Source: an uncultured Clostridia bacterium (lineage in GTDB: Bacteria > Bacillota > Clostridia > Christensenellales > Aristaeellaceae). From it: DNA of 64,000 nt. This document shows positions 1 to 64,000 of this stretch, in pieces; the first letter of the stretch is position 1; each line of letters begins with the position of its first letter. Location of the stretch: assembly GCA_946413245.1 (NCBI GenBank), contig CAMKJS010000004.1, positions 1 through 64,000 on the forward strand. The letters are read 5' to 3'. The position numbers were made by a program, and so were the translations under genes. Below the pieces are notes generated by a model. It had not been told where the DNA came from. It searched no databases and worked only from the letters and a program-made list of their open reading frames with translations.

Positions 1-1824
1 GCCGAACAGGCGCATCAGGTCGTCCTCCAGGCTGATGAAGAACTGGGTGGAACCCGGGTCGCCCTGGCGGGCGGACCGGCCGCGCAGCTGGTTGTCGATC
101 CGGCGGCTTTCATGCCGCTCCGTGCCGATGATGTGCAGGCCGCCGACCTTCAGCACCCGTTCATGCTCCCGGTCCGTTTCCTCCTTAAACTTGCTGTACA
201 GCTCGTTATACTGTTTCCGGGCTTCCAGCACTTCGGGTCCGACGTTCTCGTTGTGCCCGACCGCCGCCTCGATCAGTTCCTCGTCGATCCCTTCCTGGCG
301 CATGGCTTTCCGGGCCAGGTATTCGGGGTTGCCGCCCAGCAGGATGTCCGTGCCGCGGCCGGCCATGTTGGTGGCGATGGTTACCGCGCCGTAATGGCCC
401 GCCTGGGCCACGATTTCCGCTTCCTTGGCGTGGAACTTGGCGTTCAGCACCTCATGACGGATACCGCGGCGGTTCAGCATCTCGCTGAGCATTTCGCTGA
501 CCTCCACGCTGATGGTACCCACCAGCAGGGGCTGCCCTGTGGCATGCCGCTCCTCGATGGACGCCACCACCGCGTTGAACTTGGCGGCCTTGTTCTTGTA
601 GACCACGTCCTCCAGATCCTTGCGGATGTTGGGCCGGTTGGTGGGGATCTCCACCACGTCCAGCGCGTAAATGCCCTGGAATTCCGCTTCCTCCGTCTTG
701 GCCGTACCGGTCATACCGGAAAGCTTTTTATACATCCGGAAATAGTTCTGGAAGGTGATGGTGGCCAGGGTCTTGCTCTCCCGCTCCACCTTCACGTGTT
801 CCTTGGCCTCAATGGCCTGGTGCAGGCCCTCGGAATATCTCCGGCCGATCATCAGGCGGCCGGTGAACTCGTCCACGATGATGACCTGGCCGTTCTGCAC
901 CACGTAGTCCACGTCACGCTTCATCAGGGTATGGGCCCGCAGAGCGCAGTTCACGTGATGGTTCAGCTCGCTGTTTTCCGGATCGTTCAGGTTCTCGATG
1001 CCGAAGGCGTTTTCCACCTTGCGGGCGCCTTCGTCCGTCAGCGTGGCCGCCTTCTTCTTCTCGTCCACCTCATAGTGGGTTTCGGGCTTCATGGTGCGCA
1101 CCACCGCGTCCACCCGGTCATACAGCTCGGTGCTCTTTTCCCCCGCGCCGGAGATGATCAGCGGCGTCCGGGCCTCGTCGATCAGGATGGAGTCCACCTC
1201 GTCCACGATGGCGAACGCGTGGCCCCGCTGCACCAGATCGCTCTGCCGGATCACCATGTTGTCCCGCAGATAGTCGAACCCCAGCTCGTTGTTGGTGCCG
1301 TAGGTAATATCGCAGGCATAGGCTTCCTGCCGCTCTCTGCTCTCCAGATCGTGCACGATCAGGCCCACGCTGAGCCCCAGAAAGCGGTGCACCTTGCCCA
1401 TCCACTCGCTGTCGCGGCGGGCCAGATAGTCGTTCACCGTCACGATGTGGACGCCCTCTCCCCGAAGCGCGTTCAGGTACGCCGGCATGGTAGACACCAG
1501 CGTTTTGCCTTCACCGGTTTTCATCTCGGCGATGCGCCCCTGGTGCAGCACGATGCCGCCCAGCACCTGCACCCGGTACGGCCGCATGCCCAGCACCCGG
1601 TCCGCCGCCTCCCGCACGGTGGCAAAGGCTTCCGGCAGGATATCGTCCTCCGTCTCCCCGTTGGCCAGGCGCCGGCGGAACTCCTCCGTCTTCGCCTGCA
1701 GCTGGGCGTCCGTCAGCTTGCGGTATTCCTCCTCCAGCGCCATCACTTCGTCCACGGGTTTCTGTAATTTTTTCAGCTGCGCGTCGTTCCCGACTCCCAG
1801 CATTTTCTTCAGGAATTCCAGCAT
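1..1824 (-). CDS. secA: Preprotein translocase ATPase SecA (C-terminal part outside window)
   Basis: SecA is the motor ATPase that pushes unfolded preproteins through SecYEG. The 608 codons seen here start [10 protein letters not shown] and contain the nucleotide-binding motif MKTGEGKT (about residue 104), the DEAD-type motif [12 protein letters not shown], the preprotein cross-linking region, and the NBD2 motifs [10 protein letters not shown] and GRSGRQGDPG. The reading frame stays open at base 1, so the helical scaffold and C-terminal tail lie outside the window. The start is set by ATG at 1824 preceded by GGAGAAAG. It is transcribed away from the GH3 gene, probably from the promoter at 1884-1913. 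Family identity is certain; the full length is not seen. Confidence 0.97.
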
Positions 1825-1883
1825 CTTCTTTCTCCTTGGGTCCGCTCCGGATCATCTTCCGGGCGGGCAAAATAATACAGGAT

Positions 1884-1913
1884 AGTATATCATGATCCTC
1901 CCGGCCGGCGCAA
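1884..1913 (-). promoter_or_regulatory. Sigma-A-type promoter of secA
   Basis: Reading the minus strand, TTGCGC (1908-1913) and TATACT (1884-1889) are separated by 18 bases, about 60 bases upstream of the secA start. Pattern match only. Confidence 0.5.
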
Positions 1914-1996
1914 GCTGAATATAATTCGGTAGAAAAACCGCAAAAAATAATTGGTTTGCCTGCAGGAATACATGAATCCGACGGATAATATTCTAT

Positions 1997-2016
1997 TTGT
2001 GTAAATGTACATACAA
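1997..2016. promoter_or_regulatory. Dyad upstream of the GH3 gene (possible operator)
   Basis: A near-palindrome with TTGT and ACAA ends around the core TGTAAATGTACA lies about 40 bases before the GH3 start. Its position suits a repressor or activator of a sugar gene. No convincing -35/-10 pair was found beside it, so the role is a guess. Confidence 0.3.
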
Positions 2017-2052
2017 CTTGACCGGACAAAATGATAGAACAGGAGCCAGATC

Positions 2053-4128
2053 ATGAGAAGCAGAGAAGAAGCCGCCCGCAAAGCCAAAGAGCTCGTGTCC
2101 CGCATGACCCTGGATGAAAAAGCCTCTCAGCTGAAGTATGACGCTCCGGCAATCCCGCGCCTGGGGATTCCGGCCTACAACTGGTGGAACGAAGTGCTCC
2201 ACGGCGTCGCCCGCGCCGGCACCGCCACCGTTTTCCCGCAGGCGATCGGCCTCGCCGCGATGTTTGACGAGGATTTTCAGGAGACCATCGCTTCCGCCAT
2301 CTCGGAGGAAGCCCGGGCCAAATACAACGGCCAGAGCGCGCACGGGGACCGGGATATTTACAAGGGTCTCACCGTGTGGAGCCCGAATATCAACATCTTC
2401 CGGGATCCCCGCTGGGGCCGGGGCCATGAAACCTACGGGGAGGATCCGTACCTCACCAGCCGGCTGGGTATCCGCTTTATTCAGGGCCTGCAGGGCAGCG
2501 GCAAGTATCTGAAGGTGGCCGCCTGCAGCAAGCACTTCGCTGTGCACTCCGGGCCGGAAGCCGTGCGGCACGAATTCAACGCCGTCGCGAATCCCAAAGA
2601 TATGAACGAGACCTATCTGCCCGCCTTCGAGGCTACCGTGAAGGAAGGCGAGGTCGAATCCGTCATGGGCGCCTACAACCGGGTCAACGGCGAGCCCGCC
2701 TGCGGCTCCGAAACCCTGCTGAAAAAGACCCTGCGGGGGAAATGGGGCTTCCGGGGCCACGTCGTCAGCGATTGCTGGGCCATCGCGGATTTCCATACGC
2801 ACCACAAGATTACCGCCACCGCGCCGGAAAGCGCCGCCCTGGCCATTCAGAACGGCTGCGACCTGAACTGCGGCGTGACCTATCTGCATCTGCTGCAGGC
2901 TCTGCAGGACGGTCTCATCACGGAGGACCTCATCACCACCGCCTGCGAGCGGCTGTTTACCACCCGCTTCCTCCTGGGCCTCTTCGCGGAGGACTGTGAA
3001 TACGATCAGATTCCTGTCACGGCTGTGGATACGGACGAGAACGCCGCCCTGGCCCTGAAGGCCGCCGAAAAGAGCATGGTGCTGCTGGAGAACGACGGCA
3101 CCCTGCCGCTGGATCCGGGCAAAATCCGCACCGTCGCGGTCATCGGCCCCAACGCGGACAGCATCCCCGCCCTGGAGGGCAACTACAACGGCACCAGCAG
3201 CCGCTACGTCACCTTCCTGGAGGGGATCCGGCGCTACTGCGAAGCCCGGGGTATCCGGGTGCTGTACAGTCTCGGCGCCCATCTTTTCCGGGACCGGACC
3301 TCCGGCCTCGCCCAGGCGGACGACCGGCTGGCGGAAGCCGCCATGTACGCCGAAGCTGCGGACGTCACCATTGCCTGCGTCGGCCTGGATGCCGGCCTGG
3401 AAGGTGAAGAAGGCGACACCGGCAACGAATACTTCAGCGGGGATAAAAAGGATCTGCTGATTCCGGAATCCCAGCGGAAGCTGCTGGACGTGCTGCAGAA
3501 GAGCGCGAAAAAGCTTGTCACGGTCATCGCGGCCGGTTCTTCCCTGAACGTACCTCAGGGCGACGCCAAGATCCTTGCCTGGTATCCCGGGCAGGCCGGC
3601 GGCACGGCTCTGGCCAACCTGCTCTTCGGCAAAGTCTCCCCCAGCGGTCATCTGCCGCTGACCTTCTATCAGGATATCAAAGATCTGCCGGATTTCGAGG
3701 ATTACAGCACGGCCAACCGGACCTACCGGTACTTCAACGGAACGCCGCTGTATCCCTTCGGTTTCGGCCTCAGCTACACCCGCTTCGCCCTGTCGGACGC
3801 CCGCTGGGCGGACGGCGCCGTCGAGGTTCGGGCGGAAAACATCGGCAAGATGGCCGGAGACGCGGTCATTCAGATTTACGCCGCCTGTGACAGCCCCTTC
3901 GCGCCGGCGCACCCCCGCCTCTGCGGATTCAAACGGATCTCCCTGAAGCCGGGCGAAGCCGCCGACGTCCGCGTCCCGCTGGATGCCCTGACGGACACCG
4001 TGGTGAACGATGCGGGCGAGCGCGTCAAGGTCAGCCGGATTACCTTCTACGTGGGTCTGAACCAGCCGGACGAACTCAGCGTCCGCCTGACCGGAGATCG
4101 GCCCCTGACCCTGGAAAAAACCTTCTGA
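2053..4128 (+). CDS. Glycoside hydrolase family 3 (beta-xylosidase/beta-glucosidase-like)
   Basis: This 691-residue enzyme probably removes xylose or glucose from the non-reducing end of plant-derived oligosaccharides. The N-terminal TIM-barrel domain has the sequence YNWWNEVLHGVARAG followed by FPQAIGLAA, typical of the GH3 beta-xylosidase subgroup, and the nucleophile loop GHVVSDC (family nucleophile Asp, about residue 240). The alpha/beta sandwich domain and a C-terminal fibronectin III-like domain follow. There is no signal peptide, so it likely acts in the cytosol on imported oligosaccharides. ATG at 2053 follows AGGAG at a good distance. It is a single-gene unit ended by a strong terminator. 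Substrate preference cannot be fixed from sequence alone. Confidence 0.92.
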   Translation: MRSREEAARKAKELVSRMTLDEKASQLKYDAPAIPRLGIPAYNWWNEVLHGVARAGTATVFPQAIGLAAMFDEDFQETIASAISEEARAKYNGQSAHGDRDIYKGLTVWSPNINIFRDPRWGRGHETYGEDPYLTSRLGIRFIQGLQGSGKYLKVAACSKHFAVHSGPEAVRHEFNAVANPKDMNETYLPAFEATVKEGEVESVMGAYNRVNGEPACGSETLLKKTLRGKWGFRGHVVSDCWAIADFHTHHKITATAPESAALAIQNGCDLNCGVTYLHLLQALQDGLITEDLITTACERLFTTRFLLGLFAEDCEYDQIPVTAVDTDENAALALKAAEKSMVLLENDGTLPLDPGKIRTVAVIGPNADSIPALEGNYNGTSSRYVTFLEGIRRYCEARGIRVLYSLGAHLFRDRTSGLAQADDRLAEAAMYAEAADVTIACVGLDAGLEGEEGDTGNEYFSGDKKDLLIPESQRKLLDVLQKSAKKLVTVIAAGSSLNVPQGDAKILAWYPGQAGGTALANLLFGKVSPSGHLPLTFYQDIKDLPDFEDYSTANRTYRYFNGTPLYPFGFGLSYTRFALSDARWADGAVEVRAENIGKMAGDAVIQIYAACDSPFAPAHPRLCGFKRISLKPGEAADVRVPLDALTDTVVNDAGERVKVSRITFYVGLNQPDELSVRLTGDRPLTLEKTF

Positions 4129-4237
4129 TTTCTAAGTTTTTTCATGAAGCATAAACTACAGAAATATTTCGCGTCTGCGGACGCGACCAGGGCTTTCCGA
4201 TCGCCCTGGACCTTCGGCTCGAAAAATTAATTTGCAC

Positions 4238-4274
4238 AAAAAAGCCACAGGTTTTCTCGATCTGTGGCTTTTTT
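4238..4274. terminator. Bidirectional terminator between GH3 gene and anti-sigma gene
   Basis: AAAAAAGCCACAG and CTGTGGCTTTTTT form a perfect stem around an 11-base loop. A-runs and T-runs on both sides let it work for the two convergent genes. Confidence 0.9.
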
Positions 4275-4280
4275 GTACTC

Positions 4281-5099
4281 CTATTTATTCCTTTGCTTGG
4301 ATCTTATAACCATGGTTACTGCCGCAAGCACCGCAGCACCTGCGAGATACGGCAGCGCCGCCAGCACAAACCTTCCCATATCCTCCAGGAACAGAACCGC
4401 TTCCCGGCCGAAGCGCTGAAGCCCGCTTTCCGCTTCTTCCACTTCTGCCGCTTCTTCTTCGATCTCTTCCGCCGCTTCCGGTTCTTCTTCCTCCATTTCC
4501 TCTTCGAATTCCTCCGCTTCCTCCCCAAAGTCTTCTTCCGCCTCTGCGGCGAAGCTGTCCATCGCTTCGTCCGCTTCCGTTATCCATACCTCCTCGATTT
4601 CCTCCGCCGGCGCAGCCTCCTCCGAAACCTCCGTCTCCGGCCACGTTTCTTCCGGAGCTGCCCCGCCGTCCAGCATTCCCGCAGCAAGCGCCAGCGGCTC
4701 CGGGATACTCGTCGGAGCATTCGTTCCCAGCGGCATGGCCGCATCCATTACACTGCTCTTCCGCTCGTTTGCCACAAGAGACGCGCTGTTGCTCATCAGC
4801 AGCGTCGCATCCGAAGTTTCCACCTGAACCGTCGGCCGCAGAGAATCCCGGCTCAGCAGGGTTCCGCCGATCAGGAACACAAAGACAGCCGCGATCCCGG
4901 CCAGACGCTTCCATTGCATCTGCCGGTCTCTCCGCGTTACGGCGGCGTCGTCCGGCTGCTGCCGGTTGCCCCGCGCGGCCTGTTCCGCTTCCTGCCGCAC
5001 CGCCTGTGTCCAGCGGGCATGGAAATCCGCCGGCATTTCAGGCGTTTCTTCCGCCATCGTCTTCAGCATTTCATCCACATCAGGAAGAGTATTCTTCAC
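4281..5099 (-). CDS. Membrane anti-sigma factor-like protein
   Basis: A 272-residue protein with a short cytoplasmic N-terminus (MKNTLPDVDEML), a membrane span at about 66-83, a long Glu-rich extracytoplasmic stretch (roughly 155-235) and a second membrane span near 247-267. Topology and position directly after an ECF sigma gene suggest that it holds that sigma factor at the membrane and releases it on an envelope signal. No zinc-binding HxxxCxxC anti-sigma motif is visible, so assignment rests on context and layout. The start is GTG at 5099 preceded by GGAGGGG; its first bases overlap the sigma stop codon (GTGA), indicating translational coupling. Confidence 0.7.
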   Translation of the reverse strand: MKNTLPDVDEMLKTMAEETPEMPADFHARWTQAVRQEAEQAARGNRQQPDDAAVTRRDRQMQWKRLAGIAAVFVFLIGGTLLSRDSLRPTVQVETSDATLLMSNSASLVANERKSSVMDAAMPLGTNAPTSIPEPLALAAGMLDGGAAPEETWPETEVSEEAAPAEEIEEVWITEADEAMDSFAAEAEEDFGEEAEEFEEEMEEEEPEAAEEIEEEAAEVEEAESGLQRFGREAVLFLEDMGRFVLAALPYLAGAAVLAAVTMVIRSKQRNK

Positions 5100-5704
5100 G
5101 GCTGTCCCCTCCTTCCCTGTCGTCCTTCGTCCGTATGGACGTTTTCCGGACCGGAAAGTTCCCGTTCTCCGGATAAAAGATCCCGCAACCGCTGCTTGGC
5201 CCGATTGATCCGGCTCTTCAGCGTACCCTGGGAGATTCCCAGCTGCTCCGCGGCTTCCTCGTAAGCCACGCCTTCCAGCTGCGTCAGCACCAGCGCTTCC
5301 CGCTGTTCTTCCGGCAGGCGGGTAATGCATTCCCGCAGCCTTTGCCGTTCGTCCGCGGCTTCAGCCTGCTCCGCCGTCCCCGGTTTCGGATCCGGCGGAT
5401 CGAAGCCCGCCTCCCGCAGCGGTTCGATGGAAACGCTCTGATCCCGTTTCCGCCTTCGCAGTTCGTCCAGGCAGCAGTTGGCAGCGATCCGGCTGACCCA
5501 GGTTTCAAAGGCACAGTCTCCCCGGAAGCTGTTCAGTCCCCGCCAGATTCGCAGCATGGCTTCCTGGGCGCAGTCCTCGGCGGTTTCCCGGTTTCCCGTG
5601 TAATGCCAGCAAACCCGCCAGATCCGGTTCTCCAGCGGGGTCATCAGCTGTTCAAAAGCCCCGGGATCCCCGCTTTGCGCTCTGCGCAGCAACAGTTCGT
5701 CCAC
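5096..5704 (-). CDS. RNA polymerase ECF sigma factor
   Basis: A 202-residue sigma-70 family protein with region 2 (AEDCAQEAMLRIWRGLNSF, then WVSRIAANCCLDELRRRKR) and region 4 (LPEEQREALVLTQLEGVAYEE and the helix-turn-helix AAEQLGISQGTLKSRINRAK). It lacks regions 1 and 3, as ECF sigmas do. The start is GTG at 5704, preceded by AAGGAGAT; upstream in-frame sequence has no family similarity and includes repeats. It overlaps the anti-sigma gene by four bases. The pair probably controls an envelope-stress or surface regulon; its targets are not visible here. Confidence 0.92.
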   Translation of the reverse strand: MDELLLRRAQSGDPGAFEQLMTPLENRIWRVCWHYTGNRETAEDCAQEAMLRIWRGLNSFRGDCAFETWVSRIAANCCLDELRRRKRDQSVSIEPLREAGFDPPDPKPGTAEQAEAADERQRLRECITRLPEEQREALVLTQLEGVAYEEAAEQLGISQGTLKSRINRAKQRLRDLLSGERELSGPENVHTDEGRQGRRGQP

Positions 5705-5804
5705 TGTTATCTCCTTCCGAAAATTTCTGTTTTTTCTTTCCTTTACGGGAGTCTTCCCTGCTTTATTAGGAAGCGCTTTCTTTCCTTTGCGAGAATCTTT
5801 CCCG

Positions 5805-5885
5805 CAATATTGGGGGCGAAGCCCCCAATATTGTCTCTTTTTTCCCCTTCCCCTCGAGGAGAAGGGGGTAGGGGGATAGGGTGAC
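5805..5885. repeat. GC-rich double-hairpin intergenic repeat, copy 1
   Basis: A perfect hairpin (arms 5805-5817 and 5821-5833, loop GAA) is followed by a second imperfect dyad of C-run and G-run type, CCCCTTC/GAAGGGG, ending in GGGGGATAGGG. The same order of parts recurs at 10235-10303. It sits in the 306-base gap between the sigma gene and recO, which otherwise holds only the candidate promoter at 5913-5941. Confidence 0.7.
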
Positions 5886-5912
5886 ATATCACTTGCAATC
5901 CCTGCATTCTTT

Positions 5913-5941
5913 ATGATAGCATAGCGGCAGATTTCTGACCA
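5913..5941 (-). promoter_or_regulatory. Candidate promoter of the sigma/anti-sigma operon
   Basis: On the minus strand TGGTCA (5936-5941) and TATCAT (5913-5918) are 17 bases apart. The resulting leader would include the hairpin repeat at 5805-5885. Confidence 0.4.
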
Positions 5942-6010
5942 CCCTGATTTTGATGCAAGGCCGAATCGTTTGCGATGATCGCGGAAGGATGAGGCCTGGA
6001 GGAAGCGGGC

Positions 6011-6739
6011 ATGAACCAGACCGAAAACACCGCCATTGTTCTGCGCCACGCGAACTACCGGGATAACGACCGGATGCTGACCCTGCTGAGCCCCACCCGC
6101 GGCCGGATCGACGCCATGCTGCGGAACTGCCGCAAGCCCCGCTCTCACAACCTGAACGCCGGGGAACTCTTTGCCCTGGGCGATTACATGCTCTATGAAT
6201 CCGGCGGTCACGTCACGGTAACCTCCGTTCACCTAATCGAAACCTTTTATCCCCTGCGGAACGATTATGACCGGCTGACCTGCGGGATCTACCTGCTGAA
6301 CCTGGCGGAAGCAGTTGCCGAGCCTGAGCAGGCGGAACAGGAGCTGTTTATGCTTCTGCTGCATACCCTCTCCCGGCTGACTTTTTCCGACCAGGCGCAG
6401 AAACCGCTTCTGGCCGGTTTTCTGCTGCATTTTTCCGCCTGCCAGGGCTTCAAGCCCCGCCTGAACCACTGCACATGCTGCGGCAGAACCTTGCCGGAGG
6501 AAGGGCCCTTCTTCTTCGGGTCCGAGGAAGGCGGCGTGCTCTGCGCCGACTGCCGCACCCGGAAGGATCAGCAGCCGCTGGCAGCCGCAGAGCTCCGCTG
6601 GATGCGCGGTGCTTTGGCTTCCGGTTCCGCCTCCTGGGTAGACACGCCTGAGGCGTACGCGCCGCTGGCTATCCTGCGGGATTATGTGGAACGCCGCCTG
6701 AACCGCCGCATCCGTTCCGTTCCAAGAACGGGCGGCTGA
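6011..6739 (+). CDS. recO: DNA repair protein RecO
   Basis: RecO acts with RecF and RecR in loading RecA onto SSB-coated single-stranded DNA. The 242-residue product has the N-terminal OB-fold with TAIVLRHANYRDNDRMLTLL and GRIDAMLRNCRKPRS, then the helical domain and a zinc-finger-like cysteine set (CTCCGR around residue 157 and CADC around 181). Length is normal for the family. GGAGGAAG precedes the ATG at 6011. It stands alone between the sigma operon and the toxin-antitoxin locus. Confidence 0.95.
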   Translation: MNQTENTAIVLRHANYRDNDRMLTLLSPTRGRIDAMLRNCRKPRSHNLNAGELFALGDYMLYESGGHVTVTSVHLIETFYPLRNDYDRLTCGIYLLNLAEAVAEPEQAEQELFMLLLHTLSRLTFSDQAQKPLLAGFLLHFSACQGFKPRLNHCTCCGRTLPEEGPFFFGSEEGGVLCADCRTRKDQQPLAAAELRWMRGALASGSASWVDTPEAYAPLAILRDYVERRLNRRIRSVPRTGG

Positions 6740-6750
6740 GAAAAAGTATA

Positions 6751-6778
6751 TTGACTTTCTTCCCCGGCCGGATATAAT
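6751..6778 (+). promoter_or_regulatory. Strong promoter of the putative antitoxin RNA
   Basis: TTGACT (6751-6756) and TATAAT (6773-6778) are separated by 16 bases. No protein-coding start follows; the transcript would run straight into the hairpin at 6833-6866. Confidence 0.75.
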
Positions 6779-6784
6779 AAAAAC

Positions 6785-6870
6785 AGGGAGAGTTGACGCT
6801 CCGCGATGGTAGCCCTTACCGGGCCGCATTACAAAACCGCCACGTACGGCAATACGTGACGGTTTTCTTT
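6785..6870 (+). ncRNA. Putative antisense antitoxin RNA (type I toxin-antitoxin)
   Basis: A transcript of about 85 bases is predicted from the promoter at 6751-6778 to the terminator at 6833-6866. It has no open reading frame of note and contains GGTAGCCCTTACC, a partly self-complementary element. It runs opposite to the small holin-like toxin gene and overlaps the 3' end of its message, the arrangement known for txpA/RatA-type loci. Ends are inferred from the promoter and terminator only. Confidence 0.65.
6833..6866. terminator. Terminator shared by antitoxin RNA and toxin mRNA
   Basis: AAAACCG plus CACGTA pair with TACGTG plus CGGTTTT, with one mismatch and a 6-base loop, then TTCTTT. The A/T flanks allow termination in both directions. 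Confidence 0.8.
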
Positions 6871-6875
6871 ATGCC

Positions 6876-6965
6876 TTACTTCCTGTCACCTTTTGTGGCT
6901 TCAATCAGTGCAAGCACCAGCGTAACGGAAGCTATAACGATCATCACGATCTCATAACTGCTCAT
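6876..6965 (-). CDS. Small holin-like type I toxin peptide (29 residues)
   Basis: This short gene encodes MSSYEIVMIVIASVTLVLAL followed by IEATKGDRK: a polar start with a Tyr-Glu pair, one membrane span and a basic tail. That is the pattern of the TxpA/BsrG 'putative holin-like toxin' peptides of Firmicutes, which insert in the membrane. ATG at 6965 follows AGGTGAT. It has its own strong promoter (7053-7081), a leader of about 80 bases, and a shared terminator with an opposing small RNA, as expected for a type I toxin-antitoxin pair. Family similarity was judged by eye; toxicity is inferred. Confidence 0.7.
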   Translation of the reverse strand: MSSYEIVMIVIASVTLVLALIEATKGDRK

Positions 6966-7052
6966 TGCGCATCACCTGCCTTTCTTGCGTCCGGCAGGTA
7001 CCACCATCGCGTATTGTTCTCCCTGCTTACAACCGTTTCCGGCTGCTCTGTG

Positions 7053-7081
7053 ATTATACGGTTTCCGACCTGATACGTCAA
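7053..7081 (-). promoter_or_regulatory. Strong promoter of the holin-like toxin mRNA
   Basis: On the minus strand TTGACG (7076-7081), a 17-base spacer, then TATAAT (7053-7058). The predicted start is near 7046, about 80 bases before the toxin ATG. Confidence 0.75.
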
Positions 7082-7115
7082 TCCATCATGCCGGAAATAC
7101 GCAGAACAGCCGGAC

Positions 7116-7144
7116 TTTTCATATACTCCATTTTGTGATACACT
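7116..7144 (+). promoter_or_regulatory. Candidate ftsY promoter
   Basis: TTTTCA (7116-7121), 17-base spacer, TACACT (7139-7144), about 45 bases before the ftsY start. Confidence 0.45.
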
Positions 7145-7189
7145 GTTGCGCATGGTATCGCAGTTCGCGAGTTTTTACGGAGGAACGCT

Positions 7190-8104
7190 ATGAGTGAAGA
7201 GAAGAAAAAAGGTCTGTTTGCCCGGCTGCGGGCAGGCCTGAGCAAAACCCGGGGCAACATGACCGAGAAGGTCGACGAAATGGTCCGGGAAAACAGAAAA
7301 ATCGACGACGATTTCTATGAGGAGCTGGAAGACATTCTGGTGATGGCGGACTGCGGCCTCAAAGCCACCACCGTCATCATCGACGAGCTGAAGGAGCGGG
7401 TGCGCGCCGGTAAGATCAAGGACGCCGGAGAAGCCCGGGAAATCCTTAAGCAGATTATGATCGAGCAGATGGATATCCCCCGTCCGCCCCTGCGCTGGCC
7501 GATGGTCATGCTGCTGGTAGGCGTCAACGGCGTCGGGAAAACCACCACCATCGGCAAGCTGGCTCTGCGCTTCCAGGCCATCGGGCGCAAGGTAATGCTC
7601 TGCGCGGGAGACACCTTCCGCGCAGCCGCCGCGGAGCAGCTGACCGTCTGGGCGGAACGGGCCCGGGTGCCGATTGTCAAACACGCGGAAGGCGCGGATC
7701 CCGCCGCCGTCGTATATGACGCCATCCAGTCCGCCAAGGCGCAGCAGGCGGACCTGCTGATTATCGATACCGCCGGCCGCCTGCATAACAAGAAGAACCT
7801 GATGGACGAGCTGAGCAAGATGCGCCGGGTCATCGACCGGGAGTATCCGGAAGCGGATACCCGCTGCATCCTCGTGCTGGACGCCACCACCGGGCAGAAC
7901 GGCCTCATGCAGGCCCGGGCCTTCAAGGAAGTGGCGGAAATCAACGGCATCATCCTGAGCAAGCTGGACGGCACCGCCAAGGGCGGCATCGCTCTGGCCA
8001 TCCGGCAGGAGCTGGCTGTGCCCGTGTGGTATGTGGGTGTCGGCGAGGGCATCGACGATCTGCAGCCCTTCGACGCCAAAGATTTTGTCAACGCGCTGTT
8101 TTGA
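7190..8104 (+). CDS. ftsY: Signal recognition particle receptor FtsY
   Basis: FtsY is the SRP receptor GTPase that docks ribosome-nascent chain complexes at the membrane. The 304-residue protein has the N domain, then the G-domain motifs GVNGVGKTTTIGKLA (about 105-119), DTFRAAAAEQL, DTAGRLHNKKNLMDEL, and TKLD-type SKLDGTAKGG near the C-terminus. Only a short basic N-terminal region precedes the N domain; the acidic A domain of longer homologues is missing, as is common in Firmicutes. A good GGAGG site precedes the ATG. Ffh is not in this window. Confidence 0.97.
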   Translation: MSEEKKKGLFARLRAGLSKTRGNMTEKVDEMVRENRKIDDDFYEELEDILVMADCGLKATTVIIDELKERVRAGKIKDAGEAREILKQIMIEQMDIPRPPLRWPMVMLLVGVNGVGKTTTIGKLALRFQAIGRKVMLCAGDTFRAAAAEQLTVWAERARVPIVKHAEGADPAAVVYDAIQSAKAQQADLLIIDTAGRLHNKKNLMDELSKMRRVIDREYPEADTRCILVLDATTGQNGLMQARAFKEVAEINGIILSKLDGTAKGGIALAIRQELAVPVWYVGVGEGIDDLQPFDAKDFVNALF

Positions 8105-8133
8105 TTGCAATCGTGTGGGCGGTTTGTTATAAT
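8105..8133 (+). promoter_or_regulatory. alaS promoter
   Basis: TTGCAA (8105-8110), 17-base spacer, TATAAT (8128-8133), 40 bases before the alaS ATG. The leader is too short for a T-box. Confidence 0.65.
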
Positions 8134-8173
8134 ATCAGGGTTTGATTCGATTTGGTAAAGGAGTTACGGGCTT

Positions 8174-10147
8174 ATGGAAAAGATCACCTCCGCGCAGCTG
8201 CGGGAAAAGTTTCAGCAATTCATGGAATCCAAGGGACATCACCGGATTCAGTCCGCTTCCGTCATTCCCGAGAATGACCCGACCGTGCTGTTCACAACCG
8301 CGGGCATGCATCCCCTGGTTCCCTATCTGATGGGAACGCCCCATCCCGCCGGCACCCGGCTGACCGACGTGCAGAAGTGCATCCGCACCGGCGATATCGA
8401 CGACGTGGGAGATCCCAGCCATCTGACCTTCTTCGAGATGCTGGGCAACTGGAGTCTGGGCGATTATTTTAAGGAAGAAATGATCCCCTGGAGCTGGGAG
8501 TTCCTCACCAGCCCCGAATATCTGGGCCTGCCGAAGGATAAGCTGGCCTTCACCGTCTTCGAGGGAGACGAGGACTGCCCCCGGGATCTGACCAGCTACA
8601 ACCTGTGGCGTTCCTGCGGCGTGGCGGAAGACCACCTGTTCTTCCTGCCCAAGGCCAACAACTGGTGGGGCCCTGCCGGCATGACCGGTCCCTGCGGCAG
8701 CGACACTGAGATGTTCATCATCACGGACCGGCCTCCCTGCGGGCCGGACTGCTCTCCCGCCTGCTCCTGCGGCCGCTATCTGGAAATCTGGAACGACGTG
8801 TTCATGGAATACAACAAAACCGCCGAGGGCAAATACGAGCCCCTGGCGAAGAAGAACGTGGACACCGGCATGGGCCTGGAGCGCACGGTCTGCGTGCTGA
8901 ACGGCAAGCAGAGCGTCTATGAGATCGACGCCTTCGCCGGCATTCTGGACCGGATCAGCGAGCTGAGCGGCAAGACCTACGGCGCCGACGAGGCGGACAC
9001 CCGGGCCTTCCGGATCATCGCGGATCATATGCGCACCTCCACCTTTATCCTCGGTGACGACCGCGGCGTCAGCCCCTCCAACACGGACCAGGGCTACATC
9101 CTGCGCCGGCTGATCCGCCGCGCGGTGCGGTACGGCATGCAGCTGGGCATGGAGGAAGGCTTCACCGTGGAAATTGCCCGGGTGATCATCGACCAGTATC
9201 AGGACGTATATCCGGAGCTGGCACGCAACGCCGATTTCGTGCTGGAACAGCTGAAGCTGGAAGAGGCCCGTTTCGCCCGCACCCTGAAGCAGGGTGAAAA
9301 GGAATTCGACAAGGTCTATCAGAACGTCTGCCGCACCCGGACGCTGCTGGAAAGCATCCTCTCCGCGGAAGACGGGGTCGCTCTGGCTGCCGAGCTGGCG
9401 AAGACCAAGCAGCTTCGTCCCTCTCCGGATCTGATGCCCATCATCGAAGCGGCGAACGCCGGCGACGCGGCCGCCCTGAAGGCAGCGGTGGAAACCCGGC
9501 TGGCTTCCCTCTCCGTGCTGGACGGCCGCAGCGCCTTCAAGCTCTATGACACCTACGGCTTCCCGATTGAAATGACCCGGGAGCTGGCGGCTGAAAAGGG
9601 CCTGACCATCGACGAGGCGGATTTCGCCGAGCGCTTTAAGAAGCATCAGGAGCTCTCCCACCAGGGAGCGGATCAGAAGTTCAAGGGCGGCCTCGCGGAC
9701 CACAGCGAGCAGACAGCCCGGCTCCACACCGCCACGCACCTGCTCCACGCCGCCCTGCGGAAGGTTCTGGGAGACGAAGTCGCCCAGAAGGGCTCCAACA
9801 TCACCGCGGAACGCCTGCGGTTCGACTTCAGCTTCGGCCGGAAGATGACCCCCGAAGAGCTGACCGAGGTGGAACGCCTGGTCAACGTAGCCATCGACGC
9901 CGCCGTGCCGGTGGTCTGCGAGGAAATGACCGTGCCGGAAGCCAAGGCCAAGGGCGCCATCGGCCTGTTCGAGAGCAAGTACGGCGAGCGGGTCCGCACC
10001 TATAAGATGGGTGACTATTCCTTCGAAATCTGCGGCGGCCCCCACGCCGAAAACACCGGTGATCTGGGGTCCTTCAAAATCCAGAAGGAAGAATCCTCCT
10101 CCGCCGGCGTCCGCCGCATCAAGGCCACCATCGCTCCGAAGGGCTGA
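8174..10147 (+). CDS. alaS: Alanine--tRNA ligase, short form lacking the C-terminal DHHA1 domain
   Basis: This enzyme charges tRNA-Ala. The 657 residues cover the class II catalytic domain (TTAGMHPLVPYLMG, FFEMLGNWSLGDYF), the tRNA-recognition region and the editing domain with its zinc site (HTATHLLHAAL and CGGPHAENTG). It then ends with IKATIAPKG, whereas most bacterial AlaRS are about 870 residues and continue into a coiled coil and the C-Ala/DHHA1 domain. An additional cysteine cluster, CGPDCSPACSCGRYLEIWN, lies in the catalytic part. The stop codon is followed by non-coding repeats, so no frameshifted remainder is visible. A second, full-length alaS elsewhere cannot be excluded. Confidence 0.9.
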   Translation: MEKITSAQLREKFQQFMESKGHHRIQSASVIPENDPTVLFTTAGMHPLVPYLMGTPHPAGTRLTDVQKCIRTGDIDDVGDPSHLTFFEMLGNWSLGDYFKEEMIPWSWEFLTSPEYLGLPKDKLAFTVFEGDEDCPRDLTSYNLWRSCGVAEDHLFFLPKANNWWGPAGMTGPCGSDTEMFIITDRPPCGPDCSPACSCGRYLEIWNDVFMEYNKTAEGKYEPLAKKNVDTGMGLERTVCVLNGKQSVYEIDAFAGILDRISELSGKTYGADEADTRAFRIIADHMRTSTFILGDDRGVSPSNTDQGYILRRLIRRAVRYGMQLGMEEGFTVEIARVIIDQYQDVYPELARNADFVLEQLKLEEARFARTLKQGEKEFDKVYQNVCRTRTLLESILSAEDGVALAAELAKTKQLRPSPDLMPIIEAANAGDAAALKAAVETRLASLSVLDGRSAFKLYDTYGFPIEMTRELAAEKGLTIDEADFAERFKKHQELSHQGADQKFKGGLADHSEQTARLHTATHLLHAALRKVLGDEVAQKGSNITAERLRFDFSFGRKMTPEELTEVERLVNVAIDAAVPVVCEEMTVPEAKAKGAIGLFESKYGERVRTYKMGDYSFEICGGPHAENTGDLGSFKIQKEESSSAGVRRIKATIAPKG

Positions 10148-10154
10148 GATGGAA

Positions 10155-10189
10155 GAGTGGAGAGTGAAGAGTGGAGAGTGGAGAGTGAA
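10155..10189. repeat. Heptanucleotide array GAGTGRA, copy 1
   Basis: Five consecutive 7-base units (GAGTGGA or GAGTGAA) directly after the alaS stop. The same unit, in reverse orientation, recurs at 44147-44188 and 46746-46773. Confidence 0.8.
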
Positions 10190-10234
10190 AACTATAAACC
10201 TTTTGCTTCACAGACTAAGCTGTCCGCATGGGGT

Positions 10235-10303
10235 CCTGGGGCGTAGCCCCCAGGGCTCTTATATCTCCCCTTTCCCCCGGTAGGGGAGTAGGGGTTGGGA
10301 TAC
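10235..10303. repeat. GC-rich double-hairpin intergenic repeat, copy 2
   Basis: CCTGGGGC-GTA-GCCCCCAGG is followed by a C-run/G-run dyad and GGGGTTGGGATA, the same order of parts as at 5805-5885. It lies just upstream of the ribosome binding site of the Nudix gene. Confidence 0.65.
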
Positions 10304-10317
10304 AGGAGGGTATAAAG

Positions 10318-10884
10318 ATGCAATTTAATGTGGAACGCGAACTCTCCCATATGCGTGAAACGCAAATCTCTTCCGAAGATATATTCCACGGAAAAATTCT
10401 TCATGTGAAAAAAGACATCATCCGTCTTCCCGATGGCAGTGAAAGCTTCCGCGAAATCATCCGCCATATCGGCGCCGTCTGCGTGATTCCCGTCACGGAG
10501 AACAACGAAGTCATCGTGGAACGGCAGTACCGCTACCCCATCGACCGGGTGATCCTGGAGATCCCGGCCGGCAAGCTGGACGCGCCGGACGAGAACCGCC
10601 TTTCCGCCGTGCAGCGGGAGCTGCGGGAGGAAACCGGCTACACCGCCGACGAATGGACCGATCTGGGCGGCCTGTATTCCGCGCCGGCCTACAGCGACGA
10701 ATACATCACCATGTATCTGGCCCGGGGGCTCCACCGGGGGGAGCGGCATCCGGACGAGGGCGAGTTCCTGGATGTGAGCCGGGTGCCGCTGGCCGATCTG
10801 GCGCAGGCCGTCATGAACGGGGAAATCCCGGACGCGAAGACCCAGATCTGCATCCTGAAAGCCGCCCGCATTCTCGGCATTTGA
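10318..10884 (+). CDS. Nudix hydrolase, ADP-ribose pyrophosphatase type
   Basis: A 188-residue Nudix protein that probably hydrolyses ADP-ribose or related nucleoside diphosphate sugars. The Nudix box is present as GKLDAPDENRL and then AVQRELREETGY (GX5EX7REUXEEXGU), preceded by the ADPRase-type sequence QYRYPIDRVILEIPAGK and followed by SAPAYSDE. The start at 10318 is chosen because AGGAGGG lies eight bases upstream; a longer in-frame start would run through the intergenic repeat. A rho-independent terminator follows. Substrate is inferred from subfamily resemblance. Confidence 0.9.
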   Translation: MQFNVERELSHMRETQISSEDIFHGKILHVKKDIIRLPDGSESFREIIRHIGAVCVIPVTENNEVIVERQYRYPIDRVILEIPAGKLDAPDENRLSAVQRELREETGYTADEWTDLGGLYSAPAYSDEYITMYLARGLHRGERHPDEGEFLDVSRVPLADLAQAVMNGEIPDAKTQICILKAARILGI

Positions 10885-10894
10885 CTACCCTGCC

Positions 10895-10931
10895 CCCTCA
10901 GCGCCGGTTACCGGCCGCTGAGGGTTTTTTT
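10895..10931 (+). terminator. Terminator after the Nudix gene
   Basis: CCCTCAGCG and CGCTGAGGG pair around a 12-base loop, followed by seven T. Confidence 0.9.
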
Positions 10932-11013
10932 GTCTCTCCGCGGACAGGGTCGCGTTTTCCTGTTCTTTCCTGTTCTTTCCCTGCCCTTCCGTTGTATTTT
11001 TGCGGAAAATGTA

Positions 11014-11042
11014 TGGACATATCACAGGGATTGTGATAGAAT
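11014..11042 (+). promoter_or_regulatory. Sugar-transporter promoter with perfect dyad operator in the spacer
   Basis: TGGACA (11014-11019), 17-base spacer, TAGAAT (11037-11042). The spacer holds the perfect dyad TATCACA-N5-TGTGATA (11020-11038), which overlaps the -10. A regulator bound there would block polymerase, so repression relieved by sugar is likely. The regulator is unknown. Confidence 0.6.
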
Positions 11043-11154
11043 ACACAATGTTCGAAACGGGAAGATATTGCCAAAGGTTTTGCATCCTGATCAGGTTGTC
11101 AGCGCGGTACGCCGCGCAGATAATAAATCAAAAAAAAGGAGTGTGTTTTCCCCT

Positions 11155-12216
11155 ATGAAGAAGATCCTTGCTCTGGTACTTGCTCTGGCTCTTTGCCTCA
11201 GCTGCGCGTCCGCTCTGGCCGAGAAAGTTGGCGTGTCCATGCCCACGAAAGACCTGCAGCGCTGGAATCAGGACGGTGAAAACCTGAAGAATCTGCTCGA
11301 AGCAGAAGGCTATGAAGTTGACCTGCAGTTTGCCGGCAACGTCGAACAGGAACAGCTGAACCAGATCACCAACATGATCAACGGCGGCTGCTCTGTCGTG
11401 GTTATCGCTGCTGTTACCGGCGACTCCCTGGGTGCTGCGCTGGATCTGGCCAAGGAAAAGGGCGTCAAAGTTATTGCTTATGACCGTCTGCTGATGGCCT
11501 CTGACGCTGTTGACTACTATGCCACTTTCGACAACTACATGGTCGGCACCGTGCAGGGCACCTATGTTAAGGATGCTCTGGACCTGGACAATGCTGAAGG
11601 CCCGTTCGTTCTGGAAATCACCGCTGGTGACCCCGGCGACAACAACGCCTTCTACTTCTATAACGGTGCCATGGATGTTCTGAAGCCCTACATCGACGCT
11701 GGCAAGCTGGTTGTGAAGTCCGGCCAGATCGAGTTCAACGATGTTGCGACCCCCAGCTGGAAGACCGAAACTGCGCAGACCCGTGCGGACAGCATCCTGT
11801 CTTCCTTCTATGCTGACGGCTCCAAGATCGATGCCTGGCTGTGCTCCAATGACTCCACCGCTCTGGGCGTGACCAATGCTCTGGCTGATAAGTATGACAA
11901 CGACTATCCGATCATCACCGGTCAGGACTGTGACGTTTCCAACACCAACAACATGATCGATGGCAAGCAGGCTATGTCCGTGTTCAAGGACACCCGCACC
12001 CTGGCCAAGCAGGTCGTGAAGATGGTCGGTCAGATCCTGAAGGGTGAAGAAGTCGACGTCAACGACACCGAGACCTACAATAACGGCGTGAAGGTTGTTC
12101 CGTCCTTCCTGTGCGAGCCCGTGTTCGCCGATGTGAACAACTACAAAGAACTGCTGATCGACTCCGGCTACTATCTCGAGACCGAAGACGGCCACGTGAA
12201 GCCCCTGAGCGAATAA
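11155..12216 (+). CDS. chvE: Sugar ABC transporter substrate-binding protein (ChvE-like)
   Basis: A 353-residue periplasmic-binding-protein-like lipid- or wall-associated receptor for monosaccharides. It starts with a clear signal peptide ([20 protein letters not shown]); the Cys near residue 16 could be lipidated or simply part of the signal. The mature part matches type I binding proteins of the ChvE/multiple monosaccharide group: [34 protein letters not shown] and ITGQDCD. Its codon use is more T-rich in third positions than its neighbours, typical of highly expressed genes. It heads the operon; a stem-loop downstream probably keeps its message more abundant than the rest. Confidence 0.9.
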
Positions 12217-12237
12217 TTACTCCGGTATTACAAGTTT

Positions 12238-12270
12238 ATGATGCAGGCGGGCCAAGCCCGCCTGTATCAT
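12238..12270 (+). promoter_or_regulatory. Intercistronic stem-loop after the binding-protein gene
   Basis: CAGGCGGGC-CAA-GCCCGCCTG with an outer ATGAT/ATCAT extension and only a short T-run. Such hairpins after binding-protein genes partially terminate or protect mRNA. Function inferred from position. Confidence 0.65.
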
Positions 12271-12326
12271 TTAAAGACAGGGTTTACTTGTCTTTTCCAT
12301 CCGACATGAAAGGCTGGAGGAGAACC

Positions 12327-13871
12327 ATGGCAAAGATTTTGCTGGAAATGAGGAACATCACCAAGACCTTCCCGGGTGTCAAGGCGCTGGATAATGTGAA
12401 CTTCCAGGTGGAAGAGGGCGAAATTCATGCGCTGGTCGGCGAAAACGGCGCCGGCAAATCCACCCTGATGAACGTGCTGAGCGGCATCTATCCCTACGGC
12501 ACCTACGAAGGGGACATCGTCTACAACGGGAACGTCTGCAAATTCAATACCATCAAGGATTCCGAAAAGCTCGGCATCGTCATCATCCATCAGGAGCTGG
12601 CGCTGGTTCCGGAGATGACCATCGGAGAAAACATGTACCTGGGCAACGAGCGCGGGCACAAGTTCGCCATTGACTGGAATAAGACCTATTCCGAAGCCGA
12701 TAAATACCTGAAGATGGTGGGCCTTTCTGAAAGCTCCAAGACCCTGGTCAAGGACATCGGTACCGGCAAGCAGCAGCTGGTCGAAATCGCCAAGGCGCTG
12801 GCCAAGCAGGCAAAGCTGCTGATTCTGGACGAGCCTACCTCTTCCCTGAATGAAGAAGATTCCCGCGCGCTGCTTGACCTGATGCTCAGCTTCAAAAAGC
12901 AGGGAATGACCATGATCATCATTTCCCACAAACTGAATGAGGTCAGTTATGTAGCGGATACGATAACAGTGGTTCGCGACGGCGCAACCATTGAGACTAT
13001 TGACAACAGCGGTCAGGAGCCGGTCAGCGAGGAGCGGATCATCAAGGGCATGGTCGGCCGCGAGATGACTAACCGCTTCCCGAAAAGAGAAAACGTCCCA
13101 ATCGGCGACAAGATGCTGGAGGTTACCGACTGGACAGTCCATCACCCGCTGTACCCGGAGCGGAAAGTCGTGGACGGTGTGTCTATGTATGTCCGCAAAG
13201 GCGAGGTCGTCGGCATTTACGGCCTGATGGGCGCCGGACGGACGGAACTGGCTATGAGTATCTTCGGCCAGACCTACGGCACCAACATCTCCGGCAGTAT
13301 GAAAATCGACGGAAAACCCGTGAAGATCAGAAAGGGGGCTGATGATGCCATCCGGCACAAGATCGCTTATGTGACAGAAGACCGAAAAGGGAACGGCCTG
13401 GTGCTGAGCCAGTCCATCAAGGTCAATACTTCCCTGGCCCATCTGGACGCGATTTCCAGCCACACGGTGATCGACGGCGATAAAGAATATGCCGTTGCGG
13501 AAGAATACCGCGACAAACTGAAGATTAAGACCCCTACTGTTGAGCAGTTGGTGGGCAACCTCTCCGGCGGAAACCAACAGAAGGTGCTGTTGGCAAAGTG
13601 GATGTTCGCTGAACCGGACATCATGCTGCTGGACGAGCCCACCCGCGGTATTGACGTTGGGGCGAAATATGAGATCTACTGCATCATCAACGATCTTGCT
13701 GCAGCAGGAAAATGCGTGGTGATGATCTCCTCCGAACTGCCGGAGGTGCTCGGCATGAGCGACAGGATCTACATTATGAACGAAGGCAAGTTTGTCGGTG
13801 AGATGAAGGCTGAGGATGCAACCCAGGAGAATATCATGGCACTGATCCTCAAATCCGGGAGAGGTGAATGA
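12327..13871 (+). CDS. gguA: Sugar ABC transporter ATPase, two-domain (GguA/MmsA-like)
   Basis: A 514-residue protein with two fused ABC domains that powers monosaccharide import. The first domain has Walker [10 protein letters not shown], a weak signature GTGKQQL and Walker [12 protein letters not shown]. The second has a degenerate Walker A (GLMGAGRTE), a full signature NLSGGNQQ and Walker [13 protein letters not shown]. This asymmetry is normal for the RbsA/GguA group. The start at 12327 follows GGAGGAG. The stop overlaps the next gene's start (ATGA), so the permease is translationally coupled. It works with the upstream binding protein and the two permeases. Confidence 0.95.
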
Positions 13872-15175
13872 CAATGAGCGAGAACGTAAAAAAGGCCCCG
13901 GGGTTCAGAGAAAACCTGACCGAATTTATGCAGAAATATAAAGTCGGTTCCTTCTTCCAGAAATATACCATGCTGATTGCACTGGTAGTTGTAACAATCG
14001 TTTTCGCATGCTGGAAGGGCAAAGAGGGCCTGATCCTTATGCCCCCCAACATTACCGGCCTGATTGCCGAGAACGCCTATGTCTTCGTGCTGGCAACCGG
14101 TATGCTGCTGTGTATCCTGACCGGCGGAAACATTGACCTCTCCGTCGGATCTGTCGTTTGTTTCTCCGGAGCAGTCGGATGTACTCTGATGGCGAGCGGC
14201 ACCAATGTATGGATAGCGGTGCTGATCATGCTGGCTATTGGCCTGTGCATCGGTACATTCCAGGGCTTCTGGATTGCAAAGCTGAAGGTCCCGGCCTTTA
14301 TTGCCACGCTGGCAGGCATGTATGCATTCCGCGGATTCACGAACGTGGTGATGAACGGCCTTCGGGTCGACATTACCAACGAGACATTCCTGAATATTTT
14401 CGGAAGCGGCAAGGGGAGCTATATTCCCGATATTATCCGAAACACGAACGAGGGGATTAATAGCTGGTTTACCAAAGACAATGCCACACTGCTTAAGCTG
14501 ATCGGTGAGAACTATATCACCAAATTCAATGTGACATGTATGCTGATCGGGCTGATTGCGGTGGCAGCTTTCATCCTGCTGAAGACCCGTAAGATCCTGG
14601 TACAGAAACGGCTGGGCATCAGCCAGTCCATCCCCGGGCAGATCGTCTCCATGGTGCTGATCTCAGCGGTTATGCTTTGGTTCTTCTTCAAGCTTGCCTG
14701 CTACCGCGGACTTCCGATGGTACTCATCTGGATCGGACTGATCCTTGGCATTTACCAATACGTGACGACGAAGACAGCGATGGGGCGTCACCTGTACGCG
14801 GTGGGCGGAAACGAGAAGGCGACAGCGCTTTCCGGTGTCAAGACCCGGAACGTGTACTGGTTCGCTTATGCGAACATCGGCTTGCTGGCCGGTCTGGCCG
14901 GCATCCTGACCACCGCGCGCGGCAAGGGGATCGATCCGACCTACGGCGAGGGGTATGAAATGGACGCCATCGCGGCCTGCTTTATCGGCGGCGCCTCCGC
15001 ATACGGCGGAACAGGAAAAGTTTCCGGCATGATTATCGGAGCACTGCTGATGGGTGTTATCAATAAAGGTATGATTATTATCGGTGTCGATGCCAACTTC
15101 CAGAAGGTTGTCAAAGGCATCGTACTGCTGCTTGCGGTTATGTTTGACGTGCTGTCCAAGCGGCAGAAGCGGTAA
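13868..15175 (+). CDS. gguB: Sugar ABC transporter permease 1 (GguB/MmsB-like)
   Basis: A 435-residue polytopic membrane protein of the ribose/multiple-sugar permease family. Family motifs include [19 protein letters not shown], the cytoplasmic coupling loop [21 protein letters not shown] and [18 protein letters not shown] near the C-terminus. It is longer than permease 2, with an additional segment after residue 170 and another near 240. Two ATGs (13868 and 13874) are possible starts; the first overlaps the ATPase stop. It is followed 19 bases later by a paralogous permease. Confidence 0.92.
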
Positions 15176-15194
15176 GACGGGAGGAGGAGAAAAC

Positions 15195-16364
15195 ATGGAT
15201 AAGAAATTGGTTCTTTCTGCGTTAAAAAAGAACGCTATGCTCATCGTCCTCGTTCTCGTGTACCTCTTTTTTCTGATCCTCACACATGGAGGCATCTTCG
15301 AACCATCCAGCTTTACGGAACTGATTAATCAGAACGCCTATGTATACATCCTCGGCGCAGGTATGCTGATGTGTATGCTGACCGGCGGCAATATCGACCT
15401 GAGCTGCGGCGCGTTTGTCTGTTTGATCAGCGCAATTGGCGGAGTCTTTATGATCCTTCAGGGACTGGGCACAGGCGTATCCATCCTGCTGCTGCTCCTG
15501 ATCGGCGTCGTATATGGCTGTGTGCTCGGCTTCCTGATCGCTTATGTGCATATTCCGCCGTGGATCGCGACACTGGCCGGTTATCTGTCTTTCCGTGGGC
15601 TGGGAACGTTCATTCTCAGCTCGAATTCCAAGACCGGTTCACTGGCACCCTTCCCGGCAGATTTCCGCAACCTATTCTACGGAAGAATCTTCCCGACGGA
15701 AAAGGGAGTATTCAATATTCCGTGCTTCCTGTTCGGAATCATTGCGGCAGCGATTGTGGTTCTGTCTGTGTTTTCTGCTCGCAGGAACAGAATCAAAAAA
15801 GGGTATGAAGCGGACACTGTGAAGCAGGCGGCTATAAAAAGCGGCATCAGCGCAGCGGCAATTATCCTGGTCATGACGAGAATGGCTATGGACGGCGGTA
15901 TTCCGACCACACTGCTGTGGGTGGCAGGCATCATCCTGATTTACAGTTTCATCACAAGCAAGACGACGATCGGCCGCCACTTCTATGTGGTGGGCGGCAA
16001 TATCGAAGCAGCACGACTGTCCGGCGTGAATACGAAGCGGATTATGTTTATCGCTTACCTGAACATGGCGGTACTAACGACGATCGCGACAATGCCGGTC
16101 ATTGCGCGCTCAAACTCCGCTTACGCCAACCTGGGCAAAAACTTTGAAATGGATGCCATTTCCGCCTGCGTGGTGGGCGGCGTCTCCGCCAGCGGCGGCG
16201 CGGGCACCGTGCTGGGCATGGTCATCGGCGCCACGCTGATCGGCGTGATCAACCTGGGCATGAGCCTGATCAGTCTGGACGCGAACTATCAGCGGGTCGT
16301 CAAGGGCTTCGTGCTGCTGGCGGCTGTCGTGTTCGATATTCTTTCCAAGAAAAGGGCGAAATGA
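15195..16364 (+). CDS. Sugar ABC transporter permease 2 (GguB/MmsB-like)
   Basis: A 389-residue paralogue of the gene just before it, with the same motifs: LAGYLSFRGLGTFIL, GRHFYVVGGNIEAARLSGVNT and ISACVVGGVSASGGAGTV. GAGGAGG precedes the ATG at 15195. ChvE-GguAB systems usually have a single permease gene working as a homodimer, so this operon may build a heterodimer. The stop overlaps the start of the next small gene (ATGATGA). Confidence 0.92.
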   Translation: MDKKLVLSALKKNAMLIVLVLVYLFFLILTHGGIFEPSSFTELINQNAYVYILGAGMLMCMLTGGNIDLSCGAFVCLISAIGGVFMILQGLGTGVSILLLLLIGVVYGCVLGFLIAYVHIPPWIATLAGYLSFRGLGTFILSSNSKTGSLAPFPADFRNLFYGRIFPTEKGVFNIPCFLFGIIAAAIVVLSVFSARRNRIKKGYEADTVKQAAIKSGISAAAIILVMTRMAMDGGIPTTLLWVAGIILIYSFITSKTTIGRHFYVVGGNIEAARLSGVNTKRIMFIAYLNMAVLTTIATMPVIARSNSAYANLGKNFEMDAISACVVGGVSASGGAGTVLGMVIGATLIGVINLGMSLISLDANYQRVVKGFVLLAAVVFDILSKKRAK

Positions 16365-16621
16365 TGAACGGATCGACGCGTTCCGGGCTGCTGGCACTGG
16401 CGGGCGGCTATATCATCTATCTCGCCTGGGAAATGTTTCAGGCCATGCGGAACGGCACCACCAGCGTTGCTCCCGCCCTGAACATCGTGTTTATCGTCTT
16501 TTTCGTCCTCGCCGGGTCCGCTGTTCTGTTCTATGCGTACCGGGTCTGGCGAAAAAGCAAAAAGGATGACGCGGAGGAAACTCCGCCTCCCCGCCCTGAA
16601 AATGACAACAGCCTGAAATAA
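16361..16621 (+). CDS. Small two-span membrane protein of unknown function
   Basis: An 86-residue protein with two predicted membrane spans (about 9-28 and 42-62) and a charged, Pro-rich C-terminal tail (KKDDAEETPPPRP). I do not recognise a family. Its start overlaps the permease 2 stop, so it is translated from the sugar-transporter mRNA and may be an accessory subunit. It is the last gene before a terminator. Confidence 0.7.
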   Translation: MMNGSTRSGLLALAGGYIIYLAWEMFQAMRNGTTSVAPALNIVFIVFFVLAGSAVLFYAYRVWRKSKKDDAEETPPPRPENDNSLK

Positions 16622-16625
16622 AACG

Positions 16626-16654
16626 TCACCGCCCTCCCGGGCGGTGATGTTTTT
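16626..16654. terminator. Bidirectional terminator, sugar operon / ppx
   Basis: TCACCGCCC and GGGCGGTGA pair around TCCC, flanked by A-run and T-run (TGTTTTTATT), between convergent genes. Confidence 0.9.
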
Positions 16655-17564
16655 ATTCCTTCGTGTAATGTTTCCGGATATATCCATCCAGATTTCCCCA
16701 TTCGCTGACGATAAACTCCCCGATATCAAGGCATTCCATCACGGCCAGCAGAATACAGATGCCGTGCACCACGATATCCGCCCGATGGGGCTGCATCCCC
16801 GGCAGCGCCCGGCGCTGCTCCAGTGTCATATCCGCCAGCATAGCGCCGATCTCCCGCACTTCCTGCAGCTGTACCACGGTACCGTGCATGGAGGTCCGGT
16901 CCTCCCAGGGGATCTTTTTGACCATGGCAGCCAGGGTGGTAAAGGTTCCGCCGGTGCCGGCCCAGCATTCCGGCTTCCGGAAATCGCCGCACCGGTCCAG
17001 CTGCTCCCGCAGCACGCCTGCCGCCGCCCGCTCCACCAGGGCCATATCCTCCCGGCTGGTCACCTCAAACTGATTGAACAGCCGGACCGCGCCCAGCTGG
17101 CAGGAAAACGCTGTTTCGATTCCGCCGGCGCCCCCGATCACGATCTCCGTGCTTCCGCCGCCGATGTCGATCACGCCGCACCGCTCCACGCCCGGTACCA
17201 CGGCGGAAGCGCCCAGAAAGCTGAGCACCGCCTCTTCCTCTCCGGAAACGATCTCCAGCGGTTCTCCGGTGCATTCCCGGATCATCCGCATGAACTCCGC
17301 GCCGTTGGCCGCGTCCCGGGAGGCGCTGGTGGCAAAGATATGCACCTGCTCCGCACCGCACAGCCGCGCGTCCCTCGCCATCCGGGTCACCGCTGCCGCC
17401 GTGTTCCGCATGCTGACTTCGCTCAGGCAGCCGGCCGCGTCCAGCCCGGCAAACAGACGCGTCCCTTCCCGGTCTCTCTTCAGCCGCACAAAGCCTTCCG
17501 CTCCCGCTTCCGCCAGCAGCATCCGCACTGAATTGGATCCGATCCCGATCACCGCTGTTCGCAC
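16653..17564 (-). CDS. ppx: Ppx/GppA-family phosphatase (exopolyphosphatase)
   Basis: A 303-residue member of the ASKHA-fold Ppx/GppA family, which removes terminal phosphate from polyphosphate or pppGpp. It shows the N-terminal phosphate motif VIGIGSNSVRMLL, the ATSASRDAANG motif, GEEEAVLSFLG and the second phosphate loop IDIGGGSTEIV. It is the short form, without the C-terminal HD or helical domains of E. coli Ppx. The start is GTG at 17564 with GGGAGG upstream. It follows the divIC-like gene by 19 bases and is probably co-transcribed with it. Confidence 0.92.
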   Translation of the reverse strand: MRTAVIGIGSNSVRMLLAEAGAEGFVRLKRDREGTRLFAGLDAAGCLSEVSMRNTAAAVTRMARDARLCGAEQVHIFATSASRDAANGAEFMRMIRECTGEPLEIVSGEEEAVLSFLGASAVVPGVERCGVIDIGGGSTEIVIGGAGGIETAFSCQLGAVRLFNQFEVTSREDMALVERAAAGVLREQLDRCGDFRKPECWAGTGGTFTTLAAMVKKIPWEDRTSMHGTVVQLQEVREIGAMLADMTLEQRRALPGMQPHRADIVVHGICILLAVMECLDIGEFIVSEWGNLDGYIRKHYTKE

Positions 17565-17583
17565 GTGGACCTCCCCGCTTTTC

Positions 17584-17922
17584 TCAGTCCGCCAACTCGT
17601 CCATCAGAATCTGGATTTCCTCCTCCGAATAGGCGTACAGCGCCTCCGGATTGGAAAAAGTAAACCGGATATCGTCCCGGCTCATATAGTTGTAATTCTC
17701 AATCGCGCTGGAAACGATATAATCCTTCGTGTCCACGATGCTCAGCTGATTGTTCAGATCCCGGTTTTCCTCCTCCAGCCGGGTCAGGGTCGCCCGCAGG
17801 GCGGTTTCCCGCTCGGTTTTCTCGTCCAGGGTCCCGCGCAGCATCCGGTGGCACACAAAAAACACCAGAAACAGCGCTCCCAGAATCAGCAGAAAGCCCT
17901 TCATGTTCATACTCCTGCGCAT
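17584..17922 (-). CDS. divIC: Septum formation initiator (DivIC/FtsL-like)
   Basis: A 112-residue bitopic membrane protein with a short cytoplasmic N-terminus, one membrane span (about 6-24, FLLILGALFLVFFVC) and a coiled coil (TRLEEENRDLNNQLSIVDTKDYI), the pattern of DivIC in the divisome FtsL-DivIC-DivIB complex. ATG at 17922 is preferred because AAAGGAG lies nine bases upstream; a longer in-frame start at 17976 has no ribosome site. It could alternatively be FtsL-like, but the YIVSSAIENYNYM sequence after the coil fits DivIC better. Confidence 0.85.
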   Translation of the reverse strand: MRRSMNMKGFLLILGALFLVFFVCHRMLRGTLDEKTERETALRATLTRLEEENRDLNNQLSIVDTKDYIVSSAIENYNYMSRDDIRFTFSNPEALYAYSEEEIQILMDELAD

Positions 17923-18047
17923 TTCCGGCGTCTCCTTTCCGGTGTGTTTTCCTTCCGCCTGTTTTGCCTGCGGCAAATCAGGCAGTTTGGTTTATTTGAT
18001 AGTATTTCTCCGTCCGATTCGGTTTTTCCTTCCGCATTTCGCCCGGA

Positions 18048-18192
18048 TCTCATACTGATCTGAGTTAAAAATGACGTGTCATTTTTATAACGCTGAAAGC
18101 GCGTCTGAGATCGTATGAGACGGGGTTCCACGCTGCAGCGTGGAACCAGTGTGCGAAGCACGCTTTCTCAAATAAACTGCGTTTATTTGAGA
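18048..18192. repeat. Array of perfect inverted repeats downstream of polC
   Basis: Four structured units lie in a row in the 276-base gap. First comes an outer dyad (18048-18064 with 18105-18120) enclosing two hairpins (AAAAATGAC/GTCATTTTT at 18067-18086 and CGCT-GAA-AGCG at 18091-18101), giving a cloverleaf-like fold. Then a 24-base perfect palindrome at 18124-18147. Then a GTGC-GAA-GCAC hairpin near 18149-18163. Last is a 12-bp stem with TGC loop at 18166-18192. The last unit may terminate polC; the rest is unexplained. Confidence 0.8.
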
Positions 18193-18198
18193 ATAGTG

Positions 18199-21100
18199 TC
18201 AGAACATACTCAACTGATTGGATTCCGTCATCCCTTCCAGCGCTCCGTGGGCCCGCAGCATTTCAATCACGGACGTACCAACCTTGCCGCGGTTCCGCAG
18301 ATCCTCCACGCTGAGGAAGGGTCCGTCCTTCCGGGCTTCCACGATGGGGATGGCCGCGCTCTCTCCAAGCCCGGGAAGGCTCGTGAAGGGACAGCGGATC
18401 TTCCCGTCCTCCAGCAGGAACCGTTTCACGTCGCTGCGGTACAGATCCACCGGCAGGAATTCGATTCCCCTGCAGTTCATCTCCAGCACCAGCTCCAGGC
18501 ACGTGGCTGTTTCCTTGTCCCGGGCGGAAGGATTCTCCATATCCCGGATAGCCTGAATCCGCCCCCGGCAGGTATCCGGGGAAATCAGCATGGTGGAAGC
18601 GTCAAAGCCGTCCCCGCGTACGGTGAAATAGGCGCAGTAATACGCCAGCGGCTCGTGCAGCTTGAACCAGGCGACCCGCAGACTCATGGTCACGTAGGCA
18701 ACCGCGTGCCCCTTCGGGAACATATACTTGATTTTTTTACAGCTGTCCATGAACCAGTCGGGAACGTTCGCCTTCAGCATGGCTTCTTCCATCTCCGGCT
18801 TCAGTCCCTTGCCCTTCCGCACGCTCTCCATGGTGGTGAAAGCCATTTTCGGCGCCACGCCGCGGTCCATCAGATAATTCATGATGTCGTCGCGGCAGCA
18901 GACGCATTCGCTCAGAGTGGCCGTTTTGCTGGCGATGATCTCCTGGGCGTTTCCCAGCCACACGTCCGTCCCGTGGCTCAGGCCCGAAATCCGGAGCAGC
19001 TCCTCCATGGTCCTGGGCCTGGTTTCCTCCAGCATTCCCCGCACGAAGCCGGTGCCGAACTCCGGCACGCCGTATGTGCCCGTGTTGCAGAGAATCTCCT
19101 CCCGGGTCACGCCCAGCGCCGCGGGCGAAGTGAACAGGCTCCGCACCCCCGGATCGTCCAGCGGCACATCCTGGAAATTGATGCCCGTCAGCTTCTCCAG
19201 CTCGTGCATCATGGTGGGGTCGTCGTGTCCCAGGCAGTCCAGCTTGACCAGGATGTCATGCATGGAGTTGAAATCGAAATGCGTGGTGGTGAAGTCGCTC
19301 TCCAGGTCGTCCGCCGGATGCTGCACCGCCGTAAAATCGTAGATCTCGTATTCCAGGGGAACCACCACCATACCGCCCGGATGCTGTCCCGTGGTGCGCT
19401 TCACCCCGGTGCAGGCCAGCGCCAGCCGATCCTTTTCCGCGTTCCCGGCCTGAATTCCCCGCTCCTCCAGGTATTTGGAGGCGTAGCCGAAGGCGGTCTT
19501 ATCCGCCAGGCCGCTGATGGTTCCCGCCCGGAACACGTGGTCGTGCCCGAACAGCTCCTCCACATAGTGGTGCGCCTTGTTCTGGTATTCGCCGCTGAAG
19601 TTCAGGTCGATATCCGGCACCTTGTCTCCCTCGAAGCCCAGGAAGACCTCAAAGGGAATGTCGAAGCCGTCTTTGGTCAGCGGTCGCCCGCATTCGGGGC
19701 ACGCCCGGTCCGGCAGGTCCACGCCGACATGGTAGCGGCTCCGGTCCACGTCGAAGTATCCCTTATGGCAGAAGGTGCAGCGATAATGTGGCGGCAGGGC
19801 GTTCACTTCGGTGATGCCGCACATCCGGGCCACCAGGCTGGAGCCGACGCTGCCCCGGCTGCCCACCAGATATCCGTCCCGCAGGGAGCGGGACACCAGC
19901 TTCTGGGCAATGGAATACAGCGTACAGTAGCCGTACCCCACAATGGATTTCAGTTCCTTGATCAGCCGGTTTTCCACAATGGGCGGCAGCGGCGAGCCGT
20001 ACATGTCCTCCGCGGTGTTCCAGGTCATTTCCTGGATTCGGTCCTCCGCGTCGTCCCAGAAGGGCTGGAAAGTATCCTCATGCTTGGGATGCTCCGGAAA
20101 CAGCCGCATGGGCTCCACCATATCCGCGATTTTCCGGGGATTGTCGATCACCACTTCCCGGGCTTTTTCCGGTCCGAGATAGGCAAACTCTTCCAGCATT
20201 TCCTCCGTGGTTTTGAAATACAGCGGCGGCTGGTTGTCCGCGTCCTGGTAGCCCATCCCGGCCTGAATCACGGCCCGGCCCACGGCGTCCTGCGGGTTCA
20301 GGAAGTGTACGTCCCCCGTGGCTACCACCGGCAGCCCCGTTTCCTCTCCCAGCGCGACGATCTTCCGGTTCAGATCCCGCAGGCCTTCCTCGTCCTTCAC
20401 CTGGCCTTCCCGGATCAGGAAAGCGTTGTTCCCGATGGGCTGGATTTCGAGATAGTCATAGAAGGAGGCGATAGCTTTCAGCTTCTCCATGCTTTCCCCG
20501 GCCAGCACCGCCCGGAACAGCTCACCCGCCTCGCAGGCGCTGCCGAGAATCAGCCCCTCCCGATACTGGGATATCACGTCCCGGGGCATATGCGGCACCC
20601 GGCGGAAATACTCCAGATGGGAGATGGAAACCAGGCGATTCAGGTTCACCAGTCCGGTCCGGTTTCTGGCCAGCAGGATGATATGACGGTTGTCCCCGAT
20701 GGCGCCGCCCCGCAGCGCCTTGTTCAGGTCCGCAAGGCTCCGGACCTCCGGCAGCCGTTCCTTCGTTTCCGCGAACATTTTTTTCAGGCACAGAGCTGTG
20801 GCTGTGGCGTCGTGCACGGCCCGGTGCGCGTTTTTCAGGCTGACGCCCAGATGCTTGCAGAGCGCGTTCAGTTTGAAGGACTTCAGTTCCGGATACAGCT
20901 TCCTGGCATAGGTCAGGGTATCCAGCACCGGCGCCCGGAACGTCCGGTCCAGCCGGCGCAGTTCCTGCCGGAGCAGCTCCGCGTCGAACCGGGAGTTGTG
21001 CGCGGCGATCGGAGTGTCTCCGATGAAATCCATCAGTTGCGGCAGGGCTTCCGCGGCCCGGGGCTGCCCGTGCAGCATTCCGTCCGTAATGCCTGTAAGC

Positions 21101-22677
21101 TCCGTAATCTTTTCCTCCAGGGGTTCGCCGGGGTCCACCAGGATCGAGAGGCTGTCCGTCACGGTGCCCTTCTCCAGCCGCACCGCGCCGATCTCGATGA
21201 TTCGCGCCCGGGCGGTATTCAGCCCGGTACTTTCAAAGTCCAGCACCACAATCGGTCCGTCATAGGGCCGGTCGTCCGCGTCCTCGGTGATTTCCCGCTC
21301 CTCCACCAGGTATCCCTCGCAGCCGGGAATCAACTTGATTTTTCCCTTTTTGGCCGCCGAAAAAGCCGCCGGGAAGGACTGGAGCACGCCGTGGTCCGTA
21401 ATGGCCACCGCCGGGTGCCCCCATTTCACGGCCTGGGCAATCAGGTCTTCCGCCTTCGTCAGCGCGTCCATGGTGGACATGTTGGTGTGCATATGCAGCT
21501 CGACGCGCTTTTCCTCCGCCCGGTCCTCCCGTTCTTCCTTTTCGGTTTCGATCAGATCCCGGATGCTGATGGACAGCTCCCGGGCAAAATTGTCGTACAT
21601 GCATTCGCCCCGGACCTTGACGCCCATGCCTTCACGAATGCGGTCCACCTTCTCCGATACCGCCCGGCGTTCCTCGTCGGTGATGGGCGGCATGGTTCCG
21701 TCGTCGTTCCTGCGGGCATAGCGGCTGCGGTAGCGGAAAAACGCCTTGCAGAGAATGGAACTGGTGTAATCCGTCACCGCGAACGTCACCAGCAGCATTT
21801 CGCCGCCCCGCAGTTCCTTCGTTTCCAGCTTGAAGATCTCACCCTGCACGGTCACCAGGCCGCTCTCGCTGGTCAGGGAACGGATTTCCGCCGGCTTGTC
21901 CCCGATGACCCGGCCCATAATGGGTTTGCCGACCGCCGGCGCTTCCTGTACGGCGTTCTTTTCCTTCTTTGCCCGGGCCGGCTTCTCTGCTCCGTCCGCG
22001 GTTTTCCGTGTCCGCGCCGGCTTGTTCGCCCCAGTTTTATCCTCGCTGATTCCGGTGCCGTACCGCCGCTCCATCTCGTCCATTGTGACCGAGAAGACGG
22101 CGGCATCCCGTTCCTCCCGGATCCGGCGCAGTCTCTCCTCCCGGTCCCCGGCCACGGTCATTTCCACCCGTACCTTTGCGCTGAAGATTTCCCGGATCGC
22201 CACGGCCAGCCGGGGGCCTACGTTCCGCCGCTGCAGAAAATGCAGCGCGATCTCCTCCGGCAGCACCAGCGTCAGTACCGCTTCCTCCTCCCGGAAAGCG
22301 GTTCCGGGGTTCTCAGCGCCGCCCGGCAGCTGATTCTTCTCCACCTGCCAGTCGATCTGATTCAGCCAGCCCCTGGCCGCGGGATAATTCCGCTTCAGGA
22401 AATCCACCAGCACCTGCCGGTAGGGAGCCGGGTCCTCCAGGAACGCTTCCCGAAGCGCCGGCGATACCACGCGCACCGCCAGCGGCCGTCCCGGAAAAAT
22501 CTCCCGAAGGATTTTTTCCAGCTTCAGAAACTGCTCCTCACCGGCCAGCACGGAGCTCTCGAAGGTGATATAGGTTTTTTGAAGGGATTTGACATAGGTC
22601 ACGCGGGGCGCGGACAGCGCGCCCGCAAGCTCCGGTATTTCCCGGGCTATCCGGGCCATCAGATCGTCATAGCTCAT
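18199..22677 (-). CDS. polC: DNA polymerase III alpha subunit, PolC type
   Basis: PolC is the replicative polymerase of low-GC Gram-positive bacteria. The 1492 residues contain, in order, the N-terminal domain and OB fold, the PHP domain (VELHMHTNMSTMDALTKAED, about 390), the DnaQ-like proofreading exonuclease set inside it (LDFESTGLN near 478, AHNSRFD near 560, HRAVHDATAT near 620), and the polymerase palm with PDIDLNFSGEYQ (about 1022) and KLDCLGHDDP, then the zinc-finger/fingers region and ATPDFMD-like C-terminal HhH. The PolC signature distinguishes it from DnaE. The start overlaps the ispG stop (ATGA); last gene of the frr-polC operon. Confidence 0.97.
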   Translation of the reverse strand: MSYDDLMARIAREIPELAGALSAPRVTYVKSLQKTYITFESSVLAGEEQFLKLEKILREIFPGRPLAVRVVSPALREAFLEDPAPYRQVLVDFLKRNYPAARGWLNQIDWQVEKNQLPGGAENPGTAFREEEAVLTLVLPEEIALHFLQRRNVGPRLAVAIREIFSAKVRVEMTVAGDREERLRRIREERDAAVFSVTMDEMERRYGTGISEDKTGANKPARTRKTADGAEKPARAKKEKNAVQEAPAVGKPIMGRVIGDKPAEIRSLTSESGLVTVQGEIFKLETKELRGGEMLLVTFAVTDYTSSILCKAFFRYRSRYARRNDDGTMPPITDEERRAVSEKVDRIREGMGVKVRGECMYDNFARELSISIRDLIETEKEEREDRAEEKRVELHMHTNMSTMDALTKAEDLIAQAVKWGHPAVAITDHGVLQSFPAAFSAAKKGKIKLIPGCEGYLVEEREITEDADDRPYDGPIVVLDFESTGLNTARARIIEIGAVRLEKGTVTDSLSILVDPGEPLEEKITELTGITDGMLHGQPRAAEALPQLMDFIGDTPIAAHNSRFDAELLRQELRRLDRTFRAPVLDTLTYARKLYPELKSFKLNALCKHLGVSLKNAHRAVHDATATALCLKKMFAETKERLPEVRSLADLNKALRGGAIGDNRHIILLARNRTGLVNLNRLVSISHLEYFRRVPHMPRDVISQYREGLILGSACEAGELFRAVLAGESMEKLKAIASFYDYLEIQPIGNNAFLIREGQVKDEEGLRDLNRKIVALGEETGLPVVATGDVHFLNPQDAVGRAVIQAGMGYQDADNQPPLYFKTTEEMLEEFAYLGPEKAREVVIDNPRKIADMVEPMRLFPEHPKHEDTFQPFWDDAEDRIQEMTWNTAEDMYGSPLPPIVENRLIKELKSIVGYGYCTLYSIAQKLVSRSLRDGYLVGSRGSVGSSLVARMCGITEVNALPPHYRCTFCHKGYFDVDRSRYHVGVDLPDRACPECGRPLTKDGFDIPFEVFLGFEGDKVPDIDLNFSGEYQNKAHHYVEELFGHDHVFRAGTISGLADKTAFGYASKYLEERGIQAGNAEKDRLALACTGVKRTTGQHPGGMVVVPLEYEIYDFTAVQHPADDLESDFTTTHFDFNSMHDILVKLDCLGHDDPTMMHELEKLTGINFQDVPLDDPGVRSLFTSPAALGVTREEILCNTGTYGVPEFGTGFVRGMLEETRPRTMEELLRISGLSHGTDVWLGNAQEIIASKTATLSECVCCRDDIMNYLMDRGVAPKMAFTTMESVRKGKGLKPEMEEAMLKANVPDWFMDSCKKIKYMFPKGHAVAYVTMSLRVAWFKLHEPLAYYCAYFTVRGDGFDASTMLISPDTCRGRIQAIRDMENPSARDKETATCLELVLEMNCRGIEFLPVDLYRSDVKRFLLEDGKIRCPFTSLPGLGESAAIPIVEARKDGPFLSVEDLRNRGKVGTSVIEMLRAHGALEGMTESNQLSMF

Positions 22678-23735
22678 GCCGTTTCTCCCGCGCGCCGCGC
22701 GGCAATTTTCCGGACCTCCCGAATCAGGATCTCCGCCAGATCGCCGGTCACCTTCCGGGGTTCCTCCCCGCGGATGAACAGCGCGCCGCCGCTCCTGCCC
22801 CCCGCGATACCCACGTCCGCCTCCCTGGCTTCGCCGGGACCGTTCACTACGCAGCCCATCACCGCCACCTTGATGGGAATCCGGATATCGCTCAGCTCTT
22901 CCTCCACCCGGCGGGCAATATCCGCCACGGGCACACAGGTCCGCCCGCAGGTCGGGCAGGCGATCAGCTGCACGCCGCGAACCCGCAGATCCAGCGCCCG
23001 CAGGATATCCCAGGCGGCTTTCGCCTCCGGCAGCGGATCCCCGCTGAGGCTTACCCGAATGGTTTCACCGATGCCGTCCAGCAGCAGCGCCCCGATGCCG
23101 ATAGCGCTCTTGACGGTGCCCTGGCCCGGCAGGCCGGCCTCCGTCACCCCCACATGAAGGGGATAATCACAATGCTTCCGGGCCAGGCGGTAGGCGTCCA
23201 CCGTCAGGCGCACGTCGCTGCTCTTCATGCTCAGCACGATATCCTCAAAGCCGACCTTCTCCAGCATCCGGGCGTGCCGCAGCGCACTCTCCGTCAGGCA
23301 TTCCGCCGTGGGACCGCCGTATTTGTCCAGCAGCTCCTTCTCCGCGGATCCGCTGTTCACCCCGATGCGGATCGGGATCCCGTGGGCTCTGGCGCAGTCC
23401 GCCAGCTCCCGTACATTGGCCTCTCCGCCGATATTGCCGGGATTGATGCGGAGCTTCGCGATACCGTTTTCCGCCGCGCGGATTGCCAGCTTATGATCGA
23501 AATGAATATCCGCCACCAGCGGCACCGGGCTCTCGTCCACCAGCGTCCGCACCGCTTCCGCGCAGGCTTCGTCATAGACGCTGACCCGCACGATGTCGCA
23601 CCCGGCTTCCGCCAGCGCCTTAATCTGAGCGCCGGTCTTCTCCGTGTCCCGGGTGTCCGTGTTCGTCATGCTCTGCACCCACACCGGGTTTTTCCCGCCC
23701 AGTGTCAGCTTTCCGATCCGTACTTCTCTGCTCAT
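22674..23735 (-). CDS. ispG: 4-hydroxy-3-methylbut-2-enyl diphosphate synthase IspG
   Basis: IspG makes HMBPP in the penultimate step of the MEP isoprenoid pathway. The 353-residue protein has the TIM barrel (WVQSMTNTDTRD, ADIHFDHKLA, RINPGNIG) and the C-terminal 4Fe-4S domain with CPTCGRTC and MGCVVNGPGE. It is the compact two-domain bacterial form. Its operon also contains dxr, the second MEP enzyme, and uppS, which uses the end product. It overlaps polC by four bases. Confidence 0.97.
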   Translation of the reverse strand: MSREVRIGKLTLGGKNPVWVQSMTNTDTRDTEKTGAQIKALAEAGCDIVRVSVYDEACAEAVRTLVDESPVPLVADIHFDHKLAIRAAENGIAKLRINPGNIGGEANVRELADCARAHGIPIRIGVNSGSAEKELLDKYGGPTAECLTESALRHARMLEKVGFEDIVLSMKSSDVRLTVDAYRLARKHCDYPLHVGVTEAGLPGQGTVKSAIGIGALLLDGIGETIRVSLSGDPLPEAKAAWDILRALDLRVRGVQLIACPTCGRTCVPVADIARRVEEELSDIRIPIKVAVMGCVVNGPGEAREADVGIAGGRSGGALFIRGEEPRKVTGDLAEILIREVRKIAARRAGETA

Positions 23736-23804
23736 GATGTTTCTCCGTTTCCTCCCGGCACAAAGCGATCACCGCGGCAACGATTCTGCCTTCGCTCCCG
23801 CATC

Positions 23805-24875
23805 CTATCCAAACAGTCTCATGACATCCTTGAAAGTGAAGAAAATCAGCACGCCGAACAGCAGGGCCATGCCCGCCAGATGGATCGCGGCTTCCTTCTG
23901 GGGCGGAATCGGCTTGCGCCGGATAATTTCGATCAAACCGAACAGCAGCCGGCTTCCGTCCAGCCCCGGAATGGGCAGCAGGTTCATCAGCCCCAGGTTG
24001 ATGGAAATCAGGGCCAGCAGCTGCACAAAGGCGCTGAAACCCCCTTCCCGCACTTCGTCGGAAACGATGGAAATGATTCCCACCGGTCCCGAAGTCTGGT
24101 CCAGCCCCTCACCGGTGGTCACCAGCTGTTTCAGGGAGCGCAGAATCGCCCCCGAAGCGTTTACGCACAGGTTCCAGGAGCTTTCCACCGCTTCAGGCAG
24201 GTTTACCTGCCGGGTTTCCAGCCGGTAAACGCCGCCCACCATCACGCCGATGCGCATTTTTCCTTCCGCTTCGTCCCACACCGGGGTCATACTCAGCGTC
24301 AGCCGTTCCTCTCCCCGGCGCACGGTCAGCTCCAGCGGAGCGTCTCCTTCCTTCCAGGAGGAAATAGCGCCGATGAAGGTATCCACCGTCCCGTCCAGTA
24401 CGTCCACGCCGTTCACGGCTTCCACCACGTCTCCGGCTTCCAGCCCGGCGGAGTACGCCGGACCCGCGGCCATCACCTCGGAGATATAGGGATCGACCCC
24501 CGTGGCCACGGAGACGCCGCTGACCCAGTAGAACACCGCGGCCACCACGAATGCCAGCACAAAGTTCATCAGCGGTCCCATCAGAATCGTGATCATCCGC
24601 TTCCAGACCTTTTGCTGCGCAAACGCCCGGGGATCCTTCTGCCCTTCCCCGGTGGGATCGTCCTCCCCGTAGAAGGAGCAGAACCCGCCCATGGGAATCG
24701 CACGAATGGAAAACACAGTCCCCGTCTTTTCACTCTTTCGGCTGAACAGCTTCGGTCCCATCCCGATGGCGAACTCGTTCACCTCGATGCCCGTCGCCCG
24801 GGCCGCCCAGAAGTGTCCCGCCTCATGCACCACAATCAATATGGCCAGCAACAGTATGGCCAGCAATATATACAT
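23805..24875 (-). CDS. rseP: Site-2 metalloprotease RseP/RasP
   Basis: A 356-residue intramembrane zinc protease that clips membrane-bound regulators such as anti-sigma factors after a first cleavage. It has the catalytic HEAGH in the first membrane span, a single PDZ domain in the middle (AYSAGLEAGDVVEAVNG) and the LDG-type motif NLLPIPGLDG in the third span. ATG at 24875 follows GGAGGAA. Its usual partner order, dxr-rseP-ispG, is kept, but a 155-base structured element sits between dxr and rseP in the opposite orientation. A link to the anti-sigma protein at 4281-5099 is possible but not shown. Confidence 0.95.
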   Translation of the reverse strand: MYILLAILLLAILIVVHEAGHFWAARATGIEVNEFAIGMGPKLFSRKSEKTGTVFSIRAIPMGGFCSFYGEDDPTGEGQKDPRAFAQQKVWKRMITILMGPLMNFVLAFVVAAVFYWVSGVSVATGVDPYISEVMAAGPAYSAGLEAGDVVEAVNGVDVLDGTVDTFIGAISSWKEGDAPLELTVRRGEERLTLSMTPVWDEAEGKMRIGVMVGGVYRLETRQVNLPEAVESSWNLCVNASGAILRSLKQLVTTGEGLDQTSGPVGIISIVSDEVREGGFSAFVQLLALISINLGLMNLLPIPGLDGSRLLFGLIEIIRRKPIPPQKEAAIHLAGMALLFGVLIFFTFKDVMRLFG

Positions 24876-24943
24876 TCTGAATAATTCCTCCCGTTTCTTC
24901 GGAAGCCTTTATCTTCTTATAGTCTCTACGCCCTGAGAGCTTT

Positions 24944-25098
24944 AGCAGCCCGGGCGGGTATTTCCACTCGAGACCCTTGGAGAACGTCGGTTCTTGGCGA
25001 TTGGCGAGGCGATCGAGCCGAAGACAGAGCTTAGAACCGCTACGTTCGGAACGGAGGCGCGAGACGTGTCGAGAGGGGAATACCCGACACAGGGCTGC
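24944..25098 (+). ncRNA. Large structured element, copy A (HEARO/omega-RNA-like, no ORF)
   Basis: A 155-base hairpin element closed by AGCAGCCC/GGGCTGC. Its long second stem (24955-24971 with 25069-25086) differs in sequence from copy B but still pairs. Then come ACGTC/GACGT, an inner stem GGTTCT/AGAACC, the conserved strand CCGAAGACAGAGCTTAG and a side hairpin CGTT-CGG-AACG. The layout reminds me of the HEARO (IscB omega-RNA) class from memory; that is not verified. No IscB-like gene is adjacent. It lies within the dxr-rseP gap, antisense to the operon. Confidence 0.55.
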
Positions 25099-25119
25099 GC
25101 TTCTTCCTGTAAGCATCGT

Positions 25120-26244
25120 TTATACTTGCCTTGCCAAGCTGTCCGCTTCCTGAATTTCCTCCAGGGTGTTTGCTGTGAGCCCGCTGAGCCGGTCCAGCGC
25201 GCGCTTCACCCGCTCCGTGATCTCCCCGAAGGCAATCTCCCCCCGCAGGAACGCCGCCACCGCCGCCTCATTGGCGCCGTTGAACACCGTGCAGGCCGCG
25301 CCTCCGGCCCGCAGACACTGCCGCGCCAGCTGCAGCGCGGGGAACTTTTCCGCGTCCGGCTTCTCAAACGTCAGTTTCCCCAGCTGGATCAGATCCGCCG
25401 GCTTCACACCGGTTTCGATCCGCTCCGGCCAGGACATGGCATAGGCGATGGGAACCCGCATATCCGGCATACCGAGCTGCGCCAGCACCGCGCCGTCGCG
25501 GAACACCACAGCGGAATGCACGATACTTTCCGGGTGCACCACCACCTTGATCCGATCCTCCGGCATGTCAAACAGCCACCGGGCTTCCATGATTTCCAGT
25601 CCTTTGTTGAACATACTGGCGGAATCCACGGTGATCTTCGCGCCCATATTCCAGTTCGGATGGCGCAGCGCTTCCTCCCGGGTAGCATGCCGGATCCGTT
25701 CCTTATCCCAGGTGCGGAAAGGCCCGCCGCTGGCTGTCAGCAACAGTTCCTCGGGTCTGTTCTCCCCGGCTGCCTGCAGGCACTGGAAAATGGCGCTGTG
25801 CTCGCTGTCCACCGGCAGCAGCAGTTTTCCCTTCGTTCGGGCCAGATCCGTCACCAGCTGCCCGCCGGTCACCAGGGCCTCCTTGTTGGCCAGCAGCACC
25901 TGCTTCCCGGCTTCCAGGGCCGCCAGCACGCTTTCCAGCCCGGCGATGCCCACCACGCTGACCAGTACCTGATCCGCCTCCGCTTCCCGGGCGACGGTGC
26001 TCAGGGTCTCCGGCCCCTGCACCCAGCGGATTCCCCGCAGATCGTCCGGTATCTCTTCCGGCCGGATGCCCTCCGTCAGCCCCGCCATCTCCGGGCGGAA
26101 CTCCCGCAGCTGGGCAAACAGCTTCTCCCGGCTGCCCCGGGCCGTCAGCGCCGTCACCCGGAACCGGTCCGGATGGCGCCGGCAGATATCCAGCGTCTGG
26201 GTTCCGATGGATCCCGTGGATCCGAGAATCGCGATTCGAGTCAT
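25120..26244 (-). CDS. dxr: 1-deoxy-D-xylulose 5-phosphate reductoisomerase
   Basis: Dxr converts DXP to MEP with NADPH, the committed step of the MEP pathway. The 374-residue enzyme has the nucleotide-binding GSTGSIGTQTLD at its N-terminus, ANKEALVTGG, the substrate and metal region LLPVDSEHSAIFQCL, the flexible-loop LTASGGPFR and HPNWNMGAKITVDSASMFNKG. Length is standard. It follows cdsA by 31 bases in the operon. Confidence 0.97.
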   Translation of the reverse strand: MTRIAILGSTGSIGTQTLDICRRHPDRFRVTALTARGSREKLFAQLREFRPEMAGLTEGIRPEEIPDDLRGIRWVQGPETLSTVAREAEADQVLVSVVGIAGLESVLAALEAGKQVLLANKEALVTGGQLVTDLARTKGKLLLPVDSEHSAIFQCLQAAGENRPEELLLTASGGPFRTWDKERIRHATREEALRHPNWNMGAKITVDSASMFNKGLEIMEARWLFDMPEDRIKVVVHPESIVHSAVVFRDGAVLAQLGMPDMRVPIAYAMSWPERIETGVKPADLIQLGKLTFEKPDAEKFPALQLARQCLRAGGAACTVFNGANEAAVAAFLRGEIAFGEITERVKRALDRLSGLTANTLEEIQEADSLARQV

Positions 26245-26275
26245 TCTGTTTCTCCTTGGTTCCGTCCGCCCGTCC

Positions 26276-27094
26276 TCAGGCCGCGAACAGCCTGTAACAG
26301 TACATCAGCACCGACATGAACAGCACGCTGTCCAACCGGTCCAGCATGCCGCCGTGGGCCGGAAACAGGTTGGAAAAGTCCTTGATGCCGCTGTGGCGCT
26401 TCACAAGGGAGGCAAACAGATCTCCCAGCTGGCCCACGATGCCGCCCAGTACTCCCAGACACAGATACTCCCACCAGAACGGCAGCTTCGCCAGCGTCGG
26501 TTCGTTGCAGGTCATCAGGGAGATTCCCCACACGATCATGGCGGCGGCCACGCTGCCCGTAAGCCCGCCGATAGATCCGGAAATCGTCTTCTTCGGGCTC
26601 ACCGGCGGACACAGCTTCGGCCCGCCGACGGCGCGGCCCACAAACAGCGCAGCGATATCTCCCGTCAGGGGAACCGCGAAGGTCAGGCTCAGCAGCACTA
26701 CCTCCACGGCCTTCTGATCCACCAGGCTCATCGCCACCAGGCAGAGACCCGGCAGCATCACCGTCAGCGTCGGCAGCACGCTCATACTCAGGTCTTCCAG
26801 CTTCGGCTCCTCCCGGAAGATGATGATGGTCACGGTCACCAGCACGTCCAGCGCCAGCAACGGAACCATGACCTTCGCCCCGAAGAAATGCGTCATCGGG
26901 ATGGACACCGCCAGACACACCCAGGTCGGCCAGCTCACCACCCGGTGCCCCGCCGTCACCAGCGCGTGATATTCTTCCCACGTCGCCAGCCCCACGCTGA
27001 TCAGTGTGGCCAGCGCCATGCACCATCCCGGCAGGATCAGCATGGTGACCAGGAACAGGATCAGCAGCGTTCCCGTAATGATGCGTTGCTTCAT
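26276..27094 (-). CDS. cdsA: Phosphatidate cytidylyltransferase
   Basis: CdsA makes CDP-diacylglycerol for phospholipid synthesis; pgsA in this window uses that product. The 272-residue protein has several membrane spans and the family signature near the C-terminus: GDLFASLVKRHSGIKDFSN and then FPAHGGMLDRLDS. Its start overlaps the uppS stop (ATGA), showing coupled translation. Confidence 0.95.
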   Translation of the reverse strand: MKQRIITGTLLILFLVTMLILPGWCMALATLISVGLATWEEYHALVTAGHRVVSWPTWVCLAVSIPMTHFFGAKVMVPLLALDVLVTVTIIIFREEPKLEDLSMSVLPTLTVMLPGLCLVAMSLVDQKAVEVVLLSLTFAVPLTGDIAALFVGRAVGGPKLCPPVSPKKTISGSIGGLTGSVAAAMIVWGISLMTCNEPTLAKLPFWWEYLCLGVLGGIVGQLGDLFASLVKRHSGIKDFSNLFPAHGGMLDRLDSVLFMSVLMYCYRLFAA

Positions 27095-27834
27095 GCTTCC
27101 TTCTCCCTTCCTCCGAATCTCCGGTCCCGCGTTCCGAAAACCGCCAGCGCGCGGTCATAATCCTCCGGCGTGAAATCCGGCCAGAGCTTCTCCGGAAACA
27201 CAAATTCGGCATAGGCGTTCTGATACAGCAGGAAGTTGCTCAGCCGCATCTCCCCGCTGGTGCGGATCAGCAGATCCACGTCCGGCAGGCCCCGGGTATA
27301 CAGATGATCGCTCAGGGTCTCCTCGGTGATATCTTCCGCCGCCAGTTCCCCGGCCTTCACCAGCTCCGCGATCTCCCGGGCCGCCTTCACCAGTTCCGCC
27401 CGCCCGCCGTAGTTGACGGCGATATTCAGGCGCAGCCCGGTATTCTTCCCGGTGCGGCGTTCCGCTTCCTCCAGGGTTTTGCGCTGCTTCTCCGGCAGAC
27501 CGGCCTTGTCCCCCAGGATCAGAATCCGCACGTTTTTCTCGTCCAGCTCGTCGATCTCGGAGGCAAAAAAATCCAGAATCAGCTGCATCAAGGCGCCCAC
27601 TTCCTCGGCGGAGCGGTTCCAGTTCTCCGTGGAAAAGGCGTACAGGCTCAGGGCCTGAATCCCCAGATCGTCCGTATGCCGGATGATTTCCCGCAGGGTT
27701 TCGGTACCCTGCCGGTGTCCCCGGGATATGCTCAGCTTATGCTTCCGGGCCCAGCGGCCGTTTCCGTCCATGATAATCGCCACATGACGCGGCAGTTTTG
27801 CGATAGGTTCCAACGCTTTGATCCTTTCTGACAT
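27091..27834 (-). CDS. uppS: Undecaprenyl diphosphate synthase (cis-prenyltransferase)
   Basis: UppS makes the C55 lipid carrier for cell-wall synthesis by condensing isopentenyl units. The 247-residue protein has HVAIIMDGNGRWAR with the catalytic Asp, GHRQG, LYAFSTENWNR, and the C-terminal DLLIRTSGEMRLSNFLL and YAEFVF motifs. I place the start at ATG 27834 (MSERIKAL), 20 residues before the catalytic motif; the frame remains open upstream to 27954, but that stretch is made of tandem repeats. No strong ribosome site precedes 27834, so the start is less certain. Confidence 0.95.
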   Translation of the reverse strand: MSERIKALEPIAKLPRHVAIIMDGNGRWARKHKLSISRGHRQGTETLREIIRHTDDLGIQALSLYAFSTENWNRSAEEVGALMQLILDFFASEIDELDEKNVRILILGDKAGLPEKQRKTLEEAERRTGKNTGLRLNIAVNYGGRAELVKAAREIAELVKAGELAAEDITEETLSDHLYTRGLPDVDLLIRTSGEMRLSNFLLYQNAYAEFVFPEKLWPDFTPEDYDRALAVFGTRDRRFGGREKEA

Positions 27835-27840
27835 ATAACA

Positions 27841-27992
27841 GCCAAAACCCGCCTCTGTCTTCCCTGCATGAATTTGATTCTCAAATTCGTGTGATATAGC
27901 AGCCAAAACCCGCCTCCCGATCCACCTTAACATGAATTTGGTATCCAAATTCATGACTTAACTGCCAAAACCCGCCTCCCGGCGGGTTTTGC
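27841..27992. repeat. Tandem ~61-bp repeat with covarying hairpins
   Basis: Two and a half units begin GCCAAAACCCGCCTC (27841, 27902, 27964). The first two each hold a hairpin: GAATTTGA-TTC-TCAAATTC in unit 1 and GAATTTGG-TAT-CCAAATTC in unit 2. The innermost pair changes from A-T to G-C with pairing kept. The third unit forms AAAACCCGCC/GGCGGGTTTT (27967-27990), a possible weak terminator after frr. A 15-base direct duplication (AATGGAACCGGGAAG) follows at about 27997-28026. Confidence 0.8.
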
Positions 27993-28027
27993 GGAAAATG
28001 GAACCGGGAAGAATGGAACCGGGAAGG

Positions 28028-28585
28028 TTACACCTCCATGATTTCCTTTTCTTTCTTGGCGTAAATCTCGTCCACCTGCTTGATGGCCTTGTCCGTAATC
28101 TTCTGCATGTCCTCCTCGGCCTTGCGCTGATCGTCCTCGGTGATCTCGCTGTTCTTCTTCAGCTTCTTGATCTGCTCGATCCCGTCCCGCCGGATAGAGC
28201 GGATCGCCACCTTGGCCTCCTCAGCGCCGCGGGAGGCAATTTTGGTCAGATCCTTGCGGCGCTCCTCGTTCAGCTCCGGGAACACCAGCCGGATAATCTT
28301 CCCGTCATTGGAAGGATTCAGGCCCAGATCGCTCTTCTGGATCGCCTTTTCCACCTGGGGAATCATTTTCGCTTCCCAGGGCGCGATAATCAACAGCCGG
28401 GGTTCCGGAGAGGAGATATTGCCGATCTGCGGAATCGGGGTCGGCGTTCCGTAATAATCCACCATGATCCGGTCCAGCAGCTGCGGATTCGCCCGCCCGG
28501 CCCGCAGGCCCATCAGATCCCGTTCATATACGGCACAGGTTTTCTGCATTTTTTCTTTTGCGGTATTCAGCACTTGATCCGTCAT
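28028..28585 (-). CDS. frr: Ribosome recycling factor
   Basis: RRF splits post-termination ribosomes together with EF-G. The 185-residue protein has the conserved LRAGRANPQLLDRIMVDYYG, TPIPQIGNISSPEPR, NPSNDGKIIRLVFPELNEERR and the C-terminal helical arm. It is the first gene of the frr-uppS-cdsA-dxr-rseP-ispG-polC unit; pyrH, often directly upstream in other Firmicutes, is replaced here by an unrelated surface-protein gene. Confidence 0.97.
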   Translation of the reverse strand: MTDQVLNTAKEKMQKTCAVYERDLMGLRAGRANPQLLDRIMVDYYGTPTPIPQIGNISSPEPRLLIIAPWEAKMIPQVEKAIQKSDLGLNPSNDGKIIRLVFPELNEERRKDLTKIASRGAEEAKVAIRSIRRDGIEQIKKLKKNSEITEDDQRKAEEDMQKITDKAIKQVDEIYAKKEKEIMEV

Positions 28586-28626
28586 CGTTGTTGCCCTCCC
28601 TTGCTCCGCGTCTTTTGATGCTCCAT

Positions 28627-28655
28627 ATTATACCGGTTTTTCCGTTCCTTGACAA
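28627..28655 (-). promoter_or_regulatory. Strong promoter of the frr operon
   Basis: On the minus strand TTGTCA (28650-28655), a 17-base spacer and TATAAT (28627-28632), about 40 bases before frr. Confidence 0.75.
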
Positions 28656-28707
28656 GTCTTAATTGGACTCCCGCCGCTCCACACGGATAGATGTCTTCTG
28701 ATGAAAA

Positions 28708-28738
28708 CAGGCGGCCCGCGCTGCGCGCGGGCCGCCTG
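28708..28738 (-). terminator. Terminator of the surface-protein gene
   Basis: A 13-bp GC-rich stem (28708-28720 with 28726-28738) with a 5-base loop, followed on the minus strand by TTTTCATC. Confidence 0.85.
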
Positions 28739-28767
28739 CTGTTCGATTCAGCCGTCGTTCAGTTCAC

Positions 28768-31700
28768 TCAGTAGCTGGTGTTTTCCTCGTCGCTCATGGT
28801 GTTCTTCACGATGATCCGGCCGTTCTTGATCGCAAACACGTTCCAGTAGAGTTTGGGTTCCCAGGAAGGAGATATGTTGAAGGTGCGGATCAGGATGTCG
28901 TTGAAGTAGACCTCCACCTTCGCGCCGGATTCAGTCAGGGGAACGACCGTTTCCCTGTCGTCCAGGCGGATCACCTGCTTCTTCGCGGGCAGCTTCCCGA
29001 CGCGCCGGACGCCTCTTTCTCCTTCATCGGCGGTTTCGTCGCCGGTTTCTTCCTCTTCCTCCGCTTCTTCGGCTTCTTCGTCAGCCTGCATGGCGGAGTA
29101 GTTGTTCACGAAGAAGTAGTAGGTATACGTCTTATCCAGATCCATGGTGATGACTTCCGGACCGAAGGAATCGTAATCGTCCACGTCCAGGACGCACACC
29201 GTGTCACCCTCGTCGTTCTGCCCTTCCTTGTTGAAATAGTATACGTGATACTGTTCTTCCTTCTCGTCCTCGCCCATCTTGAATGCCACCAGGTGGGCGT
29301 CCAGGTCGTAGGGCTGCTCGCCCCAGGTCAGCCTGAACCGGAACTGTCCTCCGTCGGTTTCCGGCATCACGGCGTGATCCTGACTGCCGTAATCCTGATT
29401 CGGAAGCACAATGATGTTGAAATAGGAAGACATGAAGCCGCTCTTGGCGGTCGCGACCGTGTAGTTGCCGATGGGCAGCCAGTCCGTAGCGTAGAAGCCT
29501 TCCTCGCTGGTCGTCAGCGTCGCGGCGGCTTCGCCGTTCTCGGTGTTGTTCCAGCCGCTCCGGATCGTCAGCGTCACATCCGCCAGACCAGCGCCGGTGA
29601 AGGCGTTCGTAATCGTGCCGCTGGCCATACCGGTCTGGCCTTCCTGGCCTTCCACCAGCATGAAGGTTTCCATCTCGGTCGTCTCGTCCCGCAGAATACC
29701 GGCGTAGCTCTCGCAGGATACATAGTTATCAGCGCTGGCCCGGACCATGTAGGTCGTGGGCAGCAGATCGTCAATCTGATATTCGCCGTTCGCGTCAGTT
29801 TGGGATGTACGCAGAACCTTTCCGTCTTTGGAAAGCTCGATTACGGCGCCGGCAACGGGCTCCTGGGTTGTGGCGCTGATTACGCGGCCTCTCAGGCTGC
29901 CGATATCGGTGTACGTCCCGAAGCGGTAATCGTCCGCGCCGTGCAATACCGGTTTGGACGGATCATGGCTGCCGCCGGACATCGCGGAGTCGTTCTCGCC
30001 CACCGTTTCATACGCTTTCGCCAGCGCTTCGCCCACGGTGTAATAGTTGCCGGTCTCCACGTTGATGTCGCACATTCCGGTGAGCACGGCTTTCATCATG
30101 CTCAGGTTGTATTTGGTGTCGATCAGCACGCCGGTGTTCGCCACCACAGCCGCGGCTCCCTTGTTCAGGAAGGCGTCGTACATCCTGTTACCCTTGCCGC
30201 TGGCGCAGGTGCCGAGATAGATCAGCGAGTTATCCAGCCTGCCGCAGTGCTTCGCGATATATCCGGCGGAAATCATGACCTTTCCGTCGCTGGTCATGAT
30301 GATATTCTCGTCCCAGCAGTCCTCCAGGTACGGGTTGTTTTCGTCGGCATCGGTCAGCGCTTCGTAGTCGAACTCGTCGCCCGTCACCATCGTCGGCCCC
30401 AGCGTATCGCTGTATCCGGCGTGCCCGTGCCACAGCACCACGCTGTCCGGACCGAGTTCCCGGATTCTTTCCAGCGTCGCCGCGCTGTCGTTGTACCAGC
30501 CGGCATAGCTGAAATCGCCGAATGTGCTTTCCACCAGGGTCGCCGCGTCGCTGGGATAGGCCATGTACGCGTCCAGCCCGGAATATCCGCTCCGGCTGGG
30601 CTGGAAGGTATAGATGCGGACAGGTTCGTCGTCACCCGCATCCGCGCCCGGCACTTCGGGCACGTAGGCGATCGTAACGCCGTACTTGGTCTTGCCGAAC
30701 ACGGAGGTGTCGGAGGTGTTGTACGCCAGAATGTCGCCGCTGGCCAGCATGTCGCTCATGGTCTGTTCCACGGCGGCCAGCTTGGCTTCCGGCGTATCCG
30801 CGGCGGCGTCGCCGGATTCTTCCAGTTCGTGGTTGATGGTTGCCAGCGTTTGTTCCGCTTCCTGCGGATCCGCGGCCCTGTCGTAGAAATACAGCGCGAT
30901 GGCCTTGGACCGCACCGAACCGTTCCCCGCGTAGTAGTTCCTCGCGCAGGCGGTGCTGAACGCCACGTCGGTTTTCAGGGTGTACACGCCGTCTCCGGCT
31001 TCCGCGTCTCCCCACTTTCCGTCGTCGCGCATTCTGCCGATCCGGTTGCCCTTCTCCTGGTCGTACAGCGCGAACGTAATATCGTTGTCGCTGGTGGCGG
31101 TGAACGTTACGTCGTTAGATCCGACCGTCGTGAAGTTGGTGCCGGTGCTCTTCAGCCCGTCAATCGTCGAGCCGGCCTTGATCGGATAGGCATATGAAAT
31201 GCCGTTATCCATACAGTACTCCTTCGCGTAGGTATTCCGCTCCAGCGTCACGTACAGGTCGTCGTTGCCGCCCTTGAACACGTCGAAGCCGATCCAGACC
31301 ACGCTCTTGGGAATATAGATATCCGTCAGTTCCTTACAGCCGCTGAACGCCTCGTCGTCGATGTTTTTCACGGTGTTCGGAACGGAAACGTTCTCGACGT
31401 ATTTGTTCTTCTTAAACGCGCCCGCCCCGATCCGGGTCACGTTCATGCCCATGTGATAGGCGGGAATGCTGACGTTTTCCTCGTTGCCCTTATACTTTGT
31501 TACGGTCCAGCTCTTGGAGGTATCCTTCTCGAATTTGTACTTGTTCGTCCCCTTCAGCTCGATATACACAGCCTTGGTGTACAGCGTGCCGTTTTTGTCC
31601 GTCACCTTGCAGCGGAACTGTGTGTTCAGATACTTGGCAGGTTTGGTGATCTTCAGGGTCTTGGTCTTGTACCCGGACATTTTGGCCTTTTTCCAGGTCT

Positions 31701-32703
31701 TTCCGCCATTCGTGCTCTTCTGCCACTCATATTTGACAGTGCCCTTGGTTTTGGTAGCCTTGGCGGTGAACTTCAGCGTTTTGGCCGCGTAGGTCTGCTT
31801 GGAGGGGGTCACCTTCAGCGTGAACGGCTTCGCGATCTTGACCTGCTTGCTGTAGGAGCGCTGCCCCTTCGTCGTGGTAACCAGGCAGCGGTACTGGCTC
31901 GTATAGGTTTCCTCCTTGACCTTCACGGTCAGGGTCGCTTTCTTGCCGCCGGAAACGCTCTTCCAGGTCTTGCCCTTGTTGGTGCTGACCTGCCACTGAT
32001 ACTTGACGGTACCGGAAGCGTTCTTGACGGTCACCTTCAGCTTGACCTTGCTGCCGATCCCGGTCTTGCCGGACTGGCTTACGGTCAGCTTCAGCTTCGC
32101 GAGCTTTTCGATGAGCTCGCCTTCCGCACTCGTTTCAGCCTCTTCGGGAAGCTCGTCCTGCGGCACGTCCTGCGGCGGCAGCGCGGCTACGGAAACCGTA
32201 GCCGGGCCGTCCAGCTTCGCTGCCTGGAATTTTGCTTCCGGCAGCGGATGCTTGCCGTACTTGCGCAGCGCCTTGTCCGCTTCGATTTCCTTCACTTTGT
32301 CCTTGCTCAGGGCGGTTACGTCAGCATACCGCACATAGCCGGTGACGAATTCCGCGTCCTTTTTCTTCGCCTTCGCGGTGTCGAAGGTGATTTTCAGCCA
32401 GTCCTTCTGCGGATCCTTGGCTGTCTTTTCAATCTCCGCCCAGGCAACGGACTTGGCGGTGAATTTTCCTGCCAGCGTATCGGCGGCGGCGGTAGCATAC
32501 ACCTTGACGCCGGCTTTCAGCTGAACGTATCCGCTTTTGAAATGCGCATCCTTCTGCGCATTGGCGGTTTGCGCCGTCTTCGCGTTCTGCATGAGAACGT
32601 CCCCTGTCGATCTCACTTCGACAGCCTGCGCGCCGCTCACAGCCAGCACGGTCAGAAGAAGCAGCGCAATCAGGATAATCAGAGCCTTTCTTTTCATACT
32701 CAA
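28768..32703 (-). CDS. Secreted multidomain protein with clan CD (gingipain/caspase-like) peptidase domain
   Basis: A 1311-residue exported protein. In order: signal peptide (1-27), an SH3-like region (50-130), two Ig-like repeats rich in Lys (205-290 and 295-385, each with YxWQxSTNxGKTWK), a BspA-type leucine-rich segment (405-490), a region with SVVLWHGHAG (about 755) and IYLGTCASGKGNRM (about 828) that fits the His and Cys catalytic loops of clan CD peptidases, two carboxypeptidase-regulatory-like beta domains (936-1090) and a C-terminal domain with PYDLDAHLV. There is no LPXTG or SLH anchor. Start TTG 32703 has good spacing from GGAGG; ATG 32697 is the alternative. Catalysis is inferred. 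Confidence 0.8.
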   Translation of the reverse strand: MSMKRKALIILIALLLLTVLAVSGAQAVEVRSTGDVLMQNAKTAQTANAQKDAHFKSGYVQLKAGVKVYATAAADTLAGKFTAKSVAWAEIEKTAKDPQKDWLKITFDTAKAKKKDAEFVTGYVRYADVTALSKDKVKEIEADKALRKYGKHPLPEAKFQAAKLDGPATVSVAALPPQDVPQDELPEEAETSAEGELIEKLAKLKLTVSQSGKTGIGSKVKLKVTVKNASGTVKYQWQVSTNKGKTWKSVSGGKKATLTVKVKEETYTSQYRCLVTTTKGQRSYSKQVKIAKPFTLKVTPSKQTYAAKTLKFTAKATKTKGTVKYEWQKSTNGGKTWKKAKMSGYKTKTLKITKPAKYLNTQFRCKVTDKNGTLYTKAVYIELKGTNKYKFEKDTSKSWTVTKYKGNEENVSIPAYHMGMNVTRIGAGAFKKNKYVENVSVPNTVKNIDDEAFSGCKELTDIYIPKSVVWIGFDVFKGGNDDLYVTLERNTYAKEYCMDNGISYAYPIKAGSTIDGLKSTGTNFTTVGSNDVTFTATSDNDITFALYDQEKGNRIGRMRDDGKWGDAEAGDGVYTLKTDVAFSTACARNYYAGNGSVRSKAIALYFYDRAADPQEAEQTLATINHELEESGDAAADTPEAKLAAVEQTMSDMLASGDILAYNTSDTSVFGKTKYGVTIAYVPEVPGADAGDDEPVRIYTFQPSRSGYSGLDAYMAYPSDAATLVESTFGDFSYAGWYNDSAATLERIRELGPDSVVLWHGHAGYSDTLGPTMVTGDEFDYEALTDADENNPYLEDCWDENIIMTSDGKVMISAGYIAKHCGRLDNSLIYLGTCASGKGNRMYDAFLNKGAAAVVANTGVLIDTKYNLSMMKAVLTGMCDINVETGNYYTVGEALAKAYETVGENDSAMSGGSHDPSKPVLHGADDYRFGTYTDIGSLRGRVISATTQEPVAGAVIELSKDGKVLRTSQTDANGEYQIDDLLPTTYMVRASADNYVSCESYAGILRDETTEMETFMLVEGQEGQTGMASGTITNAFTGAGLADVTLTIRSGWNNTENGEAAATLTTSEEGFYATDWLPIGNYTVATAKSGFMSSYFNIIVLPNQDYGSQDHAVMPETDGGQFRFRLTWGEQPYDLDAHLVAFKMGEDEKEEQYHVYYFNKEGQNDEGDTVCVLDVDDYDSFGPEVITMDLDKTYTYYFFVNNYSAMQADEEAEEAEEEEETGDETADEGERGVRRVGKLPAKKQVIRLDDRETVVPLTESGAKVEVYFNDILIRTFNISPSWEPKLYWNVFAIKNGRIIVKNTMSDEENTSY

Positions 32704-32863
32704 TATGGTCCTCCCCCGTATGAATTTGGCAATAGGCCAATATTATTATTTCTTCCTCCGTATTCATTTTTCCTTTGTCAGATTCGGTCATCTTCGGAAC
32801 CATAGTAAGAAAAAACCGGCTCACTTTCGTGTCCGGCATGATTGATTCACGGCCGTTACTCTG

Positions 32864-33117
32864 AGCAGCCCGGACGGGTGTTCCAATTCGGGACCCTTGG
32901 AGAACGTCGGTTCTTAGGCGAACCTCTGATGACCGACAGTGTCGGGAGTTTCGTCAGAGGTGAGGTCAACCGAAACGAGTGACCTCCACAGTGTGAAGTC
33001 ACGACGATTGAGGTTGCGTTCTGGCGAGGCGAATAGCCGAAGACAGAGCTTAGAACCGCTACGTTTGGAACGGAGGCGCGAGACGTGTCCCGAATGGAAT
33101 TCCCGGCACAGGGCTGC
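32864..33117 (+). ncRNA. Large structured element, copy B (HEARO/omega-RNA-like, with nested module)
   Basis: The same element as copy A, 254 bases long: closing stem AGCAGCCC/GGGCTGC, long stem 32875-32894 with 33087-33105, ACGTC/GACGT, inner stem GGTTCTTAG/CTTAGAACC (32909-32917, 33049-33057) and side hairpin CGTT-TGG-AACG. Its apical loop is about 100 bases longer than in A because a two-hairpin module is present (32921-33018). It is located in the 489-base gap between the surface-protein gene and pgsA. No protein gene is associated. Confidence 0.55.
32921..33018 (+). repeat. Two-hairpin ~100-bp module nested in element B
   Basis: Hairpin ACCTCTGATGA/TCGTCAGAGGT with inner CCGACA/TGTCGG stem, then a second hairpin region ending AGGTTGCG. 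It is homologous to the tandem modules at 39277-39585 (which read on the minus strand) and to 35458-35554. Paired bases differ between copies in a compensating way. Confidence 0.75.
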
Positions 33118-33192
33118 ATATGCAGAAAGAAGTTTCCGTGAATCGTTTCCAACTCTACCTTTTCAGGGTTTTCTGTGATATGATGAGCGGTG

Positions 33193-33831
33193 TCAGGTTT
33201 GCTTCTTTTTCCGTGCCACCAGGGTTTTCACCGCGCCGACGATATAGATGATCATGGCCAGCAGGGAAATCCCCACGGTGATCCACAGGAAAATCAGATC
33301 CAGCTGGGTTCCCCAGGCTGCCAGTTCCTCATGGAAAAAGGAAAGAATCAGAGAAAGAATGAAGAAAACCTGAGCCGTCTTCCCCACGATATTGCTGAAC
33401 ACGACCACGTTCCTGCTCAGCATCAGCAGCCCGCCGACCACCATGAACAGTTCCTTGGCGGCCACGATAGCGATCGCCGCCCAGGGAAACACGCCGGCAA
33501 TCCCCTGGCACACCAGGGCAGTGATCACCATCAGCTTATCAGCCAGCGGATCAAACAGCTTGCCGAAATCGGTAATCTGATTCAGCTTCCGGGCCAGAAA
33601 CCCATCCAGCATATCCGTCAGGCTGGCGGCGACAAACACAGCCAGGGCTGCCTTTTTCAGCCCGTTGAAAAAGAGGACCACGAACACGGGCACCAGCGCC
33701 AGCCGGATCATGGTCAGCACGTTGGGAACGTTCCATACATTCGTGAAAAGGGCTTTGATTCTGTCCTTGAACACAGGTTCAGCTTCTTTCTGCACCGGAG
33801 GCCGCCTCCGGAAAGTATCAGGGGTTAACAT
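33193..33831 (-). CDS. pgsA: CDP-diacylglycerol--glycerol-3-phosphate 3-phosphatidyltransferase
   Basis: PgsA makes phosphatidylglycerol phosphate from CDP-diacylglycerol. The 212-residue membrane protein has NVPNVLTMIRLALVPVF and the complete CDP-alcohol phosphatidyltransferase signature D-x2-DG-x2-AR-x8-G-x3-D-x3-D, seen here as DMLDGFLARK to DFGKLFDPLADK, with several membrane spans. The first ATG (33831) gives an about 20-residue extended N-terminus and lacks a strong ribosome site; an internal GTG near 33774 is possible. It is divergent from the rph-rdgB gene. Confidence 0.92.
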   Translation of the reverse strand: MLTPDTFRRRPPVQKEAEPVFKDRIKALFTNVWNVPNVLTMIRLALVPVFVVLFFNGLKKAALAVFVAASLTDMLDGFLARKLNQITDFGKLFDPLADKLMVITALVCQGIAGVFPWAAIAIVAAKELFMVVGGLLMLSRNVVVFSNIVGKTAQVFFILSLILSFFHEELAAWGTQLDLIFLWITVGISLLAMIIYIVGAVKTLVARKKKQT

Positions 33832-33902
33832 AATATATTTCGCCGCCGGTGGGAAGAAACCCTCTTCTCCGCCGCGGCAGGACAGGAAAGGATGAAAAAA
33901 AT

Positions 33903-35213
33903 ATGCGCCTGGACGGAAGACAGCCGGATGAAAAACGGACGATAACCATTGAGACAGACTTTGTGCGCACAGCGTACGGCAGCTGCCTGATCGCCACGGG
34001 GAATACCCGGGTCATCTGCACTGCCAGCGTGGAAGAAACGGTTCCCCCCTTCCTGAAAGGCAAGGGGCAGGGCTGGGTCACAGCCGAATACGCCATGCTC
34101 CCTGCCTCCACGCCGGAGCGCAAGAAGCGGGACGGAATCAAAAAGGACGGGCGCAGCGTGGAGATTCAGCGTCTCATTGGCCGGGCGCTGCGCCAGGCGG
34201 TAGACCTGAAAGCCCTGGGGGAACGGACGATCACGCTGGACTGCGACGTGCTGGAAGCGGACGGGGGTACTCGTACCGCGTCCATCACCGGCGCCATGGT
34301 AGCCCTGACCTGCGCGGCGGACCGGCTCGTGCGGGAAGGCAGGCTTCTGCTCAGCCCCGTCATCCACCAGGTGGCGGCAATCAGCTGCGGCATCGTGGAG
34401 GATACCCCCTGCCTGGACCTGTGCTATCAGGAGGACAGTCGCGCCCAGGTGGATATGAACTTTGTGATGAACGAACAGCATGAGTTCATCGAGCTGCAGG
34501 GCACCGGAGAAGGCCGCGCCTTCTCGCAGGAGGAGCTGAGCGTTCTGATGTCCTATGCCGGGAAGGGGATCTCGGAGCTGATGGCGGCTCAACGGGAAGC
34601 CCTGGGAGAGCGAATTTCCGCCATCGCCCCCAAACCGCTGCTGCTGGCAGCCACAGGGAACGAGCACAAGCTCCGGGAGCTTCGCGAAATGTTCCGGGAT
34701 TATTATACCCTGCAGCCCATGACCGCCGCGGGCTTCTTCGGGCCTATCGACGAAAACGCCTCCACCTTCGCCGGCAACGCCGTCATCAAGGCCGAGGCAG
34801 TCTGCGCCGCCACCGGCCTGCCCGCCATCGCCGACGACAGCGGCCTCTCCGTGGAGGCGCTGGACGGAGAGCCGGGAGTGCATTCCGCCCGTTACGCCGG
34901 CATCCACGGGGACGACGAGGCCAACAACGATCTGCTGCTCAGCCGGATGGAAGGCAAGGAGGACCGCACCGCTCACTTCGAATGCGCGCTGGCCCTGAAA
35001 CTTCCCGGCCGCGACCCGATCATCGCGGAAGGCCGCTGCCCCGGGGTGCTGCTGCATGAGCGCCGCGGCACCGGCGGCTTCGGCTACGATCCCCTGTTCC
35101 TCTATGAACCCCTGGGCAAAACCTTCGCCGAGCTGAACGCTGAGGAAAAGAACACGGTCAGCCACCGTGCCCGCGCCTGCGCCGCTATGCGAGAACTTAT
35201 GGCTAAACTGTAA
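33903..35213 (+). CDS. rph-rdgB: Fused RNase PH / XTP-dITP pyrophosphatase
   Basis: One 436-residue protein joins two enzymes. Residues 1-237 are RNase PH, a phosphorolytic 3'-5' tRNA-trimming exonuclease ([45 protein letters not shown]). Residues 243-436 are a HAM1/RdgB-type pyrophosphatase that removes non-canonical purine triphosphates ([44 protein letters not shown]). In many Firmicutes the two are adjacent separate genes; here there is no stop between them. The start at 33903 follows AAGGATG. The reading frame is continuous with no sign of a sequencing error. Confidence 0.93.
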
Positions 35214-35250
35214 AAATATATCACAAAACAAACTTACCACCCAACAAGCA

Positions 35251-35597
35251 GCTGGCAGCACGGCCGGGGTGTTCCGACTGAGGACCTTATCATTTAGCCG
35301 GTTCTTAGCGATTGACGAACCGATTCGGCGATGCAAACAGCATCGGCGGCGAGTGTGTCCGAAAGGGAGCAAACTCCATAGTATGGAGTTGCGACCATTG
35401 AGGTAACGAGAGGTGAAGACAGAGCTTAGAACCGCTGCTCAAAATGATAGAGGCGAAGCACTGACGACCGACTGTGTCGGGAGTCTCGTCAGTGCTGAGG
35501 TCAAGCGAAAGGGAGTAAGCTCCACTGCGTGGAGTTACGACCTTTGAGCTTGCGTGGTGTCCGAAGCGGAATTCCCCGGTCGCGATGCCTGTGCAGC
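35251..35597 (+). ncRNA. Large structured element, copy C (diverged, with two nested modules)
   Basis: A diverged third copy of the element, about 347 bases. Kept parts: GGGGTGTTCCG pairing with CGGAATTCCCC, GGTTCTTAG/CTTAGAACC (near 35299 and 35423), and GAAGACAGAGCTTAGAACCGCT. Two modules enlarge it: a degenerate one in the apical loop (about 35311-35408) and an intact one (35458-35554) in the 3' strand. The outer closing stem is weaker than in A and B. It fills most of the 467-base gap before the HerA-like gene. Confidence 0.5.
35458..35554 (+). repeat. Two-hairpin module nested in element C
   Basis: Perfect 10-bp stem GCACTGACGA/TCGTCAGTGC with inner CCGAC/GTCGG, then hairpin AACTCC-type stem AGCTCCACTGCGTGGAGTT and terminal GAGCTTGCG. 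A second, degraded copy keeping only the 3' half is at about 35341-35408 (GAAAGGGAGC, ACTCCATAGTATGGAGT, TTGAGGTAACG). Confidence 0.75.
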
Positions 35598-35621
35598 ACA
35601 ACGTAAACACACCAAAAATAA

Positions 35622-35650
35622 TTGACTTCTCAGGCCTGAACGTGTAAAAT
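35622..35650 (+). promoter_or_regulatory. Strong promoter of the HerA-like gene
   Basis: TTGACT (35622-35627), 17-base spacer, TAAAAT (35645-35650), 30 bases before the start. Confidence 0.75.
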
Positions 35651-35680
35651 ATCCCGTATAGAGGTTCTTGGAGGAAACAT

Positions 35681-37780
35681 ATGCTTGATTCAGGAAAAAT
35701 CCGGGTTGGGCAAAGCGAAAACGGCCCGGTTTATCTGCTTCCGCAGATGGCAAACCGGCACGGCCTCATCGCCGGCGCTACAGGGACCGGGAAAACCGTT
35801 TCCCTCAAAGTGCTGGCGGAAGCGTTCTCCGATATGGGCGTCCCGGTTTTTCTCAGCGACGTCAAGAGCGATCTGAGCGGCATGGTGGATCCCGGAGTGG
35901 ACAGCGAAGCGCTGCGGAAACGGCTCACCGGCTGCGGGATCCCGCCGGAAACCTTTGTGTACAAATCCTATCCCACCGCGTTCTGGGACGTATACGGCGT
36001 GGAAGGCCATCCCATCAGGGCCACGGTGGAATCCATGGGTTCGCTGCTGCTGAGCCGGATGCTCGGGCTGAACGAGACCCAGAGCGGCGTCATGAACATT
36101 CTCTTCCGGGTGTCCCATGACATGAATCTGCCGCTGGACGATCTGCAGGATCTGAAGGCGATGCTGGCCTACATCGGCGAGCACGCGAAGGAATACACTC
36201 TGAATTACGGCAACGTGTCCATGGCCAGCGTCGGCGCCATTCAGCGGGCAGTGGCTGTGCTGGAGGATCAGGGCGGCAAAACCTTCTTCGGCACGCCGGA
36301 AGTGAAGTGTGTGGACTGGCTCAACCGCGCGGAGGACGGCCGGGGATACATCAATATCCTCTCGGCGGACCGGCTTTTCAACAACCCTCTGATGTATTCC
36401 ACCTTCCTGCTGTGGATGCTGACCCAGCTCTACGATCTCCTGCCTGAGCGTGGAGACATGGAGAAACCCGTCATCGTCTTCTTCTTCGACGAGGCGCATC
36501 TGCTGTTCAACAACTGCAGCCGCGCGCTGCTGGAGAAGATCGAGCAGGTGGTGCGCCTGATCCGCTCCAAGGGTGTCGGGGTCTACTTCATCACCCAGAG
36601 CCCCGCGGATATCCCCATGACCATCCTGGGCCAGCTGGGAAATCGGATCCAGCACGCGCTCAGGGCTTACACGCCGCTGGACCAGAAAGCGGTCCGGGTG
36701 GCAGCGCAGACGTTCCGGACGAATCCGTCCTTTGATACAGAGGAAGCCATTACGACGCTCAAAACCGGTGAGGCGCTGTTGTCTTTCCTGGATGAGCACG
36801 GGGCTCCGGGCGTGGTGCAGCGGGCCACCATTCTTCCCCCGCAGAGTTATATGGGCGCCATCTCTTTGGAGCGGCGCGCCGAGGTCATCGCTGACAGCCC
36901 CGTCCGGGGCGAGTATGAGACCGCTGTCAACGGAATCAGCGCCTATGAGAAGCTGCATCCGCAGCCGGCCTGGGCGGCGGTTCCTTCCCCCTCGACCCCT
37001 TGGCAGGTGCAGGTGAGCACCGCACAGATGAACATGGCACAGACATTTATGGTTTACGATCCCACCACCGGTCAGTATGTCCAGAAAGAAATGCCCCAGA
37101 TGACCCCCGTCCCCGAAGCCCAGCCCGTACAGCAGGTTGTTCAGGCTGTTGAAAACGCTGCGCAGCCCGTCATGCAGGCTGTCCAGCCGGTCGTGCAGGC
37201 CGTTGACAACGTCGCCCAGCCTGTGATGCAGGCCGTGCAGCCCGTCATGCAGGCTGTGGAAAACGTCGCGCAGCCGGTCGTGCAGGCCGTGCAGCCCGTC
37301 GTGCAGACAGCGCAGCAGGGCCTCCAGGGAATCATTCAGCCCGCCCAGACCGTGCCCACCATTCAGGTGCAGCCCGCGGTGCAGCAGATGCCCGTGATGG
37401 TCATGGATCCCGCCACCGGCCAGTATGTGCAGAAGCTCATGACCATGCAGCAGGATCCCAACACCGGCAACTGGGTACCCGTCGTCCAGCAGCCCCAGGT
37501 CGTCACGGATCCCAAGGTGCTGGCGGAGCAGCAGAAAGCCGCCGAAAAAGCCGCCAAGGAAGCTGCCCGGGAAGCGAAGGAGCAGGAAGCTGCTGAACGC
37601 CGCGCCAGGGCGGACGCTCTCCGCGAGGAAGCCGCTGAGCGGGCCCGGAGAAATGACTCCGTCGCGGGCCGTGTCAAGAACACCGCCATCAGCACCGCCA
37701 CCCGCCAGGTAGTCAGCTCGTTGACCAAGGGCGTCACCAAAGCCATTGACAACCTGTTCACCGGCGGCAACAAGAAGTAA
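35681..37780 (+). CDS. HerA-like ATPase (DUF853 type) with long repetitive C-terminal tail
   Basis: A 699-residue protein. Residues 1-430 match the HerA/FtsK-like DUF853 ATPases (E. coli YjgR type): Walker A GATGTGKT (32-39), FLSDVKSDLSGM, the Walker B region VIVFFFDEAHLLF (about 268) and FITQSPADIP. Residues about 440-620 are unusual: a QYVQK-containing unit occurs twice and frames heptad-like repeats of the form QPVxQAVxNxAQ, followed by an Ala/Glu/Arg coiled coil and a basic end. The role of these ATPases is unknown; DNA translocation is presumed. GGAGG precedes the ATG. Monocistronic, with its own promoter and terminator. Confidence 0.85.
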   Translation: MLDSGKIRVGQSENGPVYLLPQMANRHGLIAGATGTGKTVSLKVLAEAFSDMGVPVFLSDVKSDLSGMVDPGVDSEALRKRLTGCGIPPETFVYKSYPTAFWDVYGVEGHPIRATVESMGSLLLSRMLGLNETQSGVMNILFRVSHDMNLPLDDLQDLKAMLAYIGEHAKEYTLNYGNVSMASVGAIQRAVAVLEDQGGKTFFGTPEVKCVDWLNRAEDGRGYINILSADRLFNNPLMYSTFLLWMLTQLYDLLPERGDMEKPVIVFFFDEAHLLFNNCSRALLEKIEQVVRLIRSKGVGVYFITQSPADIPMTILGQLGNRIQHALRAYTPLDQKAVRVAAQTFRTNPSFDTEEAITTLKTGEALLSFLDEHGAPGVVQRATILPPQSYMGAISLERRAEVIADSPVRGEYETAVNGISAYEKLHPQPAWAAVPSPSTPWQVQVSTAQMNMAQTFMVYDPTTGQYVQKEMPQMTPVPEAQPVQQVVQAVENAAQPVMQAVQPVVQAVDNVAQPVMQAVQPVMQAVENVAQPVVQAVQPVVQTAQQGLQGIIQPAQTVPTIQVQPAVQQMPVMVMDPATGQYVQKLMTMQQDPNTGNWVPVVQQPQVVTDPKVLAEQQKAAEKAAKEAAREAKEQEAAERRARADALREEAAERARRNDSVAGRVKNTAISTATRQVVSSLTKGVTKAIDNLFTGGNKK

Positions 37781-37786
37781 GAAAAG

Positions 37787-37820
37787 CTCGGGAGAGGCTG
37801 GCGCCTCTCCCGAGTTTTTT
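37787..37820. terminator. Bidirectional terminator, HerA-like gene / L,D-transpeptidase
   Basis: A 12-bp stem CTCGGGAGAGGC/GCCTCTCCCGAG with TGGC loop, followed by T6; convergent genes. Confidence 0.92.
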
Positions 37821-39258
37821 ATTTTTTTATTGCTTCTTCCGCTGTCAGATGCATCGTCTCGTCATCCTCAGTGACAAAAATCTTCGTATCCTTCTCAAAA
37901 TGCGTCCACACCCACCAGGCGTTAATCCCGCCGTTCTCCTCCGTCACCCGCATATCCATCCGGATGCAGCCATGGCTCGCCTTCCGGCCCAGCTCCGCGA
38001 TCTGATCCGTAAAGATCTCCGTGTTGTTCCGCCGAAGGTAGCCCAGCTGATGGATCAGATTGGCGCCGTCGATACGCAGGGGGTAGATGTAGTTGTATCC
38101 TTCCCGGGCGAAGCCGGACATCCGGGTCCCGATCAGATACGCGCCGGAATGGGTTTCCGCTTTCGGATACCTCGGCGTCACCAGTCCTGTGGAAATCAGC
38201 ATCGTCCCGAGACGTTTCCCGTCCTCGTATACGGTCATGGTCTGCTTCCGCTTGTCCACTACCGCGCCGTAATGGCCGTGGGGGCGGATCATCCGGATCT
38301 GCTCCCGTTTCACATAGCCTTCCACATAGGCGCCGTCCTTCTGGCGCCACGCGCCGACCTTCACCCAGCCGTCCTCGCCGATTTCCAGCACCTGCAGGCC
38401 TACCGTGCGGCAGTTGCAGGTCCCGACGTCTTTGCCGTAACCCGCGTTTTTGTCGACCAGGATATGCAGTCCCTTGCCTTCTCCGCCGGTCCCCACGGCT
38501 ATCGGCGCTGTCAGCGCCTGCCAGACGGCTTCGTCGTCCTCCGGATCCTCCGGCAGCAGCGGGCCGGTCACAGCCAGCTCCGGACTCAACTCCGGTTCCG
38601 CCAGAATGGTCAGCGGATGGCTTGCTTTCACATCCGGCACGGACCAGGTATACACCGTCAGGATGTATTCCCCGGGCGGACAGTTCTGCCCGTGACCGAT
38701 CCGGCCGTTCCAGTGCACGGGGTTGGGTTCTTTGGTTCCCTCCGCGATCCGGGTCTGCCATACGATTTCCTCCGGGTTATCCGCCGGAGTCAACTCGATC
38801 GTGAAAGGATTCGCCTGGGTCAGTGTCACTTCGATCAGCAGGGTCTCTCCGCTGCCCGGACAGTATCCCCGGGAAGCGGGCAGACAGGCGACCGCCGCCG
38901 AACGGGTTTCCAGAATCCGGACGTTGTGTTCCGCTGTTTCGGTTTCACCCGAAGCGGTCTTCAGAACCGCCGTCAGCTTCACGACTCCCTTATGAATCGG
39001 TTCCCCGCCGAAGGTCACCGCCTGCCACGTCAGTTCCGTCGTTCCGGCTTCGATATTCAGCTCTGTCACGGGATTCTCCAGCTCCCGTTCACCTGCCATG
39101 GCCCGGATCGTCAGCGTACCGGGCTTTTCGCTTGTCACCGTGATCGGGTTCCGGTCATACGGCGTCACCCCGTTGCGGGTTTTCAGCTCCAGCGCCGCCG
39201 CCCTTCCCGCGGCCAGAAGCAGCACGAGAACCAGGAGCCATCCGATCCGGATCTTCAC
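37819..39258 (-). CDS. Secreted L,D-transpeptidase (YkuD domain)
   Basis: A 479-residue exported enzyme that probably makes 3-3 peptidoglycan cross-links or attaches wall proteins. It has a signal peptide (IGWLLVLVLLLAAGRAAA), Ig/FlgD-like beta domains (about 30-220), an SH3-like segment near 250-310 and a C-terminal YkuD domain with IHQLGYL and the catalytic SHGCIRMDM. Start is GTG at 39258 after GGAGAGAGG. Its leader consists of the three tandem two-hairpin modules that separate it from glpK. Confidence 0.92.
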   Translation of the reverse strand: MKIRIGWLLVLVLLLAAGRAAALELKTRNGVTPYDRNPITVTSEKPGTLTIRAMAGERELENPVTELNIEAGTTELTWQAVTFGGEPIHKGVVKLTAVLKTASGETETAEHNVRILETRSAAVACLPASRGYCPGSGETLLIEVTLTQANPFTIELTPADNPEEIVWQTRIAEGTKEPNPVHWNGRIGHGQNCPPGEYILTVYTWSVPDVKASHPLTILAEPELSPELAVTGPLLPEDPEDDEAVWQALTAPIAVGTGGEGKGLHILVDKNAGYGKDVGTCNCRTVGLQVLEIGEDGWVKVGAWRQKDGAYVEGYVKREQIRMIRPHGHYGAVVDKRKQTMTVYEDGKRLGTMLISTGLVTPRYPKAETHSGAYLIGTRMSGFAREGYNYIYPLRIDGANLIHQLGYLRRNNTEIFTDQIAELGRKASHGCIRMDMRVTEENGGINAWWVWTHFEKDTKIFVTEDDETMHLTAEEAIKK

Positions 39259-39276
39259 AGGTTACCTCTCTCCCTC

Positions 39277-39585
39277 CGCAATCTCAATAGTCGCAACTCT
39301 GCACTGCAGAGATTGCTCCTTTTCGATTGACCTCACCTCTGACGAAACTTCTGCCACAGGCAGTCGTCAGAGGTTCGCCCGCAATCTCAATAGTCGCAAC
39401 TCTGCACCGCAGAGATTGCTCCTTTTCGATTGACCTCACCTCTGACGAAACTTCTGCCACAGGCAGTCGTCAGAGGTTCGCCCGCAACCTCAATCGTCGC
39501 GACTCCACACTGTGGAGCTCGCTCGTTTCGGTTGAGCTCAAGCCTGACGAAATTTCAGACACTGTCTGTCGTCAGGCTTGAGCCC
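39277..39585 (-). repeat. Three tandem 103-bp two-hairpin modules
   Basis: Exact 103-base period: 39277-39379, 39380-39482, 39483-39585. Copies 1 and 2 differ by one base. Copy 3 differs at many places, mostly as matching changes on both sides of stems: CTCTGC-ACT-GCAGAG becomes CTCCAC-ACT-GTGGAG, CCTCTGACGA/TCGTCAGAGG becomes AGCCTGACGA/TCGTCAGGCT, and CTGCC/GGCAG becomes CAGAC/GTCTG. The 313-base gap between glpK and the transpeptidase gene is almost entirely these repeats; the distal end overlaps the glpK stop codon. Confidence 0.9.
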
Positions 39586-41062
39586 ATTTCAATGACCTCT
39601 CCACCGCACGGTGCCAGCCGTCCAGCTGGAGCCTGCGGGTTGCCTCATCCATCCGCGGGGCAAACTCCAGATCCTGCTTCCACACCGCCGCGGTTTCCTC
39701 CAGACTGCCGTATACGCCCGCGCCGAGCCCGGCCAGCAAAGCCGCGCCCAGGGCGGTCGTTTCCAGCACCCGGGGCCGCACCACGGGAATTCCGCTGATA
39801 TCCGCCTGGAACTGCATCAGGAAGCCGTTGGCGCTGGCGCCGCCGTCCACCTGCAGATGCTCCGGAGCGCTGCCGCTGTCCCGGATCATGGCTTCCATCA
39901 GATCCGCGCTCTGATACGCGATCGCTTCCAGCGCCGCCCGCACGATATGGGCCCGTCCGGTGCCCCGGGTCATGCCCACCAGGGTTCCCCGGCTGTACAT
40001 ATCCCACCATGGAGCGCCCAGTCCTGTAAAGGCCGGCACCAGATAAACCCCGCCCGTCCCGTTTACCGACTGGGCAATGGCCTCCGTTTCCGCCGCGTGG
40101 GTAATCATTTTCAACTCGTCCCGCAGCCACTGAATCGTCGCCCCGCCCATGAATACGCTGCCTTCCAGGGCGTAGGTGGGCTTTCCGCCGATGCGCCAGG
40201 CCATAGTGGTCAGCAGGCCGTTCCGGCTGCGTACCGGCGTGTCTCCGGTATTCATCAGCATAAAGCAGCCGGTGCCGTAGGTATTCTTCACGTCGCCGAC
40301 CTTCATGCAGGCCTGGCCGAAGAGGCTCGCGTGCTGGTCTCCCGCCATGGCAGTCACCGGGATCGCCCGCCCGAGAATCGCGGGATCCAGCAGCCCGATG
40401 GGTCCCGCTGTATCGATCACCCGTGGCAGGCAGGCCTTGGAAATCTCCAGCAGCTTCAGAAGATCGTCGTCCCAGTCCTGCTTTTCCAGATTGAACAGCA
40501 TGGTCCGTCCGGCATTGGTGGCGTCCGTCACGTGCGGCCGGCCCTCCAGCAGGTTCCAGCAGAGGAAGCTGTCCACCGTACCGAAACACAGATCTCCGCG
40601 CTCCGCTTTCTCATGCAGATTGTAGTAATCCAGCAGCCACTTCAGCTTTGTGCCGGAGAAATAAGCGTCCGGAACCAGGCCGGTTTTCTCCCGGATCATA
40701 TCCCCGCATCCGTCCTTCACCAGCCGGTCCACGATCTGGGAAGTTCTGCGGCACTGCCACACGATGGCGTTGCCCACGCATTCCCCGGTTTTCCGGTCCC
40801 ACAGGAACGTGGTTTCGCGCTGGTTGGTAATACCGATCGCCTCGATGTCCGCCGGACTGACGCCGCTCAGGCGCACCGCTTCCTTCAGGGCGCTGACCTG
40901 GGAATCCAGAATATCCCGGGGATCATGCTCCACCCAGCCTGGCTTCGGATAATGCTGCGGAAACTCTTCCGCCCAGGAGGAAATCACCTGTCCTTCCGTG
41001 GAAAAAACCACCGCACGGGAGCTCGTGGTTCCCTGATCCAGCGCTACCAGAACCTTCGCCAT
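39572..41062 (-). CDS. glpK: Glycerol kinase
   Basis: GlpK phosphorylates glycerol to glycerol 3-phosphate. The 496-residue protein has the FGGY-kinase motifs: N-terminal ALDQGTTSSRAVVF, ITNQRETTFLWDR, the FGGY signature-type sequence MAGDQHASLFGQAC, GTGCFMLMNTG, and C-terminal QVDGGASANGFLMQFQADI. Length is normal. The last three codons and the TGA lie inside a structured repeat module. It follows the membrane beta-propeller gene by 17 bases, an unexpected operon partner; no glpF or glpD is near. Confidence 0.96.
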   Translation of the reverse strand: MAKVLVALDQGTTSSRAVVFSTEGQVISSWAEEFPQHYPKPGWVEHDPRDILDSQVSALKEAVRLSGVSPADIEAIGITNQRETTFLWDRKTGECVGNAIVWQCRRTSQIVDRLVKDGCGDMIREKTGLVPDAYFSGTKLKWLLDYYNLHEKAERGDLCFGTVDSFLCWNLLEGRPHVTDATNAGRTMLFNLEKQDWDDDLLKLLEISKACLPRVIDTAGPIGLLDPAILGRAIPVTAMAGDQHASLFGQACMKVGDVKNTYGTGCFMLMNTGDTPVRSRNGLLTTMAWRIGGKPTYALEGSVFMGGATIQWLRDELKMITHAAETEAIAQSVNGTGGVYLVPAFTGLGAPWWDMYSRGTLVGMTRGTGRAHIVRAALEAIAYQSADLMEAMIRDSGSAPEHLQVDGGASANGFLMQFQADISGIPVVRPRVLETTALGAALLAGLGAGVYGSLEETAAVWKQDLEFAPRMDEATRRLQLDGWHRAVERSLKWAQA

Positions 41063-41079
41063 GATCGTTCTCCCTTTCT

Positions 41080-43929
41080 TTACTGAATCCTGATTCCGTA
41101 GATATGGGACGTTCCTTTGCCGGTGGTTCCGATCACCAGCATATTGTTGTACACTGCGGGCGACGCCTCGATCTCCCCGTCAATCTTCAGGCTGTTGACG
41201 ACCGTCCCCGTTTCCCCTTCCATCAGGGTCAGCGTTCCGTCCGCGGCGCACTGGATAATCCATCCCTGCCCTGTCTTGTCATACACAGCCACCGGGCTGG
41301 ATACACATTCCTTTTCCATGCCGAACGCCCACTGCACCTTGCCTGTTTCCTTATCCAGCGCGATCAGCGCGGATTTTTCCCCTCCGCTGAGGCCCAGCTG
41401 CATACGCCCTTCCTCGCTGAGCCCGGTTACCGTATAGTATACCAGGTCATCCAGCTGATTCCGGCCGACCACCGGTGAGGCAAACACGCCGACGGCTTCC
41501 TTTGTCTTCTTGTCCTTCTCCACGGGAATTTCACAGCACCAGAGCTCCACCCCGCTCAGGGCGTTGTACCGCCGGATCATGGCGTTCCCCTTTTTCCGGT
41601 TGCTCAGCAGATTCGCCGTGTACAGGCACAGCCCGCTGTTTTCCTCCACCAGCTCCAGAGCCGGGGTGGATTCCACCGCGTCCCCGGTATCGACTGCCCA
41701 CACCGCCTTCAGCGTGTTGGTATCCACGCAGCGCAGCGCTCCGGACATATCCGCCAGGTAAACGTAACAGTCGTACATGGCGATGGAAGCTTCCACCGCC
41801 GTCTGCGCGGCGTTCTTCGCGGTCTTGGCCTTGCTGGCCAGCACCACAGAGCTCAGACTCTGGCTGTACAGCCCCAGTTTATAGTCGAAGCTGCTGCCCA
41901 GATTGATCAGATACAGCAGTCCGTTGGTTCCCGCGGTGATCATGGTGTCGCTGGTCCGGTCGATCAGGGCCGACGTCTCGAAGGAGCCGATATCGTTGAG
42001 GCCCCGGTGCATTTTCCCATCCAGCCCGTCAATCAGGCTCAGTTCTTTCTGATTGTACAGGTTATACTGCCGAAGCCCGATCTTGCCCGTCTTCACCTTC
42101 ATCTTCCGGGCAAACTGTCCTACGCTCATGTACGGCGCTGCGCCGGGATGCACGCTGGGCGTTCCCTTCAGCGGATAGCCCAGGCGAATACTGTTCCGGG
42201 TGCGTGAACCGTCCTCCAGATCCAGGAAGTAGATATTTCCGTCTATACCGGCGATGATGACTTCCTTCAGGCCGGTTTTTTCATTCTTCCCTTCTTCCAG
42301 CGGGCTCTTTTCCCGCACTTCCTTGCTCCACAGCACAATGGCCGGCTGCCCTGTCCAGCCGATGCCGTAATACGTCTGCTTGGTTCCGCGGACGCTGGAA
42401 GCATCCGCCTGCCACTCCTTCTTCAGCTCCGTCGGGTTGTCCACCGTGCCGACGGCCGCGTTCTGGCGGAAGGCGTCCGTCCGGAAGGTCAGAATTCCCA
42501 TCCGCGGGTCCCGGGCATACTCCCCGCCCACCGGCATGTGAATCAGTTCCTTCGCCGGGCGGCTGTACTCCTTCACGACTTTGGATCCGCTGTATACGGT
42601 GCCGGCAGCCATCAGGGAAGGATCGGCGCTGAGCGCCGCTTCCGCCGTCAGCTTCGGCTCCTCCGTCGGTTCCGGGGTCGCGGTTGGCTCTTCCGTGGGC
42701 TCTTCCGTCGGTTCCGGAGTGGGCTCCGGCGTCGGTTCCGGCGTCGGCGTCGGCGCTTCCGTGGGTTCTTCCGTCGGTTCCTCCGTCGGCTCCTCCGTGG
42801 GTTCCGGCGTCGTCTCAATCAGCTGGGCGATCCCGTTTTCCGGGATCTCCGGCTCCGGTGTCACCTGCACGGGGGTATAATTGAAGGTACGGCGGATTCC
42901 CGTTCCCTGCCAGACGTTGTTCTCCTTCACCTGCAGTTCCACTTCTCCCTGCAGGCCTTCCTCCTCCACCACCGTCAGAATCCAGTAGGTCTCTGTCTCG
43001 TTATCCGTGAAGCTGACCGTGGTCTTTACCGCTTCGTCCTTCTCGGTCATCCCCGGGGTATCGTCCTTTTTCAGGCGCACCGCGCTTACGCTTCTGCTCG
43101 TCGTCAGCGTCACGGTCGGCGTCGCGGTTCCGCTGTCGTTCAGCACGACCACATCCCACACCGTGTTCGGCGCCGCGGTAGGAGCTTCCGTCGCCTCCGG
43201 CTCGGTTTCGTGTTCCAGGGGCAGTATAGCTGCCAGCTCCTCCGCGGTCTTCTTCGCCTGCTGCCGGATATTGTTGTCCCCGGGCAGCAGCATCACCACG
43301 GCCATGGCGATGCCCAGCAGGCACAGCAATACCGCCGGTATCCGCACCCAGAGCCGGGCCTTGCGGGGCGCCGGCGCGGCCATATCCGAGGTAAAGTCAG
43401 TCCATTCCTCCACGTCCCGGGACCGGGGCTGCATCCGGACCATGGTCGGCTCCGAAACCATCCGCCCCGGTTCGACGGCCGTCACGCGTTCACTGACGCG
43501 GCTGGCTTCGTCCATCCTTCCGCCCGGATACCCGACCCGCAGGGAAGACGGCTGTACAGGCCGCGATTCCATCCGCATGGAGGAAGGCGCCGCAGGCCGG
43601 GGTTCCGCTTTCATGGGACGGCGAACCTTCGCGAGCATGGAGTTTTCATATCCTTCGAAGCTGGAAGCTCCCGCAGGCCGGGAAGGCTCACTTCTGTACA
43701 GGGGATCTCCGGATCTCACAGGCTCGCTCTTGTACCGGGCGTCCGCCGGTCGCGCCGGTTCGCTTTTATACCGGACGTCCGCGGACCGCACCGGTTCACT
43801 CTTGATTCCGGCGTCTTCGGGCTGCGCCGCCTCGCTCCGGTAACGGATGGACCTCCGCCGCCGTTCCGGCCGCACCGGCTGGTTTTCCCGGGTCGCTGCC
43901 ATATCCTGTTCAAAGGGTCCCTTATCCAT
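41080..43929 (-). CDS. Membrane-anchored PQQ-type beta-propeller protein with Pro-Thr-Glu spacer
   Basis: A 949-residue bitopic protein. The cytoplasmic N-terminus (1-190) is basic and contains four to five copies of a short repeat built on YKSEP-R. One membrane span follows (about 193-215), then a beta domain, a low-complexity PTPEPTEEP spacer (about 375-435), and a large extracellular part (440-949) with repeated beta-propeller blades (IAGIDGNIYFLDLEDGS, ALIALDKETGKVQWAF, IIQCAADGTLTLMEGETG), as in BamB-like or PQQ-repeat proteins. No catalytic site is recognised. It may sense or scaffold at the wall. AAGGAG precedes the ATG; glpK is the next gene. Confidence 0.8.
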   Translation of the reverse strand: MDKGPFEQDMAATRENQPVRPERRRRSIRYRSEAAQPEDAGIKSEPVRSADVRYKSEPARPADARYKSEPVRSGDPLYRSEPSRPAGASSFEGYENSMLAKVRRPMKAEPRPAAPSSMRMESRPVQPSSLRVGYPGGRMDEASRVSERVTAVEPGRMVSEPTMVRMQPRSRDVEEWTDFTSDMAAPAPRKARLWVRIPAVLLCLLGIAMAVVMLLPGDNNIRQQAKKTAEELAAILPLEHETEPEATEAPTAAPNTVWDVVVLNDSGTATPTVTLTTSRSVSAVRLKKDDTPGMTEKDEAVKTTVSFTDNETETYWILTVVEEEGLQGEVELQVKENNVWQGTGIRRTFNYTPVQVTPEPEIPENGIAQLIETTPEPTEEPTEEPTEEPTEAPTPTPEPTPEPTPEPTEEPTEEPTATPEPTEEPKLTAEAALSADPSLMAAGTVYSGSKVVKEYSRPAKELIHMPVGGEYARDPRMGILTFRTDAFRQNAAVGTVDNPTELKKEWQADASSVRGTKQTYYGIGWTGQPAIVLWSKEVREKSPLEEGKNEKTGLKEVIIAGIDGNIYFLDLEDGSRTRNSIRLGYPLKGTPSVHPGAAPYMSVGQFARKMKVKTGKIGLRQYNLYNQKELSLIDGLDGKMHRGLNDIGSFETSALIDRTSDTMITAGTNGLLYLINLGSSFDYKLGLYSQSLSSVVLASKAKTAKNAAQTAVEASIAMYDCYVYLADMSGALRCVDTNTLKAVWAVDTGDAVESTPALELVEENSGLCLYTANLLSNRKKGNAMIRRYNALSGVELWCCEIPVEKDKKTKEAVGVFASPVVGRNQLDDLVYYTVTGLSEEGRMQLGLSGGEKSALIALDKETGKVQWAFGMEKECVSSPVAVYDKTGQGWIIQCAADGTLTLMEGETGTVVNSLKIDGEIEASPAVYNNMLVIGTTGKGTSHIYGIRIQ

Positions 43930-44012
43930 TCATGTGTCTCCTTTTACGAGCAGTTGCTCCCCCGTATTATATCCTATTCTCCTTCCTCTCACAAGACCCC
44001 GGGAATCTCCAT

Positions 44013-44139
44013 ATCCCCTCATCCGGCTAAGCCGGCAGCTCCCCTTGCAACAAAGGGAGCCTTTTTAACTGCCTTCATCTCATAAGCAAAGGTCTCCTCT
44101 TGATGCAAGGAGAGGTGGCCTGCAAGGCCGGAGGGGATT
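44013..44139. repeat. MITE-like imperfect palindromic intergenic element
   Basis: A 127-base element with outer inverted ends ATCCCCTC-AT-CCGGC / GCCGGAGGGGAT and internal hairpins (CCGGCTAAGCCGG, CTCCCCTTG-type arms). It has the look of the abundant non-autonomous palindromes of gut Firmicutes. It lies in the 300-base gap before the PflX-like gene. Confidence 0.6.
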
Positions 44140-44146
44140 ATCACGC

Positions 44147-44188
44147 TTCACTCTTCACTCTCCACTCTTCACTCTTAACTCTTAACCT
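44147..44188. repeat. Heptanucleotide array TTCACTC, copy 2
   Basis: Six consecutive 7-base units (TTCACTC, TTCACTC, TCCACTC, TTCACTC, TTAACTC, then TTAACCT), the complement of the GAGTGRA unit at 10155. Confidence 0.8.
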
Positions 44189-44196
44189 GTTATAAT
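44168..44196 (+). promoter_or_regulatory. PflX promoter with its -35 inside the heptamer array
   Basis: TTCACT (44168-44173), 17-base spacer, TATAAT (44191-44196), 33 bases before the gene. The -35 hexamer is part of a repeat unit, so loss or gain of a 7-base unit would shift the promoter. Confidence 0.5.
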
Positions 44197-44229
44197 ACTC
44201 CCACAGCATTAACTGAAAGGAGTGCTCCC

Positions 44230-45102
44230 ATGGGCTGTACCCTGTGCCCCCGGTCCTGCGGTGCGGACCGAGCTATTTCCCGGGGCTTCTGCGGCCTCGG
44301 TGAGGATATGCTCATCGCCCGGATCGCGCCCCACCTCTGGGAGGAGCCTCCCATCTCCGGCACCCGCGGCACCGGAGCCGTCTTCTTCTCCGGCTGCACC
44401 CTGCGCTGCGCTTACTGTCAGAACGGAGAGATCTCGCATCATAACGCGGGCCGTCCCTTTACCCCCCGGGCCCTTTCCGATGCATTGAAACGGCTTACGG
44501 ATCTTGGCGTGCAGTCCATCAGCCTGATCACCGGCACCCCGTTCGTGCCGCAGATTCTGGAGGCGCTCTCCCTCTGGCGGCCGCCCCTGCCCCTGGTCTG
44601 GAATTCCTCCGGTTACGAGACGGTCGACACCCTGCGCCTGCTGGACGGCGTCATCGACGTTTACCTGCCGGATCTGAAACACTTTTCTCCCCGCGTCAGC
44701 GCCCTGTGCGCCTCCGCGCCGGATTACTTTCAGGCGGCTTCCGCGGCTCTGCCGGAAATGTGCCGCCAGGCCGGCCCTCCCCGGGCGAATGCCGACGGCG
44801 TCTGGGAGAAGGGCGTACTGATTCGTCATCTGATTCTGCCGGGGCTCACCGGAGAAAGCATGAAACTGCTCACCTGGATTCGGGATACGCTGCCCGCGGG
44901 TACGCCTGTCAGCCTGATGCGGCAGTATGTCCCATGCAACGGCGTATCAATTCCCGGCCTGAACCGGAGGGTATCCGATGCGGAATATCGCCGTGTCCGG
45001 GATCATATGCTGGCGCTGGAGCTCCCGGGCTTCGTTCAGGAGGCCGCCGCGGCGGACACGGATTTTATTCCGGTCTTCAACCGGGACGAGAGCTTTGTAT
45101 AG
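44230..45102 (+). CDS. pflX: Radical SAM protein, PflX-like
   Basis: A 290-residue radical SAM protein of the pyruvate-formate-lyase-activating-enzyme-like PflX group. It has an N-terminal cysteine pair (CTLCPRSC) and the 4Fe-4S cluster motif CTLRCAYCQN (Cys-x3-Cys-x2-Cys, about 57-64), followed by LITGTPFVPQILEAL and the family sequence WNSSGYETVDTLRLL. Its substrate is unknown. GAAAGGAG precedes the ATG. Monocistronic, ended by a strong terminator. Confidence 0.88.
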   Translation: MGCTLCPRSCGADRAISRGFCGLGEDMLIARIAPHLWEEPPISGTRGTGAVFFSGCTLRCAYCQNGEISHHNAGRPFTPRALSDALKRLTDLGVQSISLITGTPFVPQILEALSLWRPPLPLVWNSSGYETVDTLRLLDGVIDVYLPDLKHFSPRVSALCASAPDYFQAASAALPEMCRQAGPPRANADGVWEKGVLIRHLILPGLTGESMKLLTWIRDTLPAGTPVSLMRQYVPCNGVSIPGLNRRVSDAEYRRVRDHMLALELPGFVQEAAAADTDFIPVFNRDESFV

Positions 45103-45105
45103 CAT

Positions 45106-45147
45106 AAAAACCGGAGCCGGAGGAATTCTCCTCCGGCTCCGGTTTTT
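45106..45147. terminator. Bidirectional terminator, pflX / division cluster
   Basis: A perfect 19-bp stem (45106-45124 with 45129-45147), ATTC loop, with A5 and T5 ends; convergent genes. Confidence 0.95.
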
Positions 45148-46036
45148 ATGCCTGTTTGATTTTTGCTACATGATACTCCACGCCGGGATCGTACTTCACT
45201 TCCTCCGGCGGAACCTCCAGCAGTTCCGGATGGTTCAGCATCCGTACCACGTCCGCGAAAAATGCCGCATAATGAGCGCCGCTGCATACCCGCTCGTCCA
45301 CCGTAATCCCCACGGGCAGCCACCGCTTCATTCTCGCCTTGCCTTCCGCGTCCGTAACGGCTTCCTTCAGCACGCTGCCCATGCCGATAAACATGCTCAC
45401 GTTGCCGAAGTTGTAGATATGGTGCCACACATGGTGCAGCCCGATGGAAGCGTTGTTCGTGATAAACATGCTGCTGTAGAAGGGAAGCTCGTCCATCAGA
45501 ACCCGGGGAGCGATTCCGTAGCGGTCCAGCAGGCGCACCACGGCAACGATCAGCGTAGGCAGCCCGGGCACAGACAGCACAGCGCGGGCCAGCTTATCCA
45601 CAAAGGTGCCGGATTCCGCGTTCCGGCTCTCCTCCACCGCGGCGTTCATGCGGTCCCGCACGTCGAACAGCGTGTCCGACGGATCGAACAGCACGCGCAC
45701 CGTGGTTTCCTCGCTGTCATGGTTTTGCATTTCCTTCAGAATCGTGTAGGCGACAGACAGATTGTTCCGGCTGAAGTACTGCTTGTTCTTGATGAACCGG
45801 TTGATCTCCGGATGCTGGCTTACCCCGCGCACGTACGCCGCCACGATGATCTGCATGAAGGTCACCTTCTGGCCCTCGGATGCCTTTCTGGCAATATAGC
45901 GCGCCATCATCTCATAATCAGCCTTGTGCTCCAGAAACACCTGCGCGTCACAGCGCATGGGCATCAGATACGGCGTAATCCGAACAATCGGATCGATGCT
46001 GCTGATTCTTTTTCCGTCAGGCCTCCGTCCGAACAT
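45146..46036 (-). CDS. 2-oxoacid dehydrogenase E2-like acyltransferase-fold protein, catalytic residues replaced
   Basis: A 296-residue protein resembling the C-terminal catalytic domain of dihydrolipoamide acyltransferases and chloramphenicol acetyltransferase. There is no lipoyl domain, no peripheral-binding domain, and no E1 or E3 gene nearby. At the position of the E2 active-site motif DHRVxDGA it reads DERVCSGA (residues 247-254), so both the catalytic His and the conserved Asp are changed. It follows divIVA by 46 bases and is the last gene of the division cluster. It may be a binding or structural protein. Identity of the fold is likely; function is unknown. Confidence 0.8.
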   Translation of the reverse strand: MFGRRPDGKRISSIDPIVRITPYLMPMRCDAQVFLEHKADYEMMARYIARKASEGQKVTFMQIIVAAYVRGVSQHPEINRFIKNKQYFSRNNLSVAYTILKEMQNHDSEETTVRVLFDPSDTLFDVRDRMNAAVEESRNAESGTFVDKLARAVLSVPGLPTLIVAVVRLLDRYGIAPRVLMDELPFYSSMFITNNASIGLHHVWHHIYNFGNVSMFIGMGSVLKEAVTDAEGKARMKRWLPVGITVDERVCSGAHYAAFFADVVRMLNHPELLEVPPEEVKYDPGVEYHVAKIKQA

Positions 46037-46082
46037 GGGTATCCGCTCCTTTTCCGGTCAGAATAAGGTTACGTCCTGGTTG

Positions 46083-46577
46083 TCAGAAAAGGTCCGCCGC
46101 CTTCTCAAGGGCTTCCTGCTGTGCCTGCAGCAGCGCCTCGAACTTCGTGCGGTAGGCAGCCGCCGTTTCCTTCAGCGCCTTCACTTCTTTCGTCAGGGCT
46201 TCCCGCTGCTCGCTCAGTCCGTCCAGCCGTTCCTTTGCTTCCGTTTCCGCCCGGTTGCGGATGGCTTCCGCGTCTTCCTTTGCCTTCCGGATCGTCTCGT
46301 CCTTCACCTGCTTGGCCATCTCCAGGATCTCCCGGAAGCTCTTCTCGTCCTCCTCGGAAACGCCGCTCTTCACCGGAGCGGGCGCGGGAGCCGGAGCCTG
46401 CACAGGCGTCGGACGCACCATGGTCGTCTTCTGGCGCAGGTCCTTGATCTCGTTCTCCATCCGCTCCATTTCCTCGCAGATGTCGTCCAGGAAGTTGTCC
46501 ACCTCCTGCCGGTTGTAGCCCTTGGCTTCAAAGCTGAATTCCTTGCTGCTGATCAGATCCACGGTAATGCGTTCCAT
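46083..46577 (-). CDS. divIVA: Cell division protein DivIVA
   Basis: A 164-residue coiled-coil protein that marks curved membranes at poles and septa. The N-terminal lipid-binding domain is clear (ISSKEFSFEAKGYNRQEVDNFLDDI), followed by a Pro/Ala linker (QAPAPAPAPV) and a long coiled coil. The start is ATG 46577, with AAAAGGAG eight bases upstream; an upstream in-frame GTG overlaps that ribosome site. It sits with sepF, yggS and a HlyD-like gene, an order common in Clostridia. Confidence 0.95.
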   Translation of the reverse strand: MERITVDLISSKEFSFEAKGYNRQEVDNFLDDICEEMERMENEIKDLRQKTTMVRPTPVQAPAPAPAPVKSGVSEEDEKSFREILEMAKQVKDETIRKAKEDAEAIRNRAETEAKERLDGLSEQREALTKEVKALKETAAAYRTKFEALLQAQQEALEKAADLF

Positions 46578-46776
46578 GCTTTCCACTCCTTTTCTATAAC
46601 GATTTGGTTCACCAACTCTTAACTACACGTTCGCTCAATCGTCGTACAACCGCCTTGAAGCGGCATCAATACTCGTTTCACACTAACGAGCTCGAGGCGC
46701 TTTCTGCTTCGCAGAGCAGCACACTGTGCTGACGTTTCCTCGATCTCCACTCTCAACTCTTAACTCTCCACTCTGA
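46578..46776. other. Hairpin-rich gap between sepF and divIVA with heptamer array, copy 3
   Basis: The 199-base gap holds ACCGCC-TTGA-GGCGG-like and CAGCACA-C-TGTGCTG hairpins (the latter near 46718-46732) and, at 46746-46773, four heptamers (TCCACTC, TCAACTC, TTAACTC, TCCACTC) of the family seen at 10155 and 44147. ylmG or ylmH, often found here, is missing. Confidence 0.6.
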
Positions 46777-47769
46777 TCAATACCCATATCCGCCGAACCG
46801 GCTGTAATCTCCCGCTGCGGCCGGCATATTCCCGGTGTACGGGTTATAGTAGGGGCTTTGCCCGCGCCGGGCTGCTTCATATTCAGCGGTCCGCTGGCCT
46901 GTCCGCCGTTCCCGGCGCAGCGGCGCGGAAGGCTCCTGCTGCGGCTGCGGCGCCGGCTGCGGTACGTTGAACATCGGCGGAACGGCTCCGGGCCGTCCCG
47001 GCGCCTGTTCCGGCAGAATCTTCACGCTTTCCGGCGCAATCAGCACAATCCGTGCGCTGTTCAGCATCCGTACGTTGCACCCCAGGGTAAAGGCGGCGCC
47101 CGCCAGCATATCCTGGCAGCGCAGCGCTTCGTTCTCGTTGGCGATGGCGTCCAGCGTCAGGATCAGCGTCTCTCCGTTTTTCATGCATTCAATGGCCTCG
47201 TAACAGGTTTTCAGAGACGTCATGATCATGATGTGCTCTACATGGGTGTAGGAGTTTCCCGCGTCCGGCGCGTATACTCCGGGCATGTAGCTGATGTTGT
47301 CCTGCGGCGCGGCCGGTGCCGCAGGAGCGCTCCAGCTGCCGGAGTTTCCGTAAGCCGGAGGGTTCCCGTAGCCGTTTCCGGCTCCGGCGCCGTAGGACGG
47401 GCTGAAGCGGCCCCCGTAGCCGGTGCCGGCGTCCGCGCCGTACCCGTAGGCGCCCGCGGCATTTCCGGGATTTCCAAAGGCGCCGCCGTATGCCGGCTGC
47501 TGCGCCGGCGCTTCTTCCTCATGGCGGAAGTATCCGGCGGACTGGCCGTATCCGGCAGGCGGATTCATGCCGGTAAACCCTGTATGCGCGTAGGGAATCT
47601 GCGGCTCTGACTGCTGCATGGCCGGAGCGCTTTCTTCCGCCGGCTCCTCCTGCTTCCTTTTCCGCATGGGCCGATAGCAGCTGGTGCCGCCGTCCGGCCG
47701 GCTGGATCCCTCCAGCTGCGGTTTGCCGAAAAGGCTGATCATCCGATCTTTGAAATCCCTGAGCGTCAT
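46777..47769 (-). CDS. sepF: Cell division protein SepF with Gly/Tyr/Pro-rich linker
   Basis: SepF links FtsZ filaments to the membrane. The 330-residue protein is about twice the usual length. Residues 1-15 form the amphipathic membrane anchor (MTLRDFKDRMISLFG). Residues 60-175 are low complexity, rich in Gly, Tyr, Ala and Pro. The SepF core spans about 178-265 (LKTCYEAIECMKNGETLILT, GAAFTLGCNVRMLNSARIVLIAPESV). A further Pro/Arg/Tyr-rich tail follows. The expanded linkers suggest a disordered, possibly phase-separating form. It is transcribed with yggS and divIVA. Confidence 0.93.
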   Translation of the reverse strand: MTLRDFKDRMISLFGKPQLEGSSRPDGGTSCYRPMRKRKQEEPAEESAPAMQQSEPQIPYAHTGFTGMNPPAGYGQSAGYFRHEEEAPAQQPAYGGAFGNPGNAAGAYGYGADAGTGYGGRFSPSYGAGAGNGYGNPPAYGNSGSWSAPAAPAAPQDNISYMPGVYAPDAGNSYTHVEHIMIMTSLKTCYEAIECMKNGETLILTLDAIANENEALRCQDMLAGAAFTLGCNVRMLNSARIVLIAPESVKILPEQAPGRPGAVPPMFNVPQPAPQPQQEPSAPLRRERRTGQRTAEYEAARRGQSPYYNPYTGNMPAAAGDYSRFGGYGY

Positions 47770-47865
47770 TGTTCCCCGTTCCCTCTTTCCGCATTACTGT
47801 TCGGTCCGTGTCTGCCGCCCGGTCCCGAACGATTGCGTTTTATCCCTTTTGTTCCCCACTAATCA

Positions 47866-48585
47866 TTAAACGTACATTCTCGGCCCGAAAATCGCGCTGC
47901 CGATGCGCACCATGGTGGCTCCGTGCCGCGCGGCGATCCGGTAATCCCCGGACATGCCCATGCTCAGCTCTTCCATTTCAATTCCATCGATCGCCGTGTC
48001 CCGCATCCGCTCAAAAAGCTCCCGCGTCTGCCGGAACAGCTGATCCAGCCAGGCTTCGTCCTCCGTCAGCGGCATCACGGCCATGAGCCCGCGCACCCGC
48101 AGGCCCGGCATCGGGGCCAGGTTCCGCAGAAACGCTTCCGTCTCCTCTTTCGGTACGCCGCCCTTCTGTTCTTCCCCTGCAGGACTGATTTCCACCAGCA
48201 CCGGCAGCCGCCGCCCGGCTTCCTCCGCCCGCCTGGAGATCTCCTCCGCCAGGGGCAGGCTGTCCACCGACTGAATCATCTTCACGTGCCGGACAATCTG
48301 CTTTACCTTGTTCCGCTGCAGCCGCCCGATCAGATGCACGTCAAACGCGCCTTGCAGATCCGGCAGTTTTCCCAGCAGCTCCTGCACCCGGTTTTCACCG
48401 ATCTCCGTAACCCCCGCGGCCCGCAGAGGCAGAATTTCCTCCGCGGAATGCGTCTTCGTCACCGCGATCAGCCGCGGCGCGGGGTACCGCCCTTCCGAGG
48501 CTTCCCGCAGTTCCCGCTGTATATTCTCCACACGTTCCTTCAGGATTTCCTCTGTCAACTGAATCATGCTCCCCTGCGTTTGCAT
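47866..48585 (-). CDS. yggS: Pyridoxal phosphate homeostasis protein YggS/YlmE
   Basis: A 239-residue PLP-binding protein of the YggS/PROSC family, which buffers free PLP and affects amino-acid pools. It has LIAVTKTHSAEEILPL with the PLP lysine, GENRVQEL, HLIGRLQRNKVKQIV, LVEISPAGEEQKGG, and the phosphate-binding SMGMSGDYRIAARHGATMVRIGSAIFG. A second in-frame ATG six codons downstream could be the start. The location upstream of sepF is conserved in Firmicutes. Confidence 0.95.
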   Translation of the reverse strand: MQTQGSMIQLTEEILKERVENIQRELREASEGRYPAPRLIAVTKTHSAEEILPLRAAGVTEIGENRVQELLGKLPDLQGAFDVHLIGRLQRNKVKQIVRHVKMIQSVDSLPLAEEISRRAEEAGRRLPVLVEISPAGEEQKGGVPKEETEAFLRNLAPMPGLRVRGLMAVMPLTEDEAWLDQLFRQTRELFERMRDTAIDGIEMEELSMGMSGDYRIAARHGATMVRIGSAIFGPRMYV

Positions 48586-48625
48586 TTTCCGTTCCTGCTT
48601 CCCGTTCGTCTGGTGCAGCAGTGCC

Positions 48626-49858
48626 TCAGAACAGCCTTACCGTCTGCCCCTCGTGCAGCACACCCGGCTGGATCGAGGTGATGTATGTCATCCCTTCCCG
48701 CTGCTCTATAATGTTGACCGGGATAAAGAACTCGTATTCCCCGTCCTTGATCACCACCCCGGGCATGTTGTCCTGGTAGTAGATCGCTTTCTGCGGCACC
48801 ATCAGAGAGGTGACGCTGTCCCCCAGCACGCCCGTACAGGTACGGATATACAGCACCGGTCGCACCGAATCTTCCACCCGCATCCGGACCACCAGCTCGC
48901 CGCCGGCCCGGGTGAAATTGATGACCGTCGCACGCACCGTGGTATCCTTGAAGTTCTCCAGCCTCAGCTCGTATACCGCGCCTTCCGTCGGGTTCAGATT
49001 GCTGTCCCGGATGACCATCAGCACGTACCAGATCCCCTCCCGGATGGTACGGTAGATCGTGGTTTTGCCCTTCTGCAGCGCATTCTGCGCGGGCTTGTTT
49101 CCGTTGATCATGGACCGTACTTCCGCCGGTGAGAAGTCACCGTAATTGTTCACGGTCAGCCCGTATTCGTATCCGTCGCTGTAGAAGCTGATAATCCCCT
49201 CGCTCATGGCGGCGTATTGCTTCGTCCAGCTGCTGATGCGCTGCAGCTGGCTCTGCTCGTCGTCATAGAGCCGGGTCATCCGCTGATCGTTCCCGTATTT
49301 CTGTTTCAGGTAGCTCTGCCGGTTCTGAATCGCCGCATGCAGCAGCTTCTCCTGATTATTCATATTGCCCCGGGTTCCGCCGACAATTTCGCGAACCTCT
49401 CGGGCCCTGGTCAGTACCTCGGACTCCAGCTTTTCCATCTGGGCGTCCGTTTTCACCTCGTTGCTCAGCAGCTTGATCTGGTATTCCTTGATCTGGTTCC
49501 GGTAATCCTGCAGCGTGGTCATCTCGCGGGTGCTGAAGCCGGAGGAGTATACGTTGCAGATCGCGCTGCCGCGGTACACCGTGCTGCCTTCTTCCGCTAC
49601 ATAGGAGATACTGGTCACGCCCTCCGCGTCATACGGGGTTTCATCCCGTACAATCAGGCAGTCCCCGTTGTACCGGTTGCCGATGGTGCCCGCCATGACG
49701 GTGGCGTAGGGGGAAGTCTCCGGGGCCAGGGTCGTGATCACATACCACGCCACGAACGCGAACACCAGCACGATCAGCATGATCTGCGGCACGCTCATCC
49801 GTTTGTTCTCCGGCGGTGCCGGCGCGCCTGGCGGCGTGGGCGGTGTCAGGTCGTACAC
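48626..49858 (-). CDS. HlyD-family membrane-fusion-like protein of the sepF cluster
   Basis: A 410-residue bitopic protein: Pro-rich cytoplasmic start, one membrane span (about 24-44, IMLIVLVFAFVAWYVI), barrel-sandwich-like strands (YVAEEGSTVYRGSAICNVYS), a coiled coil (about 115-230) and further beta domains ending in GVLHEGQTVRLF. This matches HlyD-type periplasmic adaptor folds. No transporter gene accompanies it. Similar genes sit upstream of yggS-sepF in many Clostridia, so a wall- or division-related role is likely rather than efflux. Start GTG 49858 after GGAGGAG. Confidence 0.82.
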   Translation of the reverse strand: MYDLTPPTPPGAPAPPENKRMSVPQIMLIVLVFAFVAWYVITTLAPETSPYATVMAGTIGNRYNGDCLIVRDETPYDAEGVTSISYVAEEGSTVYRGSAICNVYSSGFSTREMTTLQDYRNQIKEYQIKLLSNEVKTDAQMEKLESEVLTRAREVREIVGGTRGNMNNQEKLLHAAIQNRQSYLKQKYGNDQRMTRLYDDEQSQLQRISSWTKQYAAMSEGIISFYSDGYEYGLTVNNYGDFSPAEVRSMINGNKPAQNALQKGKTTIYRTIREGIWYVLMVIRDSNLNPTEGAVYELRLENFKDTTVRATVINFTRAGGELVVRMRVEDSVRPVLYIRTCTGVLGDSVTSLMVPQKAIYYQDNMPGVVIKDGEYEFFIPVNIIEQREGMTYITSIQPGVLHEGQTVRLF

Positions 49859-49944
49859 GCGGTCTCCTCCCCTCTCCCGAATTCTGACTTTTTATTTTAC
49901 CACAACCCGCCCCTGCTTGGCAATTCCCGCAAAAAATGCGCAAA

Positions 49945-49970
49945 AAATGAGGACGGCAAAAAACCGTCCT
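49945..49970 (-). terminator. Terminator of purR
   Basis: On the minus strand AGGACGG-7-CCGTCCT followed by CATTTTTTG. Confidence 0.8.
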
Positions 49971-49977
49971 GAAATGA

Positions 49978-50790
49978 TTACAGCCAGTCCGCGGGCGTAA
50001 CGACCGCCTCCGCGGGCTCCCCTTCCCTGATCTTCAGGGTCATCAGCGCCCTGGCCCCGGAAATCCGCTTTTTCTCCGGCTCCGCAGTGGCCATCACAAA
50101 CGCCGTCCCGATCACGCTGACGTTGAACTCCCGCATCAGCTCCACCATTCCCCGGGCTGTTCCGCCGCCCTTCAGGAAATCGTCCACGATCAGGGCCTTC
50201 TGGTTCTCCTTCACCGCGCGGCGGCTCAGGCTCATGGTCTCAATGCTCCCGGACCCGGAAACATAGTTGATGTTCACCGCGGAGCCCTCGTACACCTTGG
50301 AGGAATGCCGGGCGATCACCAGCGGAACTCCCAGCGCGTTGGCCGTGGCGAACGCCACCGGGATGCCCTTGGTTTCCATCGTCAGCACGAAATCCGGCTC
50401 CCGGTCGTAATACACTGTCGCCAGAATCTCTCCCATGCGGTTTACCGTATCCGGCATGCTCAGAATGTCGGAATAGTACAGAAATCCGCCTGGCAGCACC
50501 CGTTCGCTACCGCTCAGCTCCGCGCACAGCTCCGAGATGATCTTCCGGGCTGCTTCCGGCGAAACCACCGGGCGATACCGCACACCGCCGGCCGCGCCTG
50601 TCACGGTTTCGATACTTCCCAGGGAAAACATCTCGGCCGTCTCCCGCAGCAGATCGATATCCTCGCTCATGGTGGATTTAGCCGAACCGAACATCTCACA
50701 GAAGCTGTTCAGGGTAAAAATGCGGTTCGGATGAGCCGAAAGATGGCGCATCATCGCGCTCATGCGCTCGTTCCGGCGAATCTTTTCCAT
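49978..50790 (-). CDS. purR: Pur operon repressor PurR
   Basis: A 270-residue repressor of purine genes in Gram-positive bacteria. It has an N-terminal winged helix (LNSFCEMFGSAKSTMSEDIDLL) and a phosphoribosyltransferase-fold effector domain with the PRPP motif ALIVDDFLKGGGTARGM. Length and order match B. subtilis PurR. In other Firmicutes it neighbours spoVG or yabJ; here it follows the HPr-like gene region. GGAG precedes the ATG. Confidence 0.95.
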   Translation of the reverse strand: MEKIRRNERMSAMMRHLSAHPNRIFTLNSFCEMFGSAKSTMSEDIDLLRETAEMFSLGSIETVTGAAGGVRYRPVVSPEAARKIISELCAELSGSERVLPGGFLYYSDILSMPDTVNRMGEILATVYYDREPDFVLTMETKGIPVAFATANALGVPLVIARHSSKVYEGSAVNINYVSGSGSIETMSLSRRAVKENQKALIVDDFLKGGGTARGMVELMREFNVSVIGTAFVMATAEPEKKRISGARALMTLKIREGEPAEAVVTPADWL

Positions 50791-50988
50791 CGGTACTCTC
50801 CTGCCTTCCTCGTGTTCCGGGAAACCCCATTGCCCGGTATTCTATCACATTTTTCCGAATATTGCAAAGCTCTTTTTTGCTTTTTGTTCGTGTTTTTCAG
50901 TTTTTTGGCTGGTATAAACCACTCTAATGTTCACAGAAAAGGCTTCCGACTCCTCCGCGAGACGCGGATCTTTTTCTTCCAAGGCAAA

Positions 50989-51029
50989 AAAGAAGCGCCG
51001 CCTCCCGGTCTGTTCCGGGAAACGGCGCG
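50989..51029 (-). terminator. Terminator of the HPr-like gene
   Basis: On the minus strand GGCGCGCCG-TTTCCCGG-6-CCGGGAGGCGGCGC followed by TTCTTTTTT. A smaller hairpin (GCCGGAG-A5-CTCCGAC) lies between it and the gene. Confidence 0.85.
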
Positions 51030-51063
51030 CCGCTCTGCCGGAGAAAAACTCCGACAGGCCGAA

Positions 51064-51300
51064 TCAGTTTTCGGATACGATAAAAGCAGCAATCTCCTTC
51101 AGCAGCTGGTCGCACTGGTCGCTGTAGATCTCCAGCGTAATCGGCCGGCTCAGATCCAGGGAGAAGATCCCCAGGATGGACTTGGCGTCCACCACATGGC
51201 GGCCCGCCCGCAGATCCATGTCGAAAGGATAGCGGGATACGATATTCACAAACTTATTGACGTTTTCCACCAGGCTGAGTTTGATGTTAACAGATTTCAC
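51064..51300 (-). CDS. HPr-like protein without the phosphorylatable histidine
   Basis: A 78-residue protein aligned by eye with HPr/Crh: the helix and strand region SRYPFDMDLRAGRHVVDAKS matches the middle of HPr, and the Ser46 motif is kept as KSILGIFSLDL (Ser41 here). The His15-Ala-Arg17 active site is absent; the segment reads SLVENVNKFV. It therefore cannot pass phosphate in the PTS. Like Crh it may be regulated by serine phosphorylation, if HPr kinase exists. Start is GTG at 51300 after GGAGG. It is co-transcribed with the upstream peptidoglycan-binding gene (19-base gap). Confidence 0.78.
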   Translation of the reverse strand: MKSVNIKLSLVENVNKFVNIVSRYPFDMDLRAGRHVVDAKSILGIFSLDLSRPITLEIYSDQCDQLLKEIAAFIVSEN

Positions 51301-51319
51301 GGCTTTTCCTCCATATTCT

Positions 51320-52861
51320 TCAATCGCTGGCGTTTGCGGTTTCCTTGTTCGGGAGCCGCAGCATCAGGGTTTTTTCCTCTTCATCCCATTCCGCGGTGCC
51401 GTTCAGCGCCCGGGCCAGGAAGTCTGCGCTGATGAAGTGCCCCTCTTCCACAAATCCGAATTCCGCCGCGTCCATCGGGATCTCCACGCCGCCTACAGTA
51501 GCGGACAGGCCGGCATCCTCATTGTAGATGGCCAGTACATATCCGTTCGCCTCCAGCACCAGCGCGCTGCCGTTATCCGTCAGCACCCAGCTGTCCAGGC
51601 AGGCTGCCAGATCGTCCAGGCTGACGCGGATCAGTCCGCCCTTCCGCTGCAGCCGCGGAGTCCGGGATACCGGGACGCCGTCGTCCAGGGCTATCCATTC
51701 CATCGGCGCGCCGTCGTCATTCATTGCGACGCTGCCCTCTATATCCTCCACTTCCTCGTCCAGATCCACCTCTTCCTCAATCTCAGCGGGTTCCGGAGCG
51801 GGGGCTTCTGTCGGTGCTTCCGTGGGCGCCTCAGTCGGTGCTTCTGTCGGTGCTTCCGTAGGTTCCTCGGTTGGTACTTCTGTCGGTGCTTCCGTAGGTT
51901 CCTCCGTCGGGACCTCTGTCGGGGCTTCTGTCGGGGCTTCCGTGGGTTCCTCGGTTGGTACCTCTGTCGGGGCTTCCGTGGGCGCCTCAGTCGGGGCTTC
52001 TGTCGGGGCTTCCGTGGGTTCCTCGGTTGGTACTTCTGTCGGTGCTTCCGTGGGTTCCTCAGTCGGAGCTTCTGTCGGGGCATCCGTGGGTTCCTCCGTC
52101 GGGACCTCTGTCGGTACCTCTGTCGGAGCTTCCGTAGGCTCCTCTGTCGGTGCTTCCGTGGGTTCCTCCGTCGGGACCTCTGTTGGTGCTTCCGTAGGCT
52201 CCTCTGTCGGGGCTTCCGTCGGCGCTTCCGTGGGTTCCTCAGTCGGGGCCTCTGTCGGTGCTTCCGTAGGCTCCTCCGTCGGTGCTTCCGTGGGTGCCAC
52301 CGTCGGTCCTTCCTTCAGAGCTTCTGTCGGAACTTCGGTCGGAGCCTCCGTGGGAGCTTCCGGTGCCTTCGTAGCCGTGCCCGGATAAGGCATCACGTCC
52401 GGATTCTCATACAGATAAGTCTGGGTCGCGCGGCCGGCAACCCCGTCCTGTGTCAGGCCGTTATAGTACTGGAACCGGCGCACGGCGTTGGCCGTCTGCC
52501 GGCCGTAGGCTCCGTCCGCGGCGCCTTCGGGCAGATATCCGAGCTCAATCAGCTTTTCCTGCAGCTTCCGGACGTCAGCGCCTTTTGCCCCGACGGCCAG
52601 GTTATGATACGCCCGGTTCGGAGTAATAGCCGGCACCGGCGCGGGCGTCACGACCTCCGTAGGTTCAGGGGTCGCTCCCGCCTCTGCCCCGGGCGTCGTT
52701 TCCGGCCCGGGTGTCACCCCCGGAATCGTTTCAGCGGATACAACTGCCTGCGGAGGCGCTGAAGGCGTCGGATCCGGCGTCACCGCCGGGGTGGACGTGC
52801 TCTGCACGGCAATGGCCAGCGTGGTCGCCATATAAATCAGCAGGGTCTTTAAAAAGTCCAT
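51320..52861 (-). CDS. Peptidoglycan-binding protein with about fifty PTE[AEV] repeats and a CuAO-N-like domain
   Basis: A 513-residue exported protein. It begins with a hydrophobic segment (LKTLLIYMATTLAIAV), then a Pro/Thr linker, a peptidoglycan-binding domain 1 (about 84-150: GADVRKLQEKLIELGYLPEG, RRFQYYNGLTQDG), about 200 residues of four-residue PTEx units, a short acidic segment and a C-terminal domain like the copper amine oxidase N-terminal/stalk fold (GHFISADFLARALNGTAEWD). The spacer should hold the two domains apart across the wall. Repeat number may vary between strains. GGAGGGG precedes the ATG; HPr-like gene follows. Confidence 0.82.
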   Translation of the reverse strand: MDFLKTLLIYMATTLAIAVQSTSTPAVTPDPTPSAPPQAVVSAETIPGVTPGPETTPGAEAGATPEPTEVVTPAPVPAITPNRAYHNLAVGAKGADVRKLQEKLIELGYLPEGAADGAYGRQTANAVRRFQYYNGLTQDGVAGRATQTYLYENPDVMPYPGTATKAPEAPTEAPTEVPTEALKEGPTVAPTEAPTEEPTEAPTEAPTEEPTEAPTEAPTEEPTEAPTEVPTEEPTEAPTEEPTEAPTEVPTEVPTEEPTDAPTEAPTEEPTEAPTEVPTEEPTEAPTEAPTEAPTEAPTEVPTEEPTEAPTEAPTEVPTEEPTEAPTEVPTEEPTEAPTEAPTEAPTEAPTEAPAPEPAEIEEEVDLDEEVEDIEGSVAMNDDGAPMEWIALDDGVPVSRTPRLQRKGGLIRVSLDDLAACLDSWVLTDNGSALVLEANGYVLAIYNEDAGLSATVGGVEIPMDAAEFGFVEEGHFISADFLARALNGTAEWDEEEKTLMLRLPNKETANASD

Positions 52862-52898
52862 TTCTGCCCCTCCTCAAACCGTCGTCAGGCGTCAAAGT

Positions 52899-52914
52899 GT
52901 ATACACAAGTATAC
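52899..52914. promoter_or_regulatory. GTATAC pair, possible operator
   Basis: GTATAC-ACAA-GTATAC, two self-complementary hexamers, lies just downstream of the predicted start site of the peptidoglycan-binding gene. A repressor site is possible; nothing else supports it. Confidence 0.3.
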
Positions 52915-52921
52915 AGAATGG

Positions 52922-52972
52922 ATTATACCAAACCCTTCTCTTAATGACAATCCCTGAAATTTATGTTAAGAT
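52922..52972. promoter_or_regulatory. Overlapping divergent promoters
   Basis: Minus strand: TTGTCA (52945-52950), 17 bases, TATAAT (52922-52927) for the peptidoglycan-binding gene. Plus strand: ATGACA (52944-52949), 17 bases, TAAGAT (52967-52972) for recD2. The two -35 hexamers occupy the same bases. Confidence 0.6.
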
Positions 52973-53030
52973 GAATCCCGACACAGGGCTGTCGATACAA
53001 TAATGTGATTTGTTATCGAAAGGTATAAAA

Positions 53031-55259
53031 ATGGAGAAACTGGAAGCCGGAGTCCTGAGAACCGTTTTCCGAAACGAGGAGAACGGTTATTCCGTCGTCT
53101 CCGTCCGCGCCGGCCGGACCGAGGTCATGGTGGTCGGTACTCTGCCGGACCTGGCCCCCGGCGAGCAGGTCGTCTTCACCGGCGAATGGACGGAGCATAA
53201 AACCTACGGCCGCCAGTTCCGCTGCACTGCCTGGGAAATCCAGACTCCCACTTCCCTTCTGGGTATCGAGCGCTATCTGGCCAGCGGCCTCATCCGCGGA
53301 GTACGCTCCTCCACCGCCGCCCTGATCGTCGCCCATTTCGGAGAGGATACCCTCTCCGTGCTTTCAGAACATCCGGAGCGTCTGCAGGAAATCCCCGGCA
53401 TCGGGAAAAAGCGCGGCGCCATGATCGCCGAAAGCTTTCAGGAGCAGCAGGCTGCCCGCCAGGCCATGATCTTTCTCCAGTCCTACGGCATTCCTCCCAC
53501 CCTGGCTGTCCGGATCAGTAAATACTACGGCGACCGGGCGCAGGAAGTGGTCCGCGAGGATCCCTACCAACTCTGCGACGACCTGGAGGGCGTGGGCTTT
53601 AAAACCGCGGACCACATCGGCATCGCCCTGGGCGTCCCACCGGACAGCGCCAACCGCATCCGCTGCGCCCTGAAATATCTGCTGCGGGAATACGCCTCCT
53701 CCGCCGGCCATCTGTATATGCCGGAGGAAGACCTGTGCGCCGCCGCGGCCTCCCTGCTGCAGGTGGATTCCAGGCTTTGCGCGGAGCATCTGAAAGCGCT
53801 GCTGATCGCCCGGGACCTGGACGCGGAGATCGACGGGGACACCCGGATTATCTGGCTGCCATACTATCGCCGCGCGGAGCAGGAGGTCGCCCTCCGCCTG
53901 CGCCAGCTGATGCTGTCCGCCGTACCGAATCAGTTTCCCGGCGCGTCCCGGGCTGTAACCGCCTTCGAGCGGCGCAACGGCATTTCCTTCTCCCCCACCC
54001 AGCGCCGCGCAATCCTGGAGGCCCTGGCCAACGGGGTCTTTGTCATCACCGGGGGGCCCGGCACCGGCAAAACCACCATCATCAACTGTATTCTGGATCT
54101 GCTGTCCGCCGATCATGAAACCGCGCTCTGCGCTCCCACCGGCCGGGCCGCCCGGCGCATGACGGAAGCCACCGGCGCGGAGAGCAAAACCATCCACCGG
54201 CTGCTGGAGTACGGCGGAGAGGAAGGCCGCTTCGCCCGGGGAGAGGAAAACCCGCTGGACGCGGACTGCCTCATCGTGGACGAAGCCTCCATGATCGATC
54301 TGACGCTGATGCAGGCTTTGCTCCGGGCCGTGGAACCCGGTACCCGCCTGATCCTCGTGGGAGACGCGGATCAGCTGCCCAGCGTGGGGCCCGGCAACGT
54401 GCTGGGTGATATTCTGGACAGCAGGGAGGTTCCCTGCATCCGGCTCACGGATATTTTCCGCCAGAGCGAAACCAGCCGCATCGTGGTCAACGCCCACCGG
54501 ATCAACCACGGGGAGATGCCTCTGCTCAACGAAAAGAACACGGATTTCTTCTTTGAGCGCAAGTCCACCTTTTCCGAGACTGCCTCCGCCATTGCCGCGC
54601 TGGTCACAGAGCGTCTGCCCTCCTTTCTGCGCTATCCGAAAAAGGACGCCTTCGACTGCTCCGTCCGGAACATCCAGGTGCTCTCCCCGACCCGTAAGGG
54701 AGACTGCGGCGTCAATGCCCTGAATCCGCTGCTCCAGTCCCTGCTGAATCCGCCCCGCCCGCACACTCCGGAAATCACATGGGGCGACACCGTCTTCCGC
54801 CGGGGGGACAAGGTCATTCAGACCCGGAACGATTATCAGCTTCCCTGGTTCCGGGAAACCCCGGCGGGAACCGAAGAAGGCGCCGGAGTCTTCAACGGCG
54901 ACGTGGGCTTTGTTACGGATGTGGATCCCGTGGATCACTCCCTCACGGTCCGGTTTGAAGAGGACCGGGAAGTGATCTATGAATCCGCCGCCCTGGAGAA
55001 CCTGGAACTGGCTTACTGCCTCTCCGTGCACAAATCCCAGGGCAGCGAATTCCCCGTGGTGGTGATGCCCGTCGTCAGCGGCCCGCCCATGCTCCTGACC
55101 CGCAATCTGCTCTACACCGCGCTGACCCGCGCCCGTCAGATGGTTGTCCTCGTCGGCAGCGAGGAGATCATCCGCCGTATGGTGGAAAACGATCATGTCA
55201 CCCGCCGCAACACGCGCCTGGCGCAGCGGCTGCGGGAAACGGCGGAGCTGGTTCCATGA
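53031..55259 (+). CDS. recD2: ATP-dependent RecD2-like helicase
   Basis: A 742-residue superfamily 1B 5'-3' DNA helicase involved in replication and repair without RecBC. It has the N-terminal OB and helix-hairpin-helix region (LQEIPGIGKKRGAMIAESF), Walker A ITGGPGTGKTTIIN (about 338), DEASMIDL, LVGDADQLPSVGPGNVL, the SH3-like part and C-terminal SVHKSQGSEFPVVVMP and LLYTALTRAR. ATG at 53031 follows GAAAGG. Its stop overlaps the comF start (ATGA). Confidence 0.95.
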   Translation: MEKLEAGVLRTVFRNEENGYSVVSVRAGRTEVMVVGTLPDLAPGEQVVFTGEWTEHKTYGRQFRCTAWEIQTPTSLLGIERYLASGLIRGVRSSTAALIVAHFGEDTLSVLSEHPERLQEIPGIGKKRGAMIAESFQEQQAARQAMIFLQSYGIPPTLAVRISKYYGDRAQEVVREDPYQLCDDLEGVGFKTADHIGIALGVPPDSANRIRCALKYLLREYASSAGHLYMPEEDLCAAAASLLQVDSRLCAEHLKALLIARDLDAEIDGDTRIIWLPYYRRAEQEVALRLRQLMLSAVPNQFPGASRAVTAFERRNGISFSPTQRRAILEALANGVFVITGGPGTGKTTIINCILDLLSADHETALCAPTGRAARRMTEATGAESKTIHRLLEYGGEEGRFARGEENPLDADCLIVDEASMIDLTLMQALLRAVEPGTRLILVGDADQLPSVGPGNVLGDILDSREVPCIRLTDIFRQSETSRIVVNAHRINHGEMPLLNEKNTDFFFERKSTFSETASAIAALVTERLPSFLRYPKKDAFDCSVRNIQVLSPTRKGDCGVNALNPLLQSLLNPPRPHTPEITWGDTVFRRGDKVIQTRNDYQLPWFRETPAGTEEGAGVFNGDVGFVTDVDPVDHSLTVRFEEDREVIYESAALENLELAYCLSVHKSQGSEFPVVVMPVVSGPPMLLTRNLLYTALTRARQMVVLVGSEEIIRRMVENDHVTRRNTRLAQRLRETAELVP

Positions 55260-55933
55260 ACTCCGAAGTACGGAAAAAGCTCCTGGACGCGAAGAACTTT
55301 CTGCTGGACGTGGTGTATCCCGAAGCAGCCCTCTGCCGGGGCTGCGGCTGCGTCTCCGACGCCGGCTGCCTCTGCTCCCGCTGCCGGGAGGAGCTGCGAT
55401 ACGGCAGCGCCGCCTTTGCCTGGGACTGGCGGGATGTCAGCGGCGTCCGTGCCTATTCCCTCCGTCCCCATGAGGGGATCGCCCGCCGCCTGGTAATCCG
55501 GCTCAAGCATCAGGCGGAAGCCTGTCTGGCGGACGAGCTGACCGCCGCCATGGAACCGGTACCCGTCTTCCTTTCCTTCCCGCCGGAAACGGTGGTCACC
55601 TGGGTGCCCATGCCCGCCCGGCGTCTCCGGGAGCGCTGCCTGGATCACGGCCGCCTGCTGGCGGAGTCCGCCGCGCGGCGGCTGGGCCTCACCGCCCGTC
55701 CTCTGCTGCGGCGCCGGGAGGAAGGCCGGGTCCGCACCCAGGCCAGCCTTCACCGGGAGGCGCGCGTCCGGAATCTGCAGAACGCCTTCGTCCCGGCGGA
55801 ACCCGTTTCCTTTCCCGTGCTGCTGGTGGACGACGTGCTCACCACCGGCACCACCGCCTCCCGCTGCATCGATGCCCTGCGGCAGGCCGGAGCCATCGAA
55901 ATCACCGTACTCACAATCACCCGGGCAAAGTGA
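55256..55933 (+). CDS. comF: ComF-family phosphoribosyltransferase-like protein
   Basis: A 225-residue ComF/GntX-type protein, associated with DNA uptake during competence. The N-terminal zinc finger has CRGCGCVSDAGCLCSRC; the PRTase fold has VPMPARRLRERCLDHGRLLAE, RTQASLHREARVRNLQNAF and the PRPP motif VLLVDDVLTTGTTA. In many Firmicutes it is next to a ComFA helicase; here the helicase upstream is RecD2 rather than ComFA. Confidence 0.93.
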   Translation: MNSEVRKKLLDAKNFLLDVVYPEAALCRGCGCVSDAGCLCSRCREELRYGSAAFAWDWRDVSGVRAYSLRPHEGIARRLVIRLKHQAEACLADELTAAMEPVPVFLSFPPETVVTWVPMPARRLRERCLDHGRLLAESAARRLGLTARPLLRRREEGRVRTQASLHREARVRNLQNAFVPAEPVSFPVLLVDDVLTTGTTASRCIDALRQAGAIEITVLTITRAK

Positions 55934-55950
55934 AAGAATATATGAATTTC

Positions 55951-55980
55951 TTGACACAAAAGGCAGTGAGGCGGTAGAAT
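55951..55980 (+). promoter_or_regulatory. lysC promoter
   Basis: TTGACA (55951-55956), 18-base spacer, TAGAAT (55975-55980). The leader is short (about 30 bases), leaving no room for a lysine riboswitch. Confidence 0.7.
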
Positions 55981-56014
55981 AAGGGTTGATGTGATTCTTT
56001 TTGGAGGTGCTTTC

Positions 56015-57337
56015 GTGCTTAACTGTATTGTGACCAAATTCGGCGGCAGTTCTCTGGCCAGTGACGAACAGTTCCGCAAAGTCCGCAGTATTCTGGATCT
56101 GGTTCCCGCCCGCCGGTACTTGGTTCCCAGTGCGCCCGGAAAACGCTTTTCCGGGGACGATAAAGTGACAGACCTGTTATACCGGTGCCATGCCCTGGCC
56201 TCGGAAGGCAAATCCTTTGACGCGGAATTTGCCAGCATTGAGGAACGCTACGTGGATATCGCCCGTGGGCTGCATCTGCGCCTGCCTGTGGCTGACCATC
56301 TCGCCGAAGTGCGCCGCGGCATCGCAGAAGGAAAGGGGCGGGACTGGTGCGCCAGCCGCGGGGAATATCTCTGCGGCCTGCTGATCGCGGATTATCTCGG
56401 CTGGCGGTTTGTGGACGCGGCGGACGGTATCGTCTTCCGGGATGACGGATCGCTGGACGACGCGAAAACCCAGGAGAAGCTCTCTTCGCTGCTGGCGGAC
56501 GGGGTTTCCTCCGTTATTCCCGGTTTTTACGGCGCTTTGGAGAACGGCGAAGTCCGCACCTTCTCCCGGGGCGGCAGCGATATCACCGGCGCCCTGGTCG
56601 CCCGGGCCGTGAACGCCGATGTGTATGAAAACTGGACGGACGTTCCCGGCTTCCTGATGGCCGATCCGCGCATCATCGAGAGGCCCGCGGAAATTTCCTC
56701 CATCACCTATAACGAGCTGCGGGAACTGAGCCATATGGGCGCTTCCGTCCTGCATGAGGATGCCATGTTCCCGGTGCACCGGTCCGGCATCCCCACCAAT
56801 ATCCGCAATACGAACAAGCCCTATCATCCCGGCACCATGATCAGCAAAAGCGCTCCACAGGAGATTTCCGTGCCGACCATCACCGGGATTACCGGCCGGA
56901 AGGGCTACAGCGTCATCAGCATCGAGAAGAGCATGATGAACAGCGAAGTGGGCTTCGGCCGGAAGGTGCTGTCCGTGCTGGAAGACGCCGGGATTTCCTT
57001 CGAGCATATGCCCACCGGGATCGACAGTATGTGCGTTGTGGTGGCCAGCGAAGCCCTCGCCCCGCACCAGGAAGCGGTTCTGGAGAAAATCCGGGCCCTG
57101 GTGGCGGAAAGCGGCTCCGTGACCGTCGCCGATCATCTGTCCATCATCGCCACGGTAGGCCGCGGCATGGTGCATAACTGCGGCACCGCCGCCCGCCTCT
57201 TCTCCGCCATGAGCCGGGCCCGCATCAACGTGCGCATGATCGACCAGGGCTCCAGCGAGCTGAGCATCATCGTCGGCGTGGATGACGACGATTTCGAGGC
57301 GACCATTCAGGCAATCTATCACGAGTTTGTGGAATAA
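56015..57337 (+). CDS. lysC: Aspartate kinase
   Basis: Aspartate kinase starts the lysine, threonine and methionine pathway. The 440-residue protein has KFGGSSLASDEQFRKV, the kinase domain (SRGGSDITGALVARAVNADVYENWTDV, PYHPGTMI-type KPYHPGTMI) and two C-terminal ACT domains for amino-acid feedback (ITGRKGYSVISIEKSMMNSE, IIATVGRGM, MIDQGSSELSIIVGV). I choose GTG 56015 because GGAGGTG lies six bases upstream, over a longer start at 55991. No lysine riboswitch is present. Confidence 0.94.
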   Translation: MLNCIVTKFGGSSLASDEQFRKVRSILDLVPARRYLVPSAPGKRFSGDDKVTDLLYRCHALASEGKSFDAEFASIEERYVDIARGLHLRLPVADHLAEVRRGIAEGKGRDWCASRGEYLCGLLIADYLGWRFVDAADGIVFRDDGSLDDAKTQEKLSSLLADGVSSVIPGFYGALENGEVRTFSRGGSDITGALVARAVNADVYENWTDVPGFLMADPRIIERPAEISSITYNELRELSHMGASVLHEDAMFPVHRSGIPTNIRNTNKPYHPGTMISKSAPQEISVPTITGITGRKGYSVISIEKSMMNSEVGFGRKVLSVLEDAGISFEHMPTGIDSMCVVVASEALAPHQEAVLEKIRALVAESGSVTVADHLSIIATVGRGMVHNCGTAARLFSAMSRARINVRMIDQGSSELSIIVGVDDDDFEATIQAIYHEFVE

Positions 57338-57402
57338 ACGACGCTTGCTCCCTGATTCTGTTGCATCACGGGTTTGCGGAACAAGAGGAAGGAAGATCCG
57401 CC

Positions 57403-58263
57403 ATGAAGGTTCTGGTTACCGGAGCTGCCGGGCAGCTGGGCTATGACGTTCTCCGTTGGCTGCGCGTGCGCCGCGTGGAATGCCTGGGAGTGGACGTGGA
57501 CGATTTCAGCCTGACAGACGGAGCTGCCGTGCTTCAGGCTGTCACGGAATACAATCCGGATGTCATCGTGCACTGCGCTGCCTGGACCAATGTGGACGGG
57601 GCGGAATCCCAGCCGGAGGTTTGCTGCGCCGTCAACGGAGTCGGCACCCTGAATCTGGTCCGGGCCGCGCTGAGCATCGACGCCGCGCTGCTGTATATCT
57701 CCACGGACTATGTTTTCCCCGGCACCGGGGAGGCGCCCTGGAAAGTGGAGGATACCCCCTGCCCCTGCAATGTCTACGGCCTGTCCAAGCTGCAGGGCGA
57801 GGATGCGGTCCGCGCGCTGATGACCCGCTTTTTCATCCTGCGCAGCAGCTGGATCTTCGGCGTACACGGCCGGAATTTCGTGCGCACCATGCTGCGGCTG
57901 GGTGCTGAGAAATCCGAAGTCCGCGTGGTGGACGACCAGATCGGCTCCCCCACCTATTCCTGGGATCTTGCCCGGGTCATCTGTGACGTGATCGCCACCG
58001 AAAAGTACGGCATCTATCATGTCCGCAACGAGGGATTCCTCTCATGGGCGGATTTTGCCGATATGATCATGCGGAAAGCCGGGCTCCCCTGCCGGGTGAT
58101 TCCCGTCCCCTCCTCCGAATATCCCGCCGCCGCCCGCCGGCCCCTCAACTCCCGGCTGGACGGATCTCTCCTGGCCGCCCGCGGCTTCGCGCCGATGCCC
58201 TCCGTGGAAGACGCCCTGGACCGGTATCTGGAAGAAGAAAGACTGAAAACATCCGAAGGATGA
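57403..58263 (+). CDS. rfbD: dTDP-4-dehydrorhamnose reductase RfbD/RmlD
   Basis: This enzyme performs the last step of dTDP-L-rhamnose synthesis for surface polysaccharides. The 286-residue SDR protein has the NAD(P)-binding VTGAAGQLGYDV, the catalytic YISTDYVFPG and YGLSKLQGE (Tyr-x3-Lys), RSSWIFG, and VDDQIGSPTYSWDLA. The other rml genes are not adjacent. ATG 57403 follows GAGGAAGG. A strong terminator follows directly. Confidence 0.93.
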   Translation: MKVLVTGAAGQLGYDVLRWLRVRRVECLGVDVDDFSLTDGAAVLQAVTEYNPDVIVHCAAWTNVDGAESQPEVCCAVNGVGTLNLVRAALSIDAALLYISTDYVFPGTGEAPWKVEDTPCPCNVYGLSKLQGEDAVRALMTRFFILRSSWIFGVHGRNFVRTMLRLGAEKSEVRVVDDQIGSPTYSWDLARVICDVIATEKYGIYHVRNEGFLSWADFADMIMRKAGLPCRVIPVPSSEYPAAARRPLNSRLDGSLLAARGFAPMPSVEDALDRYLEEERLKTSEG

Positions 58264-58265
58264 TG

Positions 58266-58298
58266 AAAAAGCGAATCCGGCAGCCGGATTCGCTTTTT
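58266..58298. terminator. Bidirectional terminator, rfbD / DUF3899 gene
   Basis: A perfect 15-bp stem (58266-58280 with 58284-58298), CAG loop, A5 and T5 ends; convergent genes. Confidence 0.95.
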
Positions 58299-58306
58299 TC
58301 ATGGTT

Positions 58307-58711
58307 TTACAGGGGATAACGGGTCAGATAGATCACAAGGGTGATCCCGGCAGCGGCCAGAAACGCCAGACCGGTGAACAGCGTTCCGCGCGGCTTTTTT
58401 GCGCCGCGCTTCTGCCGGGCCGCGACATAATCAAAATAGGTTTTCGGCATGGCGGCCCTTTTTTCTTCGCTGAAAAACAGTCCGAGGACTTTGCGGACCG
58501 GAAACGCGATCCCGTCAAAAGCGCCCTGGTCGGACACCAGGGAAAGAAGGCCCGTGCCGGTCAGCAGAATGCCGGGAACCGTAAAGGCGTCGCAGAGTTT
58601 TTTCCAGAACGCTTCCGTCCCGGCCTCCGGAACGCCGCCGATCATCAGGATCGCCAAGGTCAGAACCAGCCCGACGATCACCGGCAGCACGATCCTTCTT
58701 CCTCCGCCCAT
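58307..58711 (-). CDS. DUF3899-like membrane protein
   Basis: A 134-residue protein with three predicted spans (about 9-26, 44-62 and 112-130) and a central conserved-looking part, LSLVSDQGAFDGIAFPVRKVLGLF, recalling DUF3899 proteins. The function is unknown. The start overlaps the OppF stop by one base (TAATG), so it is translated with the Opp operon and may assist it. Confidence 0.7.
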   Translation of the reverse strand: MGGGRRIVLPVIVGLVLTLAILMIGGVPEAGTEAFWKKLCDAFTVPGILLTGTGLLSLVSDQGAFDGIAFPVRKVLGLFFSEEKRAAMPKTYFDYVAARQKRGAKKPRGTLFTGLAFLAAAGITLVIYLTRYPL

Positions 58712-61188
58712 TAACGGCCCAGCTCCTTCAGATACGCCTCAAACTCCGCGTCGTTGCAATGCACATAATGCCCGGGTGAAATCTCACGGAGGGACGGCTT
58801 ATCCGTCGAATAATCATGCGCCCTGGCCGGTACATATTCCACCCGCTTCCGGTTCTTTTCATAATGCGGATCCGGATAGGGAATCGCGCTCAGCAGCGAT
58901 TTGGTATACGGATGCAGGGGATGGGCAAACAGCTCGTCCGAAGTCGCCAGCTCCACAATGTGGCCGTAGTACATTACGGCGATCCGGTCGGAGAAATACT
59001 TCACCACGCTCAGGTTATGCGCGATGAACATAATCGTCAGGCCCATCCGTTCCCGCAGATCGTTCAGCAGATTGATCACCTGCGCCTGAATGGAAACGTC
59101 CAGCGCGGAAATCGGTTCGTCCGCGATAATCAGATCAGGTTCCATGATAATCGCCCGGGCGATGCCGATGCGCTGCCGCTGTCCGCCGGAAAACTCATGG
59201 GGATACCGGTCCGCGTGCTCCCGCACCAGGCCGACCAGCTCCAGCATTTCATAGACCTTCTGGTTGATGTATTCCTTGTCCTTTACGCCGCGGATAATCA
59301 GGCCCTCCGCGATGATTTCGCGCACGGTCATCCGCGGATTGATGGACGCGATGGGATCCTGGAAGATCATCTGCATCCGGGTCATCACGTTGTCCTTCGC
59401 GGCGACCTTCCGTTCCGTTTCGTACCGGCGGGTTCTCGCTTCCGCCGCTTCTCCGGTCAGCGTCTGCATGTCCGCCTCATAGGCTTCCTTCAGCTCCTTC
59501 AGCCGCTTCTCCCGGTAAAACTGCACACACTTGCTTTTTTCAACGAAACTGGCTAACGCCTTATCCTCCGCCTCCCGGAGCTTTTCCTTCAGCTCCTTTT
59601 TCAGCCGGCGCATTTCCTTGCGGTCCCCGGCCTTCCGGGCGGCGTTGATAGCCTCCTGCGCGTTCATCCGCAGCTGCGCCTTCAGCACGGGAAGGCCTTT
59701 CTGTGTGGAGGAAATCTTCAGCCCATCGAAATAAACGTCTCCCTCCGTCGGGTCATACAGGTTGATAATCGTACGTCCGGTGGTTGTCTTTCCGCATCCG
59801 CTTTCTCCCACCAGGCCGAACACTTCACCCTTTTTGATGAAAAAGCTGATGTCGTCCACCGCTTTTGTCACGCCGGCGCCGCTCATGAAATACTGCTTCA
59901 GGTGTTCCACCCGAAGAAGCACGTCCGGATCCTCCTGGATACCGGCCTTCAACCGCCTGGACAGGAGATAGCGGGTCAGCAGCCACCGCATCAGGTGAGA
60001 AAGCAGGATCAGGGCAATGCCGGCCAGCAGCATCCGTACCCACAGGGAAACAACTTTCCAGAAATCACCTGCAGGCGGGATATCCTTCCGGTTGTCCGCC
60101 TCGGCGATAATCTGAGCCAGATAACTGTTTTCCCATTTCCGGAGGGCCGGAAGCAGATTCACGGTTTTCGCCGTGGCATTGACAGCTTCTCCCTCCGCGC
60201 GTTCCTCAAACACGGCTGTAAATTCACCTTCGGAAGCCGCCAGTGTACGGATTTTGTCCGCTACCGCGCCGTAGCTGCCGTCAAAATTCGCTCCGGGGCT
60301 CAGTAAATCTTTCAGCCCGATCGCCAGCAGGGTCGCCGTGCTTTCCCCGCCCAGATCGTCATTCGGATAGCGGGTCTTCAGTGTTTCCGCAGCCTGCTCC
60401 AGAAAAGCGAGGAAATCGGCCGTCTCCGCCTGCTCCCCGTACAGTGCGCTCAGCGCGCCGGAGAAGCTCTCCGCGCTTTCGGTTTTTTCCTCGTTCCGCA
60501 CCGCTTCCAGCGCCTGTTGATACGCTTCCGGTGTGAACGATTCCTGCATCCAGGCCTTTACATCCTTCACAGCCGTTCCCTGGGCGGCGGTTTCCTCCAG
60601 CATGCGGCGGACCGCGCTCATAAACTCATACCAGGTTCCCGCGTTCTCGCCCTGTTCCCCGGCGAACGCCGCGTAATACTCCTGAAAATAGGGCTCCAGG
60701 GACGCGGCTTTCAGGGATGCCAGCTTCCCTTTTTTGGGGGTGGCTGCCAGCCCGTCGACGTATTCAAAGATTTCCCGCAGTTCCCGGTTCTCCTGCTGCT
60801 CGTCCATAGCGCTGAATCCCAGAGATTCCGGGCTCTGCTGCGCCAGCCAGGCCGCAGCGCTCCGCTTCACTTCCGCTTCCTGCCCGCGGACAGCGTCCTC
60901 CATTCTGTTGAACCAGCCGGCAAAGTCGGAAGAGATGGCGGCGATGCGCACGTCATCCTTCTCCCCGCGGTTTTTCGCGGAGCGGCTCAGAGCGCGGAAG
61001 AAATACCGGTCAAAGGAGAAGAAATCCGTCCATTTTCCCTCCGCGCCGAAACGGGTCATTCCCTGATCCAGCGTTTCCCGGGCGGCACCCGTGTTAATCA
61101 GGGCGTACAGCCCCAGCACCAGCGCCACCAGAACCAGGACGATCCCGACAGCTTTCACGATATATGAGGCGCGATGAATCGCTTTCAT
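58711..61188 (-). CDS. oppF: Oligopeptide ABC transporter ATPase OppF with membrane/extracytoplasmic domain and coiled-coil insertion
   Basis: An 825-residue OppF-type ATPase; normal size is about 320. Residues 1-31 contain a membrane span, 32-380 form a helical extracytoplasmic domain of unknown type, 381-403 a second span, and the ABC domain starts near 424. Its motifs are complete: Walker A GESGCGKTTT (461), Q-loop FQDP (609), signature FSGGQRQR (666), Walker B LIIADEP (686), H-loop FIAHN (721). A charged coiled coil (about 494-602) is inserted between Walker A and the Q-loop. The frame is uninterrupted and the codon use uniform. It overlaps oppD (ATGA). Peptide import is the likely role; the purpose of the additions is unknown. 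Confidence 0.9.
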   Translation of the reverse strand: MKAIHRASYIVKAVGIVLVLVALVLGLYALINTGAARETLDQGMTRFGAEGKWTDFFSFDRYFFRALSRSAKNRGEKDDVRIAAISSDFAGWFNRMEDAVRGQEAEVKRSAAAWLAQQSPESLGFSAMDEQQENRELREIFEYVDGLAATPKKGKLASLKAASLEPYFQEYYAAFAGEQGENAGTWYEFMSAVRRMLEETAAQGTAVKDVKAWMQESFTPEAYQQALEAVRNEEKTESAESFSGALSALYGEQAETADFLAFLEQAAETLKTRYPNDDLGGESTATLLAIGLKDLLSPGANFDGSYGAVADKIRTLAASEGEFTAVFEERAEGEAVNATAKTVNLLPALRKWENSYLAQIIAEADNRKDIPPAGDFWKVVSLWVRMLLAGIALILLSHLMRWLLTRYLLSRRLKAGIQEDPDVLLRVEHLKQYFMSGAGVTKAVDDISFFIKKGEVFGLVGESGCGKTTTGRTIINLYDPTEGDVYFDGLKISSTQKGLPVLKAQLRMNAQEAINAARKAGDRKEMRRLKKELKEKLREAEDKALASFVEKSKCVQFYREKRLKELKEAYEADMQTLTGEAAEARTRRYETERKVAAKDNVMTRMQMIFQDPIASINPRMTVREIIAEGLIIRGVKDKEYINQKVYEMLELVGLVREHADRYPHEFSGGQRQRIGIARAIIMEPDLIIADEPISALDVSIQAQVINLLNDLRERMGLTIMFIAHNLSVVKYFSDRIAVMYYGHIVELATSDELFAHPLHPYTKSLLSAIPYPDPHYEKNRKRVEYVPARAHDYSTDKPSLREISPGHYVHCNDAEFEAYLKELGR

Positions 61189-63341
61189 GCTTCAGCGCCT
61201 CCTTTCTCCGCGGCTTCCATTTCCCGTTTCTTCATGCGTTTGATCCGTTCCGTCACGCTGACCGGCGGATCCACCTTCGGCGCGTCCGGATGCAGCAGCC
61301 AGGTCGCTGCCTGATGCGTCTCACTGATCCGGAACATGGGCGGCTGCTCTTCCAGGTCAATTTCCATAGCATAACGGTTCCGCGCGGCAAAGGCGTCTCC
61401 CTTCGGCGGCAGAATCATGTTCGGAGGCGTACCGGGAATGGCTTCCAGCTTCTCCCTGGTTTCCAGATCGGGCATGGACGCCAGCAGTGCCCAGGTATAC
61501 GGATGCCGCGGATCATAGAATACGTCGTCCGCCGTGCCGTATTCCACAATTTTACCGGCGTACATGATCGCAATCCGGTCCGCCATGTTGGCTACGACGC
61601 CCAGATCATGGGTAATAAAGATGACGGAGAGTTTCCGCTCTTTCTTCAGCCGGTTGATCAGCTCCAGAATCTGCGCCTGAATCGTCACGTCCAGGGCGGT
61701 TGTGGGCTCGTCGCAGATCAGAATGTCCGGATTGGCGGACAGGGCAATCGCGATAACGATACGCTGCCGCATGCCGCCGGAGAATTCAAAGGGATACTGA
61801 TGATACCGCCGCTGCGGCTCCGGAATGCCGACTTCCTTCATCAGCTCGATGGCCCGGTGCTTCGCCATGCTCTTGCTCAGCTTGTAGGCATATTCGGAGG
61901 AGCGGTCCTTCAGATAGTCGATCAGCCGCACAGCCTGTGCACCGCGATCCGCAGTCCCGGTCTCCTGCCGGCTGAAATGATCGATCATCGCCGTCATGGT
62001 ATTGGTCAGATTCGCCCGGGTTTTCTCCAGATCCACCAGATTCAGCGGCACCACGGAAGGCACAAATTTCCCCTTCGCCGTCTCCCGGTTAAACTTTTCG
62101 GTTTCCCGGTCAAAGCGTCTCTGCTCCTTCGGATTATGCTTCAGGCCGTAAAAATAACGGTTGATGTAGGATTGCATGCTGCTGCGGAACACATACGCCC
62201 GGTTGTCCTTATCCAGGCTCAGGCGGTCGATCGCCTGTTCCACAGCATCGGCTGCGCGCTTCGCCGCGGCCCGGCATTTTCCGGCTTCCAGCTTTTCCGC
62301 GGTAAACACAGGCAGCTCTTCCCGGAGCACGTCGACAGCCCGGGCCCGGGTCTTTTCCGCTTCCGCCGCGGAATGGGCAAGCGCTTTTTCCGTGTCCGCC
62401 AGGAAGTCGCGCATGAATCCGTCGTTCAGCGCCGTCAGGCCCCGCGCATTGATATCTTCCACGCTTTCCTTCGCAGGATCGGGGGTTTCTCCGTGGGAAA
62501 CCAGATACCCGATCCGGAAAAAGTTGGGCTGCGGTTTCTCCGGGTCCGTCGCTTCATGCAACCGGTTCTTCAGGTGCTCCATCACGGCGCGGAGCTCCGG
62601 CTCCTTTTCCATCGTAAACCGTTTACCCATGGACGCGATTTCTTCCGTAACCGCGTTAAAATCAGCGTCCTCCTTGCTGATCAGCCAGGGATCCTGGACC
62701 GCAGGCGCCAGCCGTGCCATCCGCGTGCAGATCTCACGGACGCTCTTCTCATTCTTCTCCAGCAGAGCCAGCTCCGCTTCCTCCAGGGCATCCAGCATTC
62801 CGATAGCGCTTTCCTTCGCGTTCTGCCAGGCATTCTCCAGCTTCACGCCGGCGGAAGTAAACGCGTCCAGTTCCCTGCACCGGGCGCCAGCATTCCCCAC
62901 GCCTGCGGCCGTCATATTCTTTTCCAGCTCGCCCAGCATCTGGTTGAAGCGCTTCCGGCCGTCCTCCCGGCGCTCCTTGTTGTTCAGCAGCATGGCCTCG
63001 GTCAGCTGCTTCCCGATACGCATGATCGGGTTCAGGGCGCTCAGCGGATCCTGGAATACCATGCTCAGTTTATGGCCGCGCAGCGTATGGAAATCCTCTT
63101 CGGGAATTTTCAGCAGATCTTTCCCGTCATAGATGATCTCGCCGTCCTCCACCATGGCGTTGCCGGCCAGAATGCCCATCACCGCACGGGTGGTGACTGA
63201 TTTTCCGCTGCCGCTCTCGCCCGCAATGGCCAGCGTCTCTCCTTCGTTCAGATCAAAGGATACATCCCGGACCGCGCGAACAGCACCGTTGTTGGTCCGG
63301 AAGGAAATCGTCAGATTCCTGACCTCCAGCTTCTTAGCCAT
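61185..63341 (-). CDS. oppD: Oligopeptide ABC transporter ATPase OppD with ~370-residue insertion
   Basis: A 718-residue OppD-type ATPase; normal size is about 330. Walker A GESGSGKSVT (41), Q-loop VFQDPLSALNP (95), then about 370 inserted residues (122-490), mostly charged helices with NFFRIGYLVSHGE near 273, before the signature FEFSGGMRQR (518), Walker B LICDEPTTALD (541) and H-loop FITHD (575). The insertion lies in the helical subdomain that touches the permeases. The C-terminal cysteine motif of OppD proteins (CxxRC type) is replaced by FAARNRYAM. It is one base downstream of oppC and overlaps oppF. Confidence 0.9.
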   Translation of the reverse strand: MAKKLEVRNLTISFRTNNGAVRAVRDVSFDLNEGETLAIAGESGSGKSVTTRAVMGILAGNAMVEDGEIIYDGKDLLKIPEEDFHTLRGHKLSMVFQDPLSALNPIMRIGKQLTEAMLLNNKERREDGRKRFNQMLGELEKNMTAAGVGNAGARCRELDAFTSAGVKLENAWQNAKESAIGMLDALEEAELALLEKNEKSVREICTRMARLAPAVQDPWLISKEDADFNAVTEEIASMGKRFTMEKEPELRAVMEHLKNRLHEATDPEKPQPNFFRIGYLVSHGETPDPAKESVEDINARGLTALNDGFMRDFLADTEKALAHSAAEAEKTRARAVDVLREELPVFTAEKLEAGKCRAAAKRAADAVEQAIDRLSLDKDNRAYVFRSSMQSYINRYFYGLKHNPKEQRRFDRETEKFNRETAKGKFVPSVVPLNLVDLEKTRANLTNTMTAMIDHFSRQETGTADRGAQAVRLIDYLKDRSSEYAYKLSKSMAKHRAIELMKEVGIPEPQRRYHQYPFEFSGGMRQRIVIAIALSANPDILICDEPTTALDVTIQAQILELINRLKKERKLSVIFITHDLGVVANMADRIAIMYAGKIVEYGTADDVFYDPRHPYTWALLASMPDLETREKLEAIPGTPPNMILPPKGDAFAARNRYAMEIDLEEQPPMFRISETHQAATWLLHPDAPKVDPPVSVTERIKRMKKREMEAAEKGGAEA

Positions 63342-63342
63342 C

Positions 63343-64000
63343 TCAGTCTTCCGCTCCTCTCAGGGAAGGATTGAACGCATCCCGCAAACCGTTCCCGAAC
63401 AGATTGAATGAAATCTCCAGGATGGAGATGAACAGCGCCGGGAAAAAGATGATATGCGGATAGGTGCTCAGATACCCCTGTCCGCCGGCCAGTAAGGTAC
63501 CGATCGAGGTCAGGGATGAGGTTTCCAGATTGATAATGTGCAGATAACTCAGCATGGATTCGGAGAAGATCACCCCTGGGATCGCAAGCACTGACCCGGT
63601 GATGATGGTGCCCAGGGAATTGGGATAAATGTGCTTGAAAATCAACCGTCGGTCGCTTGCGCCCAGGGTCCGTGCCGCCAGCACATACTCGTGGCCCTTG
63701 AAGCGGTAGAACTGCATCCGGACCCGGGCGGCCATGCCGACCCATCCTGTGAGCACATAGGCAAACAGCAGGCTGGGCAGCACGCCCACCTTCTGCGCCA
63801 GGTGCAGCTGGAACAGGGTAGCCACCACCATGAAGGGCACGTCATACAGCAAGTCCGAAATACGCTCCATCACCAGGTCCACCGCGCCGCCGTAGTATCC
63901 TTCGATGGCGCCGTAGATCCCGCCGATGAGGAAGTTGATGGCGGAAACAGAGATCGCCAGCAGAAAGCTCAGCCGCGCGCCGGCTGCCATGCAGGTCAGC
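63343..64000 (-). CDS. oppC: Oligopeptide ABC transporter permease OppC (5' part outside window)
   Basis: The visible C-terminal 219 codons contain five membrane spans and the permease coupling (EAA) motif region: EYVLAARTLGASDRRLIFKH followed by IYPNSL, then SYLHIINLETSSLTSIGTLL and SILEISFNLFGNGLRDAFNP. These are typical of OppC/DppC. The frame is open at the window end; the methionine at 63990 is internal to the family alignment rather than the true start. The upstream oppB and binding protein are presumably beyond the edge. Confidence 0.93.
   Translation of the reverse strand, partial: LTCMAAGARLSFLLAISVSAINFLIGGIYGAIEGYYGGAVDLVMERISDLLYDVPFMVVATLFQLHLAQKVGVLPSLLFAYVLTGWVGMAARVRMQFYRFKGHEYVLAARTLGASDRRLIFKHIYPNSLGTIITGSVLAIPGVIFSESMLSYLHIINLETSSLTSIGTLLAGGQGYLSTYPHIIFFPALFISILEISFNLFGNGLRDAFNPSLRGAED

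Follow-up and report, generated by a model that had tools for sequence, protein, structure and literature searches.

Two adjacent ABC ATPase genes in a 64,000-nucleotide stretch of DNA from an uncultured Clostridia bacterium (the whole stretch is hereafter called the window) raise the question of whether the very large additional regions of their products belong to a genuine variant of the Opp importer and, if so, whether these regions work together, as supposed in the original prediction of an additional assembly that could connect a sensor outside the cell to the motor. The features of this locus, all on the minus strand, are as follows.

58307..58711, minus strand: small membrane protein of the DUF3899 family (PF13038), the usual sixth gene of the operon
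58711..61188, minus strand: OppF-type ATPase, 825 aa, with predicted membrane spans of its own
59389..59700, minus strand (about aa 497-600 of OppF): helical-hairpin insert between Walker A and Q-loop, predicted from sequence and model
59977..60042, minus strand (about aa 383-404 of OppF): predicted TM span 2, a hydrophobic span
60055..61092, minus strand (about aa 33-378 of OppF): predicted extracytoplasmic domain, mostly helical in the model
61093..61158, minus strand (about aa 11-32 of OppF): predicted TM span 1, a hydrophobic span
61185..63341, minus strand: OppD-type ATPase, 718 aa
61881..62984, minus strand (about aa 120-487 of OppD): insert separating Q-loop and signature, modelled as a bundle made up of helices only (pLDDT mostly 85-96)
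63343..64000, minus strand, cut by the window end: OppC permease (complete gene on contig 4 of the same genome, G000:C4 63343-64887, 514 aa)

The window's own genome (G000; a 3.23 Mb draft in 134 contigs, 78.6% complete) contains an operon with the gene order OppA (854 aa), OppB (320 aa), OppC (514 aa), OppD, OppF and DUF3899 (134 aa). The operon extends on both sides past the two-gene unit that was initially delimited. The oppD and oppF reading frames share a 4-nt overlap, as expected from the original description of overlapping genes, and the stop codon of oppF contains the start of the DUF3899 gene (TAATG overlap). Pfam analysis matched ABC_tran and oligo_HPY in both ATPases, BPD_transp_1 and OppC_N in the permeases, and SBP_bac_5 in OppA (these genes lie partly beyond the window, on G000:C4). 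An SBP_bac_5 binding protein encoded together with two BPD_transp_1 permeases is the combination by which Opp/Dpp importers are recognized, and the identity of the system as an Opp-type importer is well supported. The small gene reached 32.4 bits against the PF13038 gathering cut-off of 23.4. Large extra parts are present in four of the five classic subunits (OppA, OppC, OppD and OppF): OppA proteins are usually about 540 aa long, and spans 1 and 2 of this OppC are separated by about 230 residues.

The Walker A, Q-loop, signature, Walker B and H-loop motifs are all present in both ATPases, in keeping with the original reading of intact catalytic motifs. In OppD they were located by script at aa 41 (Walker A), 96 (FQDP), 520 (FSGGMRQR), 540 (Walker B, ILICDEPTTALD) and 575 (H-loop). 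The spacing from the Q-loop to SGG is 425 residues, compared to 58-60 in ordinary-size Opp ATPases; OppD thus contains about 365 extra residues, close to the approximately 370 first reported between Q-loop and signature. The corresponding OppF positions are 461 (Walker A), 609 (FQDP), 666 (FSGGQRQR), 686 (LIIADEPISALD) and 721 (H-loop, FIAHNL). Here the distance from Walker A to the Q-loop is 148 residues, versus 51-53 in those OppFs of the genus that have the ordinary size. The addition at this site therefore exists as predicted, although its size lies nearer 95-105 residues than the figure of about 105 given earlier, and it was modelled as a helical hairpin.

The second addition to OppF is an N-terminal extension of about 415 residues (rather than 400), with a predicted TM-ectodomain-TM arrangement in which the two membrane spans recognized earlier were again found. 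Both are flanked by basic residues on their predicted inner ends, and the approximately 345 aa between them include 58 D+E, 38 K+R and no Cys. The long OppF start is supported by an AAGGAGG Shine-Dalgarno sequence just upstream of its ATG. Searches of Pfam and NCBIfam gave no match to the ectodomain. Comparison of the OppD insert, the OppF N-terminus and the OppC loop with PDB sequences yielded chance-level matches only (E 0.11 or worse); the closest solved relatives of OppD as a whole, by sequence, are Opp/Dpp ATPases. A relationship of the OppF ectodomain to the OppC loop or to the OppD insert was also considered and found unsupported.

The AlphaFold2 model of OppD, built from a 74-sequence alignment, has a pLDDT of 81.7 and a pTM of 0.75, and its insert is predicted to form about eleven helices (pLDDT mostly 85-96, dropping to 76-77 in places). 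The best PDB match of this model was E. coli OppD (8z21_C; TM-score 0.83 on target). The alignment used 686 columns for the 327 target residues and passed over the insert as a gap, which indicates that the fold of the nucleotide-binding domain (NBD) is kept. The OppF model, based on 27 sequences, is less certain (pLDDT 78.5, pTM 0.50). Its features are a long initial helix, an outside domain of helices plus one pair of strands, the second span and the hairpin between Walker A and Q-loop, and its best structural match was E. coli OppF (8z21_D; TM-score 0.71 on target). Since these whole-model searches are dominated by the NBDs, they are silent on the inserts' own fold.

The distribution of the OppD insert was examined with an insert profile in three genome samples. 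Matches were obtained in 60 of the 396 genomes of the order sample (the window's own included). Of the 291 genomes in the class sample five matched, namely the window's own and four that do not belong to the order, of which one matched weakly (E 3.8e-17). Within the phylum sample of 398, the window's genome alone matched. By their titles, the named records matched in the insert scan are MAGs from the rumen, the gut and elsewhere. Their labels include Clostridia, Christensenella, Oscillospiraceae and Lachnospiraceae, besides others and one Gastranaerophilales (L137), and such labels may be loose.

Two sets of loci were then compared. The first comprised the 80 top-scoring stretches out of 518 that were confirmed in the OppD-insert scan; as best matches these favour the window's clade, and as they were found with the OppD insert, its presence in every locus is given by construction. 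A full-length insert was recognized by script in 79 of the 80 (the exception being L161), with a Q-loop-to-SGG spacing of 396-454 residues (median 432) in 79/79; a shorter spacing, 331, occurs in the related genome G021, which lies outside this set. OppF was readable in 73 of the 79 loci (72 complete, and L120 cut), and the other six lie near contig ends. OppC was complete, at 480-560 aa, in 69/79; in the remaining ten it was truncated where a contig ends, undetected at a contig start, or split in two frames (L102), and none of these ten has a complete OppC of ordinary size. A small multi-span gene directly follows OppF in 67 of the 73 loci with OppF; by the rule used, it was absent from L111, L120, L121, L125, L128 and L156. 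This gene was identified as DUF3899 by Pfam in all three cases scanned (the window, L090 and L123). Among 61 relatives, the DUF3899 gene directly follows OppF in 9/9 class A genomes found (class A denoting here the OppA-B-C-D-F + DUF3899 system), and PF13038 scored above its cut-off in 14 of the 61, compared to none of 14 control genomes. A search of mainly freely accessible literature for DUF3899 gave no matches.

The second set consisted of 20 loci: ten from the lowest-scoring order genomes, four from outside the order and six others (L204 is probably the same record as L123). The OppD insert and a long OppC were found in 20/20, OppD of L189 being truncated where its contig stops. In 18/20, OppF is a separate gene with a Walker A-to-Q spacing of 78-296; the contig of L189 does not reach this gene, and L200 has a fused OppD-OppF. 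With a profile of the first-set genes, a DUF3899-like gene was detected in 18/20 (not in L189 or L201). The OppF ectodomain was present in none of these 20 diverse loci.

Taken over both sets, the OppFs that adjoin an insert-bearing OppD have a spacing of 93-306 in 72/72 complete genes and 78-296 in 18/18. The expectation that the two ATPase additions co-occur therefore stands for the region between Walker A and Q-loop: given the OppD insert, this region of OppF is enlarged and OppC is long wherever the genes are intact. The same expectation fails for the ectodomain, which is found in 2 of the 396 evenly drawn order genomes against 60 of 396 for the insert, in 0 of the 20 diverse loci and in one clade only, and is thus independent of the OppD insert. 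As a separate observation, a second OppF of G000 (519 aa), whose partner is an OppD of ordinary size (331 aa), carries about 190 additional residues at the Walker A-to-Q site, so that a large OppF insert at this site is not limited to loci with the OppD insert.

In the first set, the N-terminal extension is encoded by 27 of the 73 OppF genes, with both spans in 26 of the 27; in L113 the called OppF start falls inside the extension. The ectodomain carriers among nine close-relative class A genomes are G000, G011 and G021. A tree of the OppD core, with the insert left out, was built from 85 rows: the first set without L161 and three OppDs that end soon after the signature, together with the window, six relatives and two ordinary OppDs. 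In this tree, a single clade takes in every one of the 29 ectodomain rows, together with three rows lacking a readable OppF (support 100/99). A table of the labels counts four changes because these three unread rows sit inside the clade; when they are set aside, one gain is enough. The ectodomain is a later addition to OppF, restricted to one clade.

In a further group of loci (L148, L156 and L164, and likewise L203), two membrane spans occur inside the insert between Walker A and Q-loop. In the aligned sequences of L148, L156 and L164, about 15 residues separate the end of the second span from FQDP, and this places the OppF insert site near the membrane. The grouping of these three in the OppD-core tree has a support of only 89/39, and a DUF3592-like character of the outside part of their hairpin was not confirmed by Pfam.

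Selection on the inserts was estimated from 12 close pairs, some with a common member. The dN/dS values were 0.08-0.34 for the OppD insert (11 of the 12 pairs giving values), 0.09-0.34 for the OppF insert (11 pairs), 0.14-0.40 for the OppF ectodomain (7/7 pairs) and 0.015-0.10 for the cores (11 pairs), all of them rough ratios since dS was near or above 1 in several pairs. The ectodomain is the fastest-evolving part by dN in 7/7 pairs. Mean p-distances, calculated over the subset of the 72 rows in which OppC is complete and the OppF insert is shorter than 140 aa, were 0.65 for the OppD insert, 0.70 for the OppF insert and 0.62 for the OppC loop, compared to 0.20, 0.22 and 0.35 for the matching cores of OppD, OppF and OppC. 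The inserts are under purifying selection, yet they change several times faster than the cores, and this fast divergence indicates that precise contacts are not strongly conserved. Partial Mantel tests on the same rows, with permutations that ignore relatedness, gave a weak correlation between the OppD and OppF inserts (r 0.10; 0/500 permutations as high) and hardly any signal, if at all, for the pairs that involve OppC (0.045 for the OppD insert and the OppC loop, 49/500; -0.03 for the OppF insert and the OppC loop, 387/500).

The class A system is a genuine, conserved form of the Opp importer. No earlier description of this system was found, by title or beginning of the abstract, among the matches listed from mainly freely accessible literature. 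Because the motifs and the fold are intact, both NBDs would be expected to hydrolyse ATP and to drive the permeases as in ordinary Opp systems, the substrate being presumably a peptide. In MalK-type NBDs the coupling helix of the permease is received by a helical subdomain. The OppD insert lies in this subdomain, and the OppF hairpin is inserted just before the Q-loop strand. It is plausible that both inserts face the permeases, and for OppF this is backed by the sequence variants with membrane spans in the hairpin. The OppD bundle and the OppF hairpin, the common part of class A, would most likely brace or regulate the NBD-permease interface. The predicted TM-ectodomain-TM anchor, an extra of the window's clade, would tie the OppF NBD to the membrane, and the outside helical domain, with the enlarged OppA and the OppC loop as its neighbours, would probably stabilise docked OppA or sense its loading. 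The combined reading, in which class A is an Opp importer with inserts that brace or regulate the NBD-permease interface and with a clade-specific OppF anchor and outside domain, is the one that we favour, with about even confidence. A bolder form of it, which can be put forward tentatively at best, holds that a motor subunit is itself membrane-spanning: the OppF outside domain reads the state of OppA and sets ATP use by mechanical or allosteric means, the OppD bundle and OppF hairpin forming an extra layer of the coupling interface. If true, the coupling would be architecturally new, DUF3899 would be a sixth subunit, and OppF would have acquired membrane spans at least twice, at different sites.

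That the whole architecture arose by misassembly or fusion in one MAG might be suspected from the fragmented and incomplete draft. The same architecture recurs in records that were assembled independently, in several studies and from several hosts, which refutes this explanation; the Shine-Dalgarno sequence at the long OppF start also argues against it, and its probability is negligible. According to another explanation, the ectodomain would itself be the sensor, binding a ligand or loaded OppA and gating ATP hydrolysis directly via the OppF TM helices. A membrane-anchored NBD would indeed join the outside directly to the motor; the basic inner flanks fit an outside location of the domain, and other loci have OppF spans at a different site. 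Nevertheless, of the 60 order genomes in the sample that carry the OppD insert, only two have the ectodomain, which is thus dispensable for the basic machine; it has no family match in the databases searched and by dN evolves fastest of all parts, and we consider direct gating of this kind rather unlikely.

The remaining explanations concern the cytosolic inserts. They may have built up by a ratchet as neutral or mildly useful expansions, with the pump working unchanged. Other inserts occur in paralogous Opp ATPases of the same genus, and for one of these the profiles show no relationship; the several-fold faster change of the inserts relative to the cores points in the same direction. Against such tolerance stand the narrow length range of the OppD insert throughout the 79 loci (with G021, outside the set, shorter), dN/dS values below 1 with conserved residues inside the insert, and the consistent co-occurrence with a long OppC and usually DUF3899, which together make it improbable. 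Alternatively, the OppD bundle and the OppF hairpin could serve as a cytosolic docking platform that recruits a partner, e.g. a peptidase processing peptides at the exit. Large, charged helical inserts with a few strongly conserved stretches, PNFF and NPKE among them, would be compatible with such a role; the insert sequences diverge fast, natural variants direct the OppF insert to the membrane, and none of the six proteins of the window-genome operon matches a peptidase family in Pfam, so that docking seems even less probable than tolerated expansion.

The ATPases of textbook peptide importers are regarded as purely cytosolic, whereas the class A OppF is predicted to cross the membrane in one clade. 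Enlargement of the binding protein, one permease and two ATPases offers cases from nature in which the coupling of NBD motion to the binding protein can be studied, and the uncharacterised DUF3899 family gains a concrete setting.

Among known systems, E. coli OppBCDF and DppABCDF (8z21, 8z1v-8z1y) resemble class A in having two different NBDs of the same fold on two permeases, but their ATPase chains of 327-336 residues lack large inserts. According to PMC12136057, each of the E. coli Dpp ATPases binds a C-terminal [4Fe-4S] cluster via four cysteines, which is required for assembly; these cysteines are present in M. tuberculosis OppD and absent from its DppD, so that they are not universal and their lack is no bar to Opp/Dpp membership. 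In the matching C-terminal region of the class A proteins, OppD has no Cys in 74 of 76 cases and one in two, and OppF has one in 69 of 72, two in two and none in one; class A is therefore devoid of the four ligands. The G000 second opp operon retains the cysteines. An ordinary-size OppD and OppF pair of the same genus (L049) also lacks them, which weakens the idea that the inserts are a brace replacing lost Fe-S domains.

Mycoplasma OppD and OppF (NF043079, 561 positions, and NF043078, 649 positions), the enlarged relatives nearest to class A, are likewise longer than the classic Opp ATPases, and the range of 320-340 residues given originally for known OppD/OppF was accordingly too narrow. These are the best-scoring NCBIfam models for the window proteins, which remain below the curated cut-offs (OppD 473.6 bits against 740, OppF 390.7 against 800); a phylum search with the mycoplasma OppF model at E 1e-130 gave no matches and is uninformative. 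The mycoplasma-type OppD insert occupies the Walker A-to-Q site, in contrast to the Q-to-signature site in the window. A second OppD class of the window's genus has its insert at the mycoplasma-type site and matches NF043079 over the full length in 3/3 scanned, at 687-729 bits, just under 740. Homology of the window OppD insert to the mycoplasma-type insert was unsupported (hhalign probability 0.2%), as was that of the OppF insert in a profile comparison.

The M. tuberculosis OppABCD and DppABCD importers (8j5q, 8wd9) have NBD sequences related to those of class A, but a single chain, 612 or 548 residues long, holds both NBDs and so has no room for an insert of class A size. A helical extra part within the NBD is also found in ABC ATPases of the Rad50/SMC type; viral SMC/Rad50 matches in a BFVD search were weak (TM-scores of about 0.1-0.25, mostly with very large rmsd). 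Unlike the Rad50/SMC proteins, the class A ATPases are encoded in a transporter operon together with permeases and a binding protein.

The OppF inserts of four class A loci (L148, L156, L164 and L203), located between Walker A and the Q-loop, contain two membrane spans, which are separated by a predicted outside segment of roughly 80–90 aa. Two of these loci, L156 and L164, encode OppD proteins with approximately 150 extra residues at the C-terminus, for which a Pfam scan revealed only oligo_HPY above the cut-off. At locus L200 (position 6153–9854), class A OppD and OppF are fused within a single frame of 1233 aa. The OppF gene of a related genome, G036, carries an in-frame stop inside the signature region (locus L042, about 8928–8930), reflecting either a sequencing error or a pseudogene.

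Away from class A operons, DUF3899 was detected above the cut-off in five more genomes (G012, G007, G006, G001 and G010). These matches are placed approximately 1 kb from OppD-type genes, on the opposite strand, and the open frames of the latter comprise 359–398 aa.

Just past the end of the window, the same contig contains a further OppF gene (G000:C4 68983–70542, corresponding to L040:11984–13543). The encoded protein (519 aa) is enlarged by about 190 coiled-coil-like residues in its Walker A–Q-loop region, and the adjoining partner is an OppD of ordinary size (331 aa). The four-cysteine motif is retained in both proteins. Within the window, the translation of positions 51320–52861 (minus strand) yields a protein with a long tract of APTEAPTEEPTE-type repeats.

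The genus of the window also contains another class of enlarged OppD, in which the insert is placed between Walker A and the Q-loop. Its members, and two accompanying OppF proteins with a terminal hydrophobic hairpin, are as follows:

Second-class OppD (insert at Walker A–Q-loop) and OppF (terminal hydrophobic hairpin)
L046:15231–17042, OppD
L053:8233–10134, OppD
L054:14287–16116, OppD
L055:8421–10328, OppD
L051:16282–18042, OppD
L057:3916–5664, OppD
L057:5710–7002, OppF
L051:18087–19379, OppF

The OppF hairpin (L057 and L051) consists of two predicted spans and is located C-terminal to the ATPase. In both L053 and L057, a permease encoded nearby has approximately 280 residues separating spans 1 and 2. 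When compared with NF043079, the mycoplasma OppD model (cut-off 740 bits), all three scanned second-class OppDs (L057, L046 and L053) gave a single full-length match of 687–729 bits.
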